From NCBI GenBank assembly GCA_002839375.1, contig PGXY01000009.1, positions 190,080 to 254,079 on the forward strand: DNA of 64,000 nt, given 5' to 3'. Positions 1 to 64,000 of the stretch are shown piece by piece. How positions within the stretch are numbered: the stretch's first letter is position 1; each line of letters opens with the position of its first letter. The translations under genes were made by a program, and so were the position numbers. Origin of the DNA: Spirochaetae bacterium HGW-Spirochaetae-1. GTDB lineage: Bacteria; Spirochaetota; UBA4802; UBA5550. The notes under the pieces were generated by a model. That model searched no databases and was not told where the DNA came from. It saw nothing but the letters and a program-made list of their open reading frames with translations.

Positions 1-93
1 GGAGAGTTGCTGGATAAAACAAGACTTCTTTATGACAAGATTAATGAGATGCTGGAAGAATGGAATCAGGAAATAGGGAAAAGCGACGTCTAG
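1..93 (+). CDS. C-terminal end of an unidentified protein (partial)
   Basis: An open frame enters from the left edge and ends at a TAG at 91-93, leaving 30 residues that look like a charged amphipathic helix (LLDKTRLLYDKINEML and onward). It overlaps the start of truA by 34 bases, which suggests that the two genes are co-transcribed and translationally coupled. The remaining piece is too short to name a family. Confidence 0.5.
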   Translation, partial: GELLDKTRLLYDKINEMLEEWNQEIGKSDV

Positions 94-872
94 CGCTTGT
101 CATTCAGTATGATGGAACCGCCTTCAACGGACTACAGGTGCAGAACAACGGCAGGACGGTGCAGGGAGAACTGGAAAATGCTCTGCATATTCTAACTAAG
201 GAAAATGTTCGAATCTATGCATCGGGAAGAACGGATGCGGGTGTTCACGCCCTGGGACAGGTTGTCCATTTTGACTGTGAAAGCGATTTGAAGATTGAAA
301 GGCTGTGTATTGGTCTCAATGGAATTCTTGACAGAGATGTGTCGGTGCGGAAAATATATGAGGTAGATCACAATTTTCATGCACGATATTCAGCGCGGGA
401 GAGGGAGTATATGTATAAAATATATAATCACCCGCAGAGAAGTCCTTTCATGCAGTACAGAGCTATGTGGGTCAACCATCCCCTTGATACCGATTATCTT
501 TCTGAAACGTTATCCTATCTTGTGGGTGAACATGATTTTGCCTCCTTCTGTAAGAAAAAGTCACGCATGGAAAATACCGTAAGAAAGATAAATGGCATAT
601 CAGTGCACCGGGATGGGGATTATGTTAATATCATCATCAACGGTAACGCCTTTCTGCATAATATGATACGGATAATTATCGGTACCTCTCTTGAAATGTT
701 CAGGCAAGGTAAGAACCCATCGTTAATGAAGAAGATTCTGGCGCAGAAGGATCGGGATCTCGGGGGAGTAACGGCACCTGCTTATGGATTGTATCTGAAT
801 AGAGTCATGTATGATCCGGATCTATCTTCGATAAAAGCTTCATTTGGTGATTTTCAGGAATCTTCTAAGTGA
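60..872 (+). CDS. truA: tRNA pseudouridine synthase A
   Basis: Converts uridine to pseudouridine at positions 38-40 of the tRNA anticodon stem-loop in the cytoplasm. The 270 residues match the usual family length. The family core GRTDAGVHALGQ is at about residues 56-67 and holds the catalytic Asp59, and the YDGTAFNG motif lies at residues 17-24. The C-terminal half carries the HNMIRIIIG segment typical of TruA. The ATG at 60 lies inside the end of the preceding frame, so expression is probably coupled to it. Confidence 0.95.
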   Translation: MESGNREKRRLALVIQYDGTAFNGLQVQNNGRTVQGELENALHILTKENVRIYASGRTDAGVHALGQVVHFDCESDLKIERLCIGLNGILDRDVSVRKIYEVDHNFHARYSAREREYMYKIYNHPQRSPFMQYRAMWVNHPLDTDYLSETLSYLVGEHDFASFCKKKSRMENTVRKINGISVHRDGDYVNIIINGNAFLHNMIRIIIGTSLEMFRQGKNPSLMKKILAQKDRDLGGVTAPAYGLYLNRVMYDPDLSSIKASFGDFQESSK

Positions 873-1101
873 TGTAAAACAATGCGTCATTCTCAGCCGT
901 AATATGTGCCCTGTCATGTTAATTAATGTATTTGACATATATCGTGAGTTGCCGATCATTAGCGCTTAATTATGTAACAAAGTGCTTATGCGGGTCTCAA
1001 ACCAAATGTATGCTGTCGAGTCACATGCGCATGTTGCTGCTTTGAGCTCCGGATATTTAAAATACTGCAAATCAAATATGGCTGTAATGTCAGGATGTGA
1101 G

Positions 1102-1701
1102 ATGAATTTACAAATCAAGAGAAATGTTATGAACTATAATAGAATATTGTCTGTTTTTGCAGGTCTTTGTCTGCTGTTCATGTCCTCACAGGTTTTTGCC
1201 TTTGAAAGCAGAAAGGATTATTTTCTGAGACCGCAAATAGGCGGATGGTTCGGACCTATCACCCCCATATATAAAACCGCAGATCTTGTGGATGCAAGTA
1301 TCGGCGGCGGATTGTTTTTCCGTTACAATACTCCTTATAGACCGATAAAGGTCGGTGTTGATTCATCATACCAGTTTTTCCCTTCAAAGGGGGTAAACAG
1401 GATGCATTTTATCCCTCTGTATGCCAGCGCGATTTATCTTCTACCGATCAACCTTCCGGTGAAACTGCAGGTCAAGGGCGGTTTCGGCGGGGCATATATT
1501 CATATTTTTCCCGATGATCGGGGCCGCTGGGACCCCTTGTTCATGACTGGTATAGAGATGTCCTTTCCCGCTGGAAGGGTCATCAACATCGGGGCACGCA
1601 TAGATTATATTTATGTGTATGAAGGATATCTCAACGGGGCGAAAATGGGAGGACACTTTCTTAATACGGGAATAGCACTTTTTTTCAATGTTAATTTTTG
1701 A
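1102..1701 (+). CDS. Probable outer-membrane beta-barrel protein
   Basis: Unrecognised protein of 199 residues. The frame is open from 982, but ATG 1102 is chosen because AGGA lies six bases upstream and the product then begins with a normal signal peptide ending near SSQVFA (ATG 1129 is also possible). The mature part alternates short polar and aromatic-rich stretches such as GGWFGPITPIY, SIGGGLFFRYN and GGAYIHIFP, and ends in a hydrophobic strand closing with Phe, as outer-membrane barrels do. A role in the outer membrane is inferred from this pattern only. Confidence 0.6.
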   Translation: MNLQIKRNVMNYNRILSVFAGLCLLFMSSQVFAFESRKDYFLRPQIGGWFGPITPIYKTADLVDASIGGGLFFRYNTPYRPIKVGVDSSYQFFPSKGVNRMHFIPLYASAIYLLPINLPVKLQVKGGFGGAYIHIFPDDRGRWDPLFMTGIEMSFPAGRVINIGARIDYIYVYEGYLNGAKMGGHFLNTGIALFFNVNF

Positions 1702-1756
1702 TATTTTTAATTGATTGATCTCCAGTGAATAATTTCAATATGGCGGAAAGTTTAAT

Positions 1757-3112
1757 ATGATGACCAGGATAATAAAAAATACATTATTACTCGTAGCTCT
1801 TGGGGCTGCAGTTCCGGGTTGCTGGGACAGGCCGCTCTTTACTGAGCTGGCCACTAACAGGCTCGAGGTGCGGCTTAAAGGTACCTATGCATCTAATGAT
1901 GAAAGAGCATGGCAGGCACCCGTAAATGTCAATGATGGTTCGATTGATGATTATCCACCGACTGACGTTACTACTATTGCTGATTTGCCAGATTCTTTTA
2001 AGTTCGATATCGCCGAGATGCGTCTTTCCGGTGGCGGTTCTAAAGATATGAAGTTCAGCATATACCGGCAGACCTACACTGTGGGGATTGATGATACCGA
2101 TGTTTTTTTTAATGACGGGATAATCCTTGATAACGACGATCCCGAGCCGGACAGGACCTATACGCATATAAAGATATACTTCCGCAAGATGATTTTCGAC
2201 AAGGCGATGAAATATGAACTGTCGGCAGACGGCTGGTCGGCCGGTGAACCGACCGAGGTTATTTTCAGGGAACATACAACCGAGGGTTTTGACTTCAACC
2301 AGCTTCAGACCAATTATCTCTACGATACCTGGCGGCTCGAGAGTGATTCAACGAACAGAATTTTTCCCGTGACGATCCCTATTGAGGGAGGCCTTACTTT
2401 CGATAATGACACGGATAAAACCGTTCTCGAAGTGCGCTTTGTGGTTAAGAACTTTATTAAGAAATATGAATATGACCGTTTTGATTATACGGCCGACAAC
2501 CCCTTTGTGGCTCATTTCTTCGGTCTCAGTGACTGGCTGCGCGACGTGCAGCCCGGGGATCTCCAGTCGGGAAGCGCCGCGATAGGGGGGAATATTCTGG
2601 CTGTGGCACGGGCTTATGTTCCGGGTAGGACTGGTTCAATTTATGGAACTGTCGATGGCATTCCTGCCAATGGAGACTACATTGTAGCGGTACCTGATGG
2701 AGAATTGATAAGCGACTATGTTGTAGCTGCTGATTTAAGGAGTACTAATGTTGGGAATTGTGATGCGCCAAAAGCTCCATCGGGAGCAGGATCAATATCG
2801 GCCCTGCTGGATTATTATTTGAAATATGAGAAATATAAAGCGGACATGAATGCTTTTATTATTTCATGTGTTGATCAAGATACCTTTGAAACTGAATGGT
2901 CCGCTTATAGCACAGCCGCTGATGCATTCAAGCTGCCTCTTCTTGCAACAGTTGCCAGTGGAGGTAACTATGCCATCGAAAATGTTTCCCCTGGAAGATA
3001 TGATTTGTATTATGCATCCCCACCTGCGTTCGGTGAACTGTTTTCAAATTTCACGGCAGGCCCTCAGGATGTTGATGTGGCTGCGGGTTCAGCGATTGAA
3101 CTAAATTTATGA
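1757..3112 (+). CDS. Large exported lipoprotein of unknown function
   Basis: 451 residues with an N-terminal signal and a lipobox-like AAVPGC ending at about residue 22, so it is probably lipidated and anchored on the periplasmic or outer face. The body contains beta-rich segments. Near residues 290-320 there is a GSIYGTVDG motif and at the C-terminus a NYAIENVSPGRYDLYYA motif, both resembling carboxypeptidase-regulatory-like or prealbumin-like folds that carry surface proteins. It follows the barrel-like gene by 55 bases and may be co-transcribed with it. No enzyme motif is visible. Confidence 0.65.
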   Translation: MMTRIIKNTLLLVALGAAVPGCWDRPLFTELATNRLEVRLKGTYASNDERAWQAPVNVNDGSIDDYPPTDVTTIADLPDSFKFDIAEMRLSGGGSKDMKFSIYRQTYTVGIDDTDVFFNDGIILDNDDPEPDRTYTHIKIYFRKMIFDKAMKYELSADGWSAGEPTEVIFREHTTEGFDFNQLQTNYLYDTWRLESDSTNRIFPVTIPIEGGLTFDNDTDKTVLEVRFVVKNFIKKYEYDRFDYTADNPFVAHFFGLSDWLRDVQPGDLQSGSAAIGGNILAVARAYVPGRTGSIYGTVDGIPANGDYIVAVPDGELISDYVVAADLRSTNVGNCDAPKAPSGAGSISALLDYYLKYEKYKADMNAFIISCVDQDTFETEWSAYSTAADAFKLPLLATVASGGNYAIENVSPGRYDLYYASPPAFGELFSNFTAGPQDVDVAAGSAIELNL

Positions 3113-3142
3113 TGTTCAGAATAATCGAATGATTTAATAAAA

Positions 3143-4366
3143 ATGACTGACAGAATCATCGTTCAGAAATACGGCGGCACCTCGGTAAAGAATGCCGAGC
3201 GCATTAAGGCCGTAGCTGCCCGCATCAGGGGATATGTGGAACGAGGCTACCGGGTCGTGGTGGTGGTCTCGGCCATGGGACAGACCACGGACGAGCTGCT
3301 GGACCTGGCATCGCAGATTACGGCGAACCCGAGCCGGCGCGAGCTGGATATGCTTCTCTCTACGGGCGAACAGGTATCCATATCACTCCTTGCCATGGCC
3401 ATGCATGAACTGGGCGTACAGGCCGTATCCCATACGGGAGCCCAGGTGAAGGTGCTGACCGACGGCAATTTCACCGATGCAAAAATTGAAAGCATTTCAG
3501 CGGACCGGATGAAGAGCTCCCTGGAGAAAAACGATGTTGTCATCGTGGCCGGATTCCAGGGCATCGACAACGAGGAGAATATCACCACACTGGGCCGCGG
3601 CGGTTCCGACACCTCGGCAGTGGCCCTTGCTGCCGTGCTGGGCGTGCGGGACTGCGAGATATACACCGACGTGAACGGCGTGTATACGGCCGATCCCCGG
3701 ATTATTGAAAAGACCAGGAAACTGAAGGAAATCAGCTATGAAGAAATGCTGGAGCTCTCCCGTCTTGGCGCAGGAGTGCTCCATTCCAGGTCAGTGGAGT
3801 TCGCAAAAAAATTTAATGTGCGCCTCCACGTGAGGTCCAGCTATAACTTTGAGGAAGGAACCATTGTTATGCCCCGGGAGGAGATGATGGAGAAATTTAT
3901 TATAAGCGGCGTCACATCGAAAAAGAACGAGGCCAAGATCAGCATACGTGATCTTGACGATAAGCCGGGCATAGCAGCCGAGCTTTTTAAATCCATGGGT
4001 GATGAAAAATTATATGTCAATATGATTGTTCAGTCCACTGGATTCAATAACCGGGCTTCAATCTCATTTACGGTGTTGAAAAGCGACCTGAAAAGGGCCC
4101 GGGAAATCTGTGAGGACCTGAAAGGAAAGCTTGGGGCATCGTCAATCGACTATAAGGAAGATATTGCCATAGTATCGGCCGTGGGAGTGGGCATGCTTTC
4201 TTCCTATGGTGTTGCGGCCAGGATGTTCAGAGTTCTGGCCGATGAGGGAATCAATATTGATATGATCTCCACGTCGGAAATCGGCATCTCCTGCGTTATT
4301 GACAGCAAGTATACGGAACTGGCTCTGACAATTATACATAAAGAATTTCTTGAAGAGGAGCAATAG
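3143..4366 (+). CDS. lysC: Aspartate kinase
   Basis: Phosphorylates L-aspartate, the first step to lysine, threonine, methionine and diaminopimelate. The 407 residues are the size of a monofunctional class with two ACT domains. The kinase core begins with KYGGTS (residues 9-14), and GRGGSDTS (151-158) binds substrate. The two ACT regulatory domains start near residues 265 and 343, and STSEIGISCVI lies in the second. Feedback control by lysine or threonine is therefore likely, though the effector cannot be read here. The gene is followed three bases later by ddl, so peptidoglycan precursor genes are grouped. Confidence 0.95.
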   Translation: MTDRIIVQKYGGTSVKNAERIKAVAARIRGYVERGYRVVVVVSAMGQTTDELLDLASQITANPSRRELDMLLSTGEQVSISLLAMAMHELGVQAVSHTGAQVKVLTDGNFTDAKIESISADRMKSSLEKNDVVIVAGFQGIDNEENITTLGRGGSDTSAVALAAVLGVRDCEIYTDVNGVYTADPRIIEKTRKLKEISYEEMLELSRLGAGVLHSRSVEFAKKFNVRLHVRSSYNFEEGTIVMPREEMMEKFIISGVTSKKNEAKISIRDLDDKPGIAAELFKSMGDEKLYVNMIVQSTGFNNRASISFTVLKSDLKRAREICEDLKGKLGASSIDYKEDIAIVSAVGVGMLSSYGVAARMFRVLADEGINIDMISTSEIGISCVIDSKYTELALTIIHKEFLEEEQ

Positions 4367-4369
4367 TCG

Positions 4370-5479
4370 ATGATTACTGTTGGAGTCCTGTACGGCGGGA
4401 GGTCAGGGGAACATGATGTGTCTCTCTGTTCTGCGGCATCGGTAGTTGCATCCCTGGACCGTTCAAAATATGAAGTGGTTGCCATAGGCATCGACCGGGA
4501 CGGGCGATGGTATGTTCAGGATGAGCCGGTAATTGTAGATGATAAAGATTTCGGCAGAAAAATGAACCTGGAACGCAAGGGAAACTGGACTGTCAATCAT
4601 TACGAGAAAGGAAACGCCCTCGTACTGCGTGACAGCGATTCGGATAAAGAGGTTGCTGTCGATGTGGTCTTTCCCGTGATACACGGGACCTTTTGTGAGG
4701 ATGGGACCCTGCAGGGGCTTCTTGAGCTGGCCATGGTTCCCTATGTGGGGGCTGATGTTGCAGGTTCGGCGATCGGTATGGATAAGGATGTTTCCAAACG
4801 TCTCCTCAGGGACGGAGGGATTCCCGTTGTTCCCTGGAAAATAATAACTCACCGTGACTGGTCAAGCAACCGAAAGAAGATAGCGGCTGATATTAATGAT
4901 GCTTTCGCCTACCCACTGTTTGTTAAACCATGCAGCGCCGGTTCATCAGTAGGAGTAAAGAAGGTGAATGAGCCGGCTTTACTGGAAGAGTCCGTTGATT
5001 TTGCATTGCGTTTTGACAATAAAATTATGATTGAGGATGGCATTGCAGCGCGGGAGATCGAATGCGCGGTTCTGGGCAATGATGATCCCGAAGCCTCATA
5101 CCTGGGAGAGATTATTCCGAAGCATGAATTCTATTCTTACGAGGCGAAATATATAGACAGCCAGGGCGCTGAGCTGGTTATCCCCGCCAACATTGATGAA
5201 TTTCTTTCAGCCGATATCAGGGAGGCGGCTGTCCAGGCATTCCGTATTCTTAATTGTAGCGGTATGGCGCGTGTTGATTTTTTCCTTGAGCGAGGCAGCA
5301 GTAACTATTACCTGAATGAGATAAATACACTACCCGGGTTTACAAGCATCAGCATGTATCCCAAGCTGTGGGAATACACGGGTCTTTCCTATGCCAGACT
5401 TCTTGATAAGCTGATAGACCTGGCCCGTCAACGGCACGCGGAACGAAAAAGAATATCAACGGAGCTCGCACATGTTTGA
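4370..5479 (+). CDS. ddl: D-alanine--D-alanine ligase
   Basis: Joins two D-alanines using ATP for the peptidoglycan stem peptide. The 369 residues carry the N-terminal VLYGGRSGEHDVSL motif, the ATP-grasp segment FVKPCSAGSSVGV and the metal-binding EINTLPGFT near the C-terminus, all diagnostic of Ddl. A GAGGAG Shine-Dalgarno lies just upstream, inside the end of lysC. Its end overlaps the next gene by eight bases, which suggests an operon lysC-ddl-membrane protein-HAD. Confidence 0.96.
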   Translation: MITVGVLYGGRSGEHDVSLCSAASVVASLDRSKYEVVAIGIDRDGRWYVQDEPVIVDDKDFGRKMNLERKGNWTVNHYEKGNALVLRDSDSDKEVAVDVVFPVIHGTFCEDGTLQGLLELAMVPYVGADVAGSAIGMDKDVSKRLLRDGGIPVVPWKIITHRDWSSNRKKIAADINDAFAYPLFVKPCSAGSSVGVKKVNEPALLEESVDFALRFDNKIMIEDGIAAREIECAVLGNDDPEASYLGEIIPKHEFYSYEAKYIDSQGAELVIPANIDEFLSADIREAAVQAFRILNCSGMARVDFFLERGSSNYYLNEINTLPGFTSISMYPKLWEYTGLSYARLLDKLIDLARQRHAERKRISTELAHV

Positions 5480-6047
5480 TTGGTTAAAAATACTTCAGAT
5501 AGTTCTAAAAATTTTATTCTGGGGCGCTATCCCCCTGGCAGTAATATATTATCGTTATAAAAAGACCATCACGACGGGATTTGCCGTGGGCATAATTATA
5601 TCAACCTTTTTGCTTGGTCTCATGTCCGTAGCCACGGTGAAACAGGATCCCATTAAAGTATTCATGGATAGGATAAATAGCCGGAATTATGAGGAGTCGA
5701 AAAAAGCCTACAAGATAATTATCCAATATGGGCCGGAATACCTCGAAAAGATCGATGAATCACAGATACTCGATCTGGTATTCTTTGAAAAGTTAAAAAA
5801 GGATATTCAGGATGAATACTTCGATATATCATCACGCTACGTAGACCAGTTCACTGTTGCGGGAGACAGCGATTGCAAGGATTTGATTACTCAGCAGAAA
5901 TATCTTCATAATCTCAAGCATGCCGTTACGCTGCTGAATTATTCCAGAAGCATAGGGAAAGCCCATGAGGATCTTGAGAAAAAACTCCAGTCCAAGATTC
6001 AGGATGGAGAAAAATCTATGGCCGAAATGGAAGAACGCTGTGATTGA
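5472..6047 (+). CDS. Membrane-anchored protein of unknown function
   Basis: 191 residues and no recognised family. Two hydrophobic segments at about residues 9-27 and 35-54 are probably a membrane hairpin, followed by a soluble helical, charged domain of about 130 residues with a single Cys pair far apart (CKDL and the terminal CD). It overlaps ddl by eight bases and abuts the HAD gene, so it is translated as part of that operon. The context hints at an envelope role, but nothing in the sequence shows one. Confidence 0.65.
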   Translation: MFDWLKILQIVLKILFWGAIPLAVIYYRYKKTITTGFAVGIIISTFLLGLMSVATVKQDPIKVFMDRINSRNYEESKKAYKIIIQYGPEYLEKIDESQILDLVFFEKLKKDIQDEYFDISSRYVDQFTVAGDSDCKDLITQQKYLHNLKHAVTLLNYSRSIGKAHEDLEKKLQSKIQDGEKSMAEMEERCD

Positions 6048-6064
6048 AAATTGCTCCCCGTCAT

Positions 6065-6715
6065 ATGAAAGAAATTACTAATATCCTTTTTGATCTCGAT
6101 GGTGTACTGATAAATTCCATGCCGGTTCATGCCAGGGCCTGGAAGAAGACATTCAGCGCACTGGGTATTGTCCTTGAAGATATCGACATTTACAGGCGTG
6201 AGGGAATGTCAGGCCCCGCTTCTATTCGTGACATTTTCCTTGAAAAAAAAATGCCCCTACCTGACGAAGAAAGTCTTATTGGAATAATTGAAAGCAAACA
6301 TACTTTCTTTCAAAAAAATGAAATCAGGCTATTTGCAGAAATTGATGATATCATCAATATTTTAAAGAGCAGGAAAATTCGCATGGGACTGGTGACGGGA
6401 TCGCACCGGGCTACCGTGGATGAGACAGTACCTCCGGGAATAATTCAGTCAATGTCGGTGATCGTCACTTCCGATGATGTTTTGCACGGCAAGCCCCATC
6501 CGGAATCATACATAAAGGCGCTAAAAAAGATTGGGGCGAAAGTTGATTCAACACTGGTAATTGAGAATGCCCCCATGGGGATCAGGGCCGCTAAAAATGC
6601 AGGTCTTTTATGCTATGCCGTGGAAACGACCCTGCCGAAGGAATATTTGAGCGAGGCCGATGTTATTTTTTCTGATCATCGCGCTTTGCAGCGGCATTTT
6701 TTGATGTATTTATAG
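6065..6715 (+). CDS. HAD-superfamily hydrolase, beta-phosphoglucomutase-like
   Basis: A cytoplasmic phosphatase or phosphomutase of about 216 residues. Motif I DLDGVL supplies the nucleophilic and acid Asp pair, VTGSH is motif II, HGKPHPESY gives the motif III Lys, and VIENAPMGIRAAKNAG is the motif IV region (Glu in place of the first Asp of the usual ED/DD). The cap lies between motifs I and II, as in subfamily IA. A TTG at 6044 overlapping the previous stop is an alternative start with a weak GGAAG site. The substrate cannot be told from the sequence. Confidence 0.85.
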   Translation: MKEITNILFDLDGVLINSMPVHARAWKKTFSALGIVLEDIDIYRREGMSGPASIRDIFLEKKMPLPDEESLIGIIESKHTFFQKNEIRLFAEIDDIINILKSRKIRMGLVTGSHRATVDETVPPGIIQSMSVIVTSDDVLHGKPHPESYIKALKKIGAKVDSTLVIENAPMGIRAAKNAGLLCYAVETTLPKEYLSEADVIFSDHRALQRHFLMYL

Positions 6716-6729
6716 GGATTGTTTTTTTA

Positions 6730-6759
6730 TTGACATGATACTGTTACTGTAACTATCTT
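6730..6759 (+). promoter_or_regulatory. Probable sigma-70-type promoter for pssA
   Basis: A perfect TTGACA box at 6730-6735 is followed after 18 bases by TATCTT at 6754-6759, four of six consensus bases. It sits 30 bases before the pssA start, which has an AGGAG ribosome site at 6779-6783. The wide spacer makes the call moderate. Confidence 0.45.
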
Positions 6760-6788
6760 AGGTAAAAATTAATGTATCAGGAGCCGGC

Positions 6789-7544
6789 ATGACAGAGAAA
6801 AGGGCTATCATACCAAACACATTCACTATGACAAACATGGTGTTGGGTTTTATTGCCATTATAATGGCCAGCAGGGGAAATCCCGAGTCTATTGCCATTG
6901 CTGGTGTTCTTGTTTTTGTCGCTTCTTTTTTTGATTTTATCGATGGTGCCACAGCCAGGGCCTTGAAGGTTACCAGCCCGATTGGCATCCAGCTCGATTC
7001 TCTTGCGGACGAAATTGCTTACGGTATCGCTCCTGGTTTTATCGCTTATCAGGCCTATCTTTCAAAGATGCCCGACGCTGGATTTCTTGGGCTGAACTGG
7101 GGTATGATAATTGCACCGATTTTCCCCATTTGCGCAACGTACAGGCTGGCAAAGTTTAATATTGAAGGCTCAGGCAAGAAGGGGTTTACCGGACTACCTT
7201 CACCGGCTGCGGGTATTTTTATAGCATCAATACCGGCTCTGCCTTTTTCAAGAATTCCCTTCATTGGGAAAATTAATTTTCAATTTCCCATTGAATTATT
7301 TGTTCCGATCTTTGCCATTGTAGCACTATTGATGGTTTCAGAAGTTGATTATATGAAACTTTTTTCTGATATAGCCAGCAAGGGGAAAGCAGCCATTATG
7401 ATAACCACGGTTATAAATATACTGCTGCTTTATTACTTTAATATGTGGTCTGTTTTTGCCTTCACCAGTCTATATATCATGGCAGGTATCGTATTTTATA
7501 TATACCGCTGTATCTGGAAAAAGGAATGTTCCGAAGAAAGCTAA
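6789..7544 (+). CDS. pssA: CDP-diacylglycerol--serine O-phosphatidyltransferase
   Basis: Integral membrane enzyme that makes phosphatidylserine, the precursor of phosphatidylethanolamine. In 251 residues it carries the CDP-alcohol phosphotransferase signature: DGATAR, then Gly, then an Asp-x3-Asp pair (QLDSLAD), at about residues 56-80. Several hydrophobic segments follow, as expected of the family. The opening segment IPNTFTMTNMVLG is typical of PssA rather than PgsA. AGGAG lies five bases before the ATG. Confidence 0.9.
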   Translation: MTEKRAIIPNTFTMTNMVLGFIAIIMASRGNPESIAIAGVLVFVASFFDFIDGATARALKVTSPIGIQLDSLADEIAYGIAPGFIAYQAYLSKMPDAGFLGLNWGMIIAPIFPICATYRLAKFNIEGSGKKGFTGLPSPAAGIFIASIPALPFSRIPFIGKINFQFPIELFVPIFAIVALLMVSEVDYMKLFSDIASKGKAAIMITTVINILLLYYFNMWSVFAFTSLYIMAGIVFYIYRCIWKKECSEES

Positions 7545-7708
7545 TTGAGTTATTAATATTATAAGCGATATTGTTGCTTGACATCCTTCCCCCCTTTTAT
7601 CACCGTTGCGGATGTCTTCTGGTAATCCTTTTCTAATTGTATTAATACGAATATTTGCCTGAATTCAAGTGTTTTTATGTGTTTAGAATTTTATTTTCCG
7701 GAGTTGAA

Positions 7709-8194
7709 ATGGAAGAATTTTCTCATTATTCCAGTGACGGGACATCTAAAATGGTGGATGTCTCCGAGAAAGACATAACCAGGAGAACAGCCCGTGCCTG
7801 TGGGTTTGTCAGCATGTCACCTGAAACACTGGAACTGATTGAAAGAAGGCTGCTTCCTAAGGGTGATCTGTTTGAAGTAGCACGTATTGCCGGTATTCTG
7901 GCAGCAAAAAGAACTGCTGAGCTTATTCCCATGTGTCACCCACTGTCATTATCATATGTGGATCTGGGCATTGAAATAAAGAAGGAAAAAGGCGGTATTG
8001 AAGTGACTTCCGAAATAAGACTCCATGGTAAAACCGGTGCTGAGATGGAGGCATTGACTGCCGTATCTGTGGCCGCTTTGACTATTTATGATATGTGCAA
8101 GGCAGTGGACAAATGTATGGTAATTGGTGAAATTCAAGTAGTAGAGAAGAAAGGTGGAAAGTCAGACATCAGTGCCGGGGAAAAGCGAGTATAA
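7709..8194 (+). CDS. moaC: Cyclic pyranopterin monophosphate synthase
   Basis: Acts with MoaA to make cyclic pyranopterin phosphate, the first intermediate of molybdenum cofactor. The frame is open from 7655, but ATG 7709 has GGAG five bases upstream and gives 161 residues, the normal family size. Family motifs are MVDVSEKDITRR near the N-terminus, PMCHPLSLSYVD, and the catalytic Lys region YDMCKAVDK. No other molybdopterin gene is in the window, so the rest of the pathway must lie elsewhere. Confidence 0.95.
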   Translation: MEEFSHYSSDGTSKMVDVSEKDITRRTARACGFVSMSPETLELIERRLLPKGDLFEVARIAGILAAKRTAELIPMCHPLSLSYVDLGIEIKKEKGGIEVTSEIRLHGKTGAEMEALTAVSVAALTIYDMCKAVDKCMVIGEIQVVEKKGGKSDISAGEKRV

Positions 8195-8330
8195 TGATTT
8201 TTAGAATTAGAGATATACATAGTTTAAGTGTTAAAACGCTGAATTAATTAGAAATGTTTGAAAATTTGAGAAAAATTGATTTATTTTGCAATAAATAGCT
8301 ACAATTGCCTTTATTTGCCTTATATTAGAC

Positions 8331-8360
8331 TTGATGAACTATAGAAATATTGTGTATTAA
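8331..8360 (+). promoter_or_regulatory. Probable groESL promoter
   Basis: TTGATG at 8331-8336 and TATTAA at 8355-8360, 18 bases apart, lie directly before the CIRCE operator. Transcription would begin within the operator, the usual arrangement for HrcA repression of groE. The region 8195-8542 holds no gene, only this promoter, the operator and an AT-rich leader. Confidence 0.5.
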
Positions 8361-8364
8361 TAAC

Positions 8365-8396
8365 TTGTTAGCACTCATTTTATTGAGTGCTAACAA
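8365..8396 (+). promoter_or_regulatory. CIRCE operator (HrcA binding site) of groESL
   Basis: A perfect 12-base inverted repeat: TTGTTAGCACTC at 8365-8376 and GAGTGCTAACAA at 8385-8396. The inner nine bases of each arm are exactly the CIRCE consensus. The spacer here is eight bases, one shorter than the canonical nine. Placement upstream of groES makes heat-shock control by HrcA very likely. hrcA itself is not in the window. Confidence 0.93.
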
Positions 8397-8542
8397 ATAT
8401 CTTCTGAACTGACTGAAACAGTAATAAAAATACAATTCGATACTCATTCGGAAACTAAGAACTAAATGTATTCACGCTACTGCTTTTATACAGGTTAGTA
8501 AATAAACTATTCAGTAATATTAAATAATTAAGGAGGACGTAC

Positions 8543-8827
8543 GTGGCTATTAAACCAATTGGAGACAGAATTCTCATTGAAGCCGTGGAAGAAGAAATTG
8601 CCAAGGTGGGATCACTTTTTGTACCGGATACAGCTAAGGAAAAACCCCAGCAAGGAAAGGTAGTTGCCGTTGGCGAAGGTCGACGTGATGGTGATAAGCT
8701 GATACCACTGACAGTTAAGGTTGGCGATACTATTCTTTACGGAAAGTATTCAGGCACAGAGATCAAGTATAATGAAAAGGAATATTTGATTCTCTCAGAA
8801 ACTGATGTGCTGGCAATCGTAGACTGA
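8543..8827 (+). CDS. groES: Co-chaperonin GroES
   Basis: Forms the heptameric lid of the GroEL folding chamber. The 94 residues match the family throughout, with [15 protein letters not shown] at the N-terminus, the mobile loop around residues 18-32, and a C-terminal [10 protein letters not shown]. The start is GTG, supported by a full AGGAGG Shine-Dalgarno six bases upstream at 8531-8536. It is controlled by the CIRCE site upstream and co-transcribed with groL 47 bases later. Confidence 0.97.
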
Positions 8828-8832
8828 TGTGA

Positions 8833-10509
<1,677 letters not shown>

Positions 10510-10538
10510 CACATACCATTATCAATTAGAATTTAATG

Positions 10539-10569
10539 AAAGCTGCCCATGTCATGGGCAGCTTTTTTT
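10539..10569 (+). terminator. Rho-independent terminator of groESL
   Basis: A 12-base stem (AAAGCTGCCCAT with ATGGGCAGCTTT) with a three-base loop, running into seven T residues at 10563-10569. It lies 30 bases after the groL stop. Confidence 0.93.
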
Positions 10570-10643
10570 ATGGCCCTTCAATCCCGATCTTTACCATATT
10601 TATTGTTAATTTCTTTTGTCTTGTACCGATGATATAGTTAAGC

Positions 10644-11573
10644 GTGCCTATATTCGAATTAAAACAATTAGATATGAAAGAGAATCAAAACGGCAAAACC
10701 ATAAAGATACCCAACAAATTACGGGATCCATTTTTATTCGAAGACGTTATTCATATTCAGAGAGATTTAACGGGAGATATCAATGGCTTGGATATGTCGG
10801 CGATAACATTTATAGAACCATATTCAATGATATCCGTTCTCCTCATGGGAAGGAATTATTTACGGGCAACGGGAAACAAACTCAGGTTGGTAAATTTACC
10901 AGTCCATATACATCAATATCTTGTGAGGATGGATTTTTTTAAATCAGGCATATTTGAGGATCCGGAGCCATTGAGTGACAAATATCTTCTTAAGAGAAGT
11001 AATTTAAGTTCACGGGTGATCGAGATAATTGAGATACCCAATAAGGAACGGATGAGTATTAAGGTAATAACCGCTGTTATTGATATTTTCAGAAAAAGGG
11101 CGGAACACATATTAAAATTCTGGATGTCAGATTCAGTGATTGATTATTTTGTTACCGTAATTTCGGAACTCTGTCAGAATATTTTTGAACATAGTCTGGA
11201 TTCGGGCTTTATATCTATGCAGACATATACCATCGGAAAAGAAAATGTTTTCAGATTGGTAATATCAGATTCAGGAATTGGAATCCGGGAAAGTTTTGAG
11301 AATAAAAAGAATATAACATTCAATTCAACCGCTGATCTGATTGAAATGGCTCTTACAAAGCCTATTTCCAGCAAGAGGGATTTTGGATTTGGGCTGTGTC
11401 AGGTTAATACAATAGTGGAAAAGCTCAAGGGGGCCATTTATATCCGATCTGATACGGGATCGGTAACAGCACTGTATAATAAGAAAAAGTCGGGTTCGCC
11501 ATTTATGTTTTTGAAAAATGACCTGGGGCAGTTCAACGGTACACAAATTTCAATTTCGCTTTCATCATTATAG
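10644..11573 (+). CDS. STAS-like domain fused to histidine-kinase-like ATPase (anti-sigma type)
   Basis: 309 residues. The first ~110 residues resemble a STAS fold (LDMSAITFIEPYSMISVLLM is the predicted core strand-helix). The C-terminal half is a GHKL ATPase with N-box ELCQNIFEHS, G1-box ISDSGIGIRES and G2-box GFGLCQV. It lacks the His dimerisation domain of a sensor kinase, so an anti-sigma or serine-kinase role in partner switching is plausible. The GTG at 10644 gives the longest product, while ATG 10674 is an alternative; neither has a clear ribosome site. It heads a five-gene run. Confidence 0.75.
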   Translation: MPIFELKQLDMKENQNGKTIKIPNKLRDPFLFEDVIHIQRDLTGDINGLDMSAITFIEPYSMISVLLMGRNYLRATGNKLRLVNLPVHIHQYLVRMDFFKSGIFEDPEPLSDKYLLKRSNLSSRVIEIIEIPNKERMSIKVITAVIDIFRKRAEHILKFWMSDSVIDYFVTVISELCQNIFEHSLDSGFISMQTYTIGKENVFRLVISDSGIGIRESFENKKNITFNSTADLIEMALTKPISSKRDFGFGLCQVNTIVEKLKGAIYIRSDTGSVTALYNKKKSGSPFMFLKNDLGQFNGTQISISLSSL

Positions 11574-11584
11574 GGTAAATAAAT

Positions 11585-12136
11585 ATGGTAGTTCAGATAA
11601 AAAAGGTAGCACAGAGAATAAAGATAAAATCTCCTGATCTGCTCACTCGTCCTGTTGGACGGGCCATGTATGAGGAGATTAAGAAGGATTTATCTGTTAT
11701 AAAGGATGAAGAGGTCGTTATTCTTGACTTTCTGGATATCAGGGTAATTGATTCATCATTTATTGATGAGTTCATAATAAAGCTTTTGAATGACGCCGGT
11801 AGTAAAAATGAAAAGTTTTATATAAAACTACGGAATATTTCAGGAATTGGAGAGATAAATATATCATCGGTACTCAGATCCTATTCGGATTATAATGACA
11901 AAAAAATGGTTGTCATGACTGAAGACATCTGCCTAAATAATAATTTCTTTATAGGCGAACTTACTGACCTCGAGATGGTTATCATCAATTATTACCGTGT
12001 AAACAGGATCGCCAGCATTCAGGATATCAGGTCATTGATCGGACTTACCGAGGTGGAGACAGAAAATATTCTGAAGCGACTTAATAATCTTCGGATCATA
12101 CGGGGAAATGATTCTGACAGTTATGCAGTTGTCTGA
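11585..12136 (+). CDS. STAS-like (DUF4325-type) protein with C-terminal winged-helix-like region
   Basis: 183 residues. Residues ~1-115 resemble the STAS-like DUF4325 family, with LDFLDIRVIDSSFIDEFI matching the conserved 'Asp-Phe ... Ser-Ser-Phe-hydrophobic-Asp-Glu' core. Residues ~120-180 look like a small DNA-binding winged helix (IQDIRSLIGLTEVETENILKRL). Immediately downstream of the STAS/ATPase gene (11 bases), it is the natural antagonist or output partner of that ATPase. The family assignment is by pattern; regulation of a promoter is inferred. Confidence 0.6.
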   Translation: MVVQIKKVAQRIKIKSPDLLTRPVGRAMYEEIKKDLSVIKDEEVVILDFLDIRVIDSSFIDEFIIKLLNDAGSKNEKFYIKLRNISGIGEINISSVLRSYSDYNDKKMVVMTEDICLNNNFFIGELTDLEMVIINYYRVNRIASIQDIRSLIGLTEVETENILKRLNNLRIIRGNDSDSYAVV

Positions 12137-12169
12137 TAAAAATACATACAACTGCCGATGAAGGAGATT

Positions 12170-12628
12170 ATGAAAAAAACAAGACCTATTAGTAATGACA
12201 GCCTGTTTGGTCTTTTATCATTATATAAGTCATTTAATACGTATATTCGTGTACTCATTTCTGAAGAGGAAAAAAAAATATCTGTACAGATAACAGAAAA
12301 CCCGGCAAACTGGACTAAAGTTCCGAAGGATAAATATAAAAAGTACCGGGTGATGCGAAGGCTTGAAATCGGAAGCGATAAACTTTCAATCAAATTCATG
12401 AAACCCGATTATATAGTGAAGTTTTACGGACCGCTTCTTAATATCAAGCTTCCCCCGGAGAATGTAGTAATTGACAACCATCTGGGAGATGAAGGATTTT
12501 TTATTATTGATACACCGTCGAAATACCGTAAAAAAATTTTTCAGGGGATTGATAAAATTATAAATCTAAGCCCTCAGAAGAAGTACGAAATAATAGAAAA
12601 ATGCATCGTCGATAACCAGGAAGATTAA
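12170..12628 (+). CDS. Conserved-operon protein of unknown function
   Basis: About 152 residues, no recognised family. The start at ATG 12170 has AAGGAG three bases upstream, while ATG 12158 is the longer alternative. The product is basic, with no signal peptide or membrane segment, and contains alternating charged strands (RVMRRLEIGSDKLSIKF, VVIDNHLGDEGFFII). It ends one base before the next gene, so it belongs to the partner-switch operon and may be a cytoplasmic component of it. Confidence 0.6.
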   Translation: MKKTRPISNDSLFGLLSLYKSFNTYIRVLISEEEKKISVQITENPANWTKVPKDKYKKYRVMRRLEIGSDKLSIKFMKPDYIVKFYGPLLNIKLPPENVVIDNHLGDEGFFIIDTPSKYRKKIFQGIDKIINLSPQKKYEIIEKCIVDNQED

Positions 12629-12629
12629 T

Positions 12630-13667
12630 ATGTCAGGACAATATGATTCATTAAATGAAAAAACAAGGCTCATTGAGCTGGCCTTGAAGTATACCAACGG
12701 TAGTATGGATAAGGCTAAAGCCATGGCTTCAGGGCAATACCTTGATAATGTGGCTGTAAAAACAAAGTTTTTTCTTCAAAAATCGAGAAAATCAGGATTA
12801 TTTTTGGCATTTTTTAATATTATTGATGAATACATTTCGTGCATTGAATCGGTTTTTGTCAACAATTCAACCATCTATGATAAAGTACGCGTTTTTGATG
12901 ACTGGAAGGTTTTATATAAGGACATTAATGCCTACAGGCAGGGCGGTGATGCGGCCGAGGTGCCGGGCTTAAATGACAGGCTTATCGATGGAATGGTCGA
13001 AAAGGATATTTTCCCCGAAGTCCAGGATGGAAATCTTGATAACCTGACTAAATCCATGCAGCTTATTGTCCGTGGAATTTTTCCTGATGACCAGGTCCAA
13101 TGTCAGATTGAACTGGAACCAACCAGTTCGCTGGCCATGGATCTGGGTGGTGTGCTTCTTGCAACGCCATCGGGGTCAGAGCCCGCTGATGAATCGAAAC
13201 AGGCATTGCCTGTCGAAGAAACGGAACTTGAAAAGAGAATGAAAGCTGTTGAATCGGAGGCCCGATATGTTGTAGAAGGCACCTCTATCGTTGCTCCGGT
13301 GAAAGGGAAATATATCAATGATATAGCTGTTGGGGAAAAAATTATGGTATTACTCCCCAACAAGGATGCCGTATCACAAAAGATATTATCCGTCATGAAT
13401 GCCGTTGATGGTGATGGAAGAATTTCACCCATAAAGGGAAGGGTTAAAGACAAGATCCCTATGGAAAAAAGCGGTTACATCGTCTATGCCCTCGTAGCAA
13501 AGGGTGTCCTGGCAAAACTGATTGAAGAAGAGAATGTTAAGATCAGAATGGAAAGCACTGAAACTGAAAACGGTGAGTCTATCGCTGATAGTAAATTGAT
13601 GTACGTGTTGGCTGCTCTTATGTTCCTGGTAATTATAGCAGGTTTTCTTCTTTTCATATTTTTATAA
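12630..13667 (+). CDS. C-terminally membrane-anchored protein of unknown function
   Basis: 345 residues. It is soluble and helical for the first ~170 residues, has an acidic Pro/Glu-rich linker around 180-215, then a beta-rich segment with a repeated-looking 'V-x-G-K-Y/R-x-N/K-D' pattern (APVKGKYINDIAVGEK, SPIKGRVKDKIPMEK). A single C-terminal membrane helix (LMYVLAALMFLVIIAGFLLF) follows, so most of the protein is probably cytoplasmic. It starts one base after the preceding stop. The C-terminal anchor and operon place suggest it brings the regulatory system to the membrane; this is inference. Confidence 0.65.
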   Translation: MSGQYDSLNEKTRLIELALKYTNGSMDKAKAMASGQYLDNVAVKTKFFLQKSRKSGLFLAFFNIIDEYISCIESVFVNNSTIYDKVRVFDDWKVLYKDINAYRQGGDAAEVPGLNDRLIDGMVEKDIFPEVQDGNLDNLTKSMQLIVRGIFPDDQVQCQIELEPTSSLAMDLGGVLLATPSGSEPADESKQALPVEETELEKRMKAVESEARYVVEGTSIVAPVKGKYINDIAVGEKIMVLLPNKDAVSQKILSVMNAVDGDGRISPIKGRVKDKIPMEKSGYIVYALVAKGVLAKLIEEENVKIRMESTETENGESIADSKLMYVLAALMFLVIIAGFLLFIFL

Positions 13668-13670
13668 ATT

Positions 13671-14558
13671 ATGGGGAATAAAGTATTCCATATAATCCTC
13701 TTTCTGCTCCTCGTGATGTACGATTTTCTTCCTGCCCAGATGCCTGACTGGAGTTTTTTCAGGGATGGTGACGGGAATGTCTATTATTTTGATAAAAATG
13801 GGAAAATATGGACTTCGGGGAAACCGGAATTCCAGTATAAGACAATCACTGTAAGCGGTATGGACTATTATATACGTCAGACGGAAGAACTTTTTAAGAG
13901 TCACTATCCCGTGGAGGGACTCATTCTAATAAAAACCATTCTGGCTATGCCACGTTCTGATCAGAGAATAATCGATTCCCAATCGCGTGCTTCATCACTT
14001 TTAAATACGATGAAACGTCTCGAGGGATCGCGTTTCGATGCATACAATGAGAAGGCATCTCCCCTGCTTTATCGACAGGGAGAAGTGACCTCGGTTGTAA
14101 ATGACATTATGTTTTATTCAATTGGTGTGCCGGGGCAGGTCACTATATTGAACAACAGGTGGAGGAAAAGTGTATCCTACCGATACAATGGTATTCTCTT
14201 TGGTGTCAGGACCATCACGGGAAAAGAAGCGGCAGGTGGTGAAAAATTCGATATGCTGATAGCAGTCGATGCGGAAGAATTTGCCGTTCCGATTAAAAAA
14301 ATTGAAGACATGGAAGAATCCTTGCACAATAAAACAGGATTTGAATCAATAATCAGGCAGACGATTGAGCGGAATGATCACAGAATTATCAGCAGTTATG
14401 AAAGTACCGGACCCCAAAAATATTTTGGTTTTGAGGGGATCTATGTCAATAATAAACTGGGTTATATCATAAGGACTATTGCTCCTGTCGGTGAGCGCAG
14501 GGATCTGCCGGAACTGCTGAAAAAGCCTGTCTTTGAATTACAAATATCCCGCATCTGA
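13671..14558 (+). CDS. Secreted protein of unknown function
   Basis: 295 residues with a strong signal peptide (VFHIILFLLLVMYDFLPAQ). An early segment SFFRDGDGNVYYFDKNGKIW resembles calcium-loop or WG-type beta repeats. The remainder mixes helical and beta segments without known motifs. It begins three bases after the membrane-anchored gene, so it is the last gene of the operon that starts with the STAS/ATPase protein. Its product is exported, so it could be the effector or sensed partner of the regulatory genes. Confidence 0.65.
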   Translation: MGNKVFHIILFLLLVMYDFLPAQMPDWSFFRDGDGNVYYFDKNGKIWTSGKPEFQYKTITVSGMDYYIRQTEELFKSHYPVEGLILIKTILAMPRSDQRIIDSQSRASSLLNTMKRLEGSRFDAYNEKASPLLYRQGEVTSVVNDIMFYSIGVPGQVTILNNRWRKSVSYRYNGILFGVRTITGKEAAGGEKFDMLIAVDAEEFAVPIKKIEDMEESLHNKTGFESIIRQTIERNDHRIISSYESTGPQKYFGFEGIYVNNKLGYIIRTIAPVGERRDLPELLKKPVFELQISRI

Positions 14559-14624
14559 TGGTTTGTGACGGATGGGAAGTATGCCTGTTGTAGTGAGTCT
14601 GGATGGCAGTATAGTAAAAGTTCG

Positions 14625-15119
14625 TCAGTGACGCGTCAAAATTCTGCTATGAGCAAAAATCAGGGCTGTTTCTCCGCATGAATCCTTGTTGGCACAATTA
14701 ATGCAGTCTTTCCATATTTTTTCCGGCAGCGAACCTTTGGGTACTTCGAGAAAGCCATTTTTCTTGAAAAACTCAGGAGAATAGGTCAGGACAAAAAGTT
14801 TTTCTTTTCCCTCCCGATGCAATTCCCTGATCATCTGTTTTACCAGGATGGAGCCGATCCCAAGTTTTGCGTAGGCATTGTCTACGACAAGAGAACGGAT
14901 TTCCAGGAGTTTCTGTCCGTAGTCATAGCGTGAAACGGCGCCGACGAGTTTATTGTCATATTCTGCAACAAGCCATGTTTCCAGGGTGTTGCGGATCTCA
15001 TCCACAGTTCTGGGCAGAACAATTTCCTTTTGGGCATAGGACGACACCAGTTCGCTGATCGATTCGGCCTCATCAGTATTCGGTCTTCTTATGATAATGA
15101 ATGGCGGGTGTTTTCCCAC
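14625..15119 (-). CDS. Short GNAT N-acetyltransferase, ArgA-like
   Basis: 164 residues of a GNAT fold. The acetyl-CoA loop is in SLVVDNAYAKLGIGSILVKQMI and the C-terminus has EKLFVLTYSPEFFKKNGF followed by the Cys-containing LPEKIWKDCINC. That tail is typical of short N-acetylglutamate synthases, which start arginine biosynthesis by acetylating glutamate, so this function is likely but not certain. The gene is transcribed against the preceding operon. The following SPOR gene starts beyond it on the same strand. Confidence 0.75.
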   Translation of the reverse strand: MGKHPPFIIIRRPNTDEAESISELVSSYAQKEIVLPRTVDEIRNTLETWLVAEYDNKLVGAVSRYDYGQKLLEIRSLVVDNAYAKLGIGSILVKQMIRELHREGKEKLFVLTYSPEFFKKNGFLEVPKGSLPEKIWKDCINCANKDSCGETALIFAHSRILTRH

Positions 15120-15138
15120 GATTAATATAGGTCTATCC

Positions 15139-15738
15139 TTACTGGCGTTTTATGATTCTGCAGTTAGTACCTATAGAAAATTTCGTGCAGGTGTCAAGCT
15201 TTTTCAGGCCCGATTCCGCTTCGGGTTTATTTTGATACGGGCCGGTATATATCCTGTATCCCTTCTGTTTTTTTGAAAGAATAACGCGGTGTCCCTGCGA
15301 ACTGAGGTAGGCCGCTATTTCCTGTGATTGATCCGGGGAATAGGTGCTACGGCCGATGCTTATCACAAAGGGGAAATCCTGAACAGGAAAATTATTTTTT
15401 GTTTCGGCATTGGCATTCTGAGGGGTCATCATGCCGGAAACTTTAGACCTCAGGTCTGTCACTGCCCTGAAGGTAGTATCATCGACAATCTTGCGTTCTT
15501 CGCCGCCGGCAAATTTAATCCCAATGGCAAGGCCAGTGGTGAACGATATGATGCATAGGGCAGATATAAGAAATATCATCCTGCTCGTCTTTTTCTTTAT
15601 ATGTTCCTGGTCGTGATTCTGGGAGCCGGAAATTCTGGTAAAATATTCAGGATCGGATGAATCAAACTGGTGAGAGAATTGCCTTGAATTCTGACCAGTA
15701 TAAAAGTCGATATTTTGCATAAAATGGCCCCTGTTCAA
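15139..15738 (-). CDS. SPOR-domain membrane protein
   Basis: 199 residues. A cytoplasmic N-terminus of ~55 residues precedes one membrane helix (MIFLISALCIISFTTGLAIGI), then a linker and a C-terminal SPOR domain (residues ~120-199, FVISIGRSTYSPDQSQEI onward, with YRIYTGPYQNKPEAES). SPOR domains bind denuded septal peptidoglycan, so a role at division sites is likely. It is expressed with the GNAT gene downstream. Confidence 0.85.
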   Translation of the reverse strand: MNRGHFMQNIDFYTGQNSRQFSHQFDSSDPEYFTRISGSQNHDQEHIKKKTSRMIFLISALCIISFTTGLAIGIKFAGGEERKIVDDTTFRAVTDLRSKVSGMMTPQNANAETKNNFPVQDFPFVISIGRSTYSPDQSQEIAAYLSSQGHRVILSKKQKGYRIYTGPYQNKPEAESGLKKLDTCTKFSIGTNCRIIKRQ

Positions 15739-15876
15739 TAAATGCTGATTAGCAATTTGTGAAAATAAAAATGAAAAACAATATTCTCTTTATTTTTCGA
15801 CGGAAGTGACATTAATCATGAGGAAAAAGTGAGGATGCGCCTGAGGTATAGGAAGAAAATAAGAAGGTGGGGTGAA

Positions 15877-17040
15877 TTAAATCACCCGCACCATGACAAC
15901 ACCGTTTATTTTCTTTAATGCATTGATCGTAGTTTCATCAATATCAGAGTCAATATCAATAATATTATACGCGTAATCGCCCTTGCTTTTATTGAGAAAG
16001 TCGGAAATATTAGTATTGTTGGCGGCAAGAATAGGGGTTATCTGTCCTATCATATTGGGAATATTTTTATTGCCAATAACCACTCTTTTTTTTCCGCTGC
16101 GTTCCATGAAACATCCGGGAAAGTTGACCGAGTTGGTTATATTCCCGTTTTCAAGAAATTCCTTCATCTGCTTGACTGCCATTATTGCACAGTTGTCTTC
16201 GGCTTCAGGGGTGGATGCGCCAAGATGCGGTATGGGAATGACATTGTCGAGTTTAAGGAGTACATCGCCGGGGAAATCAGTGACATAAGTGCTCACGGTG
16301 CCGTCCTGTAATGCCTCTAAGAGGGATTCTTCATCGACAAGCTCTTCCCGGGAAAAGTTAAGGAGTACAACACCTTTTTTCATGAACTTGAAACGATTTC
16401 TGTTGAGAAAACCCCTGGTTTCATCAGTAAGAGGCATATGTATGCTTATATAGTCGCACTCCGAGATAAGATTTTCCAGGCTTGTAGCGCATTGAACATC
16501 CCGGGACAGGCCCCAGGCCGATTCTACGGAAATATAAGGGTCCCTGCCAATGACCTTCATGCCCAGGGCCGCTGCATCATTGGCAACGAGTACACCGATG
16601 GCTCCCAGGCCAAGTATGCCCAGGGTCTTCCCTTTTATTTCAGGACCCGTAAAGTTTGACTTTTCTTTTTCAATGAGTTTTTTAACCTCTAATCCTTTTC
16701 CTGCCAGACTTCTAGTCCATGCAATTCCCTGATATACTTTCCGCGAGCCCAGAAGGAGGCCCAGGATAACCAGTTCTTTTACGGCGTTTGCATTGGCACC
16801 CGGTGTATTAAAAACGACGATGCCCTGTTCCGAGCAGCGTTCAACAGGGATATTGTTTACACCGGCACCGGCTCTGGCGATTGCCTGGACCGTGCTGGGG
16901 ATATCCATCTTGAGCATGTCCTGGCTGCGGACGAGTATGCCGTCGGGATGGGGAATTTCCGATGCGTGTTCATAACTATCGGGCGGGAGCAATGTCAGTC
17001 CCAGGGGAGAAATTTTGTTAAGGGTGAGGATCTTAAACAT
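15877..17040 (-). CDS. serA: D-3-phosphoglycerate dehydrogenase
   Basis: Oxidises 3-phosphoglycerate to 3-phosphohydroxypyruvate with NAD, the first step of serine synthesis. The 387 residues include the NAD-binding GILGLGAIGVLVANDAAALG near residue 140-160, the catalytic RAGAGVNNIP and PHLGASTPEAEDN segments, and a C-terminal ACT domain (NMIGQITPILAANN onward). The long intervening domain of the largest forms is missing. Eleven bases downstream of serC on the same strand, so the pair is an operon. Confidence 0.95.
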   Translation of the reverse strand: MFKILTLNKISPLGLTLLPPDSYEHASEIPHPDGILVRSQDMLKMDIPSTVQAIARAGAGVNNIPVERCSEQGIVVFNTPGANANAVKELVILGLLLGSRKVYQGIAWTRSLAGKGLEVKKLIEKEKSNFTGPEIKGKTLGILGLGAIGVLVANDAAALGMKVIGRDPYISVESAWGLSRDVQCATSLENLISECDYISIHMPLTDETRGFLNRNRFKFMKKGVVLLNFSREELVDEESLLEALQDGTVSTYVTDFPGDVLLKLDNVIPIPHLGASTPEAEDNCAIMAVKQMKEFLENGNITNSVNFPGCFMERSGKKRVVIGNKNIPNMIGQITPILAANNTNISDFLNKSKGDYAYNIIDIDSDIDETTINALKKINGVVMVRVI

Positions 17041-17050
17041 AGAGAACTCC

Positions 17051-18133
17051 TTACGCCTGTTTTAATTCAAACTTTTTCATAAATTCGACAAGTTTTTTCA
17101 CTCCTTCTGTGGGCATTGCATTGTATATACTTGCCCTCATTCCTCCCACGGAACGGTGACCTTTGAGTTCCGTTAAGCCTTCTTTCCTGGCCTCGGCTAT
17201 AAATTGCTTGTCAATATCTTCAGATCCCGTTATGAAGGGGACGTTCATAATGGACCTGTCTTCCGGTGCCACCGTTGCCTTGAATAACTTGGAATTGTCC
17301 AGGTAATCATAAAGAATTGCCGCCTTATCCCTGTTTATCTTCTCCATGGAAGTGATTCCGCCCAGTTCTTTTACCCACTCAAATACGAGTTTGGCGATAT
17401 AGATGCCATACGTTGGCGGTGTGTTATACAGAGATTTTTCTTTAGCATGCGTTTCATAGTTCAGCATCGTGGGGGTAATGTCCATGGGGGTTCCCACCAG
17501 GTCTTCCCTGATTATGACAACGGTTACGCCTGCCGGCCCAATGTTTTTCTGGGCACCGGCGAAGATGATACCGAAACGGGAAACGTCAACTGCAGACGAG
17601 AGGATATTGGAAGACATGTCGGCAATCAGGGGTACTTTCCCCGTATCAGGAAACTCGGAGTACTTTGTTCCTTCAATTGTATTATTGGTGCAGATGTAAA
17701 AATAATCGGCATCGGCGCTGAATTTGCTTTTATCAACTTTGGGGATATATGAAAAATTTTTATCCTCTGACGAGGCAAGTATGTTAACCGTTCCGTATTT
17801 TTTTGCCTCGGCAATCGCTCTTTTCGTCCAGGCCCCGGTATGAATCAGGTCGCATTTTTTGCTGCCTTTAAAAAGGTTCAAGGGGATCATGGCGAATTGT
17901 GTTGAAGCGCCGCCCTGAAGAAAAAGGACATGATAGTTTTTAGGAATGTTCATCAGGTCGCGGAGTAGATTCTCTGCCCCGTTAATGATGTCTTCGAAGG
18001 GTTTTGACCGATGACTCATTTCCATGACGGACATGCCGGTGTTATTATAATCAAGCATTTCTACGGCAGCTTTTTTGAGAACGGATTCAGGTAGTATTGC
18101 CGGCCCGGCGGAAAAATTGTAAACTCGTGACAT
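17051..18133 (-). CDS. serC: Phosphoserine aminotransferase
   Basis: Transaminates 3-phosphohydroxypyruvate to phosphoserine using pyridoxal phosphate; it is the second step of serine synthesis. The 360 residues start with VYNFSAGPAILPESVL, the SerC hallmark. The PLP Lys lies in FAGAQKNIGPAGVTVVIIRE, and the C-terminus has LKGHRSVGGMRASIYNAMP. AAGGAG lies before the ATG. It is the first gene of the serC-serA operon. Confidence 0.97.
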   Translation of the reverse strand: MSRVYNFSAGPAILPESVLKKAAVEMLDYNNTGMSVMEMSHRSKPFEDIINGAENLLRDLMNIPKNYHVLFLQGGASTQFAMIPLNLFKGSKKCDLIHTGAWTKRAIAEAKKYGTVNILASSEDKNFSYIPKVDKSKFSADADYFYICTNNTIEGTKYSEFPDTGKVPLIADMSSNILSSAVDVSRFGIIFAGAQKNIGPAGVTVVIIREDLVGTPMDITPTMLNYETHAKEKSLYNTPPTYGIYIAKLVFEWVKELGGITSMEKINRDKAAILYDYLDNSKLFKATVAPEDRSIMNVPFITGSEDIDKQFIAEARKEGLTELKGHRSVGGMRASIYNAMPTEGVKKLVEFMKKFELKQA

Positions 18134-18447
18134 AGATTTACTCCTTGCTGCATTTTATAAAGTTGTAGTTAATTCCTATAAGAAGACCAAGCATTTGTAC
18201 AGTGCATGATAATTATCAAGATATAAGGGATTAGGATAAATGCCCCATATCGCGATTAAGAAAGATAATTCATGGATAAACAATACCCATCGTGTATTAT
18301 TAATCAATGAAAAAATATATATTTATCTTTTTCTATATAAGATTTTTGTTGTATTTTGAAATTTTGATGAAAGGTAATATACTTGCAAAAAAAATGAATA
18401 TTTATTAAACGGTTACCATCATTTCCAATTAATTTAATTGAGGTACT
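18134..18447. other. Divergent intergenic region between serC and DUF1015 gene
   Basis: A 314-base AT-rich gap with no open gene and no RNA gene that could be recognised. It must carry promoters for both strands, but no box pair close to consensus stood out. No serine-responsive riboswitch structure could be supported. Confidence 0.4.
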
Positions 18448-19680
18448 ATGGCAGCAATTAAAGCATTCAGGGGCCTGCGCCCGAGACCGGATCTGGCGGA
18501 AAAAGTCGCCGAACTTCCCTACGATGTACTCAGTTCCGATGAAGCGCGCCAGGTGGCGGAGGGGAACCAATACAGTTTTTTTCATGTGACAAAGCCTGAA
18601 ATAGATATGTCGCTGGATATCAATATCTATGATGAGAGTGTATATGCAGCGGGAAAGAGGAACCTTGATTCCTTCATACACGAAGGCATCCTCATCCAGG
18701 ACAGGGAACCCCGGCTGTACCTCTACACTCAGATAATGAATGGGCGGTCCCAGACGGGACTTGTCGCCTGTGTCAGCATTGATGATTACATTGAAAACAG
18801 GGTAAAAAAACACGAGCTCACGCGGGAAGATAAGGAGCAGGACAGAACAAGGCATCTGGATATTCTCAATGCCAATTGCGGCCCCGTGTTTCTTCTATAC
18901 CGTGAGGATGGAGCCAAGAAGAAACTTTTCGACCAGGCTATATCCATAAAGCCGATCTATGATTTTACCGCAGAAGACGGCATAACCCATATAGTCCGGG
19001 TTATTGAAAATCCTGAACTGATTTCGGGTTTTGAAAAGGCCTTCAGTCGCGATAATCTCTATATTGCCGACGGCCATCATCGGGCGGCATCCGCTGTGCG
19101 CGTGGGACAGAACAGGAGAAAAGAAAACCCCGCTTATACGGGCGAAGAGGAGTTCAATCATTTTCTGGCGGTCATATTTCCCCATGACCAGCTCCGCATC
19201 CTGGCCTATAATAGGGCAGTGAAAGATCTCAATGGCATGGAAAACGATTCATTTTTGCAGCAAGTGATGAAAGAATTCACGGTGGAAAAGAGCAGCCGCA
19301 AGGTTCCTCTGGGGACCTGTGAGTTTTCCATGTATCTCGATGGAACATGGTCCACGCTGAAGCCTCGCTTTACCGTCTCCGGAGATCCTATCGAAGGCCT
19401 GGATGTGAAAATACTGCAAGATCATCTCCTGGAGCCTGTTCTCGGAATAGGGGACCCCCGAACCGACAATCGTATCAGCTTTATAGGGGGCATCCGGGGA
19501 ACGGAAGAACTGGAAAAGCTTGTGGACAGCGGAAAATATAAAGTCGCCTTTTCCTTGTATCCCACGACTCTTATTCAGCTGATGAATGTGTCCGATACCG
19601 ATGGCATAATGCCGCCTAAATCAACCTGGTTTGAACCTAAATTGAGAAGCGGTCTGGTGGTGCATCTTCTCGATAAATGA
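18448..19680 (+). CDS. DUF1015 family protein
   Basis: 410 residues with the family opening KAFRGLRPRPDLAEKVAELPYDVLS and the diagnostic LYIADGHHRAASAVR at about residues 205-219. The biochemical role of DUF1015 is not established. In other bacteria, notably Bacteroidetes, this family commonly sits next to serC and serA, as it does here divergently, which links it to serine metabolism. That link is from genome context only. A GAGG site precedes the ATG. Confidence 0.9.
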   Translation: MAAIKAFRGLRPRPDLAEKVAELPYDVLSSDEARQVAEGNQYSFFHVTKPEIDMSLDINIYDESVYAAGKRNLDSFIHEGILIQDREPRLYLYTQIMNGRSQTGLVACVSIDDYIENRVKKHELTREDKEQDRTRHLDILNANCGPVFLLYREDGAKKKLFDQAISIKPIYDFTAEDGITHIVRVIENPELISGFEKAFSRDNLYIADGHHRAASAVRVGQNRRKENPAYTGEEEFNHFLAVIFPHDQLRILAYNRAVKDLNGMENDSFLQQVMKEFTVEKSSRKVPLGTCEFSMYLDGTWSTLKPRFTVSGDPIEGLDVKILQDHLLEPVLGIGDPRTDNRISFIGGIRGTEELEKLVDSGKYKVAFSLYPTTLIQLMNVSDTDGIMPPKSTWFEPKLRSGLVVHLLDK

Positions 19681-19768
19681 TGGATGAAAACAATTTCTGT
19701 TTTTATCTTGACTTCGCCTGATGGCCGGTACAAAATACGGGTATATTCTAAAGTATAGGGGGCAGTTA

Positions 19769-20221
19769 ATGAAAAAATGTGTATTGCTAGGCTCATTTTT
19801 TGTGCTGGTTTTGGCGGTTTCCATGAATCTTCTCGCCGGCAACGGTTCGCCTGCGGGGATGTGGAAAACCATCGATGATAAAACCGGTGAAGCAAAATCC
19901 ATAATGAAGGTATGGGAAGAGAACGGTGTCGTTTATGGTAAAATTGAAAAGCTGATTCTGAAACCCGGTGAAGATCCGAATCCTTTATGTGACAAGTGTC
20001 AGGGGAAATTCAAGAATAAACCGGTGCTGGGAATGACCATCATGTGGGGCCTCAAAAAAGACGATGATGAATACAGCGGCGGATTTATAATGGATCCCGA
20101 TAACGGAGAGACCTATAAATGCCTGATCCGGCTTAAGGATGGCGGAAAGAAACTGGAGGTTCGTGGATATATCGGATTTTCGCTCATAGGGCGGAGTCAA
20201 TACTGGATAAAAACACAGTGA
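19769..20221 (+). CDS. DUF2147 family secreted protein
   Basis: The ATG at 19769 follows a GGGGG-type site and gives 150 residues beginning with a signal peptide (CVLLGSFFVLVLAVSMNLLA). The mature part starts GSPAGMWKTIDDKTGEAKS and contains DPNPLCDKCQGKFKNKPVLG and GGFIMDPDNGETYKC, characteristic of DUF2147, a beta-barrel periplasmic family of unknown role. It has three Cys, including the CDKC pair. A terminator follows immediately. Confidence 0.85.
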   Translation: MKKCVLLGSFFVLVLAVSMNLLAGNGSPAGMWKTIDDKTGEAKSIMKVWEENGVVYGKIEKLILKPGEDPNPLCDKCQGKFKNKPVLGMTIMWGLKKDDDEYSGGFIMDPDNGETYKCLIRLKDGGKKLEVRGYIGFSLIGRSQYWIKTQ

Positions 20222-20228
20222 TAAACTG

Positions 20229-20257
20229 AAAGCGGGTGATAAAAAGCCCGCTTTTTT
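20229..20257 (+). terminator. Rho-independent terminator between convergent genes
   Basis: Eight-base stem AAAGCGGG / CCCGCTTT with a ten-base loop and a run of six T at 20252-20257. It ends the DUF2147 gene and lies just before the stop of rluB on the other strand. Confidence 0.85.
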
Positions 20258-20260
20258 AAT

Positions 20261-21013
20261 TCAACGTTTCCTGATGCGTTCAGCACTCTCTGGGATAAAA
20301 TTTTTAAGTTCCCTTATTTCTTTCGCTTTGAGGGCTCTTACATCCCCTTTATTAATGCCTTCAAGAGTAAGGGGACCGTAGGCTACGCGTCTCAATTTTA
20401 ATACCTTGTAACCGAAATTTTTAAAAGTGTATCGTATCTGCCTTTTTTTACCTTCGATGATGGTGATTGTAATTCGTTTTCCCGTTGGTTCAATTTTCTC
20501 AATGAGTGATGGCCTTGTCTTTATGCTGAGCTGGTGGAGAAAAATTCCCTTTTCAATTTTTCCCTGATCGCGATCCACCAGAGGTTTGTCAAGTTCAAGC
20601 ATATATACCTTTGTTATATGGGAGCGGGGGCTGGTAAGTCTGTTGGCCAGGTCTCCGTCATTAGTAAGCAGAAGAAGGCCCTCCGTGTCCTTATCGAGCC
20701 GCCCTATGGGGAAAACGCCGGCTCGTTTATATTTTTCCGGGACAAGATTCATTACAATGGGTCTTCCCTTTTCATCGCTCAATGTAGTGATGTAGCCCTT
20801 GGGTTTGTTCATTATAAGATAGTATTTTTCTTCGTTGTGTGCAACTTGTTTACCGTCAAGGGAAACCATATCAGTTTCGGGATCAACCTGCGTAGCGAAA
20901 TCTTCAACGACAAGACCGTTGAGCCTGATACGTCCTGCCGATATCAGATCTTCCACCTTTCGCCGGGAACCGAATCCGCTCTGGGCGAGATATTTATTTA
21001 TCCTTATTTTCAT
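20261..21013 (-). CDS. rluB: Ribosomal large-subunit pseudouridine synthase B
   Basis: Modifies 23S rRNA at about position 2605. With the start at 21013 it has 250 residues: an S4 RNA-binding domain (RINKYLAQSGFGSRRKVEDL, residues 3-22 onward) and the RluB/E/F catalytic domain with GRLDKDTEGLLLL and catalytic Asp107. The open frame extends to 21115, but residues before MKIRINKYL have no family match and would overlap the upstream lipoprotein gene. The chosen start overlaps that gene's end by 20 bases. Confidence 0.92.
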   Translation of the reverse strand: MKIRINKYLAQSGFGSRRKVEDLISAGRIRLNGLVVEDFATQVDPETDMVSLDGKQVAHNEEKYYLIMNKPKGYITTLSDEKGRPIVMNLVPEKYKRAGVFPIGRLDKDTEGLLLLTNDGDLANRLTSPRSHITKVYMLELDKPLVDRDQGKIEKGIFLHQLSIKTRPSLIEKIEPTGKRITITIIEGKKRQIRYTFKNFGYKVLKLRRVAYGPLTLEGINKGDVRALKAKEIRELKNFIPESAERIRKR

Positions 21014-21755
21014 TGGCGCCCTGCTTTTCCGATATCTTTTCACCTTCCTGGATTCTCTTGAAGCGGATTTCATTTTCCGTGTTGTCATTTTCAAAGAGGA
21101 TGTATGATTGGCCACGCTTTACATATTTAAGGTTAGTTTTAAAGGATGTGCCGCCGAGAAAGATTACTTCACTTTTGGCCAGATCGAAGTTGAACTCTCC
21201 TTCAATAGCATTCGTTTCGTTTCCCTTTGTATAGGAACGATATTTCCCATTGGAGTCCATATCGAGGCCGTGATTGGTGAAATCACCGAAGCGGTTTACG
21301 CTCCACCACTTGCCCGACAGTTCCCCGGTCAGTTCTTCCGTTTCCTGATCCCAGAATTCGCTTACCACATCATTGATTTCTTTTGTATCGGTGGTTTTGA
21401 GAATTTTCAGTGTCGACCCGAATACCCAACCCGTCATGCCGTCTTTAAGGCGGACCCGGTACCAGTAGTTGCAGTCCTTGCCGATCCAGGTTTTTTCTGC
21501 CGATTTATCCAGGAGATCGGCCGTATCTCCCTTGCTCAGCAGAGTAACCCGTGCGGAAAAAACATACGGTTCAATTCTTACCGATGTGTTGTGGGAGGTG
21601 ATGATAGCCGTCATGCTGTCCCTGGATTCGTTTATATTGACTTCGGTATCTTTACTGCATAGGGTCAGAATGAATGATGCAATGATGAGTATTATGAAGG
21701 GAATGGATCTCCCCACTGTTGTTGCCGTTAATTTTTTACTGTGATGTTTTTTCAT
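20994..21755 (-). CDS. SH3-domain lipoprotein
   Basis: 253 residues. The N-terminus has a basic stretch, a hydrophobic helix and LTLC at residues ~30-33, a relaxed spirochaetal lipobox. Residues ~48-115 form a bacterial SH3 domain (TSVRIEPYVFSARVTLLSKGD ... YWYRVRLKDGMTGWVFGSTLKIL). The C-terminal half is a beta-rich domain without a known match. SH3 domains of this class bind peptidoglycan, so it is probably anchored in the envelope. It overlaps rluB. Confidence 0.75.
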   Translation of the reverse strand: MKKHHSKKLTATTVGRSIPFIILIIASFILTLCSKDTEVNINESRDSMTAIITSHNTSVRIEPYVFSARVTLLSKGDTADLLDKSAEKTWIGKDCNYWYRVRLKDGMTGWVFGSTLKILKTTDTKEINDVVSEFWDQETEELTGELSGKWWSVNRFGDFTNHGLDMDSNGKYRSYTKGNETNAIEGEFNFDLAKSEVIFLGGTSFKTNLKYVKRGQSYILFENDNTENEIRFKRIQEGEKISEKQGANENKDK

Positions 21756-22117
21756 GCTCTTTTCCAGTATACTCTGATATTTATATTGTTCTATACCAGC
21801 CTGCTTATAAGGGGTACAACGTTTTACGCCCTGTATAAGCAGATTTCAGATACGGCTTTTTCAGTCAAGACTTATCCCTGCTACAGGCAAATAAATCGGG
21901 AGATCTATTCATCCCGAGGGTTGAACCATGCTTTTTACCTGTTTTGTTCAATTCAAAAATGGATGAATGTAACGATAACATTAATAGAAAGTGGTGTTAT
22001 TTTCAAGCTATTTTAGGGGTAGCTACTCATCGGCCGGAATTTATCTTGACGCTATTGTCATTGTAACCGAATCTATTGAGTACTGAAAGAGCAAGGCAGT
22101 GTGCAAGGATATATGTT
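21756..22117. other. Intergenic region between divergent lipoprotein and amidase genes
   Basis: A 362-base gap. A 91-codon open frame at 21741-22016 (plus) crosses the start of the minus-strand lipoprotein gene, has no ribosome site and reads as low-complexity hydrophobic sequence, so it is not called. Promoters for both flanking genes must lie here. Confidence 0.4.
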
Positions 22118-23278
22118 TTGAGAATCAATAAGACTTATATGAAATTCCTGCTTCCCCTGGTGCTTGTCGTTTTTGTTCACGGTACAACGGGGAGCCGGGA
22201 CATGGATATAATAACAATCGGGGGAGACAGGTATGTTTCCCTTTATGATCTTACCGGCAGGTTGGGTGCGGAACATTCCTACGATATATATCTTGGCAGG
22301 GGGACGCTCTATTATCGTAATCATGTTGCCGTATATACCACGGGATATTCCTGCATGCTCATTGACGGGAGGCTTCAAAAAGACACAATCCCCGTTTTGC
22401 GCAGGGACGGAGACGTTCTGCTCCCCCTTTCTCTGGCGCAATCCACAATAGATTCCTTTCTGGAGGACAGGGAAGCCATAGTCCGCGGGAATACGCTTAT
22501 ATTACAGGAGTTGCGCGGCTCAGCTATTAAACGCGACAGTGATAAAATACCGGAGAAACGTGATCGCATAACCTTTATCATTATTGATCCCGGCCATGGA
22601 GGAAAAGATCCAGGCGCAATCGGCAGGGGAGGCATAAAGGAAAAACACATCACCCTGTCCATTTCCCGATACCTGGCGGCATCCCTGAAAAAAAGACTGA
22701 AGGGGATATCAATCCATCTCAGCAGGAACAATGACCGTTTTATCGAACTTTCCCAGCGTGCCGATATAGGGAATAACAAGCTGAAAAAAAACACTAACGG
22801 CATTTTCATAAGCGTTCATGTCAATGCTTCCCTTTCTACCCGTATTTCGGGATTTGAAACCTATTTTCTCTCACAGAACCCAACGAACGAAGAGGCGCGG
22901 AATACGGCAGCCCTGGAGAATAATGTCATTGTCCTGGAAGATGAGGCGCTCCGGAAGAAAAAATACGGTGATATCGAATATATAGAGGCAAGGATGATCA
23001 CTACCCAGATACAAAAGGAGAGTTCCATGCTGGCTGCATCGGTGCAGAAGGGCCTTGACGGAAAGATTAAACTGTTTAAATCGCGTGGTGTGCGAAAGGC
23101 CGATTTTTATGTCCTGCGGGGATCTCTCATGCCGGCAGTACTTGTTGAGGTGGGATTTATAACCAATACCAGAGAAGCGCAGTATCTCCTGAAAAATGAC
23201 TATCAGCAGGATATTGCCCAGGGTATCGCTCTTGGTGTCGTGCAGTTTATACAACAGTATAATGCCATGATAAAATAA
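22118..23278 (+). CDS. N-acetylmuramoyl-L-alanine amidase (Amidase_3)
   Basis: Cleaves the amide between MurNAc and L-Ala of peptidoglycan. About 386 residues: signal peptide (FLLPLVLVVFVHG), an AMIN/stalk-like region with copper-amine-oxidase-type beta segments (residues ~35-135), then the zinc amidase domain with IDPGHGGKDPGA, ISVHVNAS and VLVEVGFITN, which supply the metal-binding His/Glu and catalytic Glu. TTG 22118 has AAGGA eight bases upstream; ATG 22139 is the conservative alternative. Confidence 0.9.
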   Translation: MRINKTYMKFLLPLVLVVFVHGTTGSRDMDIITIGGDRYVSLYDLTGRLGAEHSYDIYLGRGTLYYRNHVAVYTTGYSCMLIDGRLQKDTIPVLRRDGDVLLPLSLAQSTIDSFLEDREAIVRGNTLILQELRGSAIKRDSDKIPEKRDRITFIIIDPGHGGKDPGAIGRGGIKEKHITLSISRYLAASLKKRLKGISIHLSRNNDRFIELSQRADIGNNKLKKNTNGIFISVHVNASLSTRISGFETYFLSQNPTNEEARNTAALENNVIVLEDEALRKKKYGDIEYIEARMITTQIQKESSMLAASVQKGLDGKIKLFKSRGVRKADFYVLRGSLMPAVLVEVGFITNTREAQYLLKNDYQQDIAQGIALGVVQFIQQYNAMIK

Positions 23279-23356
23279 TGCTGTTTGATTTTATGGATTG
23301 ACATATTGTCGTGAGATTTGGTACATGCATGATATTCATGGGAAATGGGAATAACT

Positions 23357-24034
23357 ATGATTTTAACCATTAAAAACAGGATAATCGAATCATTTAATCG
23401 AATTAAGCAGATTCTCCGGGCATTGCCGGAAAACCCGGAACTGAAAAGGGTCATCGCCTTCAGGGATTCGATCATGGAAAGGTCCAGGACCAATGTGAAG
23501 GACCGGAATCGTTTTCTCCTCATTGGCATCGGGTCCCTTCTTCTGCTGGATTATCTTATGTTCTGCTATCATACCGATAAGAATATATTCAGTATATTCC
23601 CTACCATTCCTATCATGGAAGACAAGCGGGAGATTGAGGTATATCTGCCCGGTCTTGACGGAGAGACCATCTTTAAAGAAAAAAGGCAAATCATGGGATT
23701 CCCCAGTGATGAGAGATTTGTCCGCTATCTCTTCAACACGGTGCGCAAGGGATCGCAATTCGATAATACCTCGATCATGGTGCCCGTAGAGCTTCAAATA
23801 CGTAATATCTGGATTACGGACGTGGATAACATTTCGAAGAATGAAAAGCTCTGCGTTGTGGATGTGGAAGTTCCCGTTATTGAGAAGGATATAACTCCCC
23901 TGCAGGGGTCAGAGCTTCTTTTTAAAGAGGCCTTCAGGCAAACAGTAAAGGCCAACATACCCTCTATTACTGAAATAACAATACTGGAAAGGGGTATCCC
24001 CGATAAAAAGCTCTGGGATGTCGTTTCTCAATAA
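23357..24034 (+). CDS. GerMN-like membrane protein
   Basis: About 225 residues. A basic N-terminal cytoplasmic region is followed by one membrane helix (FLLIGIGSLLLLDYLMFCY, residues ~52-70) and an extracytoplasmic domain whose order (REIEVYLPG..., VRYLFNTVRKG, IWITDVDNIS, VVDVEVPV, FRQTVKANIPSITEITIL) resembles the GerM beta domain. ATG 23357 follows GGGA by six bases. In Leptospira-type genomes a similar gene follows an amidase, as here. Its role is probably in cell-wall remodelling, by context only. Confidence 0.6.
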   Translation: MILTIKNRIIESFNRIKQILRALPENPELKRVIAFRDSIMERSRTNVKDRNRFLLIGIGSLLLLDYLMFCYHTDKNIFSIFPTIPIMEDKREIEVYLPGLDGETIFKEKRQIMGFPSDERFVRYLFNTVRKGSQFDNTSIMVPVELQIRNIWITDVDNISKNEKLCVVDVEVPVIEKDITPLQGSELLFKEAFRQTVKANIPSITEITILERGIPDKKLWDVVSQ

Positions 24035-24222
24035 TACTTACATCCCTCACCATTTTACCTTCTTTAACGCGAATTGAAAACTATCAAATTATAAACCTTC
24101 CTATGAGCATGCATGATCACCTTTGTTCTAAGGGAGGACTTGTTGTCCTGAAATGTAATTGACATAATTATACTATAATAAATAAATAAATATAATGTTC
24201 ATATGTTCATTTAATAATGTAC

Positions 24223-24240
24223 AGGGGCTCTGACCCCTGG
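24223..24240 (+). repeat. Short perfect palindromic hairpin upstream of the membrane-protein gene
   Basis: CAGGGG and CCCCTG flank a six-base CTCTGA loop. It ends 22 bases before the ATG at 24263, with the ribosome site CAGGAGG between. It could influence translation or act as a small terminator-like element, but no function can be shown. Confidence 0.4.
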
Positions 24241-24262
24241 CGTCAAAAACAGGAGGTATCCC

Positions 24263-24916
24263 ATGACAGAAGCTACGCTGCAGGCCCTGAACGGCCTGAG
24301 AGATCTTTCCATGCTGAAGTGGTATGTTATTCCCCTTCTTGCGCTGGTCTTTTATGTGTACACCAAGGAGATTAAACTGGCCCGTGGAACAGGGAACTGG
24401 AACGCTGTCCTTGCCGGTCTGACCATCTTCGGAGTGGATTTTTTTAACGAGACCTGGAATGGCTGGGTCATGCATCTCAGCGGCAGGTCTGCTTTCTGGA
24501 CGACACCGGGAGACACTGCCTTGAGGACCATGGTGGGATGGAACATCGAGATTATGTTCATGTTTCTCATCATCGGTATTATTTATTATCATACACTCTC
24601 GGAAAGTACCACGGAAAAAATCCTGGGCGTTCCTGAAAAGTGGTTCTGGGCCGTGATCTATTCAGCCTTCTGTGTCTTCGTCGAGGCCCTGCTGAACAAG
24701 GGAGGACACCTGGTATGGGAATATCCCTTCTGGTACCGCTCCTTCGCAGGAATATGGCTCGTATTTCTTATCGGCTATTTTCATTTTTTCTGTGCTGCTA
24801 TCCTGGTCATCAGTCTCAGGGAAATGCGGAATAAACTGATCACCGTGGGGATCATCTATGCAGTCCCCGTGTCGATGAACATTCTCGCCTTTGGATTTCT
24901 GGGCTGGAATTACTGA
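24263..24916 (+). CDS. Integral membrane protein of unknown function
   Basis: 217 residues with five to six hydrophobic helices (MLKWYVIPLLALVFYVYTK, AVLAGLTIFGVDFF, IEIMFMFLIIGIIYYH, FWAVIYSAFCVFVEALL, SFAGIWLVFLIGYFHFF, LITVGIIYAVPVSMNILAF). Acidic and aromatic residues inside the helices (FFNETWNGWVMH, FVEALLNKGGHLVWE) are unusual and may bind a substrate. No family recognised. A good AGGAGG site precedes the ATG. A hairpin follows the stop. Confidence 0.7.
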   Translation: MTEATLQALNGLRDLSMLKWYVIPLLALVFYVYTKEIKLARGTGNWNAVLAGLTIFGVDFFNETWNGWVMHLSGRSAFWTTPGDTALRTMVGWNIEIMFMFLIIGIIYYHTLSESTTEKILGVPEKWFWAVIYSAFCVFVEALLNKGGHLVWEYPFWYRSFAGIWLVFLIGYFHFFCAAILVISLREMRNKLITVGIIYAVPVSMNILAFGFLGWNY

Positions 24917-24925
24917 CATGCTGAA

Positions 24926-24960
24926 GCACTGCATATTCCCTTTGCCGGGATATGCAGTGC
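24926..24960. terminator. Hairpin between convergent genes
   Basis: A long stem (GCACTGCATAT with ATATGCAGTGC, then CCC/GGG) with one bulged T and a short loop, placed ten bases after the membrane-protein stop and 12 bases before the stop of the minus-strand patatin gene. There is no strong T run after it on either strand, so the terminator call is tentative. Confidence 0.5.
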
Positions 24961-24972
24961 AGCGGGCTGGTT

Positions 24973-25896
24973 CTAGGGATATATATGGGGCAGCAGAAAT
25001 CGGTTTGCCTCGTGTACTCCCTGTTCGAAACCCATGAGAATTTTCTTTTCATCCTTGGTAAGCCGGTCCACGTCAAATTTTGGGGGAGGATAGATGACAT
25101 CGATGCCGGTATAGCGGTTTTCCAGGTCGTCCAGGATCTTGTTATATTTTTCAAACCGGTTCTCCATGGAACTCACCAGGTTCCGGTATTTCGGGTCGCG
25201 ATAATAGTTTTCATACAACGTCCGTATCCAGAAGGATTCGGATCTCTTCCGGTATCCCCGTGGCCTGGTAACCACGACAAGAATATCTTTTTCACGGAAG
25301 CCCATTTCCAGGGCCTTCATGTAAGGAATGGGATCCAGGAGCCCGCCGTCCAGGAAGCGGTGGCCGCCATATTCGACAAATCCCTTGTAGAGATAGGGGA
25401 TGGCCGCTGTGGCTTTAAGGGCGGTGAAGATATCGTCTTTTTTTGAGTGCAGGTAGATTGTTTCCGGCGGGCCGTCATACCGGATGTGGGTTGCCGTTAT
25501 AAGAACGGGACATTCTTTCTTAAGTCTCCATTCGTCAAGGGGTTCCCTGCCGCGAACGATGGTGTCTATCATCCAGTCCAGATCCAGTATATGTTTTTCA
25601 CTGCTGAGGATATTGGCCAGGTAAATAAATTTGCCCTTCAGGAGCTTGGAAAAAAATGCGTCGCGGGCCATAAATATCTGCCGGGCTATATAGGCAGTGC
25701 CTGCCAGGGCCCCGGCCGATGAGCCGATGACGAGCTTCCAGGGGAAGTAATTTCTGTCAGTAAAACATTGCAGTACACCGGTCGGGAATATCCCCCGCAT
25801 ACCGCCTCCCTCCAGGATGAGTACTTTCTTTTTCGGGAATGTGAGCTTGTGTTTTTTGAATCCTGAAAACATTGGAAATTTCCACGGATATATCAT
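24973..25896 (-). CDS. Patatin-like phospholipase
   Basis: Serine lipid hydrolase of 307 residues. The oxyanion loop GGGMRG is at residues 30-35, the nucleophile Ser60 is in GSSAG (58-62), and the catalytic Asp lies in FLDGGLLDPIPY at about residue 190, so the Ser-Asp dyad is complete. There is no signal peptide, so it may act at the inner membrane surface. GGAG lies seven bases before the ATG. Substrate unknown. Confidence 0.9.
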   Translation of the reverse strand: MIYPWKFPMFSGFKKHKLTFPKKKVLILEGGGMRGIFPTGVLQCFTDRNYFPWKLVIGSSAGALAGTAYIARQIFMARDAFFSKLLKGKFIYLANILSSEKHILDLDWMIDTIVRGREPLDEWRLKKECPVLITATHIRYDGPPETIYLHSKKDDIFTALKATAAIPYLYKGFVEYGGHRFLDGGLLDPIPYMKALEMGFREKDILVVVTRPRGYRKRSESFWIRTLYENYYRDPKYRNLVSSMENRFEKYNKILDDLENRYTGIDVIYPPPKFDVDRLTKDEKKILMGFEQGVHEANRFLLPHIYP

Positions 25897-26038
25897 AACG
25901 CGTCTCCGGTATTTGTGGTGTACGGATATTTATGTTTGTATGTGCACGGGGAATCCCTGTCAATGTTTTTAAGTGATGTGAAACGGGAAACACCCTGCAT
26001 TTTTATTGAGATGTGGCAACGCATGTTGAGTAAACCGG

Positions 26039-28534
26039 TCAGGCCTTTTTCCCTCCGGGAGTAAAGACGATATGAAACAGCGCCAGCTCATAGGGGCGGA
26101 ATGTATACGTGATGGTATTGCTCCCGGCTCCTATCTCTTCCCCCGCATCGCTGAAAAGATGGTCTAGGCGCTTTATGCTCATGCAGGGAAAATTAAGAAT
26201 GATAGAGGCCTCATGGGTTGTTCCGGTAATATCGCGGCAGCGGAGAAGGTAGCCTCCGCTGTGCGGATGAAATGCCGCAATCATTATTCCGTCAAGATCT
26301 CCCTTTATCAGGGAGAGGCTCTCCCCGCTGCCGCCTCCCGGTAAGGGGAAGGGGGTGAGGGGATTGTTCAGTTCAAGGCTCAGGCGTATTATTTCCTCCA
26401 CATCCTTCACGCCGGGAACTATGGCGTAGCGGAAAAAGTGTTCACCGCGCTCCCAGCTCTGAGCCTCTCGGTAAAAAGTCAGGTGAGCCTTCAGATGGCT
26501 TTTAAAATCCAGGGTGCCGAATCCCGTGTTGGTTCCTTCTGAAGCCCAGTCGCGCAGTATGACGCCGTGAATGGGATACAGGGGATATTCAAATGTTTTA
26601 AGTCCTTCGAACATGGCCGTAAGCGATTTCTGTGCTACTTTGAATATGAGTCGGAAATTTTTTCCCAGCCACTTGAAGAAGGCCCAGGAAAAAATGGATA
26701 CGCTCCTGAGGAGAATCATGCGGCAGGTATTATCCTCGAGAGAATGTCCGGGGATGCCGCAATTGATAATGCCAACGTTATAGTCACCTTCGCTGTAGAG
26801 GACGAAGTTCTGGACGGGGAATATACCAGAGCTTTTTTCCGTTACCCAGGCCGGCTCCTCGATATACCATGTTCCGGGAAAGGAAAAGGGGAAGGTCTCA
26901 TCAATTCGCTTGTCCTTTCCGGAGAAGGTGATACCCGTCATTACATCGATGCGTTTTCTTCCGGCCTGGAGCAGTATTTTTTTGTCAATAGTGACAAATT
27001 CGTTCTTGAGGGTGATAGAGATTTCGGCCTCGAATTTTTTAAGGCGCTGGACTTCCAGTTCCTTGAGATCAAGACCGTACTCCCTGCCCGTGGGTATGGT
27101 GACCCATAGGTTCCCCACATCATCCTCGACCTTCAGGTTGTTTTCCTGACGGTTGAAGATGAAAATTTTTTGTGTTTTGTCGAAAATATTGATGGACCCC
27201 GTTGCGGGATCGACATGGACCTTTACAAATTCGTTTTCCAGGGAATTCTGCGTTATATGCAGTGTATCCTCTCGGTTGATCTCGTCGAGACGGTGGAGGC
27301 CCAGAGCCGGTATCCTCACAAGACTGCGATGGCCGTCGATGATGATGGATTCTTCCCTGGACCAGCTCAGGGGATTAAAGGCATACCACCCTTTCTGTCC
27401 GATGATTCCCGACAGGAAGCCTCGCCGTTTGTCCCTGATAGCGTTCAGTATATATTCGGCATTGCGATAGCGTTCCAGGGATTTCCGGTAGACCCGGTCT
27501 GTGCCGGTGCCGCAGAGGGTATCGTGAAAATCGCTTTTCAGGATAAGACGCCAGGCATCCCGGAATGATTCATCGGGGAAATCCATTCCCTGCAGTGAAC
27601 AGATCGAAGTCTTTTTTTCTTCTGCAACAATGCGGTTTTCCATGTAGCGCGAGCGTTGTTTTAGCAATTCCCGTGAAGAGAATACGCCGTTGAAAACGGG
27701 GCCATATCCTCCCCTGTGAATCGGTAACTCTTCTCTCTCAACGATATCAAAGTATCGCGAGGGAATGGAGAATTCAAGTTTGACCTTTTCGTGTTTGTTC
27801 CAGTGCTCGACGAAGGCTATCCAGTCTTCGTGGGGGAAGGTAAAATCCCCGCCCAGGGGGATCATGATTGTTGAGACGGGAGAGCGTCTGCCTTCATATT
27901 CAATACGAGCCCGCATGTCCCTGGTGAACTTTATGATATTGAGCAGTGTAGTCTTCTTGGTGGGAAGGCATGTACTGTAGTGACCTGCCCACCAGTAGGC
28001 CAGGATAGTACGGATCCCGGCAGGATCGCTCCATCGGAAAAGAACAGGGTGTCGTGCGTAGTAGGGCTTCACTCCCCTGGAAAAGACTACGGCGCGGATA
28101 TTATTGAGCGCCAGTATCTGGGGCAGCTGGGCAGGATGGGAAAACTCGTCTATCTCCCAGGCCGTTGAGACATGTATCCCCATAAGTTCATGATACCATT
28201 TTTCTCCCTCATAAAACTGGCGGATGAGTCCTTCCGTTGTGGGAAGGTGTTCATCGGGTGACACGATGGTGCCTCCTACCAGTTCCAGCCGACCTTCACG
28301 TATGAATGATTGTATCTCTTCAAGCCCATGGGGATATTTTTCAAGATATCGTTTCAGGGGAAGAATGGTGTCGATGACATAGGTAAAAGAAGGGAATTCC
28401 CGCATCAGGCTAAAAGCTTTTTCCATGATGAGCACGGCGTCATCCTCATGGTAGGGCTCCTCTTTCCACCATTCGAAATCAAAATGGAAATGAGGAATAA
28501 GGTGGACCTTCTCGATGTTAACCCGGCTTGCCAT
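26039..28534 (-). CDS. Glycoside hydrolase family 38 alpha-mannosidase
   Basis: 831 residues, retaining alpha-mannosidase of the GH38 family. Zinc-binding His17-x-Asp19 is in HFHFDFEWW, the nucleophile Asp is in AWEIDEFSHPAQLPQIL at ~residue 147, and the later zinc His is in SDFHDTLCGTGTDR near 330. A C-terminal beta domain follows. At 26301-26363 the gene contains a GC-rich, REP-like stretch that encodes a Pro/Gly linker. No signal peptide, so it acts in the cytoplasm on imported or internal mannosides. Confidence 0.9.
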   Translation of the reverse strand: MASRVNIEKVHLIPHFHFDFEWWKEEPYHEDDAVLIMEKAFSLMREFPSFTYVIDTILPLKRYLEKYPHGLEEIQSFIREGRLELVGGTIVSPDEHLPTTEGLIRQFYEGEKWYHELMGIHVSTAWEIDEFSHPAQLPQILALNNIRAVVFSRGVKPYYARHPVLFRWSDPAGIRTILAYWWAGHYSTCLPTKKTTLLNIIKFTRDMRARIEYEGRRSPVSTIMIPLGGDFTFPHEDWIAFVEHWNKHEKVKLEFSIPSRYFDIVEREELPIHRGGYGPVFNGVFSSRELLKQRSRYMENRIVAEEKKTSICSLQGMDFPDESFRDAWRLILKSDFHDTLCGTGTDRVYRKSLERYRNAEYILNAIRDKRRGFLSGIIGQKGWYAFNPLSWSREESIIIDGHRSLVRIPALGLHRLDEINREDTLHITQNSLENEFVKVHVDPATGSINIFDKTQKIFIFNRQENNLKVEDDVGNLWVTIPTGREYGLDLKELEVQRLKKFEAEISITLKNEFVTIDKKILLQAGRKRIDVMTGITFSGKDKRIDETFPFSFPGTWYIEEPAWVTEKSSGIFPVQNFVLYSEGDYNVGIINCGIPGHSLEDNTCRMILLRSVSIFSWAFFKWLGKNFRLIFKVAQKSLTAMFEGLKTFEYPLYPIHGVILRDWASEGTNTGFGTLDFKSHLKAHLTFYREAQSWERGEHFFRYAIVPGVKDVEEIIRLSLELNNPLTPFPLPGGGSGESLSLIKGDLDGIMIAAFHPHSGGYLLRCRDITGTTHEASIILNFPCMSIKRLDHLFSDAGEEIGAGSNTITYTFRPYELALFHIVFTPGGKKA
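26301..26363. repeat. REP-like GC-rich palindromic stretch inside the mannosidase gene
   Basis: On the plus strand GGGAGAG and CTCTCCC form a hairpin (26311-26325) followed by CCGCCTCCCGG and a run of G and A ending GGGGGTGAGGGG. Read on the coding strand this gives the Pro/Gly/Ser linker LTPFPLPGGGSGESLSL. The composition and order resemble the 'CCCTCACCCC...CTCTCCC' extragenic repeats common in bacteria, here in frame within a gene. This resemblance is by eye only. Confidence 0.5.
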
Positions 28535-28895
28535 CGTTTTCCTGGGATTGTTTATTTATGGGCAGCTTGTAAAGATGATTTTTCCAATGTTTGTGCCCAC
28601 AGGGGAACTTCCAAAATCCAATTTTTAGAGGTTCCCTTATAAAAGTACTCTCATTAGTAACTTTACGGTAGAATAAATAATTTTATACTCAAGACCATGA
28701 TATAATTATTTTTTTGGCAATGCAACATTTTATTGATGTAATGATTTAAAAATATCGGGAGAATTATGGGAAAAATGTAATTGATATTTAAAAAAGGATA
28801 TATACTCTTTCCCTGAGATGTATGGTGATCAAAAATTTAGTCCTGATTTCCAGGTACTATTGACCTGGAATCCGGCAAAAAGGTGAGATCGAATA
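28535..28895. other. Intergenic region, 361 bases, with a repeat copy
   Basis: No gene could be found in this AT-rich gap. It holds repeat copy A at 28579-28641. TTGATA at 28781-28786 and TATACT at 28801-28806 are promoter-like but only 14 bases apart, so no promoter is called. Confidence 0.4.
28579..28641. repeat. Dispersed intergenic repeat, copy A
   Basis: Shares with 51606-51685 an upstream TTTTTCC..TGTTTGTGCC block and a 20-base core TTTTTAGAGGTTCCCTTATA with one mismatch, preceded in both by CCAAAA at the same distance. In this copy GGGAACTTC and GAGGTTCCC can form a nine-pair stem including one G-T pair. Probably a small mobile or REP-type element. Confidence 0.55.
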
Positions 28896-29402
28896 ATGAA
28901 TATAACCCCCTTCCATTCTCTTGATATCGTACTGGTGGGCGGTCTGTACGGTTCAGGAAAAACAGAATTTACGAAGAAATACTTTATGGGCAAGGACCGG
29001 TACAGGGTAAGCCGTTCGGAACTGCGGAAGCTGATATTTGAAATGACGAATTTTGGAATGCCCTGGGAATCTCAGCATTTTTCCGAAGAAACCGATTTTA
29101 TGGTAAAGCATGTGGAGCGCCGGCTTGTAGAACAGTTTCTTCATGACAAGAAAAAGGTTGTTATTATCAATACCTTTACCAATGAAAAATCAAGGAAGCG
29201 TTTTATTTCCCTTGCGAAAGAACTGAAAAAATCGATCGGTATAGTTTTTCTCAACACGTCCCTGGAGGTATGTATCGAAAAGAATAAAAACAATGCCATC
29301 CAGGTTCCAGCTCACGTCCTCACCGGTCTCAATCTGAAAAAGGAACTTCCTTCAAAAACTGAAGGGTTTAATGAAGTTATCGTCGTGGAGAATTTTGAAT
29401 AA
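28896..29402 (+). CDS. P-loop kinase-like ATPase
   Basis: 168 residues with Walker A GLYGSGKT at about residues 16-23 preceded by DIVLVGG, and a downstream VVIINTFTN strand. The layout is that of the polynucleotide-kinase/zeta-toxin-like small kinases, with a charged lid segment KSRKRF. A clear substrate motif is not visible. The gene stands alone, with only 15 bases between its end and the convergent dapF stop. Cytoplasmic. Confidence 0.7.
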   Translation: MNITPFHSLDIVLVGGLYGSGKTEFTKKYFMGKDRYRVSRSELRKLIFEMTNFGMPWESQHFSEETDFMVKHVERRLVEQFLHDKKKVVIINTFTNEKSRKRFISLAKELKKSIGIVFLNTSLEVCIEKNKNNAIQVPAHVLTGLNLKKELPSKTEGFNEVIVVENFE

Positions 29403-29417
29403 TAAATGAGGGAAAAA

Positions 29418-30257
29418 TCAGGCCGGCCATTGCCCCTGAAATACCTCCACGGCAGGACCGGTCATGTATACGCGGTTTGTTTCCTCCCGCCACTCGGTCT
29501 TGAGATCGCCTCCCCGCAGGTGTATGGTAAGCTGCCGGTCCGTCTGCTTTGTAATAATCGAGGCAACGGTGACAGCCGAGGCCCCTGTACCACAGGCGAG
29601 GGTTTCCCCCGATCCCCTTTCCCAGGTTCTCTGAATCACTTCATCCCTGGTGACTATCTGAACGAATTCAACATTGGTCCGCTGGGGAAAAAAATCGTGG
29701 CTCTCGATAATGGGGCCGTATTTTTCTACGGGAAAACGCTCTACATCCTCTACGAATATAACCGAATGGGGATTTCCCATGGAGAGGGCCGTTATTTCAA
29801 AACTGGCACCGTCGGGTAGCTGCAGGATTTCGCTGACCACCATGCCCGGTTTTCCCAACATGGGTATCCTGTCACGACGCAGTATGGGTTCTCCCATATC
29901 GACCATGGCCGATGTAACTTTTTTATTGTGGATTGTAAGCTCCAGATGTTTAATGCCGGCCAGGGTCTCAATATCCAGGCTTTTCTTGTCCGTCAGTCCA
30001 TGATCAAAAACATATTTGGCGAAACAGCGGATGCCGTTGCCGCACATCTCCGCTTCACTTCCATCGGCGTTGAACATTCTCATTCTGAAATCAGACGTTG
30101 CCGATTTCATAATGAGTATGAGCCCATCACTGCCGATTCCGTAATGCCTGTCGCTCATTTCCTGTGCCAGTTCATTCGGTTTTTTAATCCGGTTGTCCCT
30201 GTTGTCTATATAGATATAATCATTGCCGGTGCCGTGCATTTTCGTAAAGGTGATCAT
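29418..30257 (-). CDS. dapF: Diaminopimelate epimerase
   Basis: Interconverts LL- and meso-diaminopimelate for lysine and peptidoglycan. With ATG 30257 (AGAGGA seven bases upstream) it has 279 residues, the family norm. The two catalytic Cys are in AEMCGNGIRCFAKY and ETLACGTGAS, and FTKMHGTGNDYIYID marks the N-terminus. The open frame runs on to 30569 without any family match. Its presence argues for a DAP-type cell wall, unlike the ornithine wall of Treponema. Confidence 0.95.
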   Translation of the reverse strand: MITFTKMHGTGNDYIYIDNRDNRIKKPNELAQEMSDRHYGIGSDGLILIMKSATSDFRMRMFNADGSEAEMCGNGIRCFAKYVFDHGLTDKKSLDIETLAGIKHLELTIHNKKVTSAMVDMGEPILRRDRIPMLGKPGMVVSEILQLPDGASFEITALSMGNPHSVIFVEDVERFPVEKYGPIIESHDFFPQRTNVEFVQIVTRDEVIQRTWERGSGETLACGTGASAVTVASIITKQTDRQLTIHLRGGDLKTEWREETNRVYMTGPAVEVFQGQWPA

Positions 30258-30294
30258 GGCAGGTTCCTCTTTCTTTATGTTGATTGTCGGTGAT

Positions 30295-30323
30295 ACTATA
30301 TCCGCGTCAATTATTTTTGTAAA
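30295..30323 (-). promoter_or_regulatory. Probable promoter of dapF
   Basis: On the minus strand TTTACA (complement of 30318-30323) and TATAGT (complement of 30295-30300) are separated by exactly 17 bases, 38 bases before the chosen dapF start. This supports the shorter start. Confidence 0.6.
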
Positions 30324-30595
30324 GAGAATTACGGGGAACAGGTGGTCATTTACATTTTTTCTATACCGTTTATAAGATCCGGAACATAATTCAACGCAAA
30401 GGTAACAAAGGAAATATCCTGTAAACTTATCAGCACAATGTATCGATACATAAAAGGGGACTCCTAGAAACGATGAAAATGTGGTCCCTTTCCGAGCGCA
30501 ACATCGGATAAAACAGGTAGTTGGCATTATTTGGTTGTTGTAAATACCGGTTTTTAAAAGTACCTGCAATAGACAAACAGGCTGAAAGGAGCCTC

Positions 30596-31417
30596 ATGAA
30601 AAAGTATATAGTGTTATTCATATTTCTTTTTATATCCCTCGCGTCGGCCCTGTATATTTACAGCGGTATATTGTCCACTACCGATGAAAAGACGGTACAA
30701 TGGAAGCACAAAGAGCGAGAAATCCGCTCACGACTCCTGGCCGTACCTATATTACTGTACCATAATATAGACGGTAAAGGCCCATTCTCAGTGAATAGTG
30801 ATGTTTTGCGGTCCCATTTTCAGCTTATCAGGGAAAAAAATATCAGGGTAATCCCGCTTCGTGAACTGATTGAACGACTGGAGAACCCTGTTCCCTTTGA
30901 TGATAAAGTTATAGTATTAACTTTTGATGATGGTTTTCTGTCCATGTATGAAAAATTATGGCCACTCGTCCTGGAATTCAACTACCCCGTTACTCTCTTT
31001 GTTTATACGGATTTTGTTCATTTCCGATCAAAGAAAATGATCTCCTGGAAAAAATTAATGGAAATGGACAGATCCCTTGTAGACATTCAATGTCATTCAC
31101 AGAGCCATGAGGATCTGACGGAATTTTCAGAAGCGGGGGATCTGGATTCAAGAATGAGGCTCTTTGAGGAAATACATCTGGCAGGAAGAATTATGGAGCT
31201 CTACCTGGATAAAAAGATAGATTATTATGCTTTCCCGTATGGAAGGTATGATGCCGGGATTGTTGAAATGACCATCAATTCAGGGTATGACAGAGTCTTT
31301 TCTACTGATTACGGATCCAACGTGATCACCAGGGATAATTACTGCCTGAACAGGCAGCATGTGAAAAGAGATTATTCTATTGATTACATGGAATCTATTA
31401 TTTTAGGAGTGCGTTAG
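30596..31417 (+). CDS. Polysaccharide deacetylase, exported
   Basis: Removes acetyl groups from a cell-surface or cell-wall glycan. 273 residues from ATG 30596 (AAAGGAG just before). A signal anchor (YIVLFIFLFISLASALYIY) precedes the NodB domain: VLTFDDGFLSMY supplies the metal Asp, CHSQSHEDL the His pair, and YYAFPYGRYD the later motif. An N-terminal extension in the frame before 30596 is not coding. Faces the periplasm or outside. Confidence 0.88.
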   Translation: MKKYIVLFIFLFISLASALYIYSGILSTTDEKTVQWKHKEREIRSRLLAVPILLYHNIDGKGPFSVNSDVLRSHFQLIREKNIRVIPLRELIERLENPVPFDDKVIVLTFDDGFLSMYEKLWPLVLEFNYPVTLFVYTDFVHFRSKKMISWKKLMEMDRSLVDIQCHSQSHEDLTEFSEAGDLDSRMRLFEEIHLAGRIMELYLDKKIDYYAFPYGRYDAGIVEMTINSGYDRVFSTDYGSNVITRDNYCLNRQHVKRDYSIDYMESIILGVR

Positions 31418-31701
31418 TTGTAAGCATATTTAAAATAAATATTCTTGACAAATACAGAGGAATGTAGTGCCATAAAAAAACTCTTTTACGCGCCTCTGCC
31501 AATTTGTTCAATCTGAATAATGATTATTGATGTGCTTGTCAGTTATACTTTGCGGGGATGTTTAATATCCGGTTCCAATAATGGGAAATCTGAATTCTAC
31601 ATTGTTTGTACTCGCAAGAATATATCTTCAAGGTGATTTATAAAGTCTCTTTATCACCTCACTATACTATTTATTTTAAAAATGGGGGTCTATTTTTTAT
31701 A

Positions 31702-32433
31702 ATGAGGCAACGAATACTTTTGGTATTATTAATTGTGATAAACATTTATTCCGGAGTCTTTGCCGGAGAGAAAATATATATTGATAATGAATATATACAG
31801 CAATACAGGGGAAAGCTGGGATGCTGGGTGATGTTTGAGTCCAGAAAGAAATTGCAGGCAGTTACGGAAAAATACGGCATATCCATTCAGGATGTGGATG
31901 AGTTGAATGGAGCGAAGTATCGGAGCAGCGATTATATCTTCATCCCCTTTTCAGAGACGTATCTTCAGGAGCTCGGTGCGAAGGGTATAACCAGAGAAGA
32001 GTCGTCGAGCAAGCAGGATGAATTTATATGGCCGCTGGCAAAAGCGGAGAGAATAAGCTCACCGTTCGGTATACGCTGGGGGCAACTGCATACAGGAGCT
32101 GATATGCCCGCTACCAAGGGATCAATAATTGTTGCAGCAATGGATGGTAAAATCGTATATACCGGCTATGCCGAAGGTCATGGCAAGACAATATATGTGG
32201 AACACAGGAATAATTTTTTTACCCGCTATTCCCATAATTCGGTCATTCTCATTAAAAATGGAGACTATGTCAGGAAAGGGCAGATAATCGGTTTTGTGGG
32301 AAGTACAGGGAACTCAACGGGAAACCATCTTCATTTTGAAATCCGGTATAATGATATTCCCCTCAATCCATTGGATTTTCTTCCGCCACGCGAGGATATC
32401 CCCCAGGCTCATATGTTCAGGCATATAAGATAG
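31702..32433 (+). CDS. M23 family metallopeptidase with LysM-like segment
   Basis: Peptidoglycan endopeptidase of 243 residues from ATG 31702. A signal peptide (ILLVLLIVINIYSGVFAG) is followed by a degenerate LysM-like stretch (LQAVTEKYGISIQDVDELNG ... YIFIPF). The peptidase domain has the zinc motif LHTGADMP, ending with the His motif NHLHFEIRYND. All four family metal/catalytic residues seem present. The next gene is convergent, separated by a bidirectional terminator. Confidence 0.9.
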   Translation: MRQRILLVLLIVINIYSGVFAGEKIYIDNEYIQQYRGKLGCWVMFESRKKLQAVTEKYGISIQDVDELNGAKYRSSDYIFIPFSETYLQELGAKGITREESSSKQDEFIWPLAKAERISSPFGIRWGQLHTGADMPATKGSIIVAAMDGKIVYTGYAEGHGKTIYVEHRNNFFTRYSHNSVILIKNGDYVRKGQIIGFVGSTGNSTGNHLHFEIRYNDIPLNPLDFLPPREDIPQAHMFRHIR

Positions 32434-32450
32434 TATAAATAGTGAATAAT

Positions 32451-32494
32451 ATATGAAATAAAAAAGGGCCTGATGGCCCTTTTTTATTTCATAT
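32451..32494. terminator. Bidirectional terminator, 20-base arms
   Basis: A perfect 20-base inverted repeat with a four-base TGAT loop, GGGCC/GGCCC at the stem top and A/T runs at the base. It reads as a terminator on both strands between the convergent M23 and secreted-protein genes. Confidence 0.9.
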
Positions 32495-32513
32495 AATGGC
32501 AATATACAGAATG

Positions 32514-33422
32514 CTATTTGTGCTGACCCTTCTCAATCTGTTCCACATAGGGGTCGACAGTTTTGTAAATATCGTCGATCATGTCATTAACCTGATTCTG
32601 ATTGGGGAATTCTTTTTTAATCAGTTCACCCTCCTCGGGGCTGCCATAATATGCTTCATAAGCCAGTTTTCCTATGATGTTTTTAACATCTTCCTGTTTA
32701 TTGCTGTTGATGAATATGATATTAGGCCCTGATTTGAAGCCCCAGTTAAATCCATCGGGTATATGAACCGTGAAGGTTTCGGTTATATTATCACCGTCGC
32801 CATCTTCGGCATAATAAATTTTTTCATCAATGGTCTTTCCCGTAACTGATGTGAAATATTTAGTGGGGCCGTCATCATATACTTTTTTGGGTAATGGATG
32901 TCTTTCAACATACAGGCCCGACTCCCTTCTGTTGATCATCATGGCCCTGAAAATGTTAACATGCTTCTGCAGAAAGTTAGACCGTACACTGGTGTAAAAT
33001 TCACCAAAATTGTTTGTAACAAATTCCTGCGTGACGTTTTTCATCATCTCCACGCGGCGTTCCGTTATCCGTACATAGTCGGGTTTGCTATCGATTTTAT
33101 TTTTCCAGAGATCCGGGATGAGGCGGTTTTCCATTTCAAGGATAAGGCGCTGCGTCTCCACATCGTCGGGACTGTCATAGCCGTCACGAAACAGATATAT
33201 CTTGCTATCTTTAACTATAAGCAGGCAGGTGATGGAATTGTCAATAGTCATGGAGATGTCTTTTTCAACGTGCTGGTAGGCAACTCTGTCTTCATTGTAC
33301 CGTGAAATATTTTCAATTTCAACTATTTTGAAGGGGATATCGCCGGAATGTGCTTCGGTAAATTGTAGTATTATAATCAGAGTACACAAAACGGCCAGCG
33401 ATCTGGTGATTTTACGTATCAT
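32514..33422 (-). CDS. Secreted protein of unknown function
   Basis: 302 residues. A signal peptide (SLAVLCTLIIILQFTEA) precedes a mixed alpha/beta domain. Several acidic stretches (YYAEDGDGDNITETF) could bind calcium. There is no recognised family and no catalytic motif. It stands alone with a terminator downstream shared with the M23 gene; its upstream neighbour is on the same strand, 132 bases away. Probably periplasmic. Confidence 0.6.
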   Translation of the reverse strand: MIRKITRSLAVLCTLIIILQFTEAHSGDIPFKIVEIENISRYNEDRVAYQHVEKDISMTIDNSITCLLIVKDSKIYLFRDGYDSPDDVETQRLILEMENRLIPDLWKNKIDSKPDYVRITERRVEMMKNVTQEFVTNNFGEFYTSVRSNFLQKHVNIFRAMMINRRESGLYVERHPLPKKVYDDGPTKYFTSVTGKTIDEKIYYAEDGDGDNITETFTVHIPDGFNWGFKSGPNIIFINSNKQEDVKNIIGKLAYEAYYGSPEEGELIKKEFPNQNQVNDMIDDIYKTVDPYVEQIEKGQHK

Positions 33423-33554
33423 TAAATTCCTCCCTGAGCGTGTTCAAAAGACACAATAATCCTTTTGTATCAACGGGCATTACTATGCTATATTTACTAT
33501 TTTATTGGCAATTTGTCAAATGTTTTATTCATATAAACAACGGAATATACAAAT

Positions 33555-34817
33555 TTATGGCTTTTTACGAAGCTCCTTTTTATAACGGGCACGGTCAATT
33601 TTTGTCCAGCTTTCCACTACATGTTTAGCCAGTTCCTGTTCCCGTGTGTGAGGCGCTTTTTTCTTCTTCTCCACCGGCTCCTTCTGGTGTTTCAGTTTTG
33701 CCTTCAATTCCTGATGCATTTTGGCCGTGAGTGACGCCTCGGATTGTAGAAAATCCAGGAGTAATTCGTTCGGCAGTTTTCCCGATGATATGTCTTCAAT
33801 AAGTAGATGAATTCTTTTTCGATTCACCATGTCCTGCTGTAAAATACCGGGAATGATACTGCTGTCGAAATAACAGCCTGCCAGCGCACCGGTAATGGCG
33901 GCCAGGGCTGCGGAATTCCCTCCTTCCTGTACGACGCGAAACAGGAGCGATTCGGGGTCCCGGTGCAAATTATGCAGCAGGAAAAGAGCGAAGGGAAGGA
34001 TGGCCAGGGGATGATTGATAGTTGCCCTGGTGGAAGGGGTTTTCAGTGTGGTATTCACGGCGGCAACGATAACCTTTTCCGCATCACCCGTGTCCTTTTT
34101 TTCTTTAACGGCATCAATGGCATTCCTGTAGTGATGTGCCGCCGTTAAAAGGGAATCGGGATTAAATCCCATCTCAAAGAAAATATGAGGGGATGGTTCC
34201 ACTGCGGCAAGCCATTCGTTTATAACTGTGATACTGTCATGGAGGATATTGTCGGGAGATGATGCCCTGTTACTGCCCATGCTTGCCGTAAGGAGCGCCA
34301 TGATCATGCCTCCCGAGACGGTCATGGCATCATCAGTTGCCGGTTTTATAATACGGGCTGCGTTCAGAGCAGCGGTATGGGGGTCTTTTGTCTTTAATGC
34401 GGAAGGGATCACCAGGGGAATGATCCTTGCACTGGTTAAGGAGTTGCCGGTCCTGTCACCGGTTTCCATGCCAGAGAGGATAAGGCCGCTTTCCGCCGGG
34501 TCGGGATAGCGAAAAATACGGGTTCCGGTTTCAGCATTTTCCGGAGCCTGCCGTATCAGTTCCATGAAAGCCTTATGATCGACGGCGTTTCCCTTTGTGA
34601 TTGCCGCCATAAGTATCTGCATTTGTGAGATGGATGAATAAAGGCCCGGCTTTCTCCATTTCTGCATCTTCCCTTTCAGGGCCGGGGATGGATCGATGTA
34701 GCCGGAAATATCGCCAAAGACTGCACGTATATGGGCTTTTCCCATCCCGTCAAGAGTCGTTCCCAGGGCATCGCCGATAATTGACCAGGTTAATACATTC
34801 TTAATTTTTTCATTCAT
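33555..34817 (-). CDS. ADP-ribosylglycohydrolase-fold protein lacking metal ligands
   Basis: 420 residues from ATG 34817. The N-terminus has the family GDALG motif (residues 15-19). The expected GxxTDDT is replaced by GLYSSISQMQI (58-68) and the C-terminal GGDTDT by GGNSAALAAITGALAGCYF. All the Asp/Thr ligands of the two Mg ions used to cleave ADP-ribose are therefore missing. A basic ~80-residue C-terminal tail (KLKHQKEPVEKKKKAPHT) is extra. The fold assignment is from the glycine frame, and enzyme activity is unlikely. Confidence 0.7.
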   Translation of the reverse strand: MNEKIKNVLTWSIIGDALGTTLDGMGKAHIRAVFGDISGYIDPSPALKGKMQKWRKPGLYSSISQMQILMAAITKGNAVDHKAFMELIRQAPENAETGTRIFRYPDPAESGLILSGMETGDRTGNSLTSARIIPLVIPSALKTKDPHTAALNAARIIKPATDDAMTVSGGMIMALLTASMGSNRASSPDNILHDSITVINEWLAAVEPSPHIFFEMGFNPDSLLTAAHHYRNAIDAVKEKKDTGDAEKVIVAAVNTTLKTPSTRATINHPLAILPFALFLLHNLHRDPESLLFRVVQEGGNSAALAAITGALAGCYFDSSIIPGILQQDMVNRKRIHLLIEDISSGKLPNELLLDFLQSEASLTAKMHQELKAKLKHQKEPVEKKKKAPHTREQELAKHVVESWTKIDRARYKKELRKKP

Positions 34818-34884
34818 GTTTGCAGCGAATATTGTCAATTCTGTGGGTTACTTTTTTTCACCATTAGCTGCGCCGATCTGCAGC

Positions 34885-34913
34885 TTGACAATTGTAGTTC
34901 CTTTGTGTATAAT
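34885..34913 (+). promoter_or_regulatory. Perfect consensus sigma-70 promoter
   Basis: TTGACA at 34885-34890 and TATAAT at 34908-34913 are both perfect matches to consensus, 17 bases apart. They face the FecR-like lipoprotein gene and imply a leader of about 180 bases, which is AT-rich and has an imperfect hairpin near 34940-34965. Confidence 0.7.
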
Positions 34914-35100
34914 TACCCTCTTTCCGGGCGCCGTAAAGAAAAATAAATGCAAAAAAACATTTTTTTACTATTTAATTGTCATTATCTTGAATTTATTATG
35001 GTATCATAGACAAACATATGCGATATAAGGTTTGTGCGCCAATCACTTATTCAGGTGCACCAACCATCACTCATGGTGATCCACTTTAAGGAGGCTCTCT

Positions 35101-36189
35101 TTGAAAAGAACAATTGCTCTCATCTCAATAGCCCTGTTGACCGGTTTTTTCAGCTGCTCCAAAGAGCAGGTAGATGAATACGCCATGATTACCTTCATGC
35201 TCGGTGATGTCTTGAAAAATAATATCGCCGTGGAAATAGGTTCTTTGATAAAGGAAAAGGATATAATAGTAACCGGAGCAGATTCATTCTGTGATGTACG
35301 CATCGGCGGTTCCATTATCCGGATCAAAGAAAAATCAAATGCAACTATTTCCAATTTAATGAGAAAAGGAGATATGGAGGATACGACCGTGGGACTGGGA
35401 GTGGGGAAGATGTTGTGCAAGCCCAAGAAACTTCTTAAGTCTGAAAAATTTATTGTAAAAACACCCACGGCCGTTGCTGCGGTGCGGGGGACAACATTCA
35501 CTATTGAAGCCGATGCAATGAAGACAACGAGAATTAAGGTTTTCAATGGCAAAGTAAAAGTGGCGAGACGTATCAAACAGCTCGAGGAAAGCATGGACAG
35601 GGTTTTAGAAGCGGCGCCTGCCATTGAAAAGGAAAGGAAGATTGTCATTACGGAAAAAGAAGTGACAAAGGCGGAGGCGGCTGTTGAAAAAATTCTCGCC
35701 GCTGAAACGGCAAAGGCCCCCGAAGAAGCCATCACAGCTGTTATTCTGCAGGCCAGGAATGAGGTGGTGATTTCAGATAAAAAGATAGAAAAATTCGCCG
35801 TCGAGGATTTCCAGAAAGATAATAAAGAGATGATTGAGGTGAAAGTAAAACCCGTGGAGGTCATAAGGGAGATTGCTACGGTCATAAAGCAGGAAAAGGA
35901 GATGCCGAAACCCGATGGAAGGCTTCTGGTTACCCGCTATGAAATATATTTTATCAAAAACGGCAAGGTCTTATGGGAAGGAAAGGTTGTGGAGAATCCC
36001 ATAAAGAAAGATGATAAAATTTACATTGCCTCGGGTGATTATGTATACTGTGCATCAACGGAAGGACCGGTCCTGTGGCGTAAAAACATTGAAAATGAAG
36101 GCAAACTGGAATTAAAAGAGGATAAGCTGGCAGTTTTTACATCCAAGGGAACGAAAAATCTTGATCTGGATACGGGGGAGCAGCTCTAA
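35101..36189 (+). CDS. FecR-domain lipoprotein with C-terminal PQQ-like blades
   Basis: 362 residues starting at TTG, with AAGGAGG six bases upstream. A signal and lipobox-like GFFSC (residues ~15-19) suggest a lipoprotein. A FecR domain follows at ~40-160, including IVKTPTAVAAVRGTTF, the hallmark of FecR fold proteins that bind peptides or signals. A highly charged Lys/Glu helical linker (~165-260) is followed by a beta-propeller-like repeat (YEIYFIKNGKVLWEGKV, DDKIYIASGDYVYC). It sits behind a perfect promoter. Confidence 0.7.
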   Translation: MKRTIALISIALLTGFFSCSKEQVDEYAMITFMLGDVLKNNIAVEIGSLIKEKDIIVTGADSFCDVRIGGSIIRIKEKSNATISNLMRKGDMEDTTVGLGVGKMLCKPKKLLKSEKFIVKTPTAVAAVRGTTFTIEADAMKTTRIKVFNGKVKVARRIKQLEESMDRVLEAAPAIEKERKIVITEKEVTKAEAAVEKILAAETAKAPEEAITAVILQARNEVVISDKKIEKFAVEDFQKDNKEMIEVKVKPVEVIREIATVIKQEKEMPKPDGRLLVTRYEIYFIKNGKVLWEGKVVENPIKKDDKIYIASGDYVYCASTEGPVLWRKNIENEGKLELKEDKLAVFTSKGTKNLDLDTGEQL

Positions 36190-36515
36190 TCCAATATATT
36201 TCTGTAAAATTGTCTATATACAAGAGACCGCATGGGTGACGCCTTCAGTATATTACAGGGTTTTACCGGGCGGTCTTTTTGTGTGACAACATTTGCAATA
36301 TTATTTTTTTAATTTACAGTGAAATCTGACTTGATTAATATCCCACACACCTGTAATTTAATGCCAAACACGCAGCAGCTTTGTGTGTAAATTGAAAGGG
36401 AACGGTTCACTGAATTATGGATGTTCCTGTACAGGTGCTATCAGCGGAAAAGCCTGATTTTACAAAGGTACCTATAAATTGTATGGAAATTATTCACAAT
36501 AAGGGAGGAATTATT
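36190..36515. other. Intergenic region, with candidate terminator
   Basis: A gap of 326 bases. At 36225-36280 AGACCGC pairs with GCGGTCT across a 38-base loop and is followed by five T, a possible terminator for the FecR gene; the long loop makes this tentative. An open frame begins at 36417 but the TTG at 36516 is the supported start of the next gene. No RNA gene seen. Confidence 0.35.
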
Positions 36516-37259
36516 TTGAAAAGATCAATTATTAGTCTGATAACGGGATTCATAGTTATAATCGGTGGTGTCGCCCTTTGGTCCGCCGGCGGGAGAGGGT
36601 CTATCCAGGCTAATGTAGAACGGGGCGTATACATAGCAAAAATTCCATTAAAAATAAGTGATCTGAAAAAGCTTCCTGTTCCTAAAACCAATGAAGATTA
36701 TGCCTTTGTTCAAAGCATTGATGTTGAAACAAATGTTGTCATAGGGAAATTCAAGGCAGGTCAGCGTGAAATAACACTCATACAGGATCGTAATTCCGAT
36801 GGGAAAGTTGACCTTGTTGTGCGTTATTTCGTAGATCGGGATAGTTTTAAATATTCAGCCAGACCCCGAAATGAATTTACCGAAGAAAAATTTAAAAAAA
36901 TGAAGGAAGATATTTTAAACGGCAAGCAGGACGAGGTCAATCCCAATAAGGAGGCGATTGAATATATCAAAGTCCTCCAGCAGAACTCTGACCGGGTGAG
37001 AAGGTGGAAAAACGGTTTCCGTGTTTTTCTTTTAGATCCCGACGATGAAACCTCGGAGCAGATGAATTTTTTCTTTTCATTAAGCAATAGCGGTGCTGAT
37101 CTTGTGTTTGAGCTTAATTACAGGAACCAGGGTGTGACGCGGATGAGTCCTATTATAAATCAGTCGGTATACTGTAAGGACAGTAAGGATCCGATTATTC
37201 TTGAAGTCACCAAACAGCTCATCAAGGATGCGGCGAATTTTGTTCCGGTAAGTGATTAA
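36516..37259 (+). CDS. Exported protein of unknown function
   Basis: 247 residues from TTG 36516, with GGGAGG seven bases upstream; the frame extends to 36417 but without ribosome signal. A signal peptide (SIISLITGFIVIIGGVALWSA) precedes a beta-rich domain (YIAKIPLKISDLKKLPVP, ITLIQDRNSDGKVDLVVRYF), which has a calcium-loop-like DRNSDGKVD. It is the second TTG-start exported gene in a row. Function unknown. Confidence 0.6.
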   Translation: MKRSIISLITGFIVIIGGVALWSAGGRGSIQANVERGVYIAKIPLKISDLKKLPVPKTNEDYAFVQSIDVETNVVIGKFKAGQREITLIQDRNSDGKVDLVVRYFVDRDSFKYSARPRNEFTEEKFKKMKEDILNGKQDEVNPNKEAIEYIKVLQQNSDRVRRWKNGFRVFLLDPDDETSEQMNFFFSLSNSGADLVFELNYRNQGVTRMSPIINQSVYCKDSKDPIILEVTKQLIKDAANFVPVSD

Positions 37260-37479
37260 GACCGGAACAACTCCGGTAGCCGGAACAGGAAGTTGAATGT
37301 GTATTGTCTGCAGCGACGGGGCGGCATAAAATCAGTGTATATCGGACTTTCGTGGTGTTGTGCCCCCTGTTGTGAAGGAATATGAATCCTACAATTATTT
37401 ATGACCTGCGGGTAACTGATGTTGTTTAGAAATAGAAAGATATATTATTCCGGTTCTATGCTTTTGTCCTTTCCAAGAA

Positions 37480-37947
37480 ATGGATATAGCAGTAAATAGT
37501 ATGAAAGTCCTTCTTGTGCTTTCCCTCATATTTTTGACGCAGTTCTCCATTCTTGTTCATATCAAATATATGATCGGTTACATCTCCAGCAAATCGAACA
37601 ATGACTTCCGGGGTTTCATTGTTACGACCTTTACTAATATTTTTACGGCAATGATACTGGCTGTCATCGTGCTTTCAAGTCCGGGAATATTAAAGCAGCT
37701 GAATGTGGATTTTATCCTGATCCTGGAGTCGGGATTTATTTTTCTTTTCCTGGTTGCGGTAAAAGTGCGGATTGGAATAAACATTTACCGTAGAGCAAAG
37801 AATCCCGCCAACTACCATATAAACTATTTCGGTAAAAGGATATACGAACAGGCCGTTGTGGAAAAAAAAGAAATGGCCTTTTACTTTCTCAGCATGCCCT
37901 TTACGCTTCTTTGCGGAGCCTATTTTATCGTAAAAATGGCCCGGTGA
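37480..37947 (+). CDS. Small integral membrane protein of unknown function
   Basis: 155 residues with four hydrophobic helices (VLLVLSLIFLTQFSILVH, IVTTFTNIFTAMILAVIV, FILILESGFIFLFLVAV, FYFLSMPFTLLCGAYF). A basic, Tyr-rich loop (RRAKNPANYHINYFGKRIY) sits between the third and fourth. No family recognised. The start is ATG 37480 (in-frame ATG 37501 possible). It converges with the M20 peptidase gene ten bases later. Confidence 0.6.
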   Translation: MDIAVNSMKVLLVLSLIFLTQFSILVHIKYMIGYISSKSNNDFRGFIVTTFTNIFTAMILAVIVLSSPGILKQLNVDFILILESGFIFLFLVAVKVRIGINIYRRAKNPANYHINYFGKRIYEQAVVEKKEMAFYFLSMPFTLLCGAYFIVKMAR

Positions 37948-37957
37948 ATAGACCCGT

Positions 37958-39058
37958 TCAGGCCATTTCTATAAGTGATAAGACCAGTCTTGTCCCGTTT
38001 ACCAGATCTTTTATGTCAATGTATTCTCCTGTCGTATGGACCTTCTGCATGCCGCAGGACAGGTTGATGGCCTTTATACCGGCCCTGTTGAGTATATTGG
38101 TGTCACTTCCTCCGCCGGAAATCTCAAATTCCGGCTTGATGCCGATATTCGTAAGGGCTTTGCAGGTATATTTTGCTATGTCTGATTCTTCGCTGATCGA
38201 GAAGCCGGGGTATTCCAGTTCGCGGTGAATAACGGCTCTGGCACCTGCTTTTTTTGTTAAATCGCTGATGGTTTCGCGTATCGTTTTTTCCACCATGAGC
38301 ATTTTCTTCTTGTCGATGGAGCGGACTTCAAGTTTGCAGTATGCTTCCTCTGCCACGATATTGGTTGCTCTTCCGCCGGAAATAATTCCCACATTCATAG
38401 TGGTGACATCGTCGATTCTTCCATTGGGGAGTGCGGCAATAATTGCCGCGAGAACAGAAATGGCGCTGATACCTTTTTCCGGCTCCATCCCTGCGTGGGC
38501 GGCCTTTCCTTCTATGGTGATTTCCATTGACGAATGATAGGGGGCTTTAATCACAATTTTACCCACTCGACCGCCGCTATCGAAGACAAAGGCCCGTTTT
38601 GATTTGATCAGGCTCATATCAAAATTTTTTATGCCGAGGAGGCCCAGCTCTTCAGCGCATGAAAGCAGTATTTCCACCGGTCCGTGGGGAAGTTTGGTTT
38701 CCCTGGCAATTTCAAGGGCCTCGATGAACATGGCTATGGCCGCTTTGTCATCGCTGCCGAGGATGGAATTTCCATCAGACATGATTCTATTTCCGTTTAT
38801 GACTGGTTTGATTGAATCACAGGGAACCACTGTGTCAGTGTGCGCCGAAAGGAGAATTGGTTTCTTTTCGGATGTGCCGCGGGCCGTAGCCAGCAGATTA
38901 AAGGAGTCGCTGCAGGCATGCTTTTTATAGGGTATTCCCAGGGCGGTAAATCGATCCGTAATATAATCCAGTACTTCATGCTCCTTCCATGACGGAGAGG
39001 ATATGGAAGCCAGTTCCATGAATGTCGAAATGAGCCTTTCTTTATTAATTGGATGCAT
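37958..39058 (-). CDS. M20 family metallopeptidase (tripeptidase-like)
   Basis: 366 residues, zinc exopeptidase. Zinc-ligand motifs appear in order: SAHTDTVVP, ILGSDDKAAIAMF, CAEELGLLG (catalytic Glu and ligand), VFDSGG and, at the C-terminus, ISGGGSDTN with the final His in KVHTTGEYID. The Glu-Glu pair and dimerisation domain follow PepT-like proteins. It probably cleaves di- or tripeptides or an aminoacylated substrate. A good ribosome site AAAGGAG precedes the ATG. Confidence 0.9.
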   Translation of the reverse strand: MHPINKERLISTFMELASISSPSWKEHEVLDYITDRFTALGIPYKKHACSDSFNLLATARGTSEKKPILLSAHTDTVVPCDSIKPVINGNRIMSDGNSILGSDDKAAIAMFIEALEIARETKLPHGPVEILLSCAEELGLLGIKNFDMSLIKSKRAFVFDSGGRVGKIVIKAPYHSSMEITIEGKAAHAGMEPEKGISAISVLAAIIAALPNGRIDDVTTMNVGIISGGRATNIVAEEAYCKLEVRSIDKKKMLMVEKTIRETISDLTKKAGARAVIHRELEYPGFSISEESDIAKYTCKALTNIGIKPEFEISGGGSDTNILNRAGIKAINLSCGMQKVHTTGEYIDIKDLVNGTRLVLSLIEMA

Positions 39059-39094
39059 AAAATCTCCTTTATAAATATTAATGACCTTATTGTA

Positions 39095-41590
39095 TCAGGA
39101 CAGGCTTGTCTTGAATTTTTTAATTCTGACCGAATACTCGTCGATAAGATGATCGCGTTTTTCCATGGTGTCACCCTCGGCATAGAGATGCAGGATGGGC
39201 TGTGTTGCGTCGGGAAGGACCAGTATCCAGGAGTCTTCTTCTGAAATTTTTATTCCATCGATCAATTCGATCTTTGATGGATCCGTATCGGCCGTGAGCA
39301 TTCTCATGACCGCGGCTTTTTCCTCGGAGGTGCACGGAATAGTTATGTTCACCAGATTGCTTTTTGGAAGTGAATCCTTAATTTCATGGAGGGATTTATC
39401 CTCGAGTGCCAGGAATTTCATAACCCGGAGAAATGTAATCATGGGATCATAAGCCTGTTCAAGGTAGGGATACCGGCCGCCGTCCTCATCTCCGTAGAAT
39501 ATGTCAGTCACATTCTGCGGTGCCTTTGTCTTTGAACTGATTCGGTTGACTGTGCCGTTATTGGCAATAATCATTTTCTCTATGGTCCTTGATGTAGTTA
39601 CGGGGACGTTGATTGTCTCTGTGTCTTTGTATTTAAGATAATAAAGTGATAGAATGAGACTGACATCGTCATCGGTGAGGATGTTCCCCAGCTCGTCGAT
39701 GATGCTGACGTTTATTCCATGGGGGCCGATCATAACGCCTATATCCCGGTTGATTTTTGCCATTCTGACAATATTGTTTACCGCTTTCCTGGTTGCGGTT
39801 TTTGTATCTTCTTCACCGGCGAATCTCTTCATCTGTCCGCGCATCAATGTTGTTTCGAATCCGAAGTCATCGAGCAAATCGGGGAATACGTGTGATGCCG
39901 TACCGTGAAAACAGTCCAGGATGATTTTCCATCGTTTCTTTCTGAGAACTGCAGCATCAACATAATTCTTCACATTTTTGATATACGATTCGATGTGGTG
40001 CGCGGGATAAATGACCTGACCCGTTTCAAATGCCTCTTTACGTGGAAAGTCTCCGCGGTAAAATATGTTTTCTATTTTTTTTTCAGTGTTGGGTGAAATC
40101 TCGAATCCATGTTTGTCGAATAGCCGTATCTGAATGAATTGGAGCCCTGTCAGGGGTGAAATTTGTATGTAACAGCCCATGTCTGCCTTGACGAACCGGG
40201 TTGAATACCGGTTGATGGGCACAGACTCAACCTCCATATCATAGACATCGACGCCCATGGAAAGAAGTCCCGAAATGAAGGGTTGCATTATTATGTGGGA
40301 AGCTGTCGTGGTGTCCTTGCTGACGATTATTTTCGCGTTTTTTCCCAGGTAAGCGCCCAGGGCCGAACCGAGTTTTGCGCTGAATTCAGGCGTTATCTTT
40401 ATATTAAAGGTTCCCACGATTCCTTCGGTGCTGAACAGTGTCTTCTTCTCGGTCTGCCCCCATATAAGATCCGTGTTGAGCCTTGTCCCATCCTCGATGA
40501 TCTTGTCGGGCCATACGCGCGTTCCTGCCGGTATATAAACATTGTTGCCCAGCAGGCAGTCATCGCTTACGACGGCGCCTTCATTGACCGAGACATTCTC
40601 CTGGAGTACGCATCGTTTGCCGATCAGGGCGCCCCGCAGCTCGCTTTTGGGCCCGATGATTGTGCTGTGAAGTATGACGCTTCTTCTGATCGAAGCGCTC
40701 TCTTCAATGACGCAGTTGTTGCCGATGACGGAGAATTCCGCTATTTCGGCGCCCTTTTTGACCCGGACAAAATCGCCGAGAAGAACCGGTCCCTTGATAA
40801 CCGATTCGGGATCGATCTCCACGTCTTTGCCCACCCATATCCTGTTGCTTATCTTTGTACCGGGCATCTGGATTTTCACAAGTCCGTCGAGAATGTCGTG
40901 ATGTACGTCCCTGTAGGAAGTGAGATTTCCCACGTCGCACCAGTACCCCTCGGCTATGTACCCGTAGAGCGGGATATTTTTTTTGCGCAGCAGGGGGAAA
41001 AGGTCTATGGAGAAGTCGTATTTACTGTCCTTCGGCACATACCGGTTGATGATATCGGGCTCTATGACATACATGCCCGTGTTAGCCGTATCGCTGAAAA
41101 CCTCACTCCAGGAAGGTTTTTCCTGGAATTTTTCAATGAGTCCCTCGCTATCGGTAATTACGATACCGTATTCCGTGGGAGTATTTACGCGGTTCAGGAT
41201 GATGGTGAAAGGAGATTTTTTTTCACGGTGATAAGCCAGGATGGCCGTAATATCAAAGTCGATAATGCCATCGCCGCTGAGAACGAGAAGAGTGTCGTCA
41301 TGCTTTCCCATGGCCTGCTTAACGCCGCCGGCTGTACCCAGGGGAGTCTCTTCAACGGAATATGAGATGTTGACATCCCAATCCGAACCATCTGTAAAAT
41401 AGTTCTGGATATTGTCGGGCAGATAAAAAAGGCTGATGGTGATATCGACGATTCCATGGCTTTTCAGCAGGTTCAGGGCATGTTCTATAACGGGCTTGTT
41501 TATGACAGGGATCATCGGTTTCGCCCTGTTGCAAGTGAGTGGTCTGAGTCGTGTCCCTTCTCCTCCTGCCATTATGACTGCTCTGATCAT
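39095..41590 (-). CDS. Nucleotidyltransferase (mannose-1-P guanylyltransferase-like) fused to degenerate phosphomannomutase
   Basis: 831 residues in three parts. Residues ~1-235 are a nucleotidyltransferase with GGEGTRLRPLT and metal-binding SGDGIIDFD. Residues ~245-370 are left-handed beta-helix hexapeptide repeats. Residues ~380-831 have the phosphomannomutase fold but not its chemistry: the metal loop DGDxDR reads GPHGIN, and the TASHNP region reads YIQISPLTG, keeping only a Ser. The first domain probably makes GDP-mannose or a related nucleotide sugar for surface polysaccharide. The last is likely regulatory. Confidence 0.8.
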   Translation of the reverse strand: MIRAVIMAGGEGTRLRPLTCNRAKPMIPVINKPVIEHALNLLKSHGIVDITISLFYLPDNIQNYFTDGSDWDVNISYSVEETPLGTAGGVKQAMGKHDDTLLVLSGDGIIDFDITAILAYHREKKSPFTIILNRVNTPTEYGIVITDSEGLIEKFQEKPSWSEVFSDTANTGMYVIEPDIINRYVPKDSKYDFSIDLFPLLRKKNIPLYGYIAEGYWCDVGNLTSYRDVHHDILDGLVKIQMPGTKISNRIWVGKDVEIDPESVIKGPVLLGDFVRVKKGAEIAEFSVIGNNCVIEESASIRRSVILHSTIIGPKSELRGALIGKRCVLQENVSVNEGAVVSDDCLLGNNVYIPAGTRVWPDKIIEDGTRLNTDLIWGQTEKKTLFSTEGIVGTFNIKITPEFSAKLGSALGAYLGKNAKIIVSKDTTTASHIIMQPFISGLLSMGVDVYDMEVESVPINRYSTRFVKADMGCYIQISPLTGLQFIQIRLFDKHGFEISPNTEKKIENIFYRGDFPRKEAFETGQVIYPAHHIESYIKNVKNYVDAAVLRKKRWKIILDCFHGTASHVFPDLLDDFGFETTLMRGQMKRFAGEEDTKTATRKAVNNIVRMAKINRDIGVMIGPHGINVSIIDELGNILTDDDVSLILSLYYLKYKDTETINVPVTTSRTIEKMIIANNGTVNRISSKTKAPQNVTDIFYGDEDGGRYPYLEQAYDPMITFLRVMKFLALEDKSLHEIKDSLPKSNLVNITIPCTSEEKAAVMRMLTADTDPSKIELIDGIKISEEDSWILVLPDATQPILHLYAEGDTMEKRDHLIDEYSVRIKKFKTSLS

Positions 41591-41718
41591 GCATATTCTC
41601 CTGCTTATTGTTTGCGTGGGGAAGTTTATAGTATGCCTTGTTTCGAACGGCGTGTCAACAAAAAACCGCTGAATTGCATTCCAATTTGAATGATTGATTT
41701 ATTAATAAAATATTTGAC

Positions 41719-42486
41719 ATGGCTCATGCTTTTACCGTCAAATCGCAACAAATGAAATCTCAAATGATATATACTCTGCTTTTGGGGCCAATCCTGTGGA
41801 TTTCCCTGCTGCTGGGCGTCACCGGCATTGTGCTGAAGATTATCCGGCTCCTGCGCATGTCCTCTGCAACTGATACGCCTGGAGAGTGTGCTGCTCCGGC
41901 ATTGGGAGTATGGTCTGTCCCGGGCGGGACTGCGGGGTCCACCGCGCTGTTATCTACACGCATCCGCATTACTGTTAAAAATTCTCTCCTGGGCAGGGAT
42001 CCTTTTCTGGCCGCTGCGACCATGGTGTTTCATGGATGCCTCATCGCAACTCCACTGTTTTTAATGGCCCATAATGTACTGCTTTTCCAGTCGTGGCGCC
42101 TGCGCATAGTATCAATGCCCGAGGCTCTTTCCGATGTTCTTGCCATTACAGTGATCGTTTCTGCATTCCTGCTCCTGCTGCGAAGGATTTTTCTGAAAAG
42201 GGTCAGGATGCTTACATCATTCGGAGATCACGCTGCTCTGACCGCCGCAGTCGCACCATTTGTTACGGGAATGCTCGCCTATCATCAGACGGGTCCCTAT
42301 GATTTGATGATCATTCTTCACATTCTCAGTGGTGAGATTCTGATAATCGCGCTGGGATGGACAAGACTTTCCCACCCGGTCTTTTTTCTTTTTTCCCGTT
42401 TTATGATCGGCAGTGAATATGCCCTGGGCGGCGGGAGGCGGAGCTGGATGAGCAGTGCAAAGACGAGGGAAGGGTTGTATGGATGA
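41719..42486 (+). CDS. NarI/TmcC-like haem b membrane subunit
   Basis: 255 residues with five hydrophobic helices. It resembles the respiratory nitrate reductase gamma/DsrM/TmcC group of haem b quinone-linked subunits. Candidate axial His are H105 and H118 in one helix and H201 and H219 in a later one (LHILSGEILII and RLSHPVFFLFSR), the spacing seen in that group. ATG 41719 is the longest start; no clear ribosome site, and 41752 or 41764 are possible. The HdrC-like gene overlaps its end by eight bases, so the two are coupled. Confidence 0.75.
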   Translation: MAHAFTVKSQQMKSQMIYTLLLGPILWISLLLGVTGIVLKIIRLLRMSSATDTPGECAAPALGVWSVPGGTAGSTALLSTRIRITVKNSLLGRDPFLAAATMVFHGCLIATPLFLMAHNVLLFQSWRLRIVSMPEALSDVLAITVIVSAFLLLLRRIFLKRVRMLTSFGDHAALTAAVAPFVTGMLAYHQTGPYDLMIILHILSGEILIIALGWTRLSHPVFFLFSRFMIGSEYALGGGRRSWMSSAKTREGLYG

Positions 42487-42865
42487 TATGGTCAAAAAGG
42501 TCGATGCGGCCCTGGTGAAGAGTATGCTTCGTCAGAAGGAATACATGCGGGATTTCCTTTCGGTATGTGCCTCATGCGGGGCCTGCTCGGGCAGCTGTTT
42601 CCATTTCCGGAACCACGGCGATCCCCGCAGCACGCCGTCTTTCAAAGCCATGCGTTCGCTGGGACTCATGTTCAAAAAAGGGCGAAGGCTCACTATGGAT
42701 GACCTGGAGGAAATGAAGGATCTTATCTGGGGTAAATGCGTTCTCTGCCGCCGATGCTATTGTCCCATGGGCATCGATGTTTCATCCATGATCGCCTGGG
42801 CCCGGTCGATCTGCCGCGTGCACGGAGTCAGCGAGGATTATGAAAAAGGACCGAAGGGGATATGA
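42479..42865 (+). CDS. HdrC-like double [4Fe-4S] protein
   Basis: 128 residues. First cluster motif is CASCGACSGSC (residues 30-40); the second is CVLCRRCYCP (87-96), in which the last Cys gap is one residue instead of three, an unusual spacing. There is no Cys-rich CCG domain as in HdrD or TmcB, so this is only the electron-transfer part. GGGAAGGG precedes the ATG, which overlaps the previous gene. It probably shuttles electrons between the membrane haem b subunit and a cytoplasmic partner, here most simply MetVF. Confidence 0.8.
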   Translation: MDDMVKKVDAALVKSMLRQKEYMRDFLSVCASCGACSGSCFHFRNHGDPRSTPSFKAMRSLGLMFKKGRRLTMDDLEEMKDLIWGKCVLCRRCYCPMGIDVSSMIAWARSICRVHGVSEDYEKGPKGI

Positions 42866-43278
42866 CCGCGGAAAGAACATTGATTTGCATTTACATACTG
42901 ATTTTTGCCATGACCTGTGTCCTCATGGCGCAGTCTGATACTATCATCCTCAATAATGAGGGATATTATAATGATAAACAGCGGCCTTCCGTATCATTCC
43001 CTCACGGCCTTCACATGGCCGTCGTGCCCGAATGTCGCTCCTGCCATCACATTTTTCAAAAAGGTGTGAACGTTCTGGAAGAGTCAGTGCTTGTGGCTGA
43101 GAACGAGAACATCCGTTGCGTACACTGCCATGGAGATGGGAAAAACAATCATGGCCAGCGCATCATGGATGCCTACCATGTGCAGTGTCTGGGGTGCCAT
43201 CGCCTCATGCAGAAAAAGAAGAAAAAGGCAGGACCGCTGATGTGTGGGGCATGTCATAGAAAAAAGGATATACGTTGA
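42862..43278 (+). CDS. Periplasmic four-haem cytochrome c3 family protein
   Basis: 138 residues with a signal peptide (CIYILIFAMTCVLMAQ) so it is exported. Four CxxCH haem motifs lie at residues 58-62, 86-90, 109-113 and 128-132. His48 and His51 in FPHGLHM match the distal ligand pattern of class III cytochromes. The start overlaps the previous stop by four bases (ATGA). With the haem b and Fe-S subunits it forms a transmembrane electron path. Type I or type II c3 cannot be told apart. Confidence 0.85.
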   Translation: MTAERTLICIYILIFAMTCVLMAQSDTIILNNEGYYNDKQRPSVSFPHGLHMAVVPECRSCHHIFQKGVNVLEESVLVAENENIRCVHCHGDGKNNHGQRIMDAYHVQCLGCHRLMQKKKKKAGPLMCGACHRKKDIR

Positions 43279-43297
43279 TTTCTGAAAGGAGAACGGC

Positions 43298-43960
43298 ATG
43301 ATAATCGCCCACATTAAACCCATTGAAGAGATCATGAAAATGATCACGGGGCATAAAAAAATTCTTCTCGCCGGGTGTGCCGGATGTACGGCCGTGTGCA
43401 TGGCCGGCGGACAGCGCGAGGTGGATGAACTGGCCATACGTCTACGGTCCGAAATAAGCGGAGTTGATATAAAAAGATACACGGTGGAACGGCAGTGCGA
43501 AAGGGATTTTGTCGAAGAGCTGGGACCTTTCGTACAGAAGAGCGACGCGGTTCTTTCCATGGCATGCGGTGCCGGAGTCCAATTCGTTGCAGCGCGATAT
43601 CCCCGGCTTCCCGTGTTTCCGGCCCTCAACACTCTTTTTACCGGAGTCAACCGGGACCTGGGATGGTACGAGGAAAACTGCCGTTCCTGCGGCGACTGCC
43701 AGCTTGCCTGGACCGGCGGTATCTGTCCCGTAACGAGATGCGCCAAGAGTATTTTCAATGGTCCCTGCGGTGGTTCCGAGAAGGGTATGTGCGAAGTCAA
43801 TCCATCGTCGGAGTGTGCCTGGTGCGCCATCTACGAAAGGCTCAAGGCGCAGGGCAGGCTGGAGGATATTCTGTCCGTACGGGAACCCATGATATGGAAA
43901 AACCAGGTTCCGCGCACCCTGGTGCTGGAACGATTTGCGGCAAAACGGAGGAACAGCTAA
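43298..43960 (+). CDS. metV: MetV, methylene-tetrahydrofolate reductase zinc/Fe-S subunit
   Basis: 220 residues matching the MTHFR C-terminal family (MetV), the partner of MetF in acetogens. Cys-rich motifs are AGCAGCTAVCMAGG near residue 28 and a C-terminal CRSCGDC ... CPVTRCAKS ... GPCGG ... CEVN ... CAWCAIY region that binds clusters or zinc. It starts 19 bases after the cytochrome c3 gene and ends two bases before the metF start, so all five genes form one unit. It is thought to pass electrons to MetF. Confidence 0.85.
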   Translation: MIIAHIKPIEEIMKMITGHKKILLAGCAGCTAVCMAGGQREVDELAIRLRSEISGVDIKRYTVERQCERDFVEELGPFVQKSDAVLSMACGAGVQFVAARYPRLPVFPALNTLFTGVNRDLGWYEENCRSCGDCQLAWTGGICPVTRCAKSIFNGPCGGSEKGMCEVNPSSECAWCAIYERLKAQGRLEDILSVREPMIWKNQVPRTLVLERFAAKRRNS

Positions 43961-43961
43961 G

Positions 43962-44885
43962 ATGAAGACGGGAAGCAGGCTGGAGTCCCTTCTCGATGCA
44001 GGCGAATTCGTGGTTACGGGGGAACTGGGGCCGCCGCGGGGGAACGACGCCGCAGTAATTCGCGAAAAAGGGGAAATGCTGCGCGGCGTTGTCGATGCTG
44101 TGAATATAACCGATAACCAAACCGCCATAGTGCGCATGTCAAGCATAGCCGCTGCCTCTATCCTCGCCGGAATGGGCATTGAACCGGTGATGCAGATGAC
44201 CGCCCGGGACCGAAACCGTATCGCCATCCAGAGCGATGTCCTGGGGGCCTCGGCACTGGGCATCCGTAACATCCTCTGTATAAGCGGTGATCACCAGTCC
44301 TTCGGGAACCAGCAGTGCTGCAGGAATGTGTACGATGTGGATTCCATCCAGATGCTGGGCATGGTTAAAAGAATGCGCGATGAAGGGAAGGTTCTGGGCA
44401 GTGATGATGAACTCAGGGGCAGGCCGGGGATGTTCATCGGGGCCGCGGCGAATCCCTTTGCGGAACCCTTTGAAATGCGTCCCCTGCGCCTTAAAAAGAA
44501 AGTGGATGCCGGCGCAGATTTTATACAGACGCAATGCATTTTCGATATGAAAAGGTTCAGGGATTACATGAAGGTCGTCGTGGACATGGGACTTCATGAG
44601 AGATGCCATATTCTGGCCGGCATCATGCCCCTGAAATCGGCGGGTATGGCACGATACATGGCAGAGCAGGTGCCCGGTGTAACTGTTCCGGAGCATCTTA
44701 TAAGGAGGATGGCCGGTGTCACAAAAGAAAAAGCCGCCGAAGAGGGAATCGCCATCTGCTGTGAGATAGTTGATGAACTCAGGGCCATAGATGGGATCAA
44801 GGGAATCCACCTCATGGCCATTGAATGGGAGCATCGTGTATCGCAGATTCTTGAAAAAGCGAAACTTCTGAAGCAGCGAGGCTGA
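43962..44885 (+). CDS. metF: Methylene-tetrahydrofolate reductase (MetV-associated)
   Basis: Reversible reduction of methylene- to methyl-tetrahydrofolate. 307 residues from ATG 43962, with GGAGG ten bases before. The FAD-binding TIM barrel shows GELGPPRGNDAA, NITDNQTAIVRM, CISGDHQS, FIQTQCIFD and GIMPLKSAGMARYM. An earlier frame extension to 43935 overlaps metV and is not used. Lacks an NADH-binding extension, so its electrons probably come through MetV and the Fe-S/cytochrome subunits. Confidence 0.9.
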   Translation: MKTGSRLESLLDAGEFVVTGELGPPRGNDAAVIREKGEMLRGVVDAVNITDNQTAIVRMSSIAAASILAGMGIEPVMQMTARDRNRIAIQSDVLGASALGIRNILCISGDHQSFGNQQCCRNVYDVDSIQMLGMVKRMRDEGKVLGSDDELRGRPGMFIGAAANPFAEPFEMRPLRLKKKVDAGADFIQTQCIFDMKRFRDYMKVVVDMGLHERCHILAGIMPLKSAGMARYMAEQVPGVTVPEHLIRRMAGVTKEKAAEEGIAICCEIVDELRAIDGIKGIHLMAIEWEHRVSQILEKAKLLKQRG

Positions 44886-44893
44886 AGGAATGA

Positions 44894-45418
44894 TCAGTAG
44901 GAAAAAACGACTTTGCCGTTGATGGCGTCTCCGGTGAAAAGACCAAGTTCACGGCTGTCCGAGGGAATGTCCAGATTGTCATTGAGCAGGAAATACTCGC
45001 CCCGTTTCAATTTCACTGCCACCATGTTGTCCCTGCTGGTGAAGTTCATGGGGAATATTCTTGCGTCACGGGAAATCGTCTTCCAGGGAAAGACTATTTT
45101 TTTATTATCAACATAAATGATCTTCTGCCGTATTTCAACAGTGTTCCCTTCCAGGGCAATAACTCTTTTAAGGAAGTATCGTCCTTTTTCCCCGGGGCTT
45201 TCCGCCAGGACAACATCGCCGGTCACGGGCGTGATATGCTTTAGAACAATAACATGGCGGCCCTTTTCCAGCGATGGTTCCATGGCTGTATCGTGTACTG
45301 TGACAGGGACAATAAATATCCTCGACAGGAGAAAACCCGCCAGTATTCCTGCCAGAGCTATAAGTATTTTTGCCGGTGTATTAATGATTGATGTATCGAT
45401 GTTATCGGAGCGGCTCAT
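44894..45418 (-). CDS. Signal-peptidase-I-like protein with Ser nucleophile replaced
   Basis: 174 residues of the S26 leader peptidase family with an N-terminal membrane helix (ILIALAGILAGFLLSRIFIV). In the box that normally reads Ser-Met-x-Pro, the sequence is TAMEPSL, with Ala45 in place of the nucleophilic Ser; the codon is GCC. The general-base Lys is present at 84 (YFLKRVIALEGN), and the conserved GDVV box is intact. It therefore looks like a catalytically dead homologue or one using another residue. Divergently flanked by two metF genes on either strand. Confidence 0.8.
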   Translation of the reverse strand: MSRSDNIDTSIINTPAKILIALAGILAGFLLSRIFIVPVTVHDTAMEPSLEKGRHVIVLKHITPVTGDVVLAESPGEKGRYFLKRVIALEGNTVEIRQKIIYVDNKKIVFPWKTISRDARIFPMNFTSRDNMVAVKLKRGEYFLLNDNLDIPSDSRELGLFTGDAINGKVVFSY

Positions 45419-45470
45419 AGTAATTTAACTTTCTCTGCAACGGTATTAAAAAGTCAAAACATTTTTACGG

Positions 45471-46328
45471 TTACAATCCCAATGCATCCATAATGCGTGT
45501 AACTGCCATGGATTTGTTGATGGTGTAGATATGAAAACCGGGCACCCCCCATGTTTTAAGTTCATGACACTGTTCAATGGAATAATCCAGTCCCGCTTCA
45601 CAAATGGAATCCTTAGAACCGCAGCTCTTGAGAATGCCAAGAAGTCTGTCGGGAACCGATGCTCCACACAGGCCTGTAATTTTCTGGATCTGTGCCAGGC
45701 TTGTCACGGGCATGATACCGGGAATAATAGGCACTCCTATGCCTTTTTTTTCAACACTGTCCATGAAATCGTAAAAAGCATCATTATTATAAAACAACTG
45801 GGTGATGATGAATTGCGCTCCGGCGTCGACCTTTTTTTTAAGATTATCAATATCCGTATCCAGGTCCGGAGCCTCCAGGTGCCCTTCAGGATAACCTGCC
45901 GCTGCAATGGTAAAACCATTGATGCTTTTTATGAAATCGATGAGTTCGCTGGCATGGGAAAAACCGTCGGGATGCGGTGTAAACCTGCTTTCCCCTACGG
46001 GAGGGTCGCCTCGCAGGGCAAGGATATTTTCTATTCCATGGGATTTGACCTCCTGAAGGTACGCTTCGATTTCATTTTTTCCTGCTCCCACACAGGTGAA
46101 ATGCACCAGGGGAGGAATGCCATACTTGTCCCGTACTTTAAGAGCGATTTCCAGGGTCTTTACCCTGGTCGTACCACCGGCTCCGTAGGTGACAGAAACG
46201 AAATCGGGTTTGTGCGAGGACAGAATATCGAGCTCTTTCCAGAGATTTTTTTCTCCCTCGGCTGTTTTTGGTGGGAAAATTTCGAAGGATACGGCAAATT
46301 TATTATTATAGAGAGTATTCAGTCGCAT
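45471..46328 (-). CDS. metF: Methylene-tetrahydrofolate reductase (methionine pathway)
   Basis: 285 residues from ATG 46328 (AGGA seven bases upstream). Canonical MetF features: SFEIFPPKTAEGE near the N-terminus, FVSVTYGAGGTTR, ALRGDPPVGESRF, QLFYNNDAF and IPGIMPVTSLAQI. This stands alone, without a MetV, and fits the ordinary NAD(P)H-dependent enzyme that supplies methyl-THF to methionine synthase. It is a different type from the MetV-linked copy at 43962. Confidence 0.93.
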   Translation of the reverse strand: MRLNTLYNNKFAVSFEIFPPKTAEGEKNLWKELDILSSHKPDFVSVTYGAGGTTRVKTLEIALKVRDKYGIPPLVHFTCVGAGKNEIEAYLQEVKSHGIENILALRGDPPVGESRFTPHPDGFSHASELIDFIKSINGFTIAAAGYPEGHLEAPDLDTDIDNLKKKVDAGAQFIITQLFYNNDAFYDFMDSVEKKGIGVPIIPGIMPVTSLAQIQKITGLCGASVPDRLLGILKSCGSKDSICEAGLDYSIEQCHELKTWGVPGFHIYTINKSMAVTRIMDALGL

Positions 46329-46711
46329 GGGCAATTCCTGCTTGATTCATCAGATTATAGAAAGTCCATAACACGAAAGGAGTGCAGTTTTGCAATACTA
46401 ATTTTCCGATAACGAGGACCAGTCTTAAACCACAGAAATATGTGTACGTGTAAATCGATATTGTTGCGATTTTTCAGGATCACCCTTATTTTTATATGCA
46501 TTTTTGTAATAATATTCTTGCCCGGTATGGATGGAATGTATAATTTTCTTGACAAAGACTTTACTACATATAATAATAAATATAGCAATATGTATAATTA
46601 AATACTAAATTTTTTCTACACTTTTGCCGACTGTTGTTATAGAGAGGTGTAGATTTTTTCTTCATATGAAATACAGAGGGAAAAATCAATGTTAACAAAA
46701 AGGAGTTATCA
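46329..46711. other. Intergenic region upstream of flaA genes
   Basis: A 383-base, very AT-rich gap. It holds the flaA promoter and no gene could be found. A short hairpin precedes the ribosome site of the first flaA gene. Confidence 0.4.
46549..46577 (+). promoter_or_regulatory. Promoter of the flaA operon
   Basis: TTGACA at 46549-46554 and AATAAT at 46572-46577 (five of six consensus bases) with a 17-base spacer. This is a sigma-70-type site; no sigma-28 pattern was seen. The leader is about 130 bases. Confidence 0.6.
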
Positions 46712-47482
46712 ATGAAAAGGATCGCTAAATTAGCTTCATTATCGATTTTTATAGGGGCGTTAATCCTCTTCTTCGGTAATGGAAGTATAAATGTAAATGC
46801 TCAACAGGGCGAGCCGGGTGCAGGGACGCAAAAACCGAAAACTAAACAGGACGGTTTGGTGGAAGATTGGCTGAACGATTTTGAAGCTTCCGAGGATTGG
46901 AGAGCAGATTCCACTTGTCCACTCGGTGACACAAAAATCCGTAAAATTCCGGGAAAGCCAAGACCGGTTAACACTGATGGAAAACCCGTTGACGAAGACG
47001 GCAATGCCGGAGAATTTAAAACTGAAATTACCGATGAAAATGGCATATCCCATAAAAATGAGTATGTTCTGGGTGTAAAAACATATTTTCTCGACCGTGG
47101 ATTTGACCGTGTTGAGGTTTTCCCTCCCAATGAATATATTATTCGGGGCAAGGCACGTGAATTGAAAGTGTGGGTTTTGGGCCGCAAAATGAGACACACG
47201 CTTTTTGTTAAACTGCGTGACTACAGAGGAAACCTGCATAAAATTAAAATAGGCAGACTCGATTTCTGGGGATGGAAAGAGTGCTCATTGATTATTCCGG
47301 GTTGGCTGCCCCAGTCTGCCAGTTATGCACTTCTTGATAAAAATCTGCATTTTGTATCATTTTATGTTGAATGTGATAAATTTGAGGTTCCTGGTACATT
47401 CTATTTTTACCTTGATCAATTTAGAATTATAACTGATCTTTCAGAATTTACCGGTGATGAAACAATTAAGGATACTTGGTAA
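46712..47482 (+). CDS. flaA2: Periplasmic flagellar filament outer-layer protein (FlaA2-like)
   Basis: Sheath protein of spirochaetal periplasmic flagella. 256 residues, with signal peptide (LASLSIFIGALILFFG, cleaved near VNA). The FlaA core contains TYFLDRGFDRVEVFPPNEYIIRGKARELKVWVLGRK and WLPQSASYALLDKNLHFVSFYV, which are typical of the family. AAAAGGAG lies before the ATG. Length fits the shorter member of the Leptospira-type pair; the symbol is by that analogy. Confidence 0.88.
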   Translation: MKRIAKLASLSIFIGALILFFGNGSINVNAQQGEPGAGTQKPKTKQDGLVEDWLNDFEASEDWRADSTCPLGDTKIRKIPGKPRPVNTDGKPVDEDGNAGEFKTEITDENGISHKNEYVLGVKTYFLDRGFDRVEVFPPNEYIIRGKARELKVWVLGRKMRHTLFVKLRDYRGNLHKIKIGRLDFWGWKECSLIIPGWLPQSASYALLDKNLHFVSFYVECDKFEVPGTFYFYLDQFRIITDLSEFTGDETIKDTW

Positions 47483-47514
47483 AATTTTGGCAAAGATAAG
47501 AAGGGAGGCTTTTA

Positions 47515-48423
47515 ATGAATACATATAAGAGATCAGTATCACTTATAATAACGGTATCATTCATTATCCTTATGGGGATAATGACAACCAGGAACGCCGA
47601 TTCAAAAATTGTTACGAATGTTGAACCTGATATCAGTGGCGATGAACTGAAGGCCATTGTTATTGAAGATTTTGAAGAAAGTCTGGTGGCAAAGGAACTC
47701 GCGGCCGATGGATGGTTTATTAAATCCGAACCGAAGCAGTTCACCAATGCCGATACGGAAAAGAAACTGAAGATGAAGAACCCGGTTCCCGTGCTTGATC
47801 TGAAAATGATGGGCGGTGGTCCCAATGATCTTTCCGTAGAGCAATTTTCATTGACCAATCTGGGCAAGAAAAAAGAAAAAATTCTCGGCGTACGTTTCCA
47901 GTTTCGTTACCCGGGGAATAACTCTATTCATATCCTCGCACCTAAAGAGATTGACTGGCATAGCAGAAAACCTGTAATGCGGTATAATCCCAGTACGCGC
48001 CAGGATGAGCAGGAGCGGGGCCTTCAGCTTCCCGGTAAGGCAAAGGCGATATCACTCTGGGTCCATGGCAGGGGAAATCCCTATGATCTGGAAGTCTGGG
48101 TAAAAGATTACCGCGGCGATACACATATTCTTAAATTCGGGTCTGTGAATTTTATCGGGTGGAGACCGCTCAAGGTGTATCTCCCGGCTAATATTCCCCA
48201 ATCCTATGAGTCATATCCCCAGACCAGGGTGAGCAAAATTACCCGTCTGGTGTTGCGATGTCAGTCTGAAAGACATGCAGAAGAACTGACACAGGAAACC
48301 TTCTTTTTCTTCGATCAGATTAAAGTTCTGACAGATACTTATGAAGTAAACTTTGACGGTCAGGAGCTTCATAAAGCCTTTGAAGAAGGGAAGAGCGGTG
48401 GTACAACGAACCCGCAGCAATAG
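47515..48423 (+). CDS. flaA1: Periplasmic flagellar filament outer-layer protein (FlaA1-like)
   Basis: Second sheath protein, 302 residues, exported by an N-terminal signal (SVSLIITVSFIILMGIM). The same core order as the upstream copy is seen: AKAISLWVHGRGNPYDLEVW, KDYRGDTHILKFGSVNFIGW, PANIPQSYESYPQTR, then FFFFDQIKVLTD. GGGAGG precedes the ATG; the two genes are 32 bases apart, so they are co-transcribed. The C-terminus is longer and Lys/Gly rich. Confidence 0.9.
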   Translation: MNTYKRSVSLIITVSFIILMGIMTTRNADSKIVTNVEPDISGDELKAIVIEDFEESLVAKELAADGWFIKSEPKQFTNADTEKKLKMKNPVPVLDLKMMGGGPNDLSVEQFSLTNLGKKKEKILGVRFQFRYPGNNSIHILAPKEIDWHSRKPVMRYNPSTRQDEQERGLQLPGKAKAISLWVHGRGNPYDLEVWVKDYRGDTHILKFGSVNFIGWRPLKVYLPANIPQSYESYPQTRVSKITRLVLRCQSERHAEELTQETFFFFDQIKVLTDTYEVNFDGQELHKAFEEGKSGGTTNPQQ

Positions 48424-48507
48424 GGGTATTTTGTAACAAAAAGAAATCAGAATTCACATATAATAAAATGTAACTGATATTTTGATAACTTCTTTTACCG
48501 AAATGAG

Positions 48508-48534
48508 AATACCCATCGTGAGATGATGGGTATT
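48508..48534 (+). terminator. Rho-independent terminator of flaA operon
   Basis: Ten-base stem AATACCCATC / GATGGGTATT with a seven-base loop, followed by TTCTATTTTT. It lies 84 bases after the second flaA stop. Confidence 0.8.
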
Positions 48535-48614
48535 TTCTATTTTTAATAAGCACAAAAATCTTCTCTTTTTTATGTAAATTTGTATAATATTATTCTTGTA
48601 AACAGGAAGGTAGT

Positions 48615-51317
48615 ATGGGTCAGGAAAAAGTGCTGGGGAAACTGGAATCGCTGTTTAAAGAAGAACAATGGGGGAGGATTGAACCCAAGGATATTGGTAT
48701 ATCCAAATTTAAAATACTAGAAGATCTTTTCAATTCCGTAGTTTCTGAAGGGCTGGTGCTGGATACACAGTCTATCTGTAGAAAACATCTTGAGGAAACA
48801 GGTGAATCCATCACCGCCATGTATATGCTGGGACTTATCGGCTACCATAATGATCGTATAGATGATTCCATACAACTGAGAAAGCTTATAGATATTTTTA
48901 TTAACAGCCAGAAATGGGCTGTGGTGGAGATACTTGCCGAGAAGATTCTGGAGTATGGTGAAAACAGCGTTGCTCTTCGTGCCCTGGCTGTGAGTCTCGA
49001 GAGGCTGGGAAGAGCGCGTGAGGCCATTCCTGTGCTGGAAGGACTGCTGAAAATTGACCGGTTCGACACCGAGGTGGCCAAAAAGCTCGCTTTTGCCCTC
49101 ATTAATGAGGATTCTGAAAAGAGCATTTATTACATGAAACTCGCAATTGAAGGATTTATAAAGAACAAGGATTTTGACGAGGTAGTCACACTATGGAATA
49201 AGCTGGTGACTTTTTCATGGGAGGATGTGACTTTCTTTGAGAGAATAGAAAGAATGCTGGCTGAAGCGAAACAGCAGGAGCTTGCCGCAACATTACTCAA
49301 GACGCTTTTAAACAAGTATCGTGATGAGGAAAATCCGTCACAATCCATTGAACTGATTAAAAAAATATTGGCCTACAGGCCCGATGATAATCATGCGCGC
49401 CGGGACCTCATCAGGCTGTACCGCATCAAATACGGGAACCATTCTCAATTTGAACAGTTTCTCAAACTGTCGCGGCTCAGCAATTTTAAAATACCCGTTA
49501 AATTAGCCATACAGGATTTTGAGAAGAATATTGTTTTCGACAAAGGTAACTACGCCTTTCATAATTCATGGAAACTGGGGAAAATAATTGATATCGACAT
49601 GGAGTCCATTGTTATCAGTTTCAAAGACAAGCAGGAACATAAAATGTCCGTTCAGATGGCACTTCAGTCTCTTACGCCGATTCCCGCAGATCATCTTTAT
49701 GTCCTGGAGTATGACGATCCTGAAATGCTGATGAAGCTCTTCAAAGAAGATTTCATACAATTCTTTGAAATTCTAATAAAATCATACGGTGGAGAGATAA
49801 ATGCCGCCGATGTCAAAAGGGAACTGATTCCGCGATATATCGAGGAAAAAAATTGGGGGAAATGGTGGAACAAGGCCAGAACGGAAATCAAGAAGGACCC
49901 CCTTTATGGCGTATCTGAAAAGAAGAAAGATCTTATCTTCATGCGGGACAAACCGGTGACATTCGTTGAGGAGCTTCTGGATAAATTTTCCAGGAGCAGT
50001 TCCTTCGGCACCCGTCTTGATATTGCCCTGGAATTTATCAATAACATAGAAGTAAAAGAGGGGGCTTCGGTCGTTCACTTCTTTATTGATTATTTTACCG
50101 ACGAGGCTAAAGGAGATTCCAATACCAGGCTGATTCTTTCTTATTTTATCCTTAAAGACCTGGCGCGATATGTGGAGCCGGGGAAGCTTAAACTCGATAC
50201 CATACAAACAAAGGTTATGGATTTTATCGGTAAAAGCAGTGAGTTGCATCTTATCTCGATGAAGATAGGTTCCTATGATTATAAAAAGGATTTTGTAAAT
50301 CTTATAGAGGAATCGAGAGAAGATTGGCCCCAGGTAGTTGCCGAAATGCTCTTCGAGACTCCGGTGAGAATTCACAAATATATCATCAATAATCTAATCA
50401 GGGCTCATGCTTATAACATAATCAATAATTTTATCGACCGCGTCATGACGGGAATGAAACAGTCACCGGAGATATTTATTTGGGTGGCCCGGAATCTTTT
50501 CAACAGGATTTGGGATTATCAATGGCTTGACTATTCCCGGAAGAGCTTCGCAATAACATTCTTCAGGCTCATGAATGAATTGAAAAAAATTGAGACCGAG
50601 GGCAACAGGCTGAAAAACATAGCAATGGATATTCTTTTTGACAATGATGCCGTTGTTCTCAGGGATATCATCAAGGAAAATGACAAGGCCTTTGCCGGAA
50701 GAATTTTTGATGTTTTCAGCGATCTTCCCTATGTCGAGGAAGCGCAAAGGGAAAAAGTGCTGTCTCACATTAAACAGAAGTTCCCCGATTTTACCCGCGA
50801 GCATGCAGCTAACGGTGAGGTTCTGGATCTCGATGTGGAGCGTCTTATAGTAACCCAGGACGGGTATGAAAAAAAGAAATCGGAACTGGATCATATGGTT
50901 AATGTGGAGATGGTACAGCTATCAAGGGAATTATCCAAAGTGGCCGAAGCTACCGGTGACATGAGGGAAAATGTTGAATACAATGCACTCATGGAGAAGC
51001 AGTCTATTCTTGAGATGGCTATCTCCAAACTGGATAATGAGATGAAACAGGCTGGCATTCTGGATTTTTCCAAGGTATCCACGGAAATAGTTTCTGTTGG
51101 AACAGTGGTATCCTTTGAGGACGTGGAGCAGGGTGAAAAAAGGATTTATACGATTCTCGGTCCCTGGGATGCTGATTTTGAGAGGGATATTCTGTCATAC
51201 CGATCACCTATAGCACAAGCCATACTGGGCAAAAAAATGGGTGAAGAGTTTACGTTGAAAATTGATGAAGGAAATAAAAAGTTTCGTATTACAGCCATTA
51301 GCAAATGTGCCGGATGA
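48615..51317 (+). CDS. greA: Transcription elongation factor GreA with large N-terminal helical domain
   Basis: 900 residues. The last ~160 are a complete GreA: coiled-coil hairpin with tip GDMRENVEYNALMEKQ (the acidic pair that coordinates the catalytic Mg is kept as Asp and Glu) then a FKBP-like C-domain (VSVGTVVSFEDVEQGEKRIY and DFERDILSYRSPIAQAILG). The first ~740 are TPR-like and other helical repeats (MYMLGLIGYHND, VALRALAVSLERLGRAREAIP). Such giant GreA proteins occur in Borrelia and Leptospira. It should cleave backtracked RNA in RNA polymerase. Confidence 0.9.
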   Translation: MGQEKVLGKLESLFKEEQWGRIEPKDIGISKFKILEDLFNSVVSEGLVLDTQSICRKHLEETGESITAMYMLGLIGYHNDRIDDSIQLRKLIDIFINSQKWAVVEILAEKILEYGENSVALRALAVSLERLGRAREAIPVLEGLLKIDRFDTEVAKKLAFALINEDSEKSIYYMKLAIEGFIKNKDFDEVVTLWNKLVTFSWEDVTFFERIERMLAEAKQQELAATLLKTLLNKYRDEENPSQSIELIKKILAYRPDDNHARRDLIRLYRIKYGNHSQFEQFLKLSRLSNFKIPVKLAIQDFEKNIVFDKGNYAFHNSWKLGKIIDIDMESIVISFKDKQEHKMSVQMALQSLTPIPADHLYVLEYDDPEMLMKLFKEDFIQFFEILIKSYGGEINAADVKRELIPRYIEEKNWGKWWNKARTEIKKDPLYGVSEKKKDLIFMRDKPVTFVEELLDKFSRSSSFGTRLDIALEFINNIEVKEGASVVHFFIDYFTDEAKGDSNTRLILSYFILKDLARYVEPGKLKLDTIQTKVMDFIGKSSELHLISMKIGSYDYKKDFVNLIEESREDWPQVVAEMLFETPVRIHKYIINNLIRAHAYNIINNFIDRVMTGMKQSPEIFIWVARNLFNRIWDYQWLDYSRKSFAITFFRLMNELKKIETEGNRLKNIAMDILFDNDAVVLRDIIKENDKAFAGRIFDVFSDLPYVEEAQREKVLSHIKQKFPDFTREHAANGEVLDLDVERLIVTQDGYEKKKSELDHMVNVEMVQLSRELSKVAEATGDMRENVEYNALMEKQSILEMAISKLDNEMKQAGILDFSKVSTEIVSVGTVVSFEDVEQGEKRIYTILGPWDADFERDILSYRSPIAQAILGKKMGEEFTLKIDEGNKKFRITAISKCAG

Positions 51318-51360
51318 TGTACATTCGGTTGTTGTTTTAAAAGTATACTCTAAATTTTGT

Positions 51361-51388
51361 TTGACAAATAGTACCTTCAGTTTATATG
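51361..51388 (+). promoter_or_regulatory. Promoter of tRNA-Leu
   Basis: TTGACA at 51361-51366 and TATATG at 51383-51388, 16 bases apart, end 15 bases before the mature tRNA. Good spacing and near-consensus boxes. Confidence 0.6.
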
Positions 51389-51403
51389 GATAGCATCTTT
51401 GAT

Positions 51404-51487
51404 GCCGCGATGGTGAAATTGGTAGACACGCTAGGTTCAGGGTCTAGTGGGCGTACGCCTGTGAGGGTTCAAATCCCTCTCGCGGCA
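51404..51487 (+). tRNA. tRNA-Leu, anticodon CAG
   Basis: 84 bases. The acceptor stem GCCGCGA pairs exactly with TCGCGGC, followed by discriminator A; CCA is not encoded. The anticodon loop TTCAGGG is flanked by CTAGG and TCTAG, giving anticodon CAG for codon CUG. A long variable arm (GGGCGTACGCC) and T-arm GGTTCAAATCC are typical of a class II tRNA-Leu. Confidence 0.95.
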
Positions 51488-51857
51488 CATTATCCTTCTT
51501 TTTAATCGTAATTGTTGTACTTTCCTGCTCCACAATGAACAATAAACTCTGCCCGGATTAATATTACAACCTGTCAATTTTCTTATCATTTCTATCGAAA
51601 CCTGTTTTTTCCGCTGTTTGTGCCTGCTGATCAGGATGTACTATACGGGCTCTGCCAAAACTTACTTTTTAGAGATTCCCTTATACTGATATTCCTTTAC
51701 TATAGCTGCCGGGAACATGGATTTTCCCATACATAAAATCATTTAAATTGCGGTGAAAAATGGTTATTAAAAATGAAAAATCATCCGAAAATATATTAAG
51801 AGTTATAATATGTCGCCTTTGATTGGGACGATTAAATTTATAATCCAGGAGCAGGGT
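51488..51857. other. Intergenic region, 370 bases, with a repeat copy
   Basis: AT-rich gap between tRNA-Leu and the next gene. It contains repeat copy B (51606-51685). No gene or other RNA could be supported. Confidence 0.4.
51606..51685. repeat. Dispersed intergenic repeat, copy B
   Basis: Matches the element at 28579-28641: TTTTTCC..TGTTTGTGCC, then after an insertion of about 17 bases CCAAAA and the core TTTTTAGAGATTCCCTTATA. The aligned 31-base end is identical at 26 positions. GGGCTCT and AGAG..CCC allow a weaker hairpin than copy A. Confidence 0.55.
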
Positions 51858-52301
51858 ATGTCAGTTATGCTACAAGATATGGTCGTTGTGGAACTTCATG
51901 AAAAAAACAAGGCTGATATCATACGTGCCATTAAAGAAAAAATGGGTGAAATCGCAAATGGGGATCTGTCCGAGCCGCTCTACCTGAAAAATGTCACTGT
52001 GCTTGATTCAAGCTGTTCTCCAAATGACGAGCCTGTTTATATGAAACTCAACAGTATATTCTGTGATGAAGAGGGCATCCTCTGTGGTGATATGGTGGGG
52101 GATTTAAATAATTTTGCCAATGGTATCATGTTCGGTCAGAGTGTGGAAGAACTGCAGCTTGAAGATCTGGAAAATATTCTTGATAATCTGAATGATGAAA
52201 GCTGGTCTGTTATTTTAAATGACACAGGAGTAAGAAATAAAAAGATACCGTCCATCAATCCATTCTTGAAAAAGGCCATAAGTTTTGCCAGGGGTGCCTG
52301 A
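51858..52301 (+). CDS. Small acidic protein of unknown function
   Basis: 147 residues from ATG 51858, with AGGAG six bases upstream; the frame is open from 51810. No signal or membrane segment. A helix-rich N-terminal region is followed by strand-like MKLNSIFCDEEGILCGDMVG and an acidic helix LQLEDLENILDNLNDESW. No family recognised. It is 28 bases from a second small gene with the same overall plan, so the two may be paralogues acting together. Confidence 0.6.
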   Translation: MSVMLQDMVVVELHEKNKADIIRAIKEKMGEIANGDLSEPLYLKNVTVLDSSCSPNDEPVYMKLNSIFCDEEGILCGDMVGDLNNFANGIMFGQSVEELQLEDLENILDNLNDESWSVILNDTGVRNKKIPSINPFLKKAISFARGA

Positions 52302-52329
52302 TCATCGCGCGGATTGCAGGTAAATAATA

Positions 52330-52716
52330 ATGAAGATACCAGATAAGGAATTTTACGCGGAATTCAACGAAATGATCATTGATATCGGATCGAGAATGTT
52401 TGATCTGCAGATTCTGCAGGGAAAGTATATCACTGATTTGCTCAGTTCCCTGTCGGCCGACCATATGGAACTTGACATGAACATTCCGCTTTATAATGGA
52501 GATTCTTATAGCACGGTTCACCTGGAAAGTATCTACTATGATAATGAAGATGATATGGTGAAGGTTGCTATCGCCGGAAAAAAAGAGATGATTCTTCTCT
52601 GGAGCGATATTGATGTGGCATCTCAGAATGAAATACTGCAGACGGTACACTTCAATTGCATGTCGGAAAAATCCTTTAATGACCTGAACGATGGTGAGAA
52701 GCGGTATTACGTATGA
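52330..52716 (+). CDS. Small acidic protein of unknown function (partner of preceding gene)
   Basis: 128 residues, cytoplasmic. Its layout parallels the upstream protein: a helix-rich first half, a strand LESIYYDNEDDMVKVAIAG, then ILLWSDIDVASQNEILQTV. Similarity is only in plan, not in a clear alignment. Probably co-transcribed, ending in the strong terminator at 52753. Confidence 0.55.
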   Translation: MKIPDKEFYAEFNEMIIDIGSRMFDLQILQGKYITDLLSSLSADHMELDMNIPLYNGDSYSTVHLESIYYDNEDDMVKVAIAGKKEMILLWSDIDVASQNEILQTVHFNCMSEKSFNDLNDGEKRYYV

Positions 52717-52752
52717 GATTGTAGTTCCATGTAAATATGCATGGGTGATTTG

Positions 52753-52796
52753 ATAAATAAAAAAAGGGTCCCCGGAGGGACCCTTTTTTTATTTAT
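52753..52796. terminator. Bidirectional terminator, 20-base arms
   Basis: GGGTCCC (52766-52772) pairs with GGGACCC (52777-52783) around a four-base loop. A and T runs extend the inverted repeat to 20 bases per arm (52753-52772 with 52777-52796). It serves the plus-strand acidic-protein pair and the minus-strand YtfJ-like gene. Confidence 0.9.
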
Positions 52797-52817
52797 TTCA
52801 TTACTGTTTTTTCAGTC

Positions 52818-53354
52818 TTACTTGATAGCGGCTTTTATTGCATCAATGGCTTTCTGAATTTCAGCAGCGTTCATTTTTCCTTTATAGAAATAGATAACCT
52901 TTTTATTTTTATCGATGATAATGCAGAATGACTGCTCGTCGGCGTTTCCCAGGTTCCATGCTTTTTTCAGTACATAGTTATCATCCATCAAAATGGTGGA
53001 ATTGAATTTTGCCTCTTTTTTGCGTGCAATCATCCGTATAATTGAATTGGGCTTCCAGGTATCCTTGAGATTGCCTATCCCCAAACCGCGGTATTTATCT
53101 TTCGGGAACTTCTGGGCTTTAAGGGCATCACCTGCCGGATCGTTGATGTCGGCTACATCGGGATCGTTATAGAAAATCGTTATGACTTTATTGCCCAGAT
53201 CAGGAATGGCCGTTGCTTTATCATTTGAGTCCTTAAGCTGAACATTGCTAACGGTGCTGCCTACTCCAAGGGCAAAAGCGGTCCCGACGGCAAATACAGT
53301 GAGAATTGTCAGTGCGGCCAATAGGAAAAGTAAGGATTTTCTCATATTTTTCAT
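52818..53354 (-). CDS. YtfJ-like secreted thioredoxin-fold protein
   Basis: 178 residues from ATG 53354 (GGAGG eight bases before). A signal peptide (LLFLLAALTILTVFAVGTAFA) precedes a thioredoxin-like fold: VITIFYNDPDVADINDPAGD, then SFCIIIDKNKKVIYFYKGKM. The usual CxxC redox motif is absent, as in YtfJ proteins. Function unknown; probably periplasmic. It has its own promoter. Confidence 0.7.
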   Translation of the reverse strand: MKNMRKSLLFLLAALTILTVFAVGTAFALGVGSTVSNVQLKDSNDKATAIPDLGNKVITIFYNDPDVADINDPAGDALKAQKFPKDKYRGLGIGNLKDTWKPNSIIRMIARKKEAKFNSTILMDDNYVLKKAWNLGNADEQSFCIIIDKNKKVIYFYKGKMNAAEIQKAIDAIKAAIK

Positions 53355-53400
53355 TAATAGTTCCTCCAAGGATATTTGTTTAACTTTAAAAGTTATGAGA

Positions 53401-53428
53401 AGAATAACCTATATTATTGAATTGTCAA
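53401..53428 (-). promoter_or_regulatory. Probable promoter of the YtfJ-like gene
   Basis: On the minus strand TTGACA (complement of 53423-53428) and TATTCT (complement of 53401-53406) are 16 bases apart, about 47 bases before the start codon. Confidence 0.5.
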
Positions 53429-53477
53429 GGGATTAATGCGATGTCTTCATCGGGTATTCAAAATTTTATTTTCTGTT

Positions 53478-54236
53478 TTAGTGTGCAAGGGTATCCCAGA
53501 GAATGCTCTTTCCGTCCATGACCGGACCGTCCATGCAGGCTCTGCGGAATCCCGCCGTGGTTTCCACTGTGCATCCCACGCAGAGACCTATGCCGCAGCC
53601 GAAATAATTTTCCAGGGAAACCTCGATAGGAATATGGGCAGGAGTTATCCTGACCATCTCGGCCATCATGGGTGTGGGGCCGCAGGTGTAAACCATGTCG
53701 AAATCTTCCGATGCCAGAACTTCCCGGGCTGCCTCGGTAACGAAACCGCGTTTTCCCGTGGTTCCGTCATCGGTAACGGGAATGAATGTATGGGCCATGG
53801 CCGCGTATTCCCCCGTCATGTACATGAAGTCTTTCGAACGGGATCCGTACAGGTAGGTGACGGATGCGCCATTTGTTTTCAGTTTATTGCCCAGATAAAA
53901 GAGGGGGGCATTGCCTACTCCCCCGCCAACGAGGAGTGCTTTTTTAACGCCTTCCATGGAAAATCCCCTGCCCAGTGGTCCCAGTATATCCACGGGACCC
54001 GGCATGGATGTGGAAATGAGCCGTGTTCCTCGTCCTACTACCTGGATGATGATTTCCGTGATATCATCTTTAATATCATATATGGAAAAGGGGCGGCGGA
54101 TGAGGGGGTCCGTGCCTTCGCCTGTTTTTATGCTTATAAACTGGCCTGGATATGCGGGCTGTGGACACCGGCCTATACGTATCAGGTAATGGTTCAGTGA
54201 CACTTCCCGGGGTTTTTCAATAATCTCCGCTACCAT
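53478..54236 (-). CDS. pyrK: Dihydroorotate dehydrogenase electron-transfer subunit
   Basis: Passes electrons from dihydroorotate oxidation to NAD in pyrimidine synthesis. 252 residues of the FAD/NAD reductase fold: RRPFSIYDI binds FAD, VGGGVGNAPLFYL binds NAD, and the C-terminal CGIGLCVGCTVETT ... RRACMDGPV holds the [2Fe-2S] cluster. A PyrD-B subunit is normally adjacent but none is here; the gene stands alone. NAD-linked PyrD must be elsewhere, or the protein serves another partner. Confidence 0.9.
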   Translation of the reverse strand: MVAEIIEKPREVSLNHYLIRIGRCPQPAYPGQFISIKTGEGTDPLIRRPFSIYDIKDDITEIIIQVVGRGTRLISTSMPGPVDILGPLGRGFSMEGVKKALLVGGGVGNAPLFYLGNKLKTNGASVTYLYGSRSKDFMYMTGEYAAMAHTFIPVTDDGTTGKRGFVTEAAREVLASEDFDMVYTCGPTPMMAEMVRITPAHIPIEVSLENYFGCGIGLCVGCTVETTAGFRRACMDGPVMDGKSILWDTLAH

Positions 54237-54300
54237 GAAATCCTCGTGTTACGCTTGCTTTTTACGATGATGCTGCGGCATTAAATGCACGCTGTTCATC

Positions 54301-54858
54301 CTACAGGGTCATGCTGTGTAATTCTGTATAAATGGGGCCTGTTTTTGTCAATAGTGATTTGAAGAGAACCAGTTTTTTAAACCGGGTTGTGCAGTAAACC
54401 GTAGCCCGGTTATCTTCCAGATATTTGACGAGTTCACGGGGTGCCTGGCTGTTTTTCCGGATACGGGCCAGGGTGAGGTGCGGTTTAAAGGACCGGTCTT
54501 CGGGTGGAAATCCAAAGGGTTCGGAGAAAAGTTCAATTCTGCGATGAAGTGTGTTTATTTCCGGGCCCGTATCCAGGCCGCACCATATCACTGAAGGTGA
54601 CGCTATGCGTGGGAAAGCGCTCAGACCCCTGGCGGAAAAAGCAATGGGATTTTCTTCGATTGTGAAATTCTGAAACGCAGCGATTATCGGGCCGGCAATA
54701 TCATCGCCGCACTCTCCCAGAAATTTAACCGTGATGTGCATGTTCTGTGATTCTACGGGTTTGAGTATTGTCTGATATGTGCCCAGGTAAGAAAGAGGCT
54801 CCTGCATTGCCTGAATAAGATTATCATCAAAGGTAAGGGCGAAAAAAAGCCGGGGCAT
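54301..54858 (-). CDS. thpR: RNA 2',3'-cyclic phosphodiesterase
   Basis: Opens 2',3'-cyclic phosphate ends of RNA. 185 residues of the 2H phosphoesterase fold with both catalytic motifs: MHITVKFLG (His-x-Thr) near residue 40 and PHLTLARI near residue 126. The start RLFFALTFDD matches the family. It shares one base with gatC upstream, so translation is coupled. Confidence 0.92.
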   Translation of the reverse strand: MPRLFFALTFDDNLIQAMQEPLSYLGTYQTILKPVESQNMHITVKFLGECGDDIAGPIIAAFQNFTIEENPIAFSARGLSAFPRIASPSVIWCGLDTGPEINTLHRRIELFSEPFGFPPEDRSFKPHLTLARIRKNSQAPRELVKYLEDNRATVYCTTRFKKLVLFKSLLTKTGPIYTELHSMTL

Positions 54859-55151
54859 TACGATCCTTCAATTATTTTCGGCACGACTATATGGCCGTTT
54901 TCAAAGGAAGGAGCGATTTTTTCCAGTTCAGATACGGGCAGGGATGGTCCCACGGTATCGCTTCTGAATACATTTTTTAATTCCACTATATGGTCCGCCG
55001 GTTCTATGGATGCTGTGTCGAGCTCTTTGATTTTTTCCACATATTCTATGATGTCGGAGAGCTGGCGGGAAAATTCCAATTTTTCCTCTTCTGTCAGTTC
55101 AAGCCGCGCCAGCCGGGAAACTTTTGTTATCTGATCCTTGTCAATTTTCAT
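54858..55151 (-). CDS. gatC: Aspartyl/glutamyl-tRNA amidotransferase subunit C
   Basis: Small subunit of the GatCAB complex that converts Glu-tRNA(Gln) and Asp-tRNA(Asn) to the amides. 97 residues with the family pattern KVSRLARLELTEEEKLEF and YVEKIKELDT, and late conserved LRSDT-type VFRSDTVGPSLP. gatA and gatB are not adjacent. It overlaps both neighbours by one base. Confidence 0.94.
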   Translation of the reverse strand: MKIDKDQITKVSRLARLELTEEEKLEFSRQLSDIIEYVEKIKELDTASIEPADHIVELKNVFRSDTVGPSLPVSELEKIAPSFENGHIVVPKIIEGS

Positions 55152-55867
55152 CAGGGAAGGTCCTCGTATTCCTGTTTCTTTTCAATAAAATGCTTTCCTC
55201 GTGTCCTATACTCGAATCTTTGCATGTCAAATGCAATAATTTTTTTAATGCCGGTATAACTGAGATGAAAATTAATTCGATAAGAACGGACCGTTACAGG
55301 CAGGGTTGGGAACGCAATTATTCTGATGAGCCTGTCCGAGGGAGGAATAAAGGAAAGTTCGTAGCGAATCGTATCGGTATCGAAGTTTATTTTTTCAAGG
55401 TTCTCTTCTTCGGTCACCAGTCTTCGGGGTGTAAAAATCTCATCGAAATTGAAGAATTTAAAAATGTCTGATTTGAAAGTGTCTTTTATCCTCTTTGAAT
55501 CCATGTTGTCCATGGAGACGTCGCCGTAGGACAGTGATACATTCTCCAGCACGAGGGGCTGTTCCGAGGTGTTTTTCAGGCTTGCCATGAAGAATTTCAG
55601 CCGGGGGACCCTGTATTGGGCAAATCCACTTTTTTCATTTATGAAGGGCGTAAATTCAAGCAGATTTTCCCATTCCTCATCCTGTATCTGACGGATGGCG
55701 ATTTCTGAATGCATACTTCGGATGATGGCGGTTCCATCATTTTTTACTTCCACTTTACCACTTTCTTCGGGCCGGTCAAAGTGTTCCAGGCCCGGCCGGG
55801 AAGAGCAGGCAAAAGAGTGTGCCAGAAGCAGGATCAGCGCAGCAAGGGTTACCCTTATTCGTATCAT
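55151..55867 (-). CDS. Lipoprotein of unknown function
   Basis: About 238 residues from ATG 55867, GTG 55882 alternative. The N-terminal helix ends in HSFACSS, a lipobox-like site. The mature part is mixed with several Arg-rich segments and no known domain. It overlaps gatC by one base and leads that set (lipoprotein-gatC-thpR). Confidence 0.6.
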   Translation of the reverse strand: MIRIRVTLAALILLLAHSFACSSRPGLEHFDRPEESGKVEVKNDGTAIIRSMHSEIAIRQIQDEEWENLLEFTPFINEKSGFAQYRVPRLKFFMASLKNTSEQPLVLENVSLSYGDVSMDNMDSKRIKDTFKSDIFKFFNFDEIFTPRRLVTEEENLEKINFDTDTIRYELSFIPPSDRLIRIIAFPTLPVTVRSYRINFHLSYTGIKKIIAFDMQRFEYRTRGKHFIEKKQEYEDLP

Positions 55868-55938
55868 GAATACACGATACACGGGCCTATTTTACTGTCA
55901 ATATAAAAGAAATGCAGCCTCCAAATTATGGAGTGTCG

Positions 55939-56460
55939 TCAGCTTTCAGCTGCTATTTCATCCACCAGGGCTGAAAAGAGTGTGATTACATCGGCATTGG
56001 ATTTTCTGAGCCACAGGCTTATCTGGCGTGCGATGGCCCTGGTTATAGCCAGTCCCATGGCGGGATTGGCATCGCCGAATTTTATAAAATTCTTCCGGTT
56101 TATAACCAGGCAGTGGCATTCGCTCCTGGCGATGACCGAGGCGGACCGCTTGTCATTGTCAATGAGGGCCATTTCTCCCACATAGATACCGCCCATGCTG
56201 GAATCGAGCGTTGTCACGGTATATTTTTCGTTCTGGAGTGTTTTTTTAAGGATATCGATTTCGCCGTCGAGAACGATATAGAGTTCATCGCCGTATTCGC
56301 CTTCCTTTATTATGGATTTCCCTTTCCGGTAACTCCGCATCGTGCAGATGGCGAGAATTTTTTTCATGGCTTCTTCGTCATGGCAGAACATGCCGAAGAT
56401 ATCCACCTGCTTCAGCTTATCAAGGATGCTTTCATCTGTAGCTGTAGTACGGGCACTCAT
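55939..56460 (-). CDS. Cyclic-nucleotide-binding protein
   Basis: 173 residues with a single cNMP-binding domain at ~15-135: KGKSIIKEGEYGDELYIVLDG and the phosphate-binding cassette GEMALIDNDKRSASV, whose Arg is kept. No DNA-binding HTH follows as in CRP; instead a short helical tail. It starts two bases after the stop of the K+ channel gene, and AGGGAATAATC precedes it. Therefore it may gate that channel as a separate subunit; this is inference from context. Confidence 0.85.
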   Translation of the reverse strand: MSARTTATDESILDKLKQVDIFGMFCHDEEAMKKILAICTMRSYRKGKSIIKEGEYGDELYIVLDGEIDILKKTLQNEKYTVTTLDSSMGGIYVGEMALIDNDKRSASVIARSECHCLVINRKNFIKFGDANPAMGLAITRAIARQISLWLRKSNADVITLFSALVDEIAAES

Positions 56461-56462
56461 GA

Positions 56463-57698
56463 TTATTCCCTACCCTCAATGATAATGGCCTTGCTGTATT
56501 TTTTCAAGATATAATCGGGATATGGATTGATAACGGGCTGATTTGCCTCCAGGGTTTTTACCTCCTTGAGGTTATCAACGAGTTTGGAAATATCGGGAGT
56601 CTTCTGCGCATCCCGGATGGCCTCGGTTTTCCTGCTGAAGAAGTTACCCGTATTTTCCAGCAGCCCGATGAGCACGGAGCGGTTCCTGCTCATGTAGAAT
56701 GAAAATAGCTCATCATAGGTCAATCCTATATACTTGTCCGGGACATCCTGGGTTGTAATGGAGACATCGGCGTTGACGTTGAGCAGCTCGCTGATGATAT
56801 GGGAGATACCGCTTCCCGCCGAGGCATTGGCTATGAGAGACCGGTTGTACTCACTGGAGAGGATGATCTCGTCACAGTTGGAGAACTTCAGGTATCGTTC
56901 GAATTTCTTGTCCACGAGCTCGGCGCAGGTATAGGCCGATTTTGTGATGGATTTAATGGTTATAATGGCCATGACCGTACGGGAATCAACTTCCTGGACT
57001 GAGCCGGGAACCAACCGGTCCGCCAGCACCAGTACCTTCTGCGCATGTTTCAGGTTCGCCCGGTGAAGCACCCGTTCATCGATAAAATCACCGCTGATGA
57101 AATTGATCTGGGAAAATTGCTCATCGCTCTTGATATTTTCTATCTCTTCCGGATCGGCCATGTTGATCAGTACTATTTCCGATGGGAGGAAATGTTTATT
57201 CTTTTCCATGACGTCGTGCAGTATCTGCACCATGTCACGCTTCCAGCCGCATATGATAAAATGGTTTTTTAGTTTTAAATCCTTCAATCCCTTCCCCTCC
57301 TTGAGCTGTTTTTCCACCAGGAACGAGGCGATGTTACCGGTGATGACCCCCACGAGCGACATGCCGAAAAACATGAGAAGTATTCCCATAAAGCGGCCCG
57401 CCCGCGAGATGGGATAAAAGTCTCCGTAGCCCACGGTCGTGGATGTGACAAAACTCCACCAGATGGAATCTTCCAGGGTCTTGATGTTACTTTCCCTGGT
57501 TGCCACTTTTTCCCCGTTGACGATGCTGTATGCCAGATAGTCTTTTTCAATATAATAGGTGGCGAAGGCCAGGGATACGAGGAGAAATATCCCGATTATG
57601 AGGACCTTGATGAGCATGCTGCGGGAAAGCTTTCCGGTAATCTGCCGGATAAACCTGCTTCTGAAGATGTGCTCGTATATATATCTGAATATTTGCAT
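56463..57698 (-). CDS. Potassium channel with cytoplasmic NAD-binding-type regulatory domain
   Basis: 411 residues. One membrane helix (LLVSLAFATYYI), the pore selectivity filter TVGYGD at 88-93 in SFVTSTTVGYGDFYP, and a second helix (FMGILLMFFGMSLVGVITG) make a two-helix channel. RCK-type Rossmann domain follows (HFIICGWKRDM, VLINMADPEEI), but the usual GxGxxG nucleotide loop is broken to CGWKRDM. It ends two bases before the cyclic-nucleotide-binding gene, with which it is translated. Confidence 0.88.
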   Translation of the reverse strand: MQIFRYIYEHIFRSRFIRQITGKLSRSMLIKVLIIGIFLLVSLAFATYYIEKDYLAYSIVNGEKVATRESNIKTLEDSIWWSFVTSTTVGYGDFYPISRAGRFMGILLMFFGMSLVGVITGNIASFLVEKQLKEGKGLKDLKLKNHFIICGWKRDMVQILHDVMEKNKHFLPSEIVLINMADPEEIENIKSDEQFSQINFISGDFIDERVLHRANLKHAQKVLVLADRLVPGSVQEVDSRTVMAIITIKSITKSAYTCAELVDKKFERYLKFSNCDEIILSSEYNRSLIANASAGSGISHIISELLNVNADVSITTQDVPDKYIGLTYDELFSFYMSRNRSVLIGLLENTGNFFSRKTEAIRDAQKTPDISKLVDNLKEVKTLEANQPVINPYPDYILKKYSKAIIIEGRE

Positions 57699-57784
57699 TT
57701 CTTTCTGCCATTGCTCCAGTTTTATTTTCGTAACAATGGCGGAAAGAGTTTAATGAAAAAAAGATAACGTGAAAGGATGCAGGA

Positions 57785-59968
57785 TCAGACTTTAAAAAAT
57801 TCCACAGCCTGTTTCAATTTTATTACTACGTCTTTCATCGCATCGGCTCCTGCTGACAGTTCCTCGGCGCCTGAAGCGTTTTCCTGGGTAAGTTCGTTGA
57901 TGCTGTTCATGGATTTGGCGATTTCCTCTATAGCTGTTTTTTGTTCTTCCGTAGCCCGTTTGATGTCTTCGGAACGCAATTTTACCTCGTCGGCCTCACG
58001 GTTGACCGCGGTGCTTGTCTGCATCTGGCTTTCCATTATTTCAGATATGTTCTGTATCATTTCATCGATCGATTTGACGCCGACGATAATGGAATTAATC
58101 ACGTTTGTGGAATCATCGATACTGCCTGTTCCTTTCCGGATTTCAGCGTCATTGTTTTTTATGAGTGTCTGAATATCGGAAAGGCTTGTGGAAGTCTTGT
58201 CGGCAAGCTTGGAAATTTCATCGGCAACGACGGCGAATCCCCTTCCTGCTTCCCCGGCGCGCGCAGCTTCGATGGCTGCATTGAGGGCAAGGAGATTGGT
58301 TTTGTCGGAGATGTCATTGATAATATTTATTACTTCTCCCATCTTTGCTGAACCGGTGCTGATGCCTGACATGATGGAGTGAATTTCACCGAGGGACTGC
58401 TCTCCTTTCTGTGCCCTGATGGAAATATCCCGTGTGACATTTTGCCCTTCCTTAATTTTGCCTCCCATGTCATTTATTATATGGGTGAGCTTGTTTATGG
58501 TGTCTATAAGCGAAGAGAGGCGATCATACTGGTATCGGGCGTCACCGGAGATGGCGTCAATGCTGGCCGAAATCTCTTCGACAGTGGCGGTTACTTCCTC
58601 CGATGAGGCGGACTGGTTCTGGGCATTTTCAGAAAACGAGGTTGTTGTTGACGACATTTCACCGGCAGTCAGCGCCAGTGATCCGGCGATATTCTGTATG
58701 TTCCGGATAATCTCTGAGAATGCCTGCTTCAGGATATTTATGCCGGTTGTCATCTCGCCGACTTCATCATAACTGCTGAGATGCAATGTTACGTTGAGGT
58801 TTCCCTTGGAGAGTTCCATGAGGGCATTTTTACTTTTATTGAGAATGGAGAGTTTTTTCTTTATGATAAACCGTATAAAAAATGAGATAATAGGAAGGGA
58901 GAGAATCATGCTTATCATTATAAATAATGTGATCCGCCACGCCTGGTTTTCGATTTCAGTCTCATCAATAGTCATAATAAAGGATGTTTCATTTCCCTGT
59001 TGTTTTTGGATAATGCCGATTTTCCATGCGTCATTAAACAGTATTCTGAATTCATCATCATTATTATCTTGTATTTTTTTATATATGTCCATTTCCTTCC
59101 CGGTGATTATGGACCTATCATCAGTGGAAATGAGAGTTCCCTCTTTTTTCAGAATGATCAAATGAGCGCTTTTCCATTGCCTGAGAACGTTATAATATTG
59201 CTCGTTGAAAACGGTTGTATTGTCCAGACCGGATACCTTGCCGGCCGTTATAAATTTCATCTGTTCGACGAAAATATTTTTAATTCCACGGTTCATGAAA
59301 TTATGTGTTCCCGTCGTTATAAAAACGGCAAGGATTGTGAGGGTGATAATTACTGCAATTGAAAGAAATCCGCCGAGACTTGAATTTGAGGTATAATCAG
59401 AATTATCCTGCCGGTTGAAAAAGCCGTATCCCGCTATTTTCGCCAGCATGTTTTCGGTTACGGTGTAGAACAATAATGCTCCGAAAAGACTGTTGATGAT
59501 TAGTACTGAGATCATGTTGATCATCTGCGTCAGGGAAGGGTGGAGCAGATAACTGATTATTCCGACGATCATGCCCATGATTACAACCCAGCGCAGTATT
59601 ATGTTTATCATGTTTATTTTAGGGAGTATCCGGTAGCGTTTATAGGCACGTTCATATATTTCATCGGGTACGGATTCTGACCTCAAGAGAAGATTGAAAT
59701 ACAGGGTAAGAGGCGTCGTTAAAATTCTCCAGATGATGTATGAAGAAGCGAAAGACAGAAGGATGCCTGTTCCGACAACGCCGAGAAATATATACATAAG
59801 CCCGCTGTCAATATTCGCGGCATGGTAGAAAACAATCGTCGATAACGGAATGATTATGATATGGGAGATGCCATCGGTATAAAGATATGAACGGCGGAAG
59901 AAACGAGCAAGATATATTTTTTCTTTGCAGAGATCAGGGTCGGGTTTTTTGTTGAGCTTAATATTCAT
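57785..59968 (-). CDS. Methyl-accepting chemotaxis protein
   Basis: 727 residues. The N-terminus has four to five membrane helices (residues ~30-230) before an external sensor domain of about 110 residues and another helix ([19 protein letters not shown]). A HAMP domain leads to the long cytoplasmic coiled coil with the conserved hairpin [20 protein letters not shown]. Signals to CheA/CheW and so to the periplasmic flagella. The extra N-terminal membrane helices are not usual for MCPs. Confidence 0.93.
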
Positions 59969-60117
59969 TGTGGTATCCCTATAATAGATAAAAAGTAAAC
60001 CTCGATAAATTGTGATATGAATGTTCCCCTGCAGCCGAGGTCATTTCACACATCTCATGTGGCCTCGACATTTTCATTTCTTGTTTAGCAAGCACAACCA
60101 TAGGTACATTCATGTGT

Positions 60118-61311
60118 TCAGTGTTTGTTTTTTTTCTTTTTGTTTTTTAAAAATTGAATATAGTGTTTTTTAATAGTTTCCGGTGTGGGAGGGCATCCCT
60201 GAACCGTTGGGAAGCCCATCTTTCGGGCTGTTTTACTCGTACAGTCGCCGAATCCAATCGTGTTGTCCAGATTATCGATAGAACCGGAATATTTCCCGAA
60301 GATTATATTTTTGATTCCGCGGAGTCCGCCCAGGCCTATGACTTTTATGAGAAAGACCGGGTCGCGGAAAGCATCCTTGAAAGGAACGGCACACTGTGTG
60401 CACATCGTTTTATCGATGTAGATATGGGTATTAAGTATCTCCACGAATTTTTCATTGGGCCTGACATGAGGCCGCATGCATTTCTCCAGAGAATGACCGA
60501 CTATTTCGAACCCCTGTGCGACCGGCATGTGAGCGATTTCATTGATATCGTATCCCATTATTGTGGCGGCCACATTATCTGCGGCGATCATACTGGTTGA
60601 GGCGATGATAAGACCGGTATCTTTTTTGGGTGTTCCCGTATCCAGAGGGCCATTGCCTTCCAGGGATAGTATACCATCAATAATGGTGAAATCAGGCTGA
60701 ACGAGATCGGCCAGGCTGATAATACAATTATGCAAATCATAGGTGCGGTGGAAATTTTTTTTTATATTTGTTTCCAGAAGACCCTTTTGATTTTTTATGC
60801 CCAGGGAAACCGAGGTCTGAAGATGGGTTTTCATTTTAGCTACATTGATGTATTCGTGTGTCTTCAGGAGAGTGGGGAGTTTAAGTATTCCATGCTCCCA
60901 TTTTTGAGAATATCTCTCAACGGTATCGAGACTCAAAATCCGGACACCATATTTTTTTTCAAAATGGTTATATCCGGTTTTCCTGATGACCCTGGCAAAG
61001 GATACGTGAACACCGCAGCTGTCTCCTATGATTATTTCTGCGCCTGGGTAATAGCGCTGAAGGTATTGTATAATGGCCTCTATGACGGCAGGGTGGGTGA
61101 CAATGCCGGAGCGTGGATGAAAGGCATCAACAAGATTTGGTTTGATAAAAAAGCTGTTTTTTTTTGGCTCATAACCGGACTGAATAAAAATATTTTCAAT
61201 CATTGAATATGCTTTGCGATAAGTTCCCTGTGCGGTAATCACCAGGGGCATTGTCCTGCTGGATTTTTTTCTGTTCATAGGGTTACCCGGAGTTGCGGGG
61301 TTCTTCTCCAT
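60118..61311 (-). CDS. DUF362 family protein
   Basis: 397 residues with the DUF362 layout: FIKPNLVDAFHPRSGIVTHPAVIEAI near the N-terminus, the conserved GDSCGV and later KTHEYINVAKMKTHLQTSVSLGIKN. Family members are often iron-sulfur proteins of unknown function; here only CTQC and a few other Cys are seen, so no cluster motif is claimed. Promoter boxes lie upstream (61358-61385). Confidence 0.8.
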   Translation of the reverse strand: MEKNPATPGNPMNRKKSSRTMPLVITAQGTYRKAYSMIENIFIQSGYEPKKNSFFIKPNLVDAFHPRSGIVTHPAVIEAIIQYLQRYYPGAEIIIGDSCGVHVSFARVIRKTGYNHFEKKYGVRILSLDTVERYSQKWEHGILKLPTLLKTHEYINVAKMKTHLQTSVSLGIKNQKGLLETNIKKNFHRTYDLHNCIISLADLVQPDFTIIDGILSLEGNGPLDTGTPKKDTGLIIASTSMIAADNVAATIMGYDINEIAHMPVAQGFEIVGHSLEKCMRPHVRPNEKFVEILNTHIYIDKTMCTQCAVPFKDAFRDPVFLIKVIGLGGLRGIKNIIFGKYSGSIDNLDNTIGFGDCTSKTARKMGFPTVQGCPPTPETIKKHYIQFLKNKKKKNKH

Positions 61312-61357
61312 TTATCTCATTGAATTTAGTATTGATTGGTCATCCGATCAAAATTAA

Positions 61358-61385
61358 AATATATCCTAATATGGGATTAAGTCAA
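61358..61385 (-). promoter_or_regulatory. Probable promoter of DUF362 gene
   Basis: On the minus strand TTGACT (complement of 61380-61385) and TATATT (complement of 61358-61363) are 16 bases apart, 47 bases before the start at 61311. Confidence 0.5.
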
Positions 61386-61481
61386 GTAAAAAATCTGTAA
61401 CGGAGTTTCAGTATCTGTTTTTATACAGATACTGAAATTAAAAGGTACAAAAGATTAATGGGAGTACATGTGAGAGTGCTA

Positions 61482-62234
61482 TTAATACTGCGGTGTGTCC
61501 CTTGGCCCGGTGAAGAGCTTCCGGGGCATGACTGCCAGTGCAGCCAGGAGCGAAAGGCTGATAATAGCGAAGATGGTTACGATAATAAGGATGAGCATCT
61601 GATTTTTAATGATATTGACGCGCTGCATGGATACGCCGATGAGAAAGGCACCCCAGTGACGATTATGGAGCCGTACCGGCGCGCCGATATTCCACAGCTT
61701 TTCACCCGTATCCCGGTCGTACAGAAGTGTTGTAGTATCATTGCCGTTGTACTGCAGTGCCTGTTTGATGGCCGGGTATGTGGCAAAGTTGCGCTTGGAA
61801 CGGCTGTGGTATAGGTCGTGCTGGAGCTTGCCCGTGGATGGCTGGGAATATTTCAGGTTATGCGTAGGTACATAACCGTTTTTATCGATGAGGATGGCAA
61901 AGTCAACATCGGGATCTTTTAAATATTCATCCTGAATGAGTTGAATGTGCTGATCGAAAATTAGATCATACCTGGTATGGTATTTGGGAGGATTAATTCC
62001 TTCAATACGGATATAATTGGTATCAAAAATATCCTCCTCTTTCAGCATGCCTGCTTTTACCATTAATTCCATGACCTCGCTCATTGCCCGGGCGCCTGAG
62101 AGGGCCTCAATTCTGCATTTTTCAAAGAGCTGGTCTTCCAGTTTTTCAAATATCATGCTTATAATAAAATAGGAACCCACACTGAGAACTATACATATTC
62201 CGACTATCAGCATTACTTTTCTTATAAAACTCAT
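61482..62234 (-). CDS. Membrane protein with extracytoplasmic Cache-like sensor and no output domain
   Basis: 250 residues. Two membrane helices (KVMLIVGICIVLSVGSYFII and MLILIIVTIFAIISLSLLAALAV) flank an extracellular domain of ~180 residues with PAS/Cache-type strands (DFAILIDKNGYVPTHN, GEKLWNIGAPVRLHNRHWGAFLIGVS). The C-terminus stops 20 residues after the second helix, so there is no kinase, GGDEF or MCP part. It may be a sensor subunit for another protein or a truncated receptor. Confidence 0.75.
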   Translation of the reverse strand: MSFIRKVMLIVGICIVLSVGSYFIISMIFEKLEDQLFEKCRIEALSGARAMSEVMELMVKAGMLKEEDIFDTNYIRIEGINPPKYHTRYDLIFDQHIQLIQDEYLKDPDVDFAILIDKNGYVPTHNLKYSQPSTGKLQHDLYHSRSKRNFATYPAIKQALQYNGNDTTTLLYDRDTGEKLWNIGAPVRLHNRHWGAFLIGVSMQRVNIIKNQMLILIIVTIFAIISLSLLAALAVMPRKLFTGPRDTPQY

Positions 62235-62457
62235 GGGGCACCTTTTTTTATATAGTTATGGATAGGACTTTATACCGGTTTAACCACATAGGCCTTATCG
62301 GTCATACGTCCCCCCGTCTTGACGGTTCGACATCAATATAAGCAATTATCCCTTTAACAATGAAAAAAAAATCGAAAAATGTCAACGATTTTTGCTTTCA
62401 CTTGACTTTTAGTCTCTTGGGGGAATTCTATGGAATCAAAAACCGGAATCAATTGAG

Positions 62458-63303
62458 ATGAAAAAACGCCTGTCCTTCATTTTACTCCTGTTATTCCTGC
62501 CTGTCACTGCGGTTTTTGTTATGCAGTCCGTGATTTATTCTTTGGAAATTGATCCCATTCAGGTCTTTTTTTCTCCCCGAGAGTTGAAAATTCTCAGGGA
62601 AGGTGCGATTATTACCAGATCCCGTGTAAAAAACGGTACAATGATCACATCAGAAGGGCCGGTGGGTAAGATAACTATCCCCGTAACGAAGCAGATTCCC
62701 GCCAGTTTGAATGATTTTGACCTGCTTGCCGAGGAGAAGGCCTTTTTTCCCCTTGTCACGGGTAAAAACGAGCCTCTTGCTCTGAGCAACATGCTTTTAG
62801 CCTTTTCACGGCTGCGTGGCATGAAATATTATTCAAGAACCGGCGGCGTCATGGAAACCCTCATTATCCAGAGCAGGAGAATATCTTCGCCGGGATCAAC
62901 AGCGGCGGTTCCTGATCCTTCCTATGGCGACATACGTGAAAAGCGGATGCATTATTTCATGTTTCAGGACAACCGCTTCGGCAATCAGCGGTTTCGCAGC
63001 GAACTCATCAGCGATGGATCAGATTTTATGCTTAAAAATATCTCCCTGGAGGCCATGAAGAAATATGGTATGCTTGTTAACAATGCCGGTGAATATCAAA
63101 TGATCTATTTTTTCCTCTATGACGCCAATGCACGGGGATATTTCTATTATGCCCTGCATGCCATGCGGGTTCGCAGCGCCGGTTTCCGGAGCATGGGGCT
63201 GGTAACACCGGAAAGTTTCGGTAATCGCCTCCGGGCCAATACGGTCCATTTTGCCGGGCTCATGGGATTGGACTGGACGGGTCGAATCAGTCCTTTTAAA
63301 TGA
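62458..63303 (+). CDS. Secreted protein of unknown function
   Basis: 281 residues with a signal peptide (LSFILLLLFLPVTAVFVMQS). The mature domain is mixed alpha/beta with basic strands (YYSRTGGVMETLIIQSRRI). No motif was recognised. It lies in its own unit between a minus-strand sensor and the acyl-CoA dehydrogenase gene. Confidence 0.6.
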   Translation: MKKRLSFILLLLFLPVTAVFVMQSVIYSLEIDPIQVFFSPRELKILREGAIITRSRVKNGTMITSEGPVGKITIPVTKQIPASLNDFDLLAEEKAFFPLVTGKNEPLALSNMLLAFSRLRGMKYYSRTGGVMETLIIQSRRISSPGSTAAVPDPSYGDIREKRMHYFMFQDNRFGNQRFRSELISDGSDFMLKNISLEAMKKYGMLVNNAGEYQMIYFFLYDANARGYFYYALHAMRVRSAGFRSMGLVTPESFGNRLRANTVHFAGLMGLDWTGRISPFK

Positions 63304-63394
63304 GTTCCCGGAACGTTATCTATTAATCGATATGGACTTGATTTTTTACTGCCGTGATACTTGAATGGACAACACTTTAATAAGGGATTGAGAC

Positions 63395-64000
63395 ATGGAT
63401 CTGAGTTTAACCAAGACACAGAAGATGGTGCAGAAGCACATCAGGAAGTTCTCCCGGGAAGTGCTGGCTGAATGGTCGCTCTACCTGGACCGCGAGGCAA
63501 AGCCTCTTCCAGGCGATATAGTGACCGCCATGGGTAATCTGAATATATGGGGGATACAGGCTCCCCGGCAATTCGGCGGAGCCGACCTTGATACGGTCAG
63601 TTATGCCATAGTCATCGAGGAGATATCGCGTGTCAGCGCCTCGATAGGACTGGGAGTGACGGTCCATAATTCCGTATGCCTGGCCCCCCTGCTGAAATTC
63701 GGCACGGAAGATCAGAAGGAGCGTCTTGCCTATGATCTGTCAACGGGGAGAAAGATCGGTGGATTTACCGTAACGGAGCCCAATGCCGGTTCCGACGCAG
63801 GCGGTGTCCAGACAACGGCCTCGGATGACGGCGATGCCTATATCCTGAACGGTCAGAAGGCCTTTGTCACCAATGGCGGCGTGGGCGATGTTTTTCTCGT
63901 TGCCGCCGTGTTTGACGCAGCCAGGAAGAGCAGGGGTATAGGGATCTTTATCGTTGAAAAGGGGATGCGGGGATTTTCCGTGGGAAAAATCGAGGACATG
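63395..64000 (+). CDS. Acyl-CoA dehydrogenase (partial, N-terminal two thirds cut by window edge)
   Basis: FAD-dependent oxidation of an acyl-CoA to the enoyl-CoA. The ATG at 63395 follows AGGG, and 202 codons run in frame off the right edge. The N-terminal helical domain and the FAD/substrate motif FTVTEPNAGSDAGGVQTTA, with the ILNGQKAFVTNGGVGDVFLV strand, are diagnostic. The catalytic Glu lies beyond the window, so the substrate class is unknown. Confidence 0.93.
   Translation, partial: MDLSLTKTQKMVQKHIRKFSREVLAEWSLYLDREAKPLPGDIVTAMGNLNIWGIQAPRQFGGADLDTVSYAIVIEEISRVSASIGLGVTVHNSVCLAPLLKFGTEDQKERLAYDLSTGRKIGGFTVTEPNAGSDAGGVQTTASDDGDAYILNGQKAFVTNGGVGDVFLVAAVFDAARKSRGIGIFIVEKGMRGFSVGKIEDM

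Follow-up and report, generated by a model that had tools for sequence, protein, structure and literature searches.

A cytochrome-linked MetVF gene cluster in a spirochaete, predicted to encode a membrane-anchored methylene-THF reductase

The methyl-THF/methylene-THF couple, at -200 mV, is the energetic obstacle for the oxidation of acetate to NAD+, and it has been proposed as a site of energy conservation in acetogens. We know of no membrane partner of MetVF. Four types of methylene-THF reductase (MTHFR) were listed in a 2026 paper, in which the third carrier of Type IV remained unknown (PMC13040438). The operon described here shares the MetVF core with Type II (MetVF) and Type III (MetVF-RnfC2), and with Type IV (MetVF-HdrCBA-MvhD; Moorella, Sporomusa) it shares a MetVF core tied to other FeS carriers. 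Contact with the membrane or quinone has been proposed for Type IV (PMC9430772, PMC8578096, PMC13040438). Membranes of Thermacetogenium phaeum likewise carry out methyl-THF oxidation with benzyl viologen and accept a quinone analogue (PMC6895022), but the genes are Type IV-like (Hdr) and a Tmc-like partner was not reported there. On the side of the cytochromes, the closest system is the Tmc complex of sulfate reducers (TmcABCD), with which the operon has in common a tetrahaem c3 (TmcA), a haem b anchor (TmcC) and a cytoplasmic double-[4Fe-4S] protein (TmcB).

The five genes form one tight operon on the plus strand, at positions 41719-44885 of a 64,000-nucleotide stretch (the window) from a Spirochaetota MAG. 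All were found at the positions and on the strand given in a preliminary description, and profile matches bore out its family calls for the haem b protein, the cytochrome c3, MetV and MetF. Unlike Tmc, the operon has MetV and MetF as cytoplasmic partners, and its TmcA-, TmcB- and TmcC-like proteins all score under the NCBIfam equivalog cutoffs. In contrast to Type IV, the operon and its flanks lack HdrA, HdrB, HdrC and MvhD; in their place the operon has a haem subunit that spans the membrane and a cytochrome that is exported. The RnfC2 ORF expected for Type III is not present in 41719-45418 either, and MetVF is predicted to pair with a cytochrome complex in the membrane.

The first gene (41719..42486, with a likely true start at 41752 or 41764) encodes a TmcC/HmcE/NarI-like di-haem b membrane protein with about five hydrophobic helices. 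In the NCBIfam profile search it matched TmcC (5.9e-45) and HmcE (9.6e-42), scoring 153 bits with NF045723, under the equivalog cutoff of 240. Four histidines, H94, H107, H190 and H208 (numbered from 41752), are invariant in an alignment of 44 haem b homologues, and H190 and H208 line up with H187 and H205 of NarI. AlphaFold models were made of single chains, and NarI accounted for all of the top eight PDB matches in the fold search with this protein. We thus assign it as a TmcC-like subunit with four haem-ligand histidines and a NarI-like fold.

The second gene (42479..42865, in an ORF open from 42455) most likely starts at ATG 42479, as suggested by the Shine-Dalgarno sequence AGGGAAGGG immediately upstream, which gives an 8-base overlap with the haem b gene. 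The product of about 128 amino acids had been labelled HdrC-like. Its double [4Fe-4S] character was confirmed (Fer4_8, 6.1e-08), but the label fits less well than that of an N-terminal part of TmcB/HmcF, the only HmcF/TmcB match being to the N-terminal double-[4Fe-4S] third. The profile matches to HmcF (3.5e-21) and TmcB (2.6e-20) cover only the first 150 or so profile positions; with TmcB, about 100 residues align, to positions 34-137 only, giving 72 bits against a cutoff of 735. The motifs CxxCxxCxxxC and CxxCxxCxCP are invariant across 36 homologues of this short TmcB, and the second is two residues shorter than in Tmc and in DsrK/HmcF-like relatives. A sequence search of the PDB gave no homologues, and a domain profile search gave no match to the C-terminal CCG domains, which have been lost. 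The protein thus appears to be the cytoplasmic subunit of a Tmc/Hmc complex minus its CCG domains, with MetVF taking their place.

The third gene (42862..43278) overlaps the FeS gene by 4 bases and encodes an exported TmcA-like tetrahaem cytochrome c3. It matched the class III cytochrome c family (Cytochrom_CIII, 8.9e-13) and TmcA (1.9e-22), with 79 bits for NF045722 (TmcA), under the equivalog cutoff of 114. An N-terminal hydrophobic export segment is followed by four CxxCH motifs, and the distal histidines H48, H51, H63 and H106 are conserved.

MetV (43298..43960), the zinc/FeS subunit of a MetVF-type methylene-THF reductase, follows after a gap of 19 bases. Its C-terminal domain matched DUF5981 (1.6e-35) and 12 cysteines are invariant across 55 sequences. 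A sequence search of the PDB found no homologues of MetV, and the fold search gave only weak and uninformative matches, mostly to periplasmic-binding-type folds. MetF (43962..44885), the flavin catalytic subunit, lies in an ORF open from TTG 43935; its start is most likely ATG 43962, one base after the end of MetV. It matched MTHFR (PF02219, 5.6e-43) and is 58-65% identical to the MetF of relatives with the same operon, but it reaches only 88 bits with the canonical NAD(P)H-type MetF (TIGR00676, cutoff 293.7). MetV and MetF are thus assigned as a MetVF-type methylene-THF reductase, with the activity predicted from these matches. Next door, at 45471-46334, lies the gene of another MetF, which is of the NAD(P)H type and serves methionine.

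Conservation of the five-gene order in other genomes, raised in the preliminary description, proved extensive, with examples in Spirochaetota, Desulfobacterota and Myxococcota MAGs; the label Myxococcota was not relied on where the records say just Deltaproteobacteria. Ten further genomes from the same taxonomic order keep both the gene order and the strand, and an eleventh (L025) has the first four genes, with no MetF on that contig. All 12 related genomes that hold the short TmcB have MetV next to it, and 11 of them have MetF as well. The c3 retrieved nothing as a single-sequence query for genome scans, and database relatives were collected with an alignment of the short TmcB instead. Of the best 80 of these, which come mostly from Desulfobacterota and include one from Desulfosarcina cetonica, a named species in culture, 75 have MetV directly adjoining the short TmcB. 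In the other five, MetV is about 630 bases away (L097), the locus ends at a contig edge (L072, L112) or the TmcB ORF is longer (L111, L114). With the genes abbreviated as A, B, C (Tmc-like), V and F, the orders include C-B-A-V-F, F-C-B-A-V, A-V-C-B-F, C-B-V-F-HmcA and others. MetF is not in the cluster at many Desulfobacteraceae loci (C-B-A-V, A-V-C-B) nor in L025, so it may be shared there.

About ten related loci, L047 and L051 among them, resemble the Hmc complex (HmcABCDEF): a 16-haem HmcA (424 and 415 bits in the two loci tested, cutoff 400), an HmcB-like FeS protein and an HmcC/NrfD-like protein replace the c3, next to the haem b protein and the short HmcF. They differ from Hmc in the truncation of HmcF and the presence of MetVF; the window operon has the c3 only and no HmcA, HmcB or HmcC. 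A natural fusion of a class III cytochrome with TmcC was also found. Given the conserved association, the shuffled orders and the two swappable cytochrome modules, the simplest interpretation is that the genes form a functional unit.

MetVF could instead be an ordinary soluble ferredoxin-type reductase whose genes are just expressed together with those of a distinct, small Tmc-like complex, as acetogen MetVF is soluble on purification and takes electrons from ferredoxin (PMC8760232, PMC9430772). We consider this unlikely. MetV keeps with the short TmcB despite rearrangements and in several phyla, and when the MetVs of 148 relatives are ranked by score, the 12 linked to a short TmcB take the top 12 places (329-395 bits) and no other exceeds 278 bits. 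The second MetV copies of relatives that were inspected mostly adjoin HdrA/HdrB/MvhD-type genes or NADH/formate-type modules; the Type IV-like clusters are separate copies. These Hdr- and NADH-module-linked MetVs occur in the same genomes as the Tmc-linked MetVs, which form one group apart from them (SH-aLRT 88, below the 95 mark). A soluble MetVF would also leave the Tmc unit without a catalytic partner, because the CCG domains of its short TmcB are gone. In full-length Tmc, Hmc and DsrMK those domains act on a DsrC-type disulfide (for TmcB, PMC10553843), and HdrB-like proteins are present near some loci, so the three Tmc-like proteins might still serve such a disulfide with the help of a CCG protein encoded elsewhere, MetVF being a passenger. 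This is very improbable: no CCG protein was seen in the host operon or adjoining the operon in Spirochaetota relatives, and MetV is nearly always present.

We therefore regard it as likely that the operon encodes a membrane-anchored methylene-THF reductase that carries electrons between methyl-THF on one side and cytochromes of the periplasm, or menaquinone, on the other. The parts provide a plausible path from the flavin of MetF to the periplasmic haems. In the cytoplasm, MetF would interconvert methyl-THF and methylene-THF, and the electrons would pass by way of MetV and its FeS sites to both [4Fe-4S] clusters in the short TmcB, then to the two b haems of the NarI-fold protein and on to the periplasmic tetrahaem c3. 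From there, a Qrc-like complex encoded by the host could deliver them to menaquinone; the genome encodes Qrc homologues, menaquinone biosynthesis and cytochrome c maturation genes. In terms of ancestry, a Tmc/Hmc subunit would have dropped its disulfide-acting CCG domains and gained MetVF as a catalytic head. The reaction would be reversible near -200 mV; if H2 or formate served as a strong donor in the periplasm, it could proceed in the reductive sense and conserve energy.

The direction was examined against the one-carbon context of the host. The preliminary description had looked to a co-occurring Wood-Ljungdahl pathway (WLP), but neither ACS, including its C-terminal domain, nor FTHFS was found in the host genome contigs searched, so this frame applies to relatives only. 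Matches to CdhC on one contig (C7) were rejected as ACS, being short proteins in a 2-hydroxyacyl-CoA-dehydratase-like cluster, and methylamine-type methyltransferases (MTTB) were rejected as a methyl source, the host genome having none. With ACS, FTHFS and MTTB missing, methionine synthases are the only source or sink of methyl-THF identified there. We favour methyl-THF oxidation in the host, with electrons going to the cytochrome/menaquinone side.

It is possible, but we think less probable, that the same complex is mainly reductive, with electrons from periplasmic H2 or formate passing through the c3 and across the membrane to methylene-THF, and scalar protons conserving energy as in the chain proposed for Sporomusa ovata. 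H2-driven methylene-THF reduction has been shown with S. ovata membranes (PMC9430772), electrons from periplasmic hydrogen oxidation go inward through Desulfovibrio Tmc (PMC5109826, citing Pereira 2006), and in WLP-containing relatives the operon lies within the ACS cluster, in RBG_16_49_21 directly after an acsE-like gene. However, the host has no ACS to use methyl-THF, and the neighbouring NAD(P)H-type MetF serves methionine. Reduction of methylene-THF by menaquinol would be uphill by about 24 kJ/mol (PMC13040438), and the hosts include many sulfate reducers and syntrophs, in which the oxidative direction of the pathway is likely.

The open-access papers searched contain no account of a MetVF linked to Tmc or Hmc; an earlier report outside that scope is possible. 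The operon probably represents a fifth type of MTHFR, beside the four listed in 2026. We lean cautiously toward a broader reading: that this fifth type is an integral respiratory complex, Tmc-like or Hmc-like, and the long-missing membrane acceptor or donor of the methyl-THF step in many sulfate reducers and syntrophs, serving the oxidative as well as the reductive acetyl-CoA pathway and conserving energy, and that it would give the spirochaete lineage an entry from methyl-folate into respiration without the pathway. A conserved cytochrome-containing MetVF complex is a concrete candidate for the membrane partner and is open to test. Sulfate-reducing and syntrophic bacteria from the environment widely carry the gene set, which would account for a link between their one-carbon chemistry and membrane respiration.

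All five open reading frames that the preliminary description placed at 41719-44885 of the window (+ strand) were found in position, and the tight packing claimed for them (overlaps or gaps of at most 19 bases) was confirmed: the haem b and FeS genes overlap by 8 bases and the FeS and c3 genes by 4, followed by gaps of 19 bases (c3/MetV) and 1 base (MetV/MetF). Family searches identified, all on the + strand, a TmcC/HmcE haem b protein (probable start 41752 or 41764), an FeS protein matching the N-terminal part of HmcF/TmcB (short TmcB, probable start ATG 42479), a class III cytochrome c/TmcA (c3, probable start ATG 42862), MetV (DUF5981, probable start ATG 43298) and MetF (methylene-THF reductase, MTHFR; probable start ATG 43962). 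The predicted product of this operon is best described as a MetVF reductase variant on a Tmc/Hmc-derived membrane unit.

In the haem b protein, with its roughly five membrane helices, four His are invariant in an alignment of 44 homologues, and two of these His pair with H187 and H205 of NarI. NarI also supplied all eight top structural matches in a fold search (probability 1.00, TM 0.42-0.58, best E 0.011). The c3 has an export-like N-terminus, four CxxCH motifs and four conserved distal His. Both Cys motifs of short TmcB are retained across 36 homologues. Its second motif, CxxCxxCxCP, has two residues fewer than that of DsrK/HmcF-like relatives, and the protein lacks the C-terminal CCG part. 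In MetV, 12 Cys are invariant (55 homologues). Since sequence analysis showed neither an export signal nor a clear membrane helix in short TmcB, MetV or MetF, these three proteins should be cytoplasmic; MetF has one marginal hydrophobic stretch, inside the MTHFR domain. Electrons would likely pass between the MetF flavin, the FeS clusters of MetV, the two [4Fe-4S] clusters of short TmcB, two haems b and the four periplasmic haems c.

The genome (5.2 Mb, 96.5% complete) comes from the same family as Spirochaetota MAGs such as Spirochaetes bacterium RBG_16_49_21, and two genes for the FlaA flagellar filament outer layer in the window fit the expectation for a spirochaete host. The window also encodes, at 48615-51317 (+), a 900-aa protein in which a GreA/GreB transcription elongation factor is fused behind a long TPR-like region. 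The evidence overall is mostly MAG-based. A search with short TmcB in 148 related genomes gave strong matches (E < 1e-29) in 11 genomes besides its own. The five-gene order recurred on one strand in 10 of these 11; the eleventh (locus L025) has the first four genes, with no MetF on its 14-kb contig. Identity to the window proteins ranged from 27-45% (c3, haem b) up to 58-68% (MetF). The weaker matches, long proteins of the DsrK/HmcF-like kind, have no MetV.

Scanning 84,980 species genomes with a profile yielded 320 relatives. Record titles of the best 80 name Desulfobacteraceae, Desulfococcus, Desulfosarcina cetonica, Syntrophaceae, Syntrophobacteraceae, Desulfohalobiaceae, two explicit Myxococcota MAGs, Ca. 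Tharpella and Spirochaetota. MetV was contiguous with short TmcB in 75 of the 80, which were picked for likeness to MetV-linked proteins, so that the linkage is claimed for this subfamily and not for all Tmc. At the other five, MetV is about 630 bases from short TmcB (L097), a contig end cuts the locus (L072, L112) or the TmcB ORF is longer (L111, L114). Gene order varies widely among the 80 loci, so the MetV-short TmcB pairing has persisted through repeated rearrangement. Membrane proteins and MetV without a clustered MetF, as in L025 (Spirochaetota), were also seen at many Desulfobacterales loci (L054, L056, L060, L061, L063, L073, L080, L088, L095, L115). Proteins of about 490-680 aa at L069, L072, L077, L078, L094, L102 and L107 join a MetF domain to the C-terminal domain of MetV, the longest with an extra, unassigned N-terminal extension; some lie near the operon in Desulfobacterota-like genomes.

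Most of the 80 loci carry a tetrahaem c3. About 10 have a 16-haem cytochrome instead, identified as HmcA in the two tested (424 and 415 bits, cutoff 400), and at several of these it is followed by an FeS protein and then a membrane protein resembling NrfD, both named from sequence and clustering. Hmc-type versions with short TmcB and MetVF occur at L047, L051, L052, L055, L067, L082, L089, L090, L096, L097 and L117, some directly 3' of an acsE-like gene; no 16-haem cytochrome was found beside L096. In one Spirochaetota genome (L030:8389-9477 and L049:6872-7960) the haem b protein carries a class III cytochrome domain as an N-terminal fusion, and a separate c3 gene lies beside it.

The operon MetVs form a group of their own. 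When the 148 relatives were searched with a MetV profile, 12 matches scored 329-395 bits, exactly the 12 operon MetVs, and the next score was 278 bits. In a tree of 82 MetVs, a branch with SH-aLRT 88 separates all 72 Tmc-linked sequences from the rest. Most of the second MetV copies examined stood either beside large HdrA-like, HdrB (CCG) and MvhD (FlpD) genes, as in Type IV-like clusters, or beside NADH/formate-dehydrogenase-type modules.

Four MTHFR types have been published, MetF, MetVF, MetVF-RnfC2 and MetVF-HdrCBA-MvhD (PMC8760232, PMC9430772), still the number in April 2026 (PMC13040438). The operon belongs to neither of the last two (Types III and IV), nor, because its TmcB lacks CCG domains, to Tmc. 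Rnf, Ech or Hdr have been postulated as the membrane link of MetVF (PMC8760232, PMC8578096). In T. phaeum, MTHFR activity with a quinone analogue was measured (PMC6895022). The available portions of the open-access sulfate-reducer literature mention Tmc paralogues (PMC2702500, PMC5109826) and metF-HdrABC (PMC10553843), and describe no Tmc- or Hmc-linked MetVF.

Among the 12 Spirochaetota genomes with the operon, ACS was found in 4 and FTHFS in 9. Neither was found in 3 of them, including the genome studied here, for which the co-occurring Wood-Ljungdahl pathway considered in the preliminary description was thus not borne out. In RBG_16_49_21 the operon lies directly 3' of an acsE-like gene in an ACS cluster, and a homologue of this ACS is nearby in 13 of the 80 best loci. 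This distribution suggests that the complex is part of the acetyl-CoA pathway in many hosts, yet not bound to that pathway. Separately, L120:4792-16374 of our genome (contig C7, ~144.8-156.4 kb) encodes small proteins that match the CdhC (acetyl-CoA synthase) domain weakly, beside 2-hydroxyacyl-CoA dehydratase-type D-components, activator-like ATPases and a CooC-like ATPase.

The methylene-/methyl-THF couple has an E0' of -200 mV (PMC9430772, PMC6895022) and cytochrome c3 a potential of about -200 mV (PMC8578096). Menaquinone lies at -74 mV, and methylene-THF reduction by menaquinol therefore costs ~24 kJ/mol (PMC13040438); methyl-THF oxidation with menaquinone as acceptor releases as much. 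Genes for Qrc-like subunits A-D (87.9, 298.6, 276.8 and 299.7 bits, under the equivalog cutoffs), MqnA/D-type genes and cytochrome c assembly genes are present in the genome, so that c3 could be joined to menaquinone. Besides a second MetF, the folate-methyl enzymes found in this genome are MetH and an 807-aa homocysteine-methyltransferase/pterin-binding/B12 protein encoded ~320 bases ahead of the QrcA-D homologues (L152:5699-13001, contig C7, ~299.7-307 kb); this proximity is possibly another link of methyl transfer to cytochrome/menaquinone redox. A canonical NAD(P)H-type MetF (TIGR00676, 330 bits) lies at 45471-46334 of the window (- strand), ~590 bases past the operon, so that two different methylene-THF reductases stand side by side. 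Because methionine synthesis already has its own reductase, methyl-THF oxidation is the role favoured for the operon in this organism.
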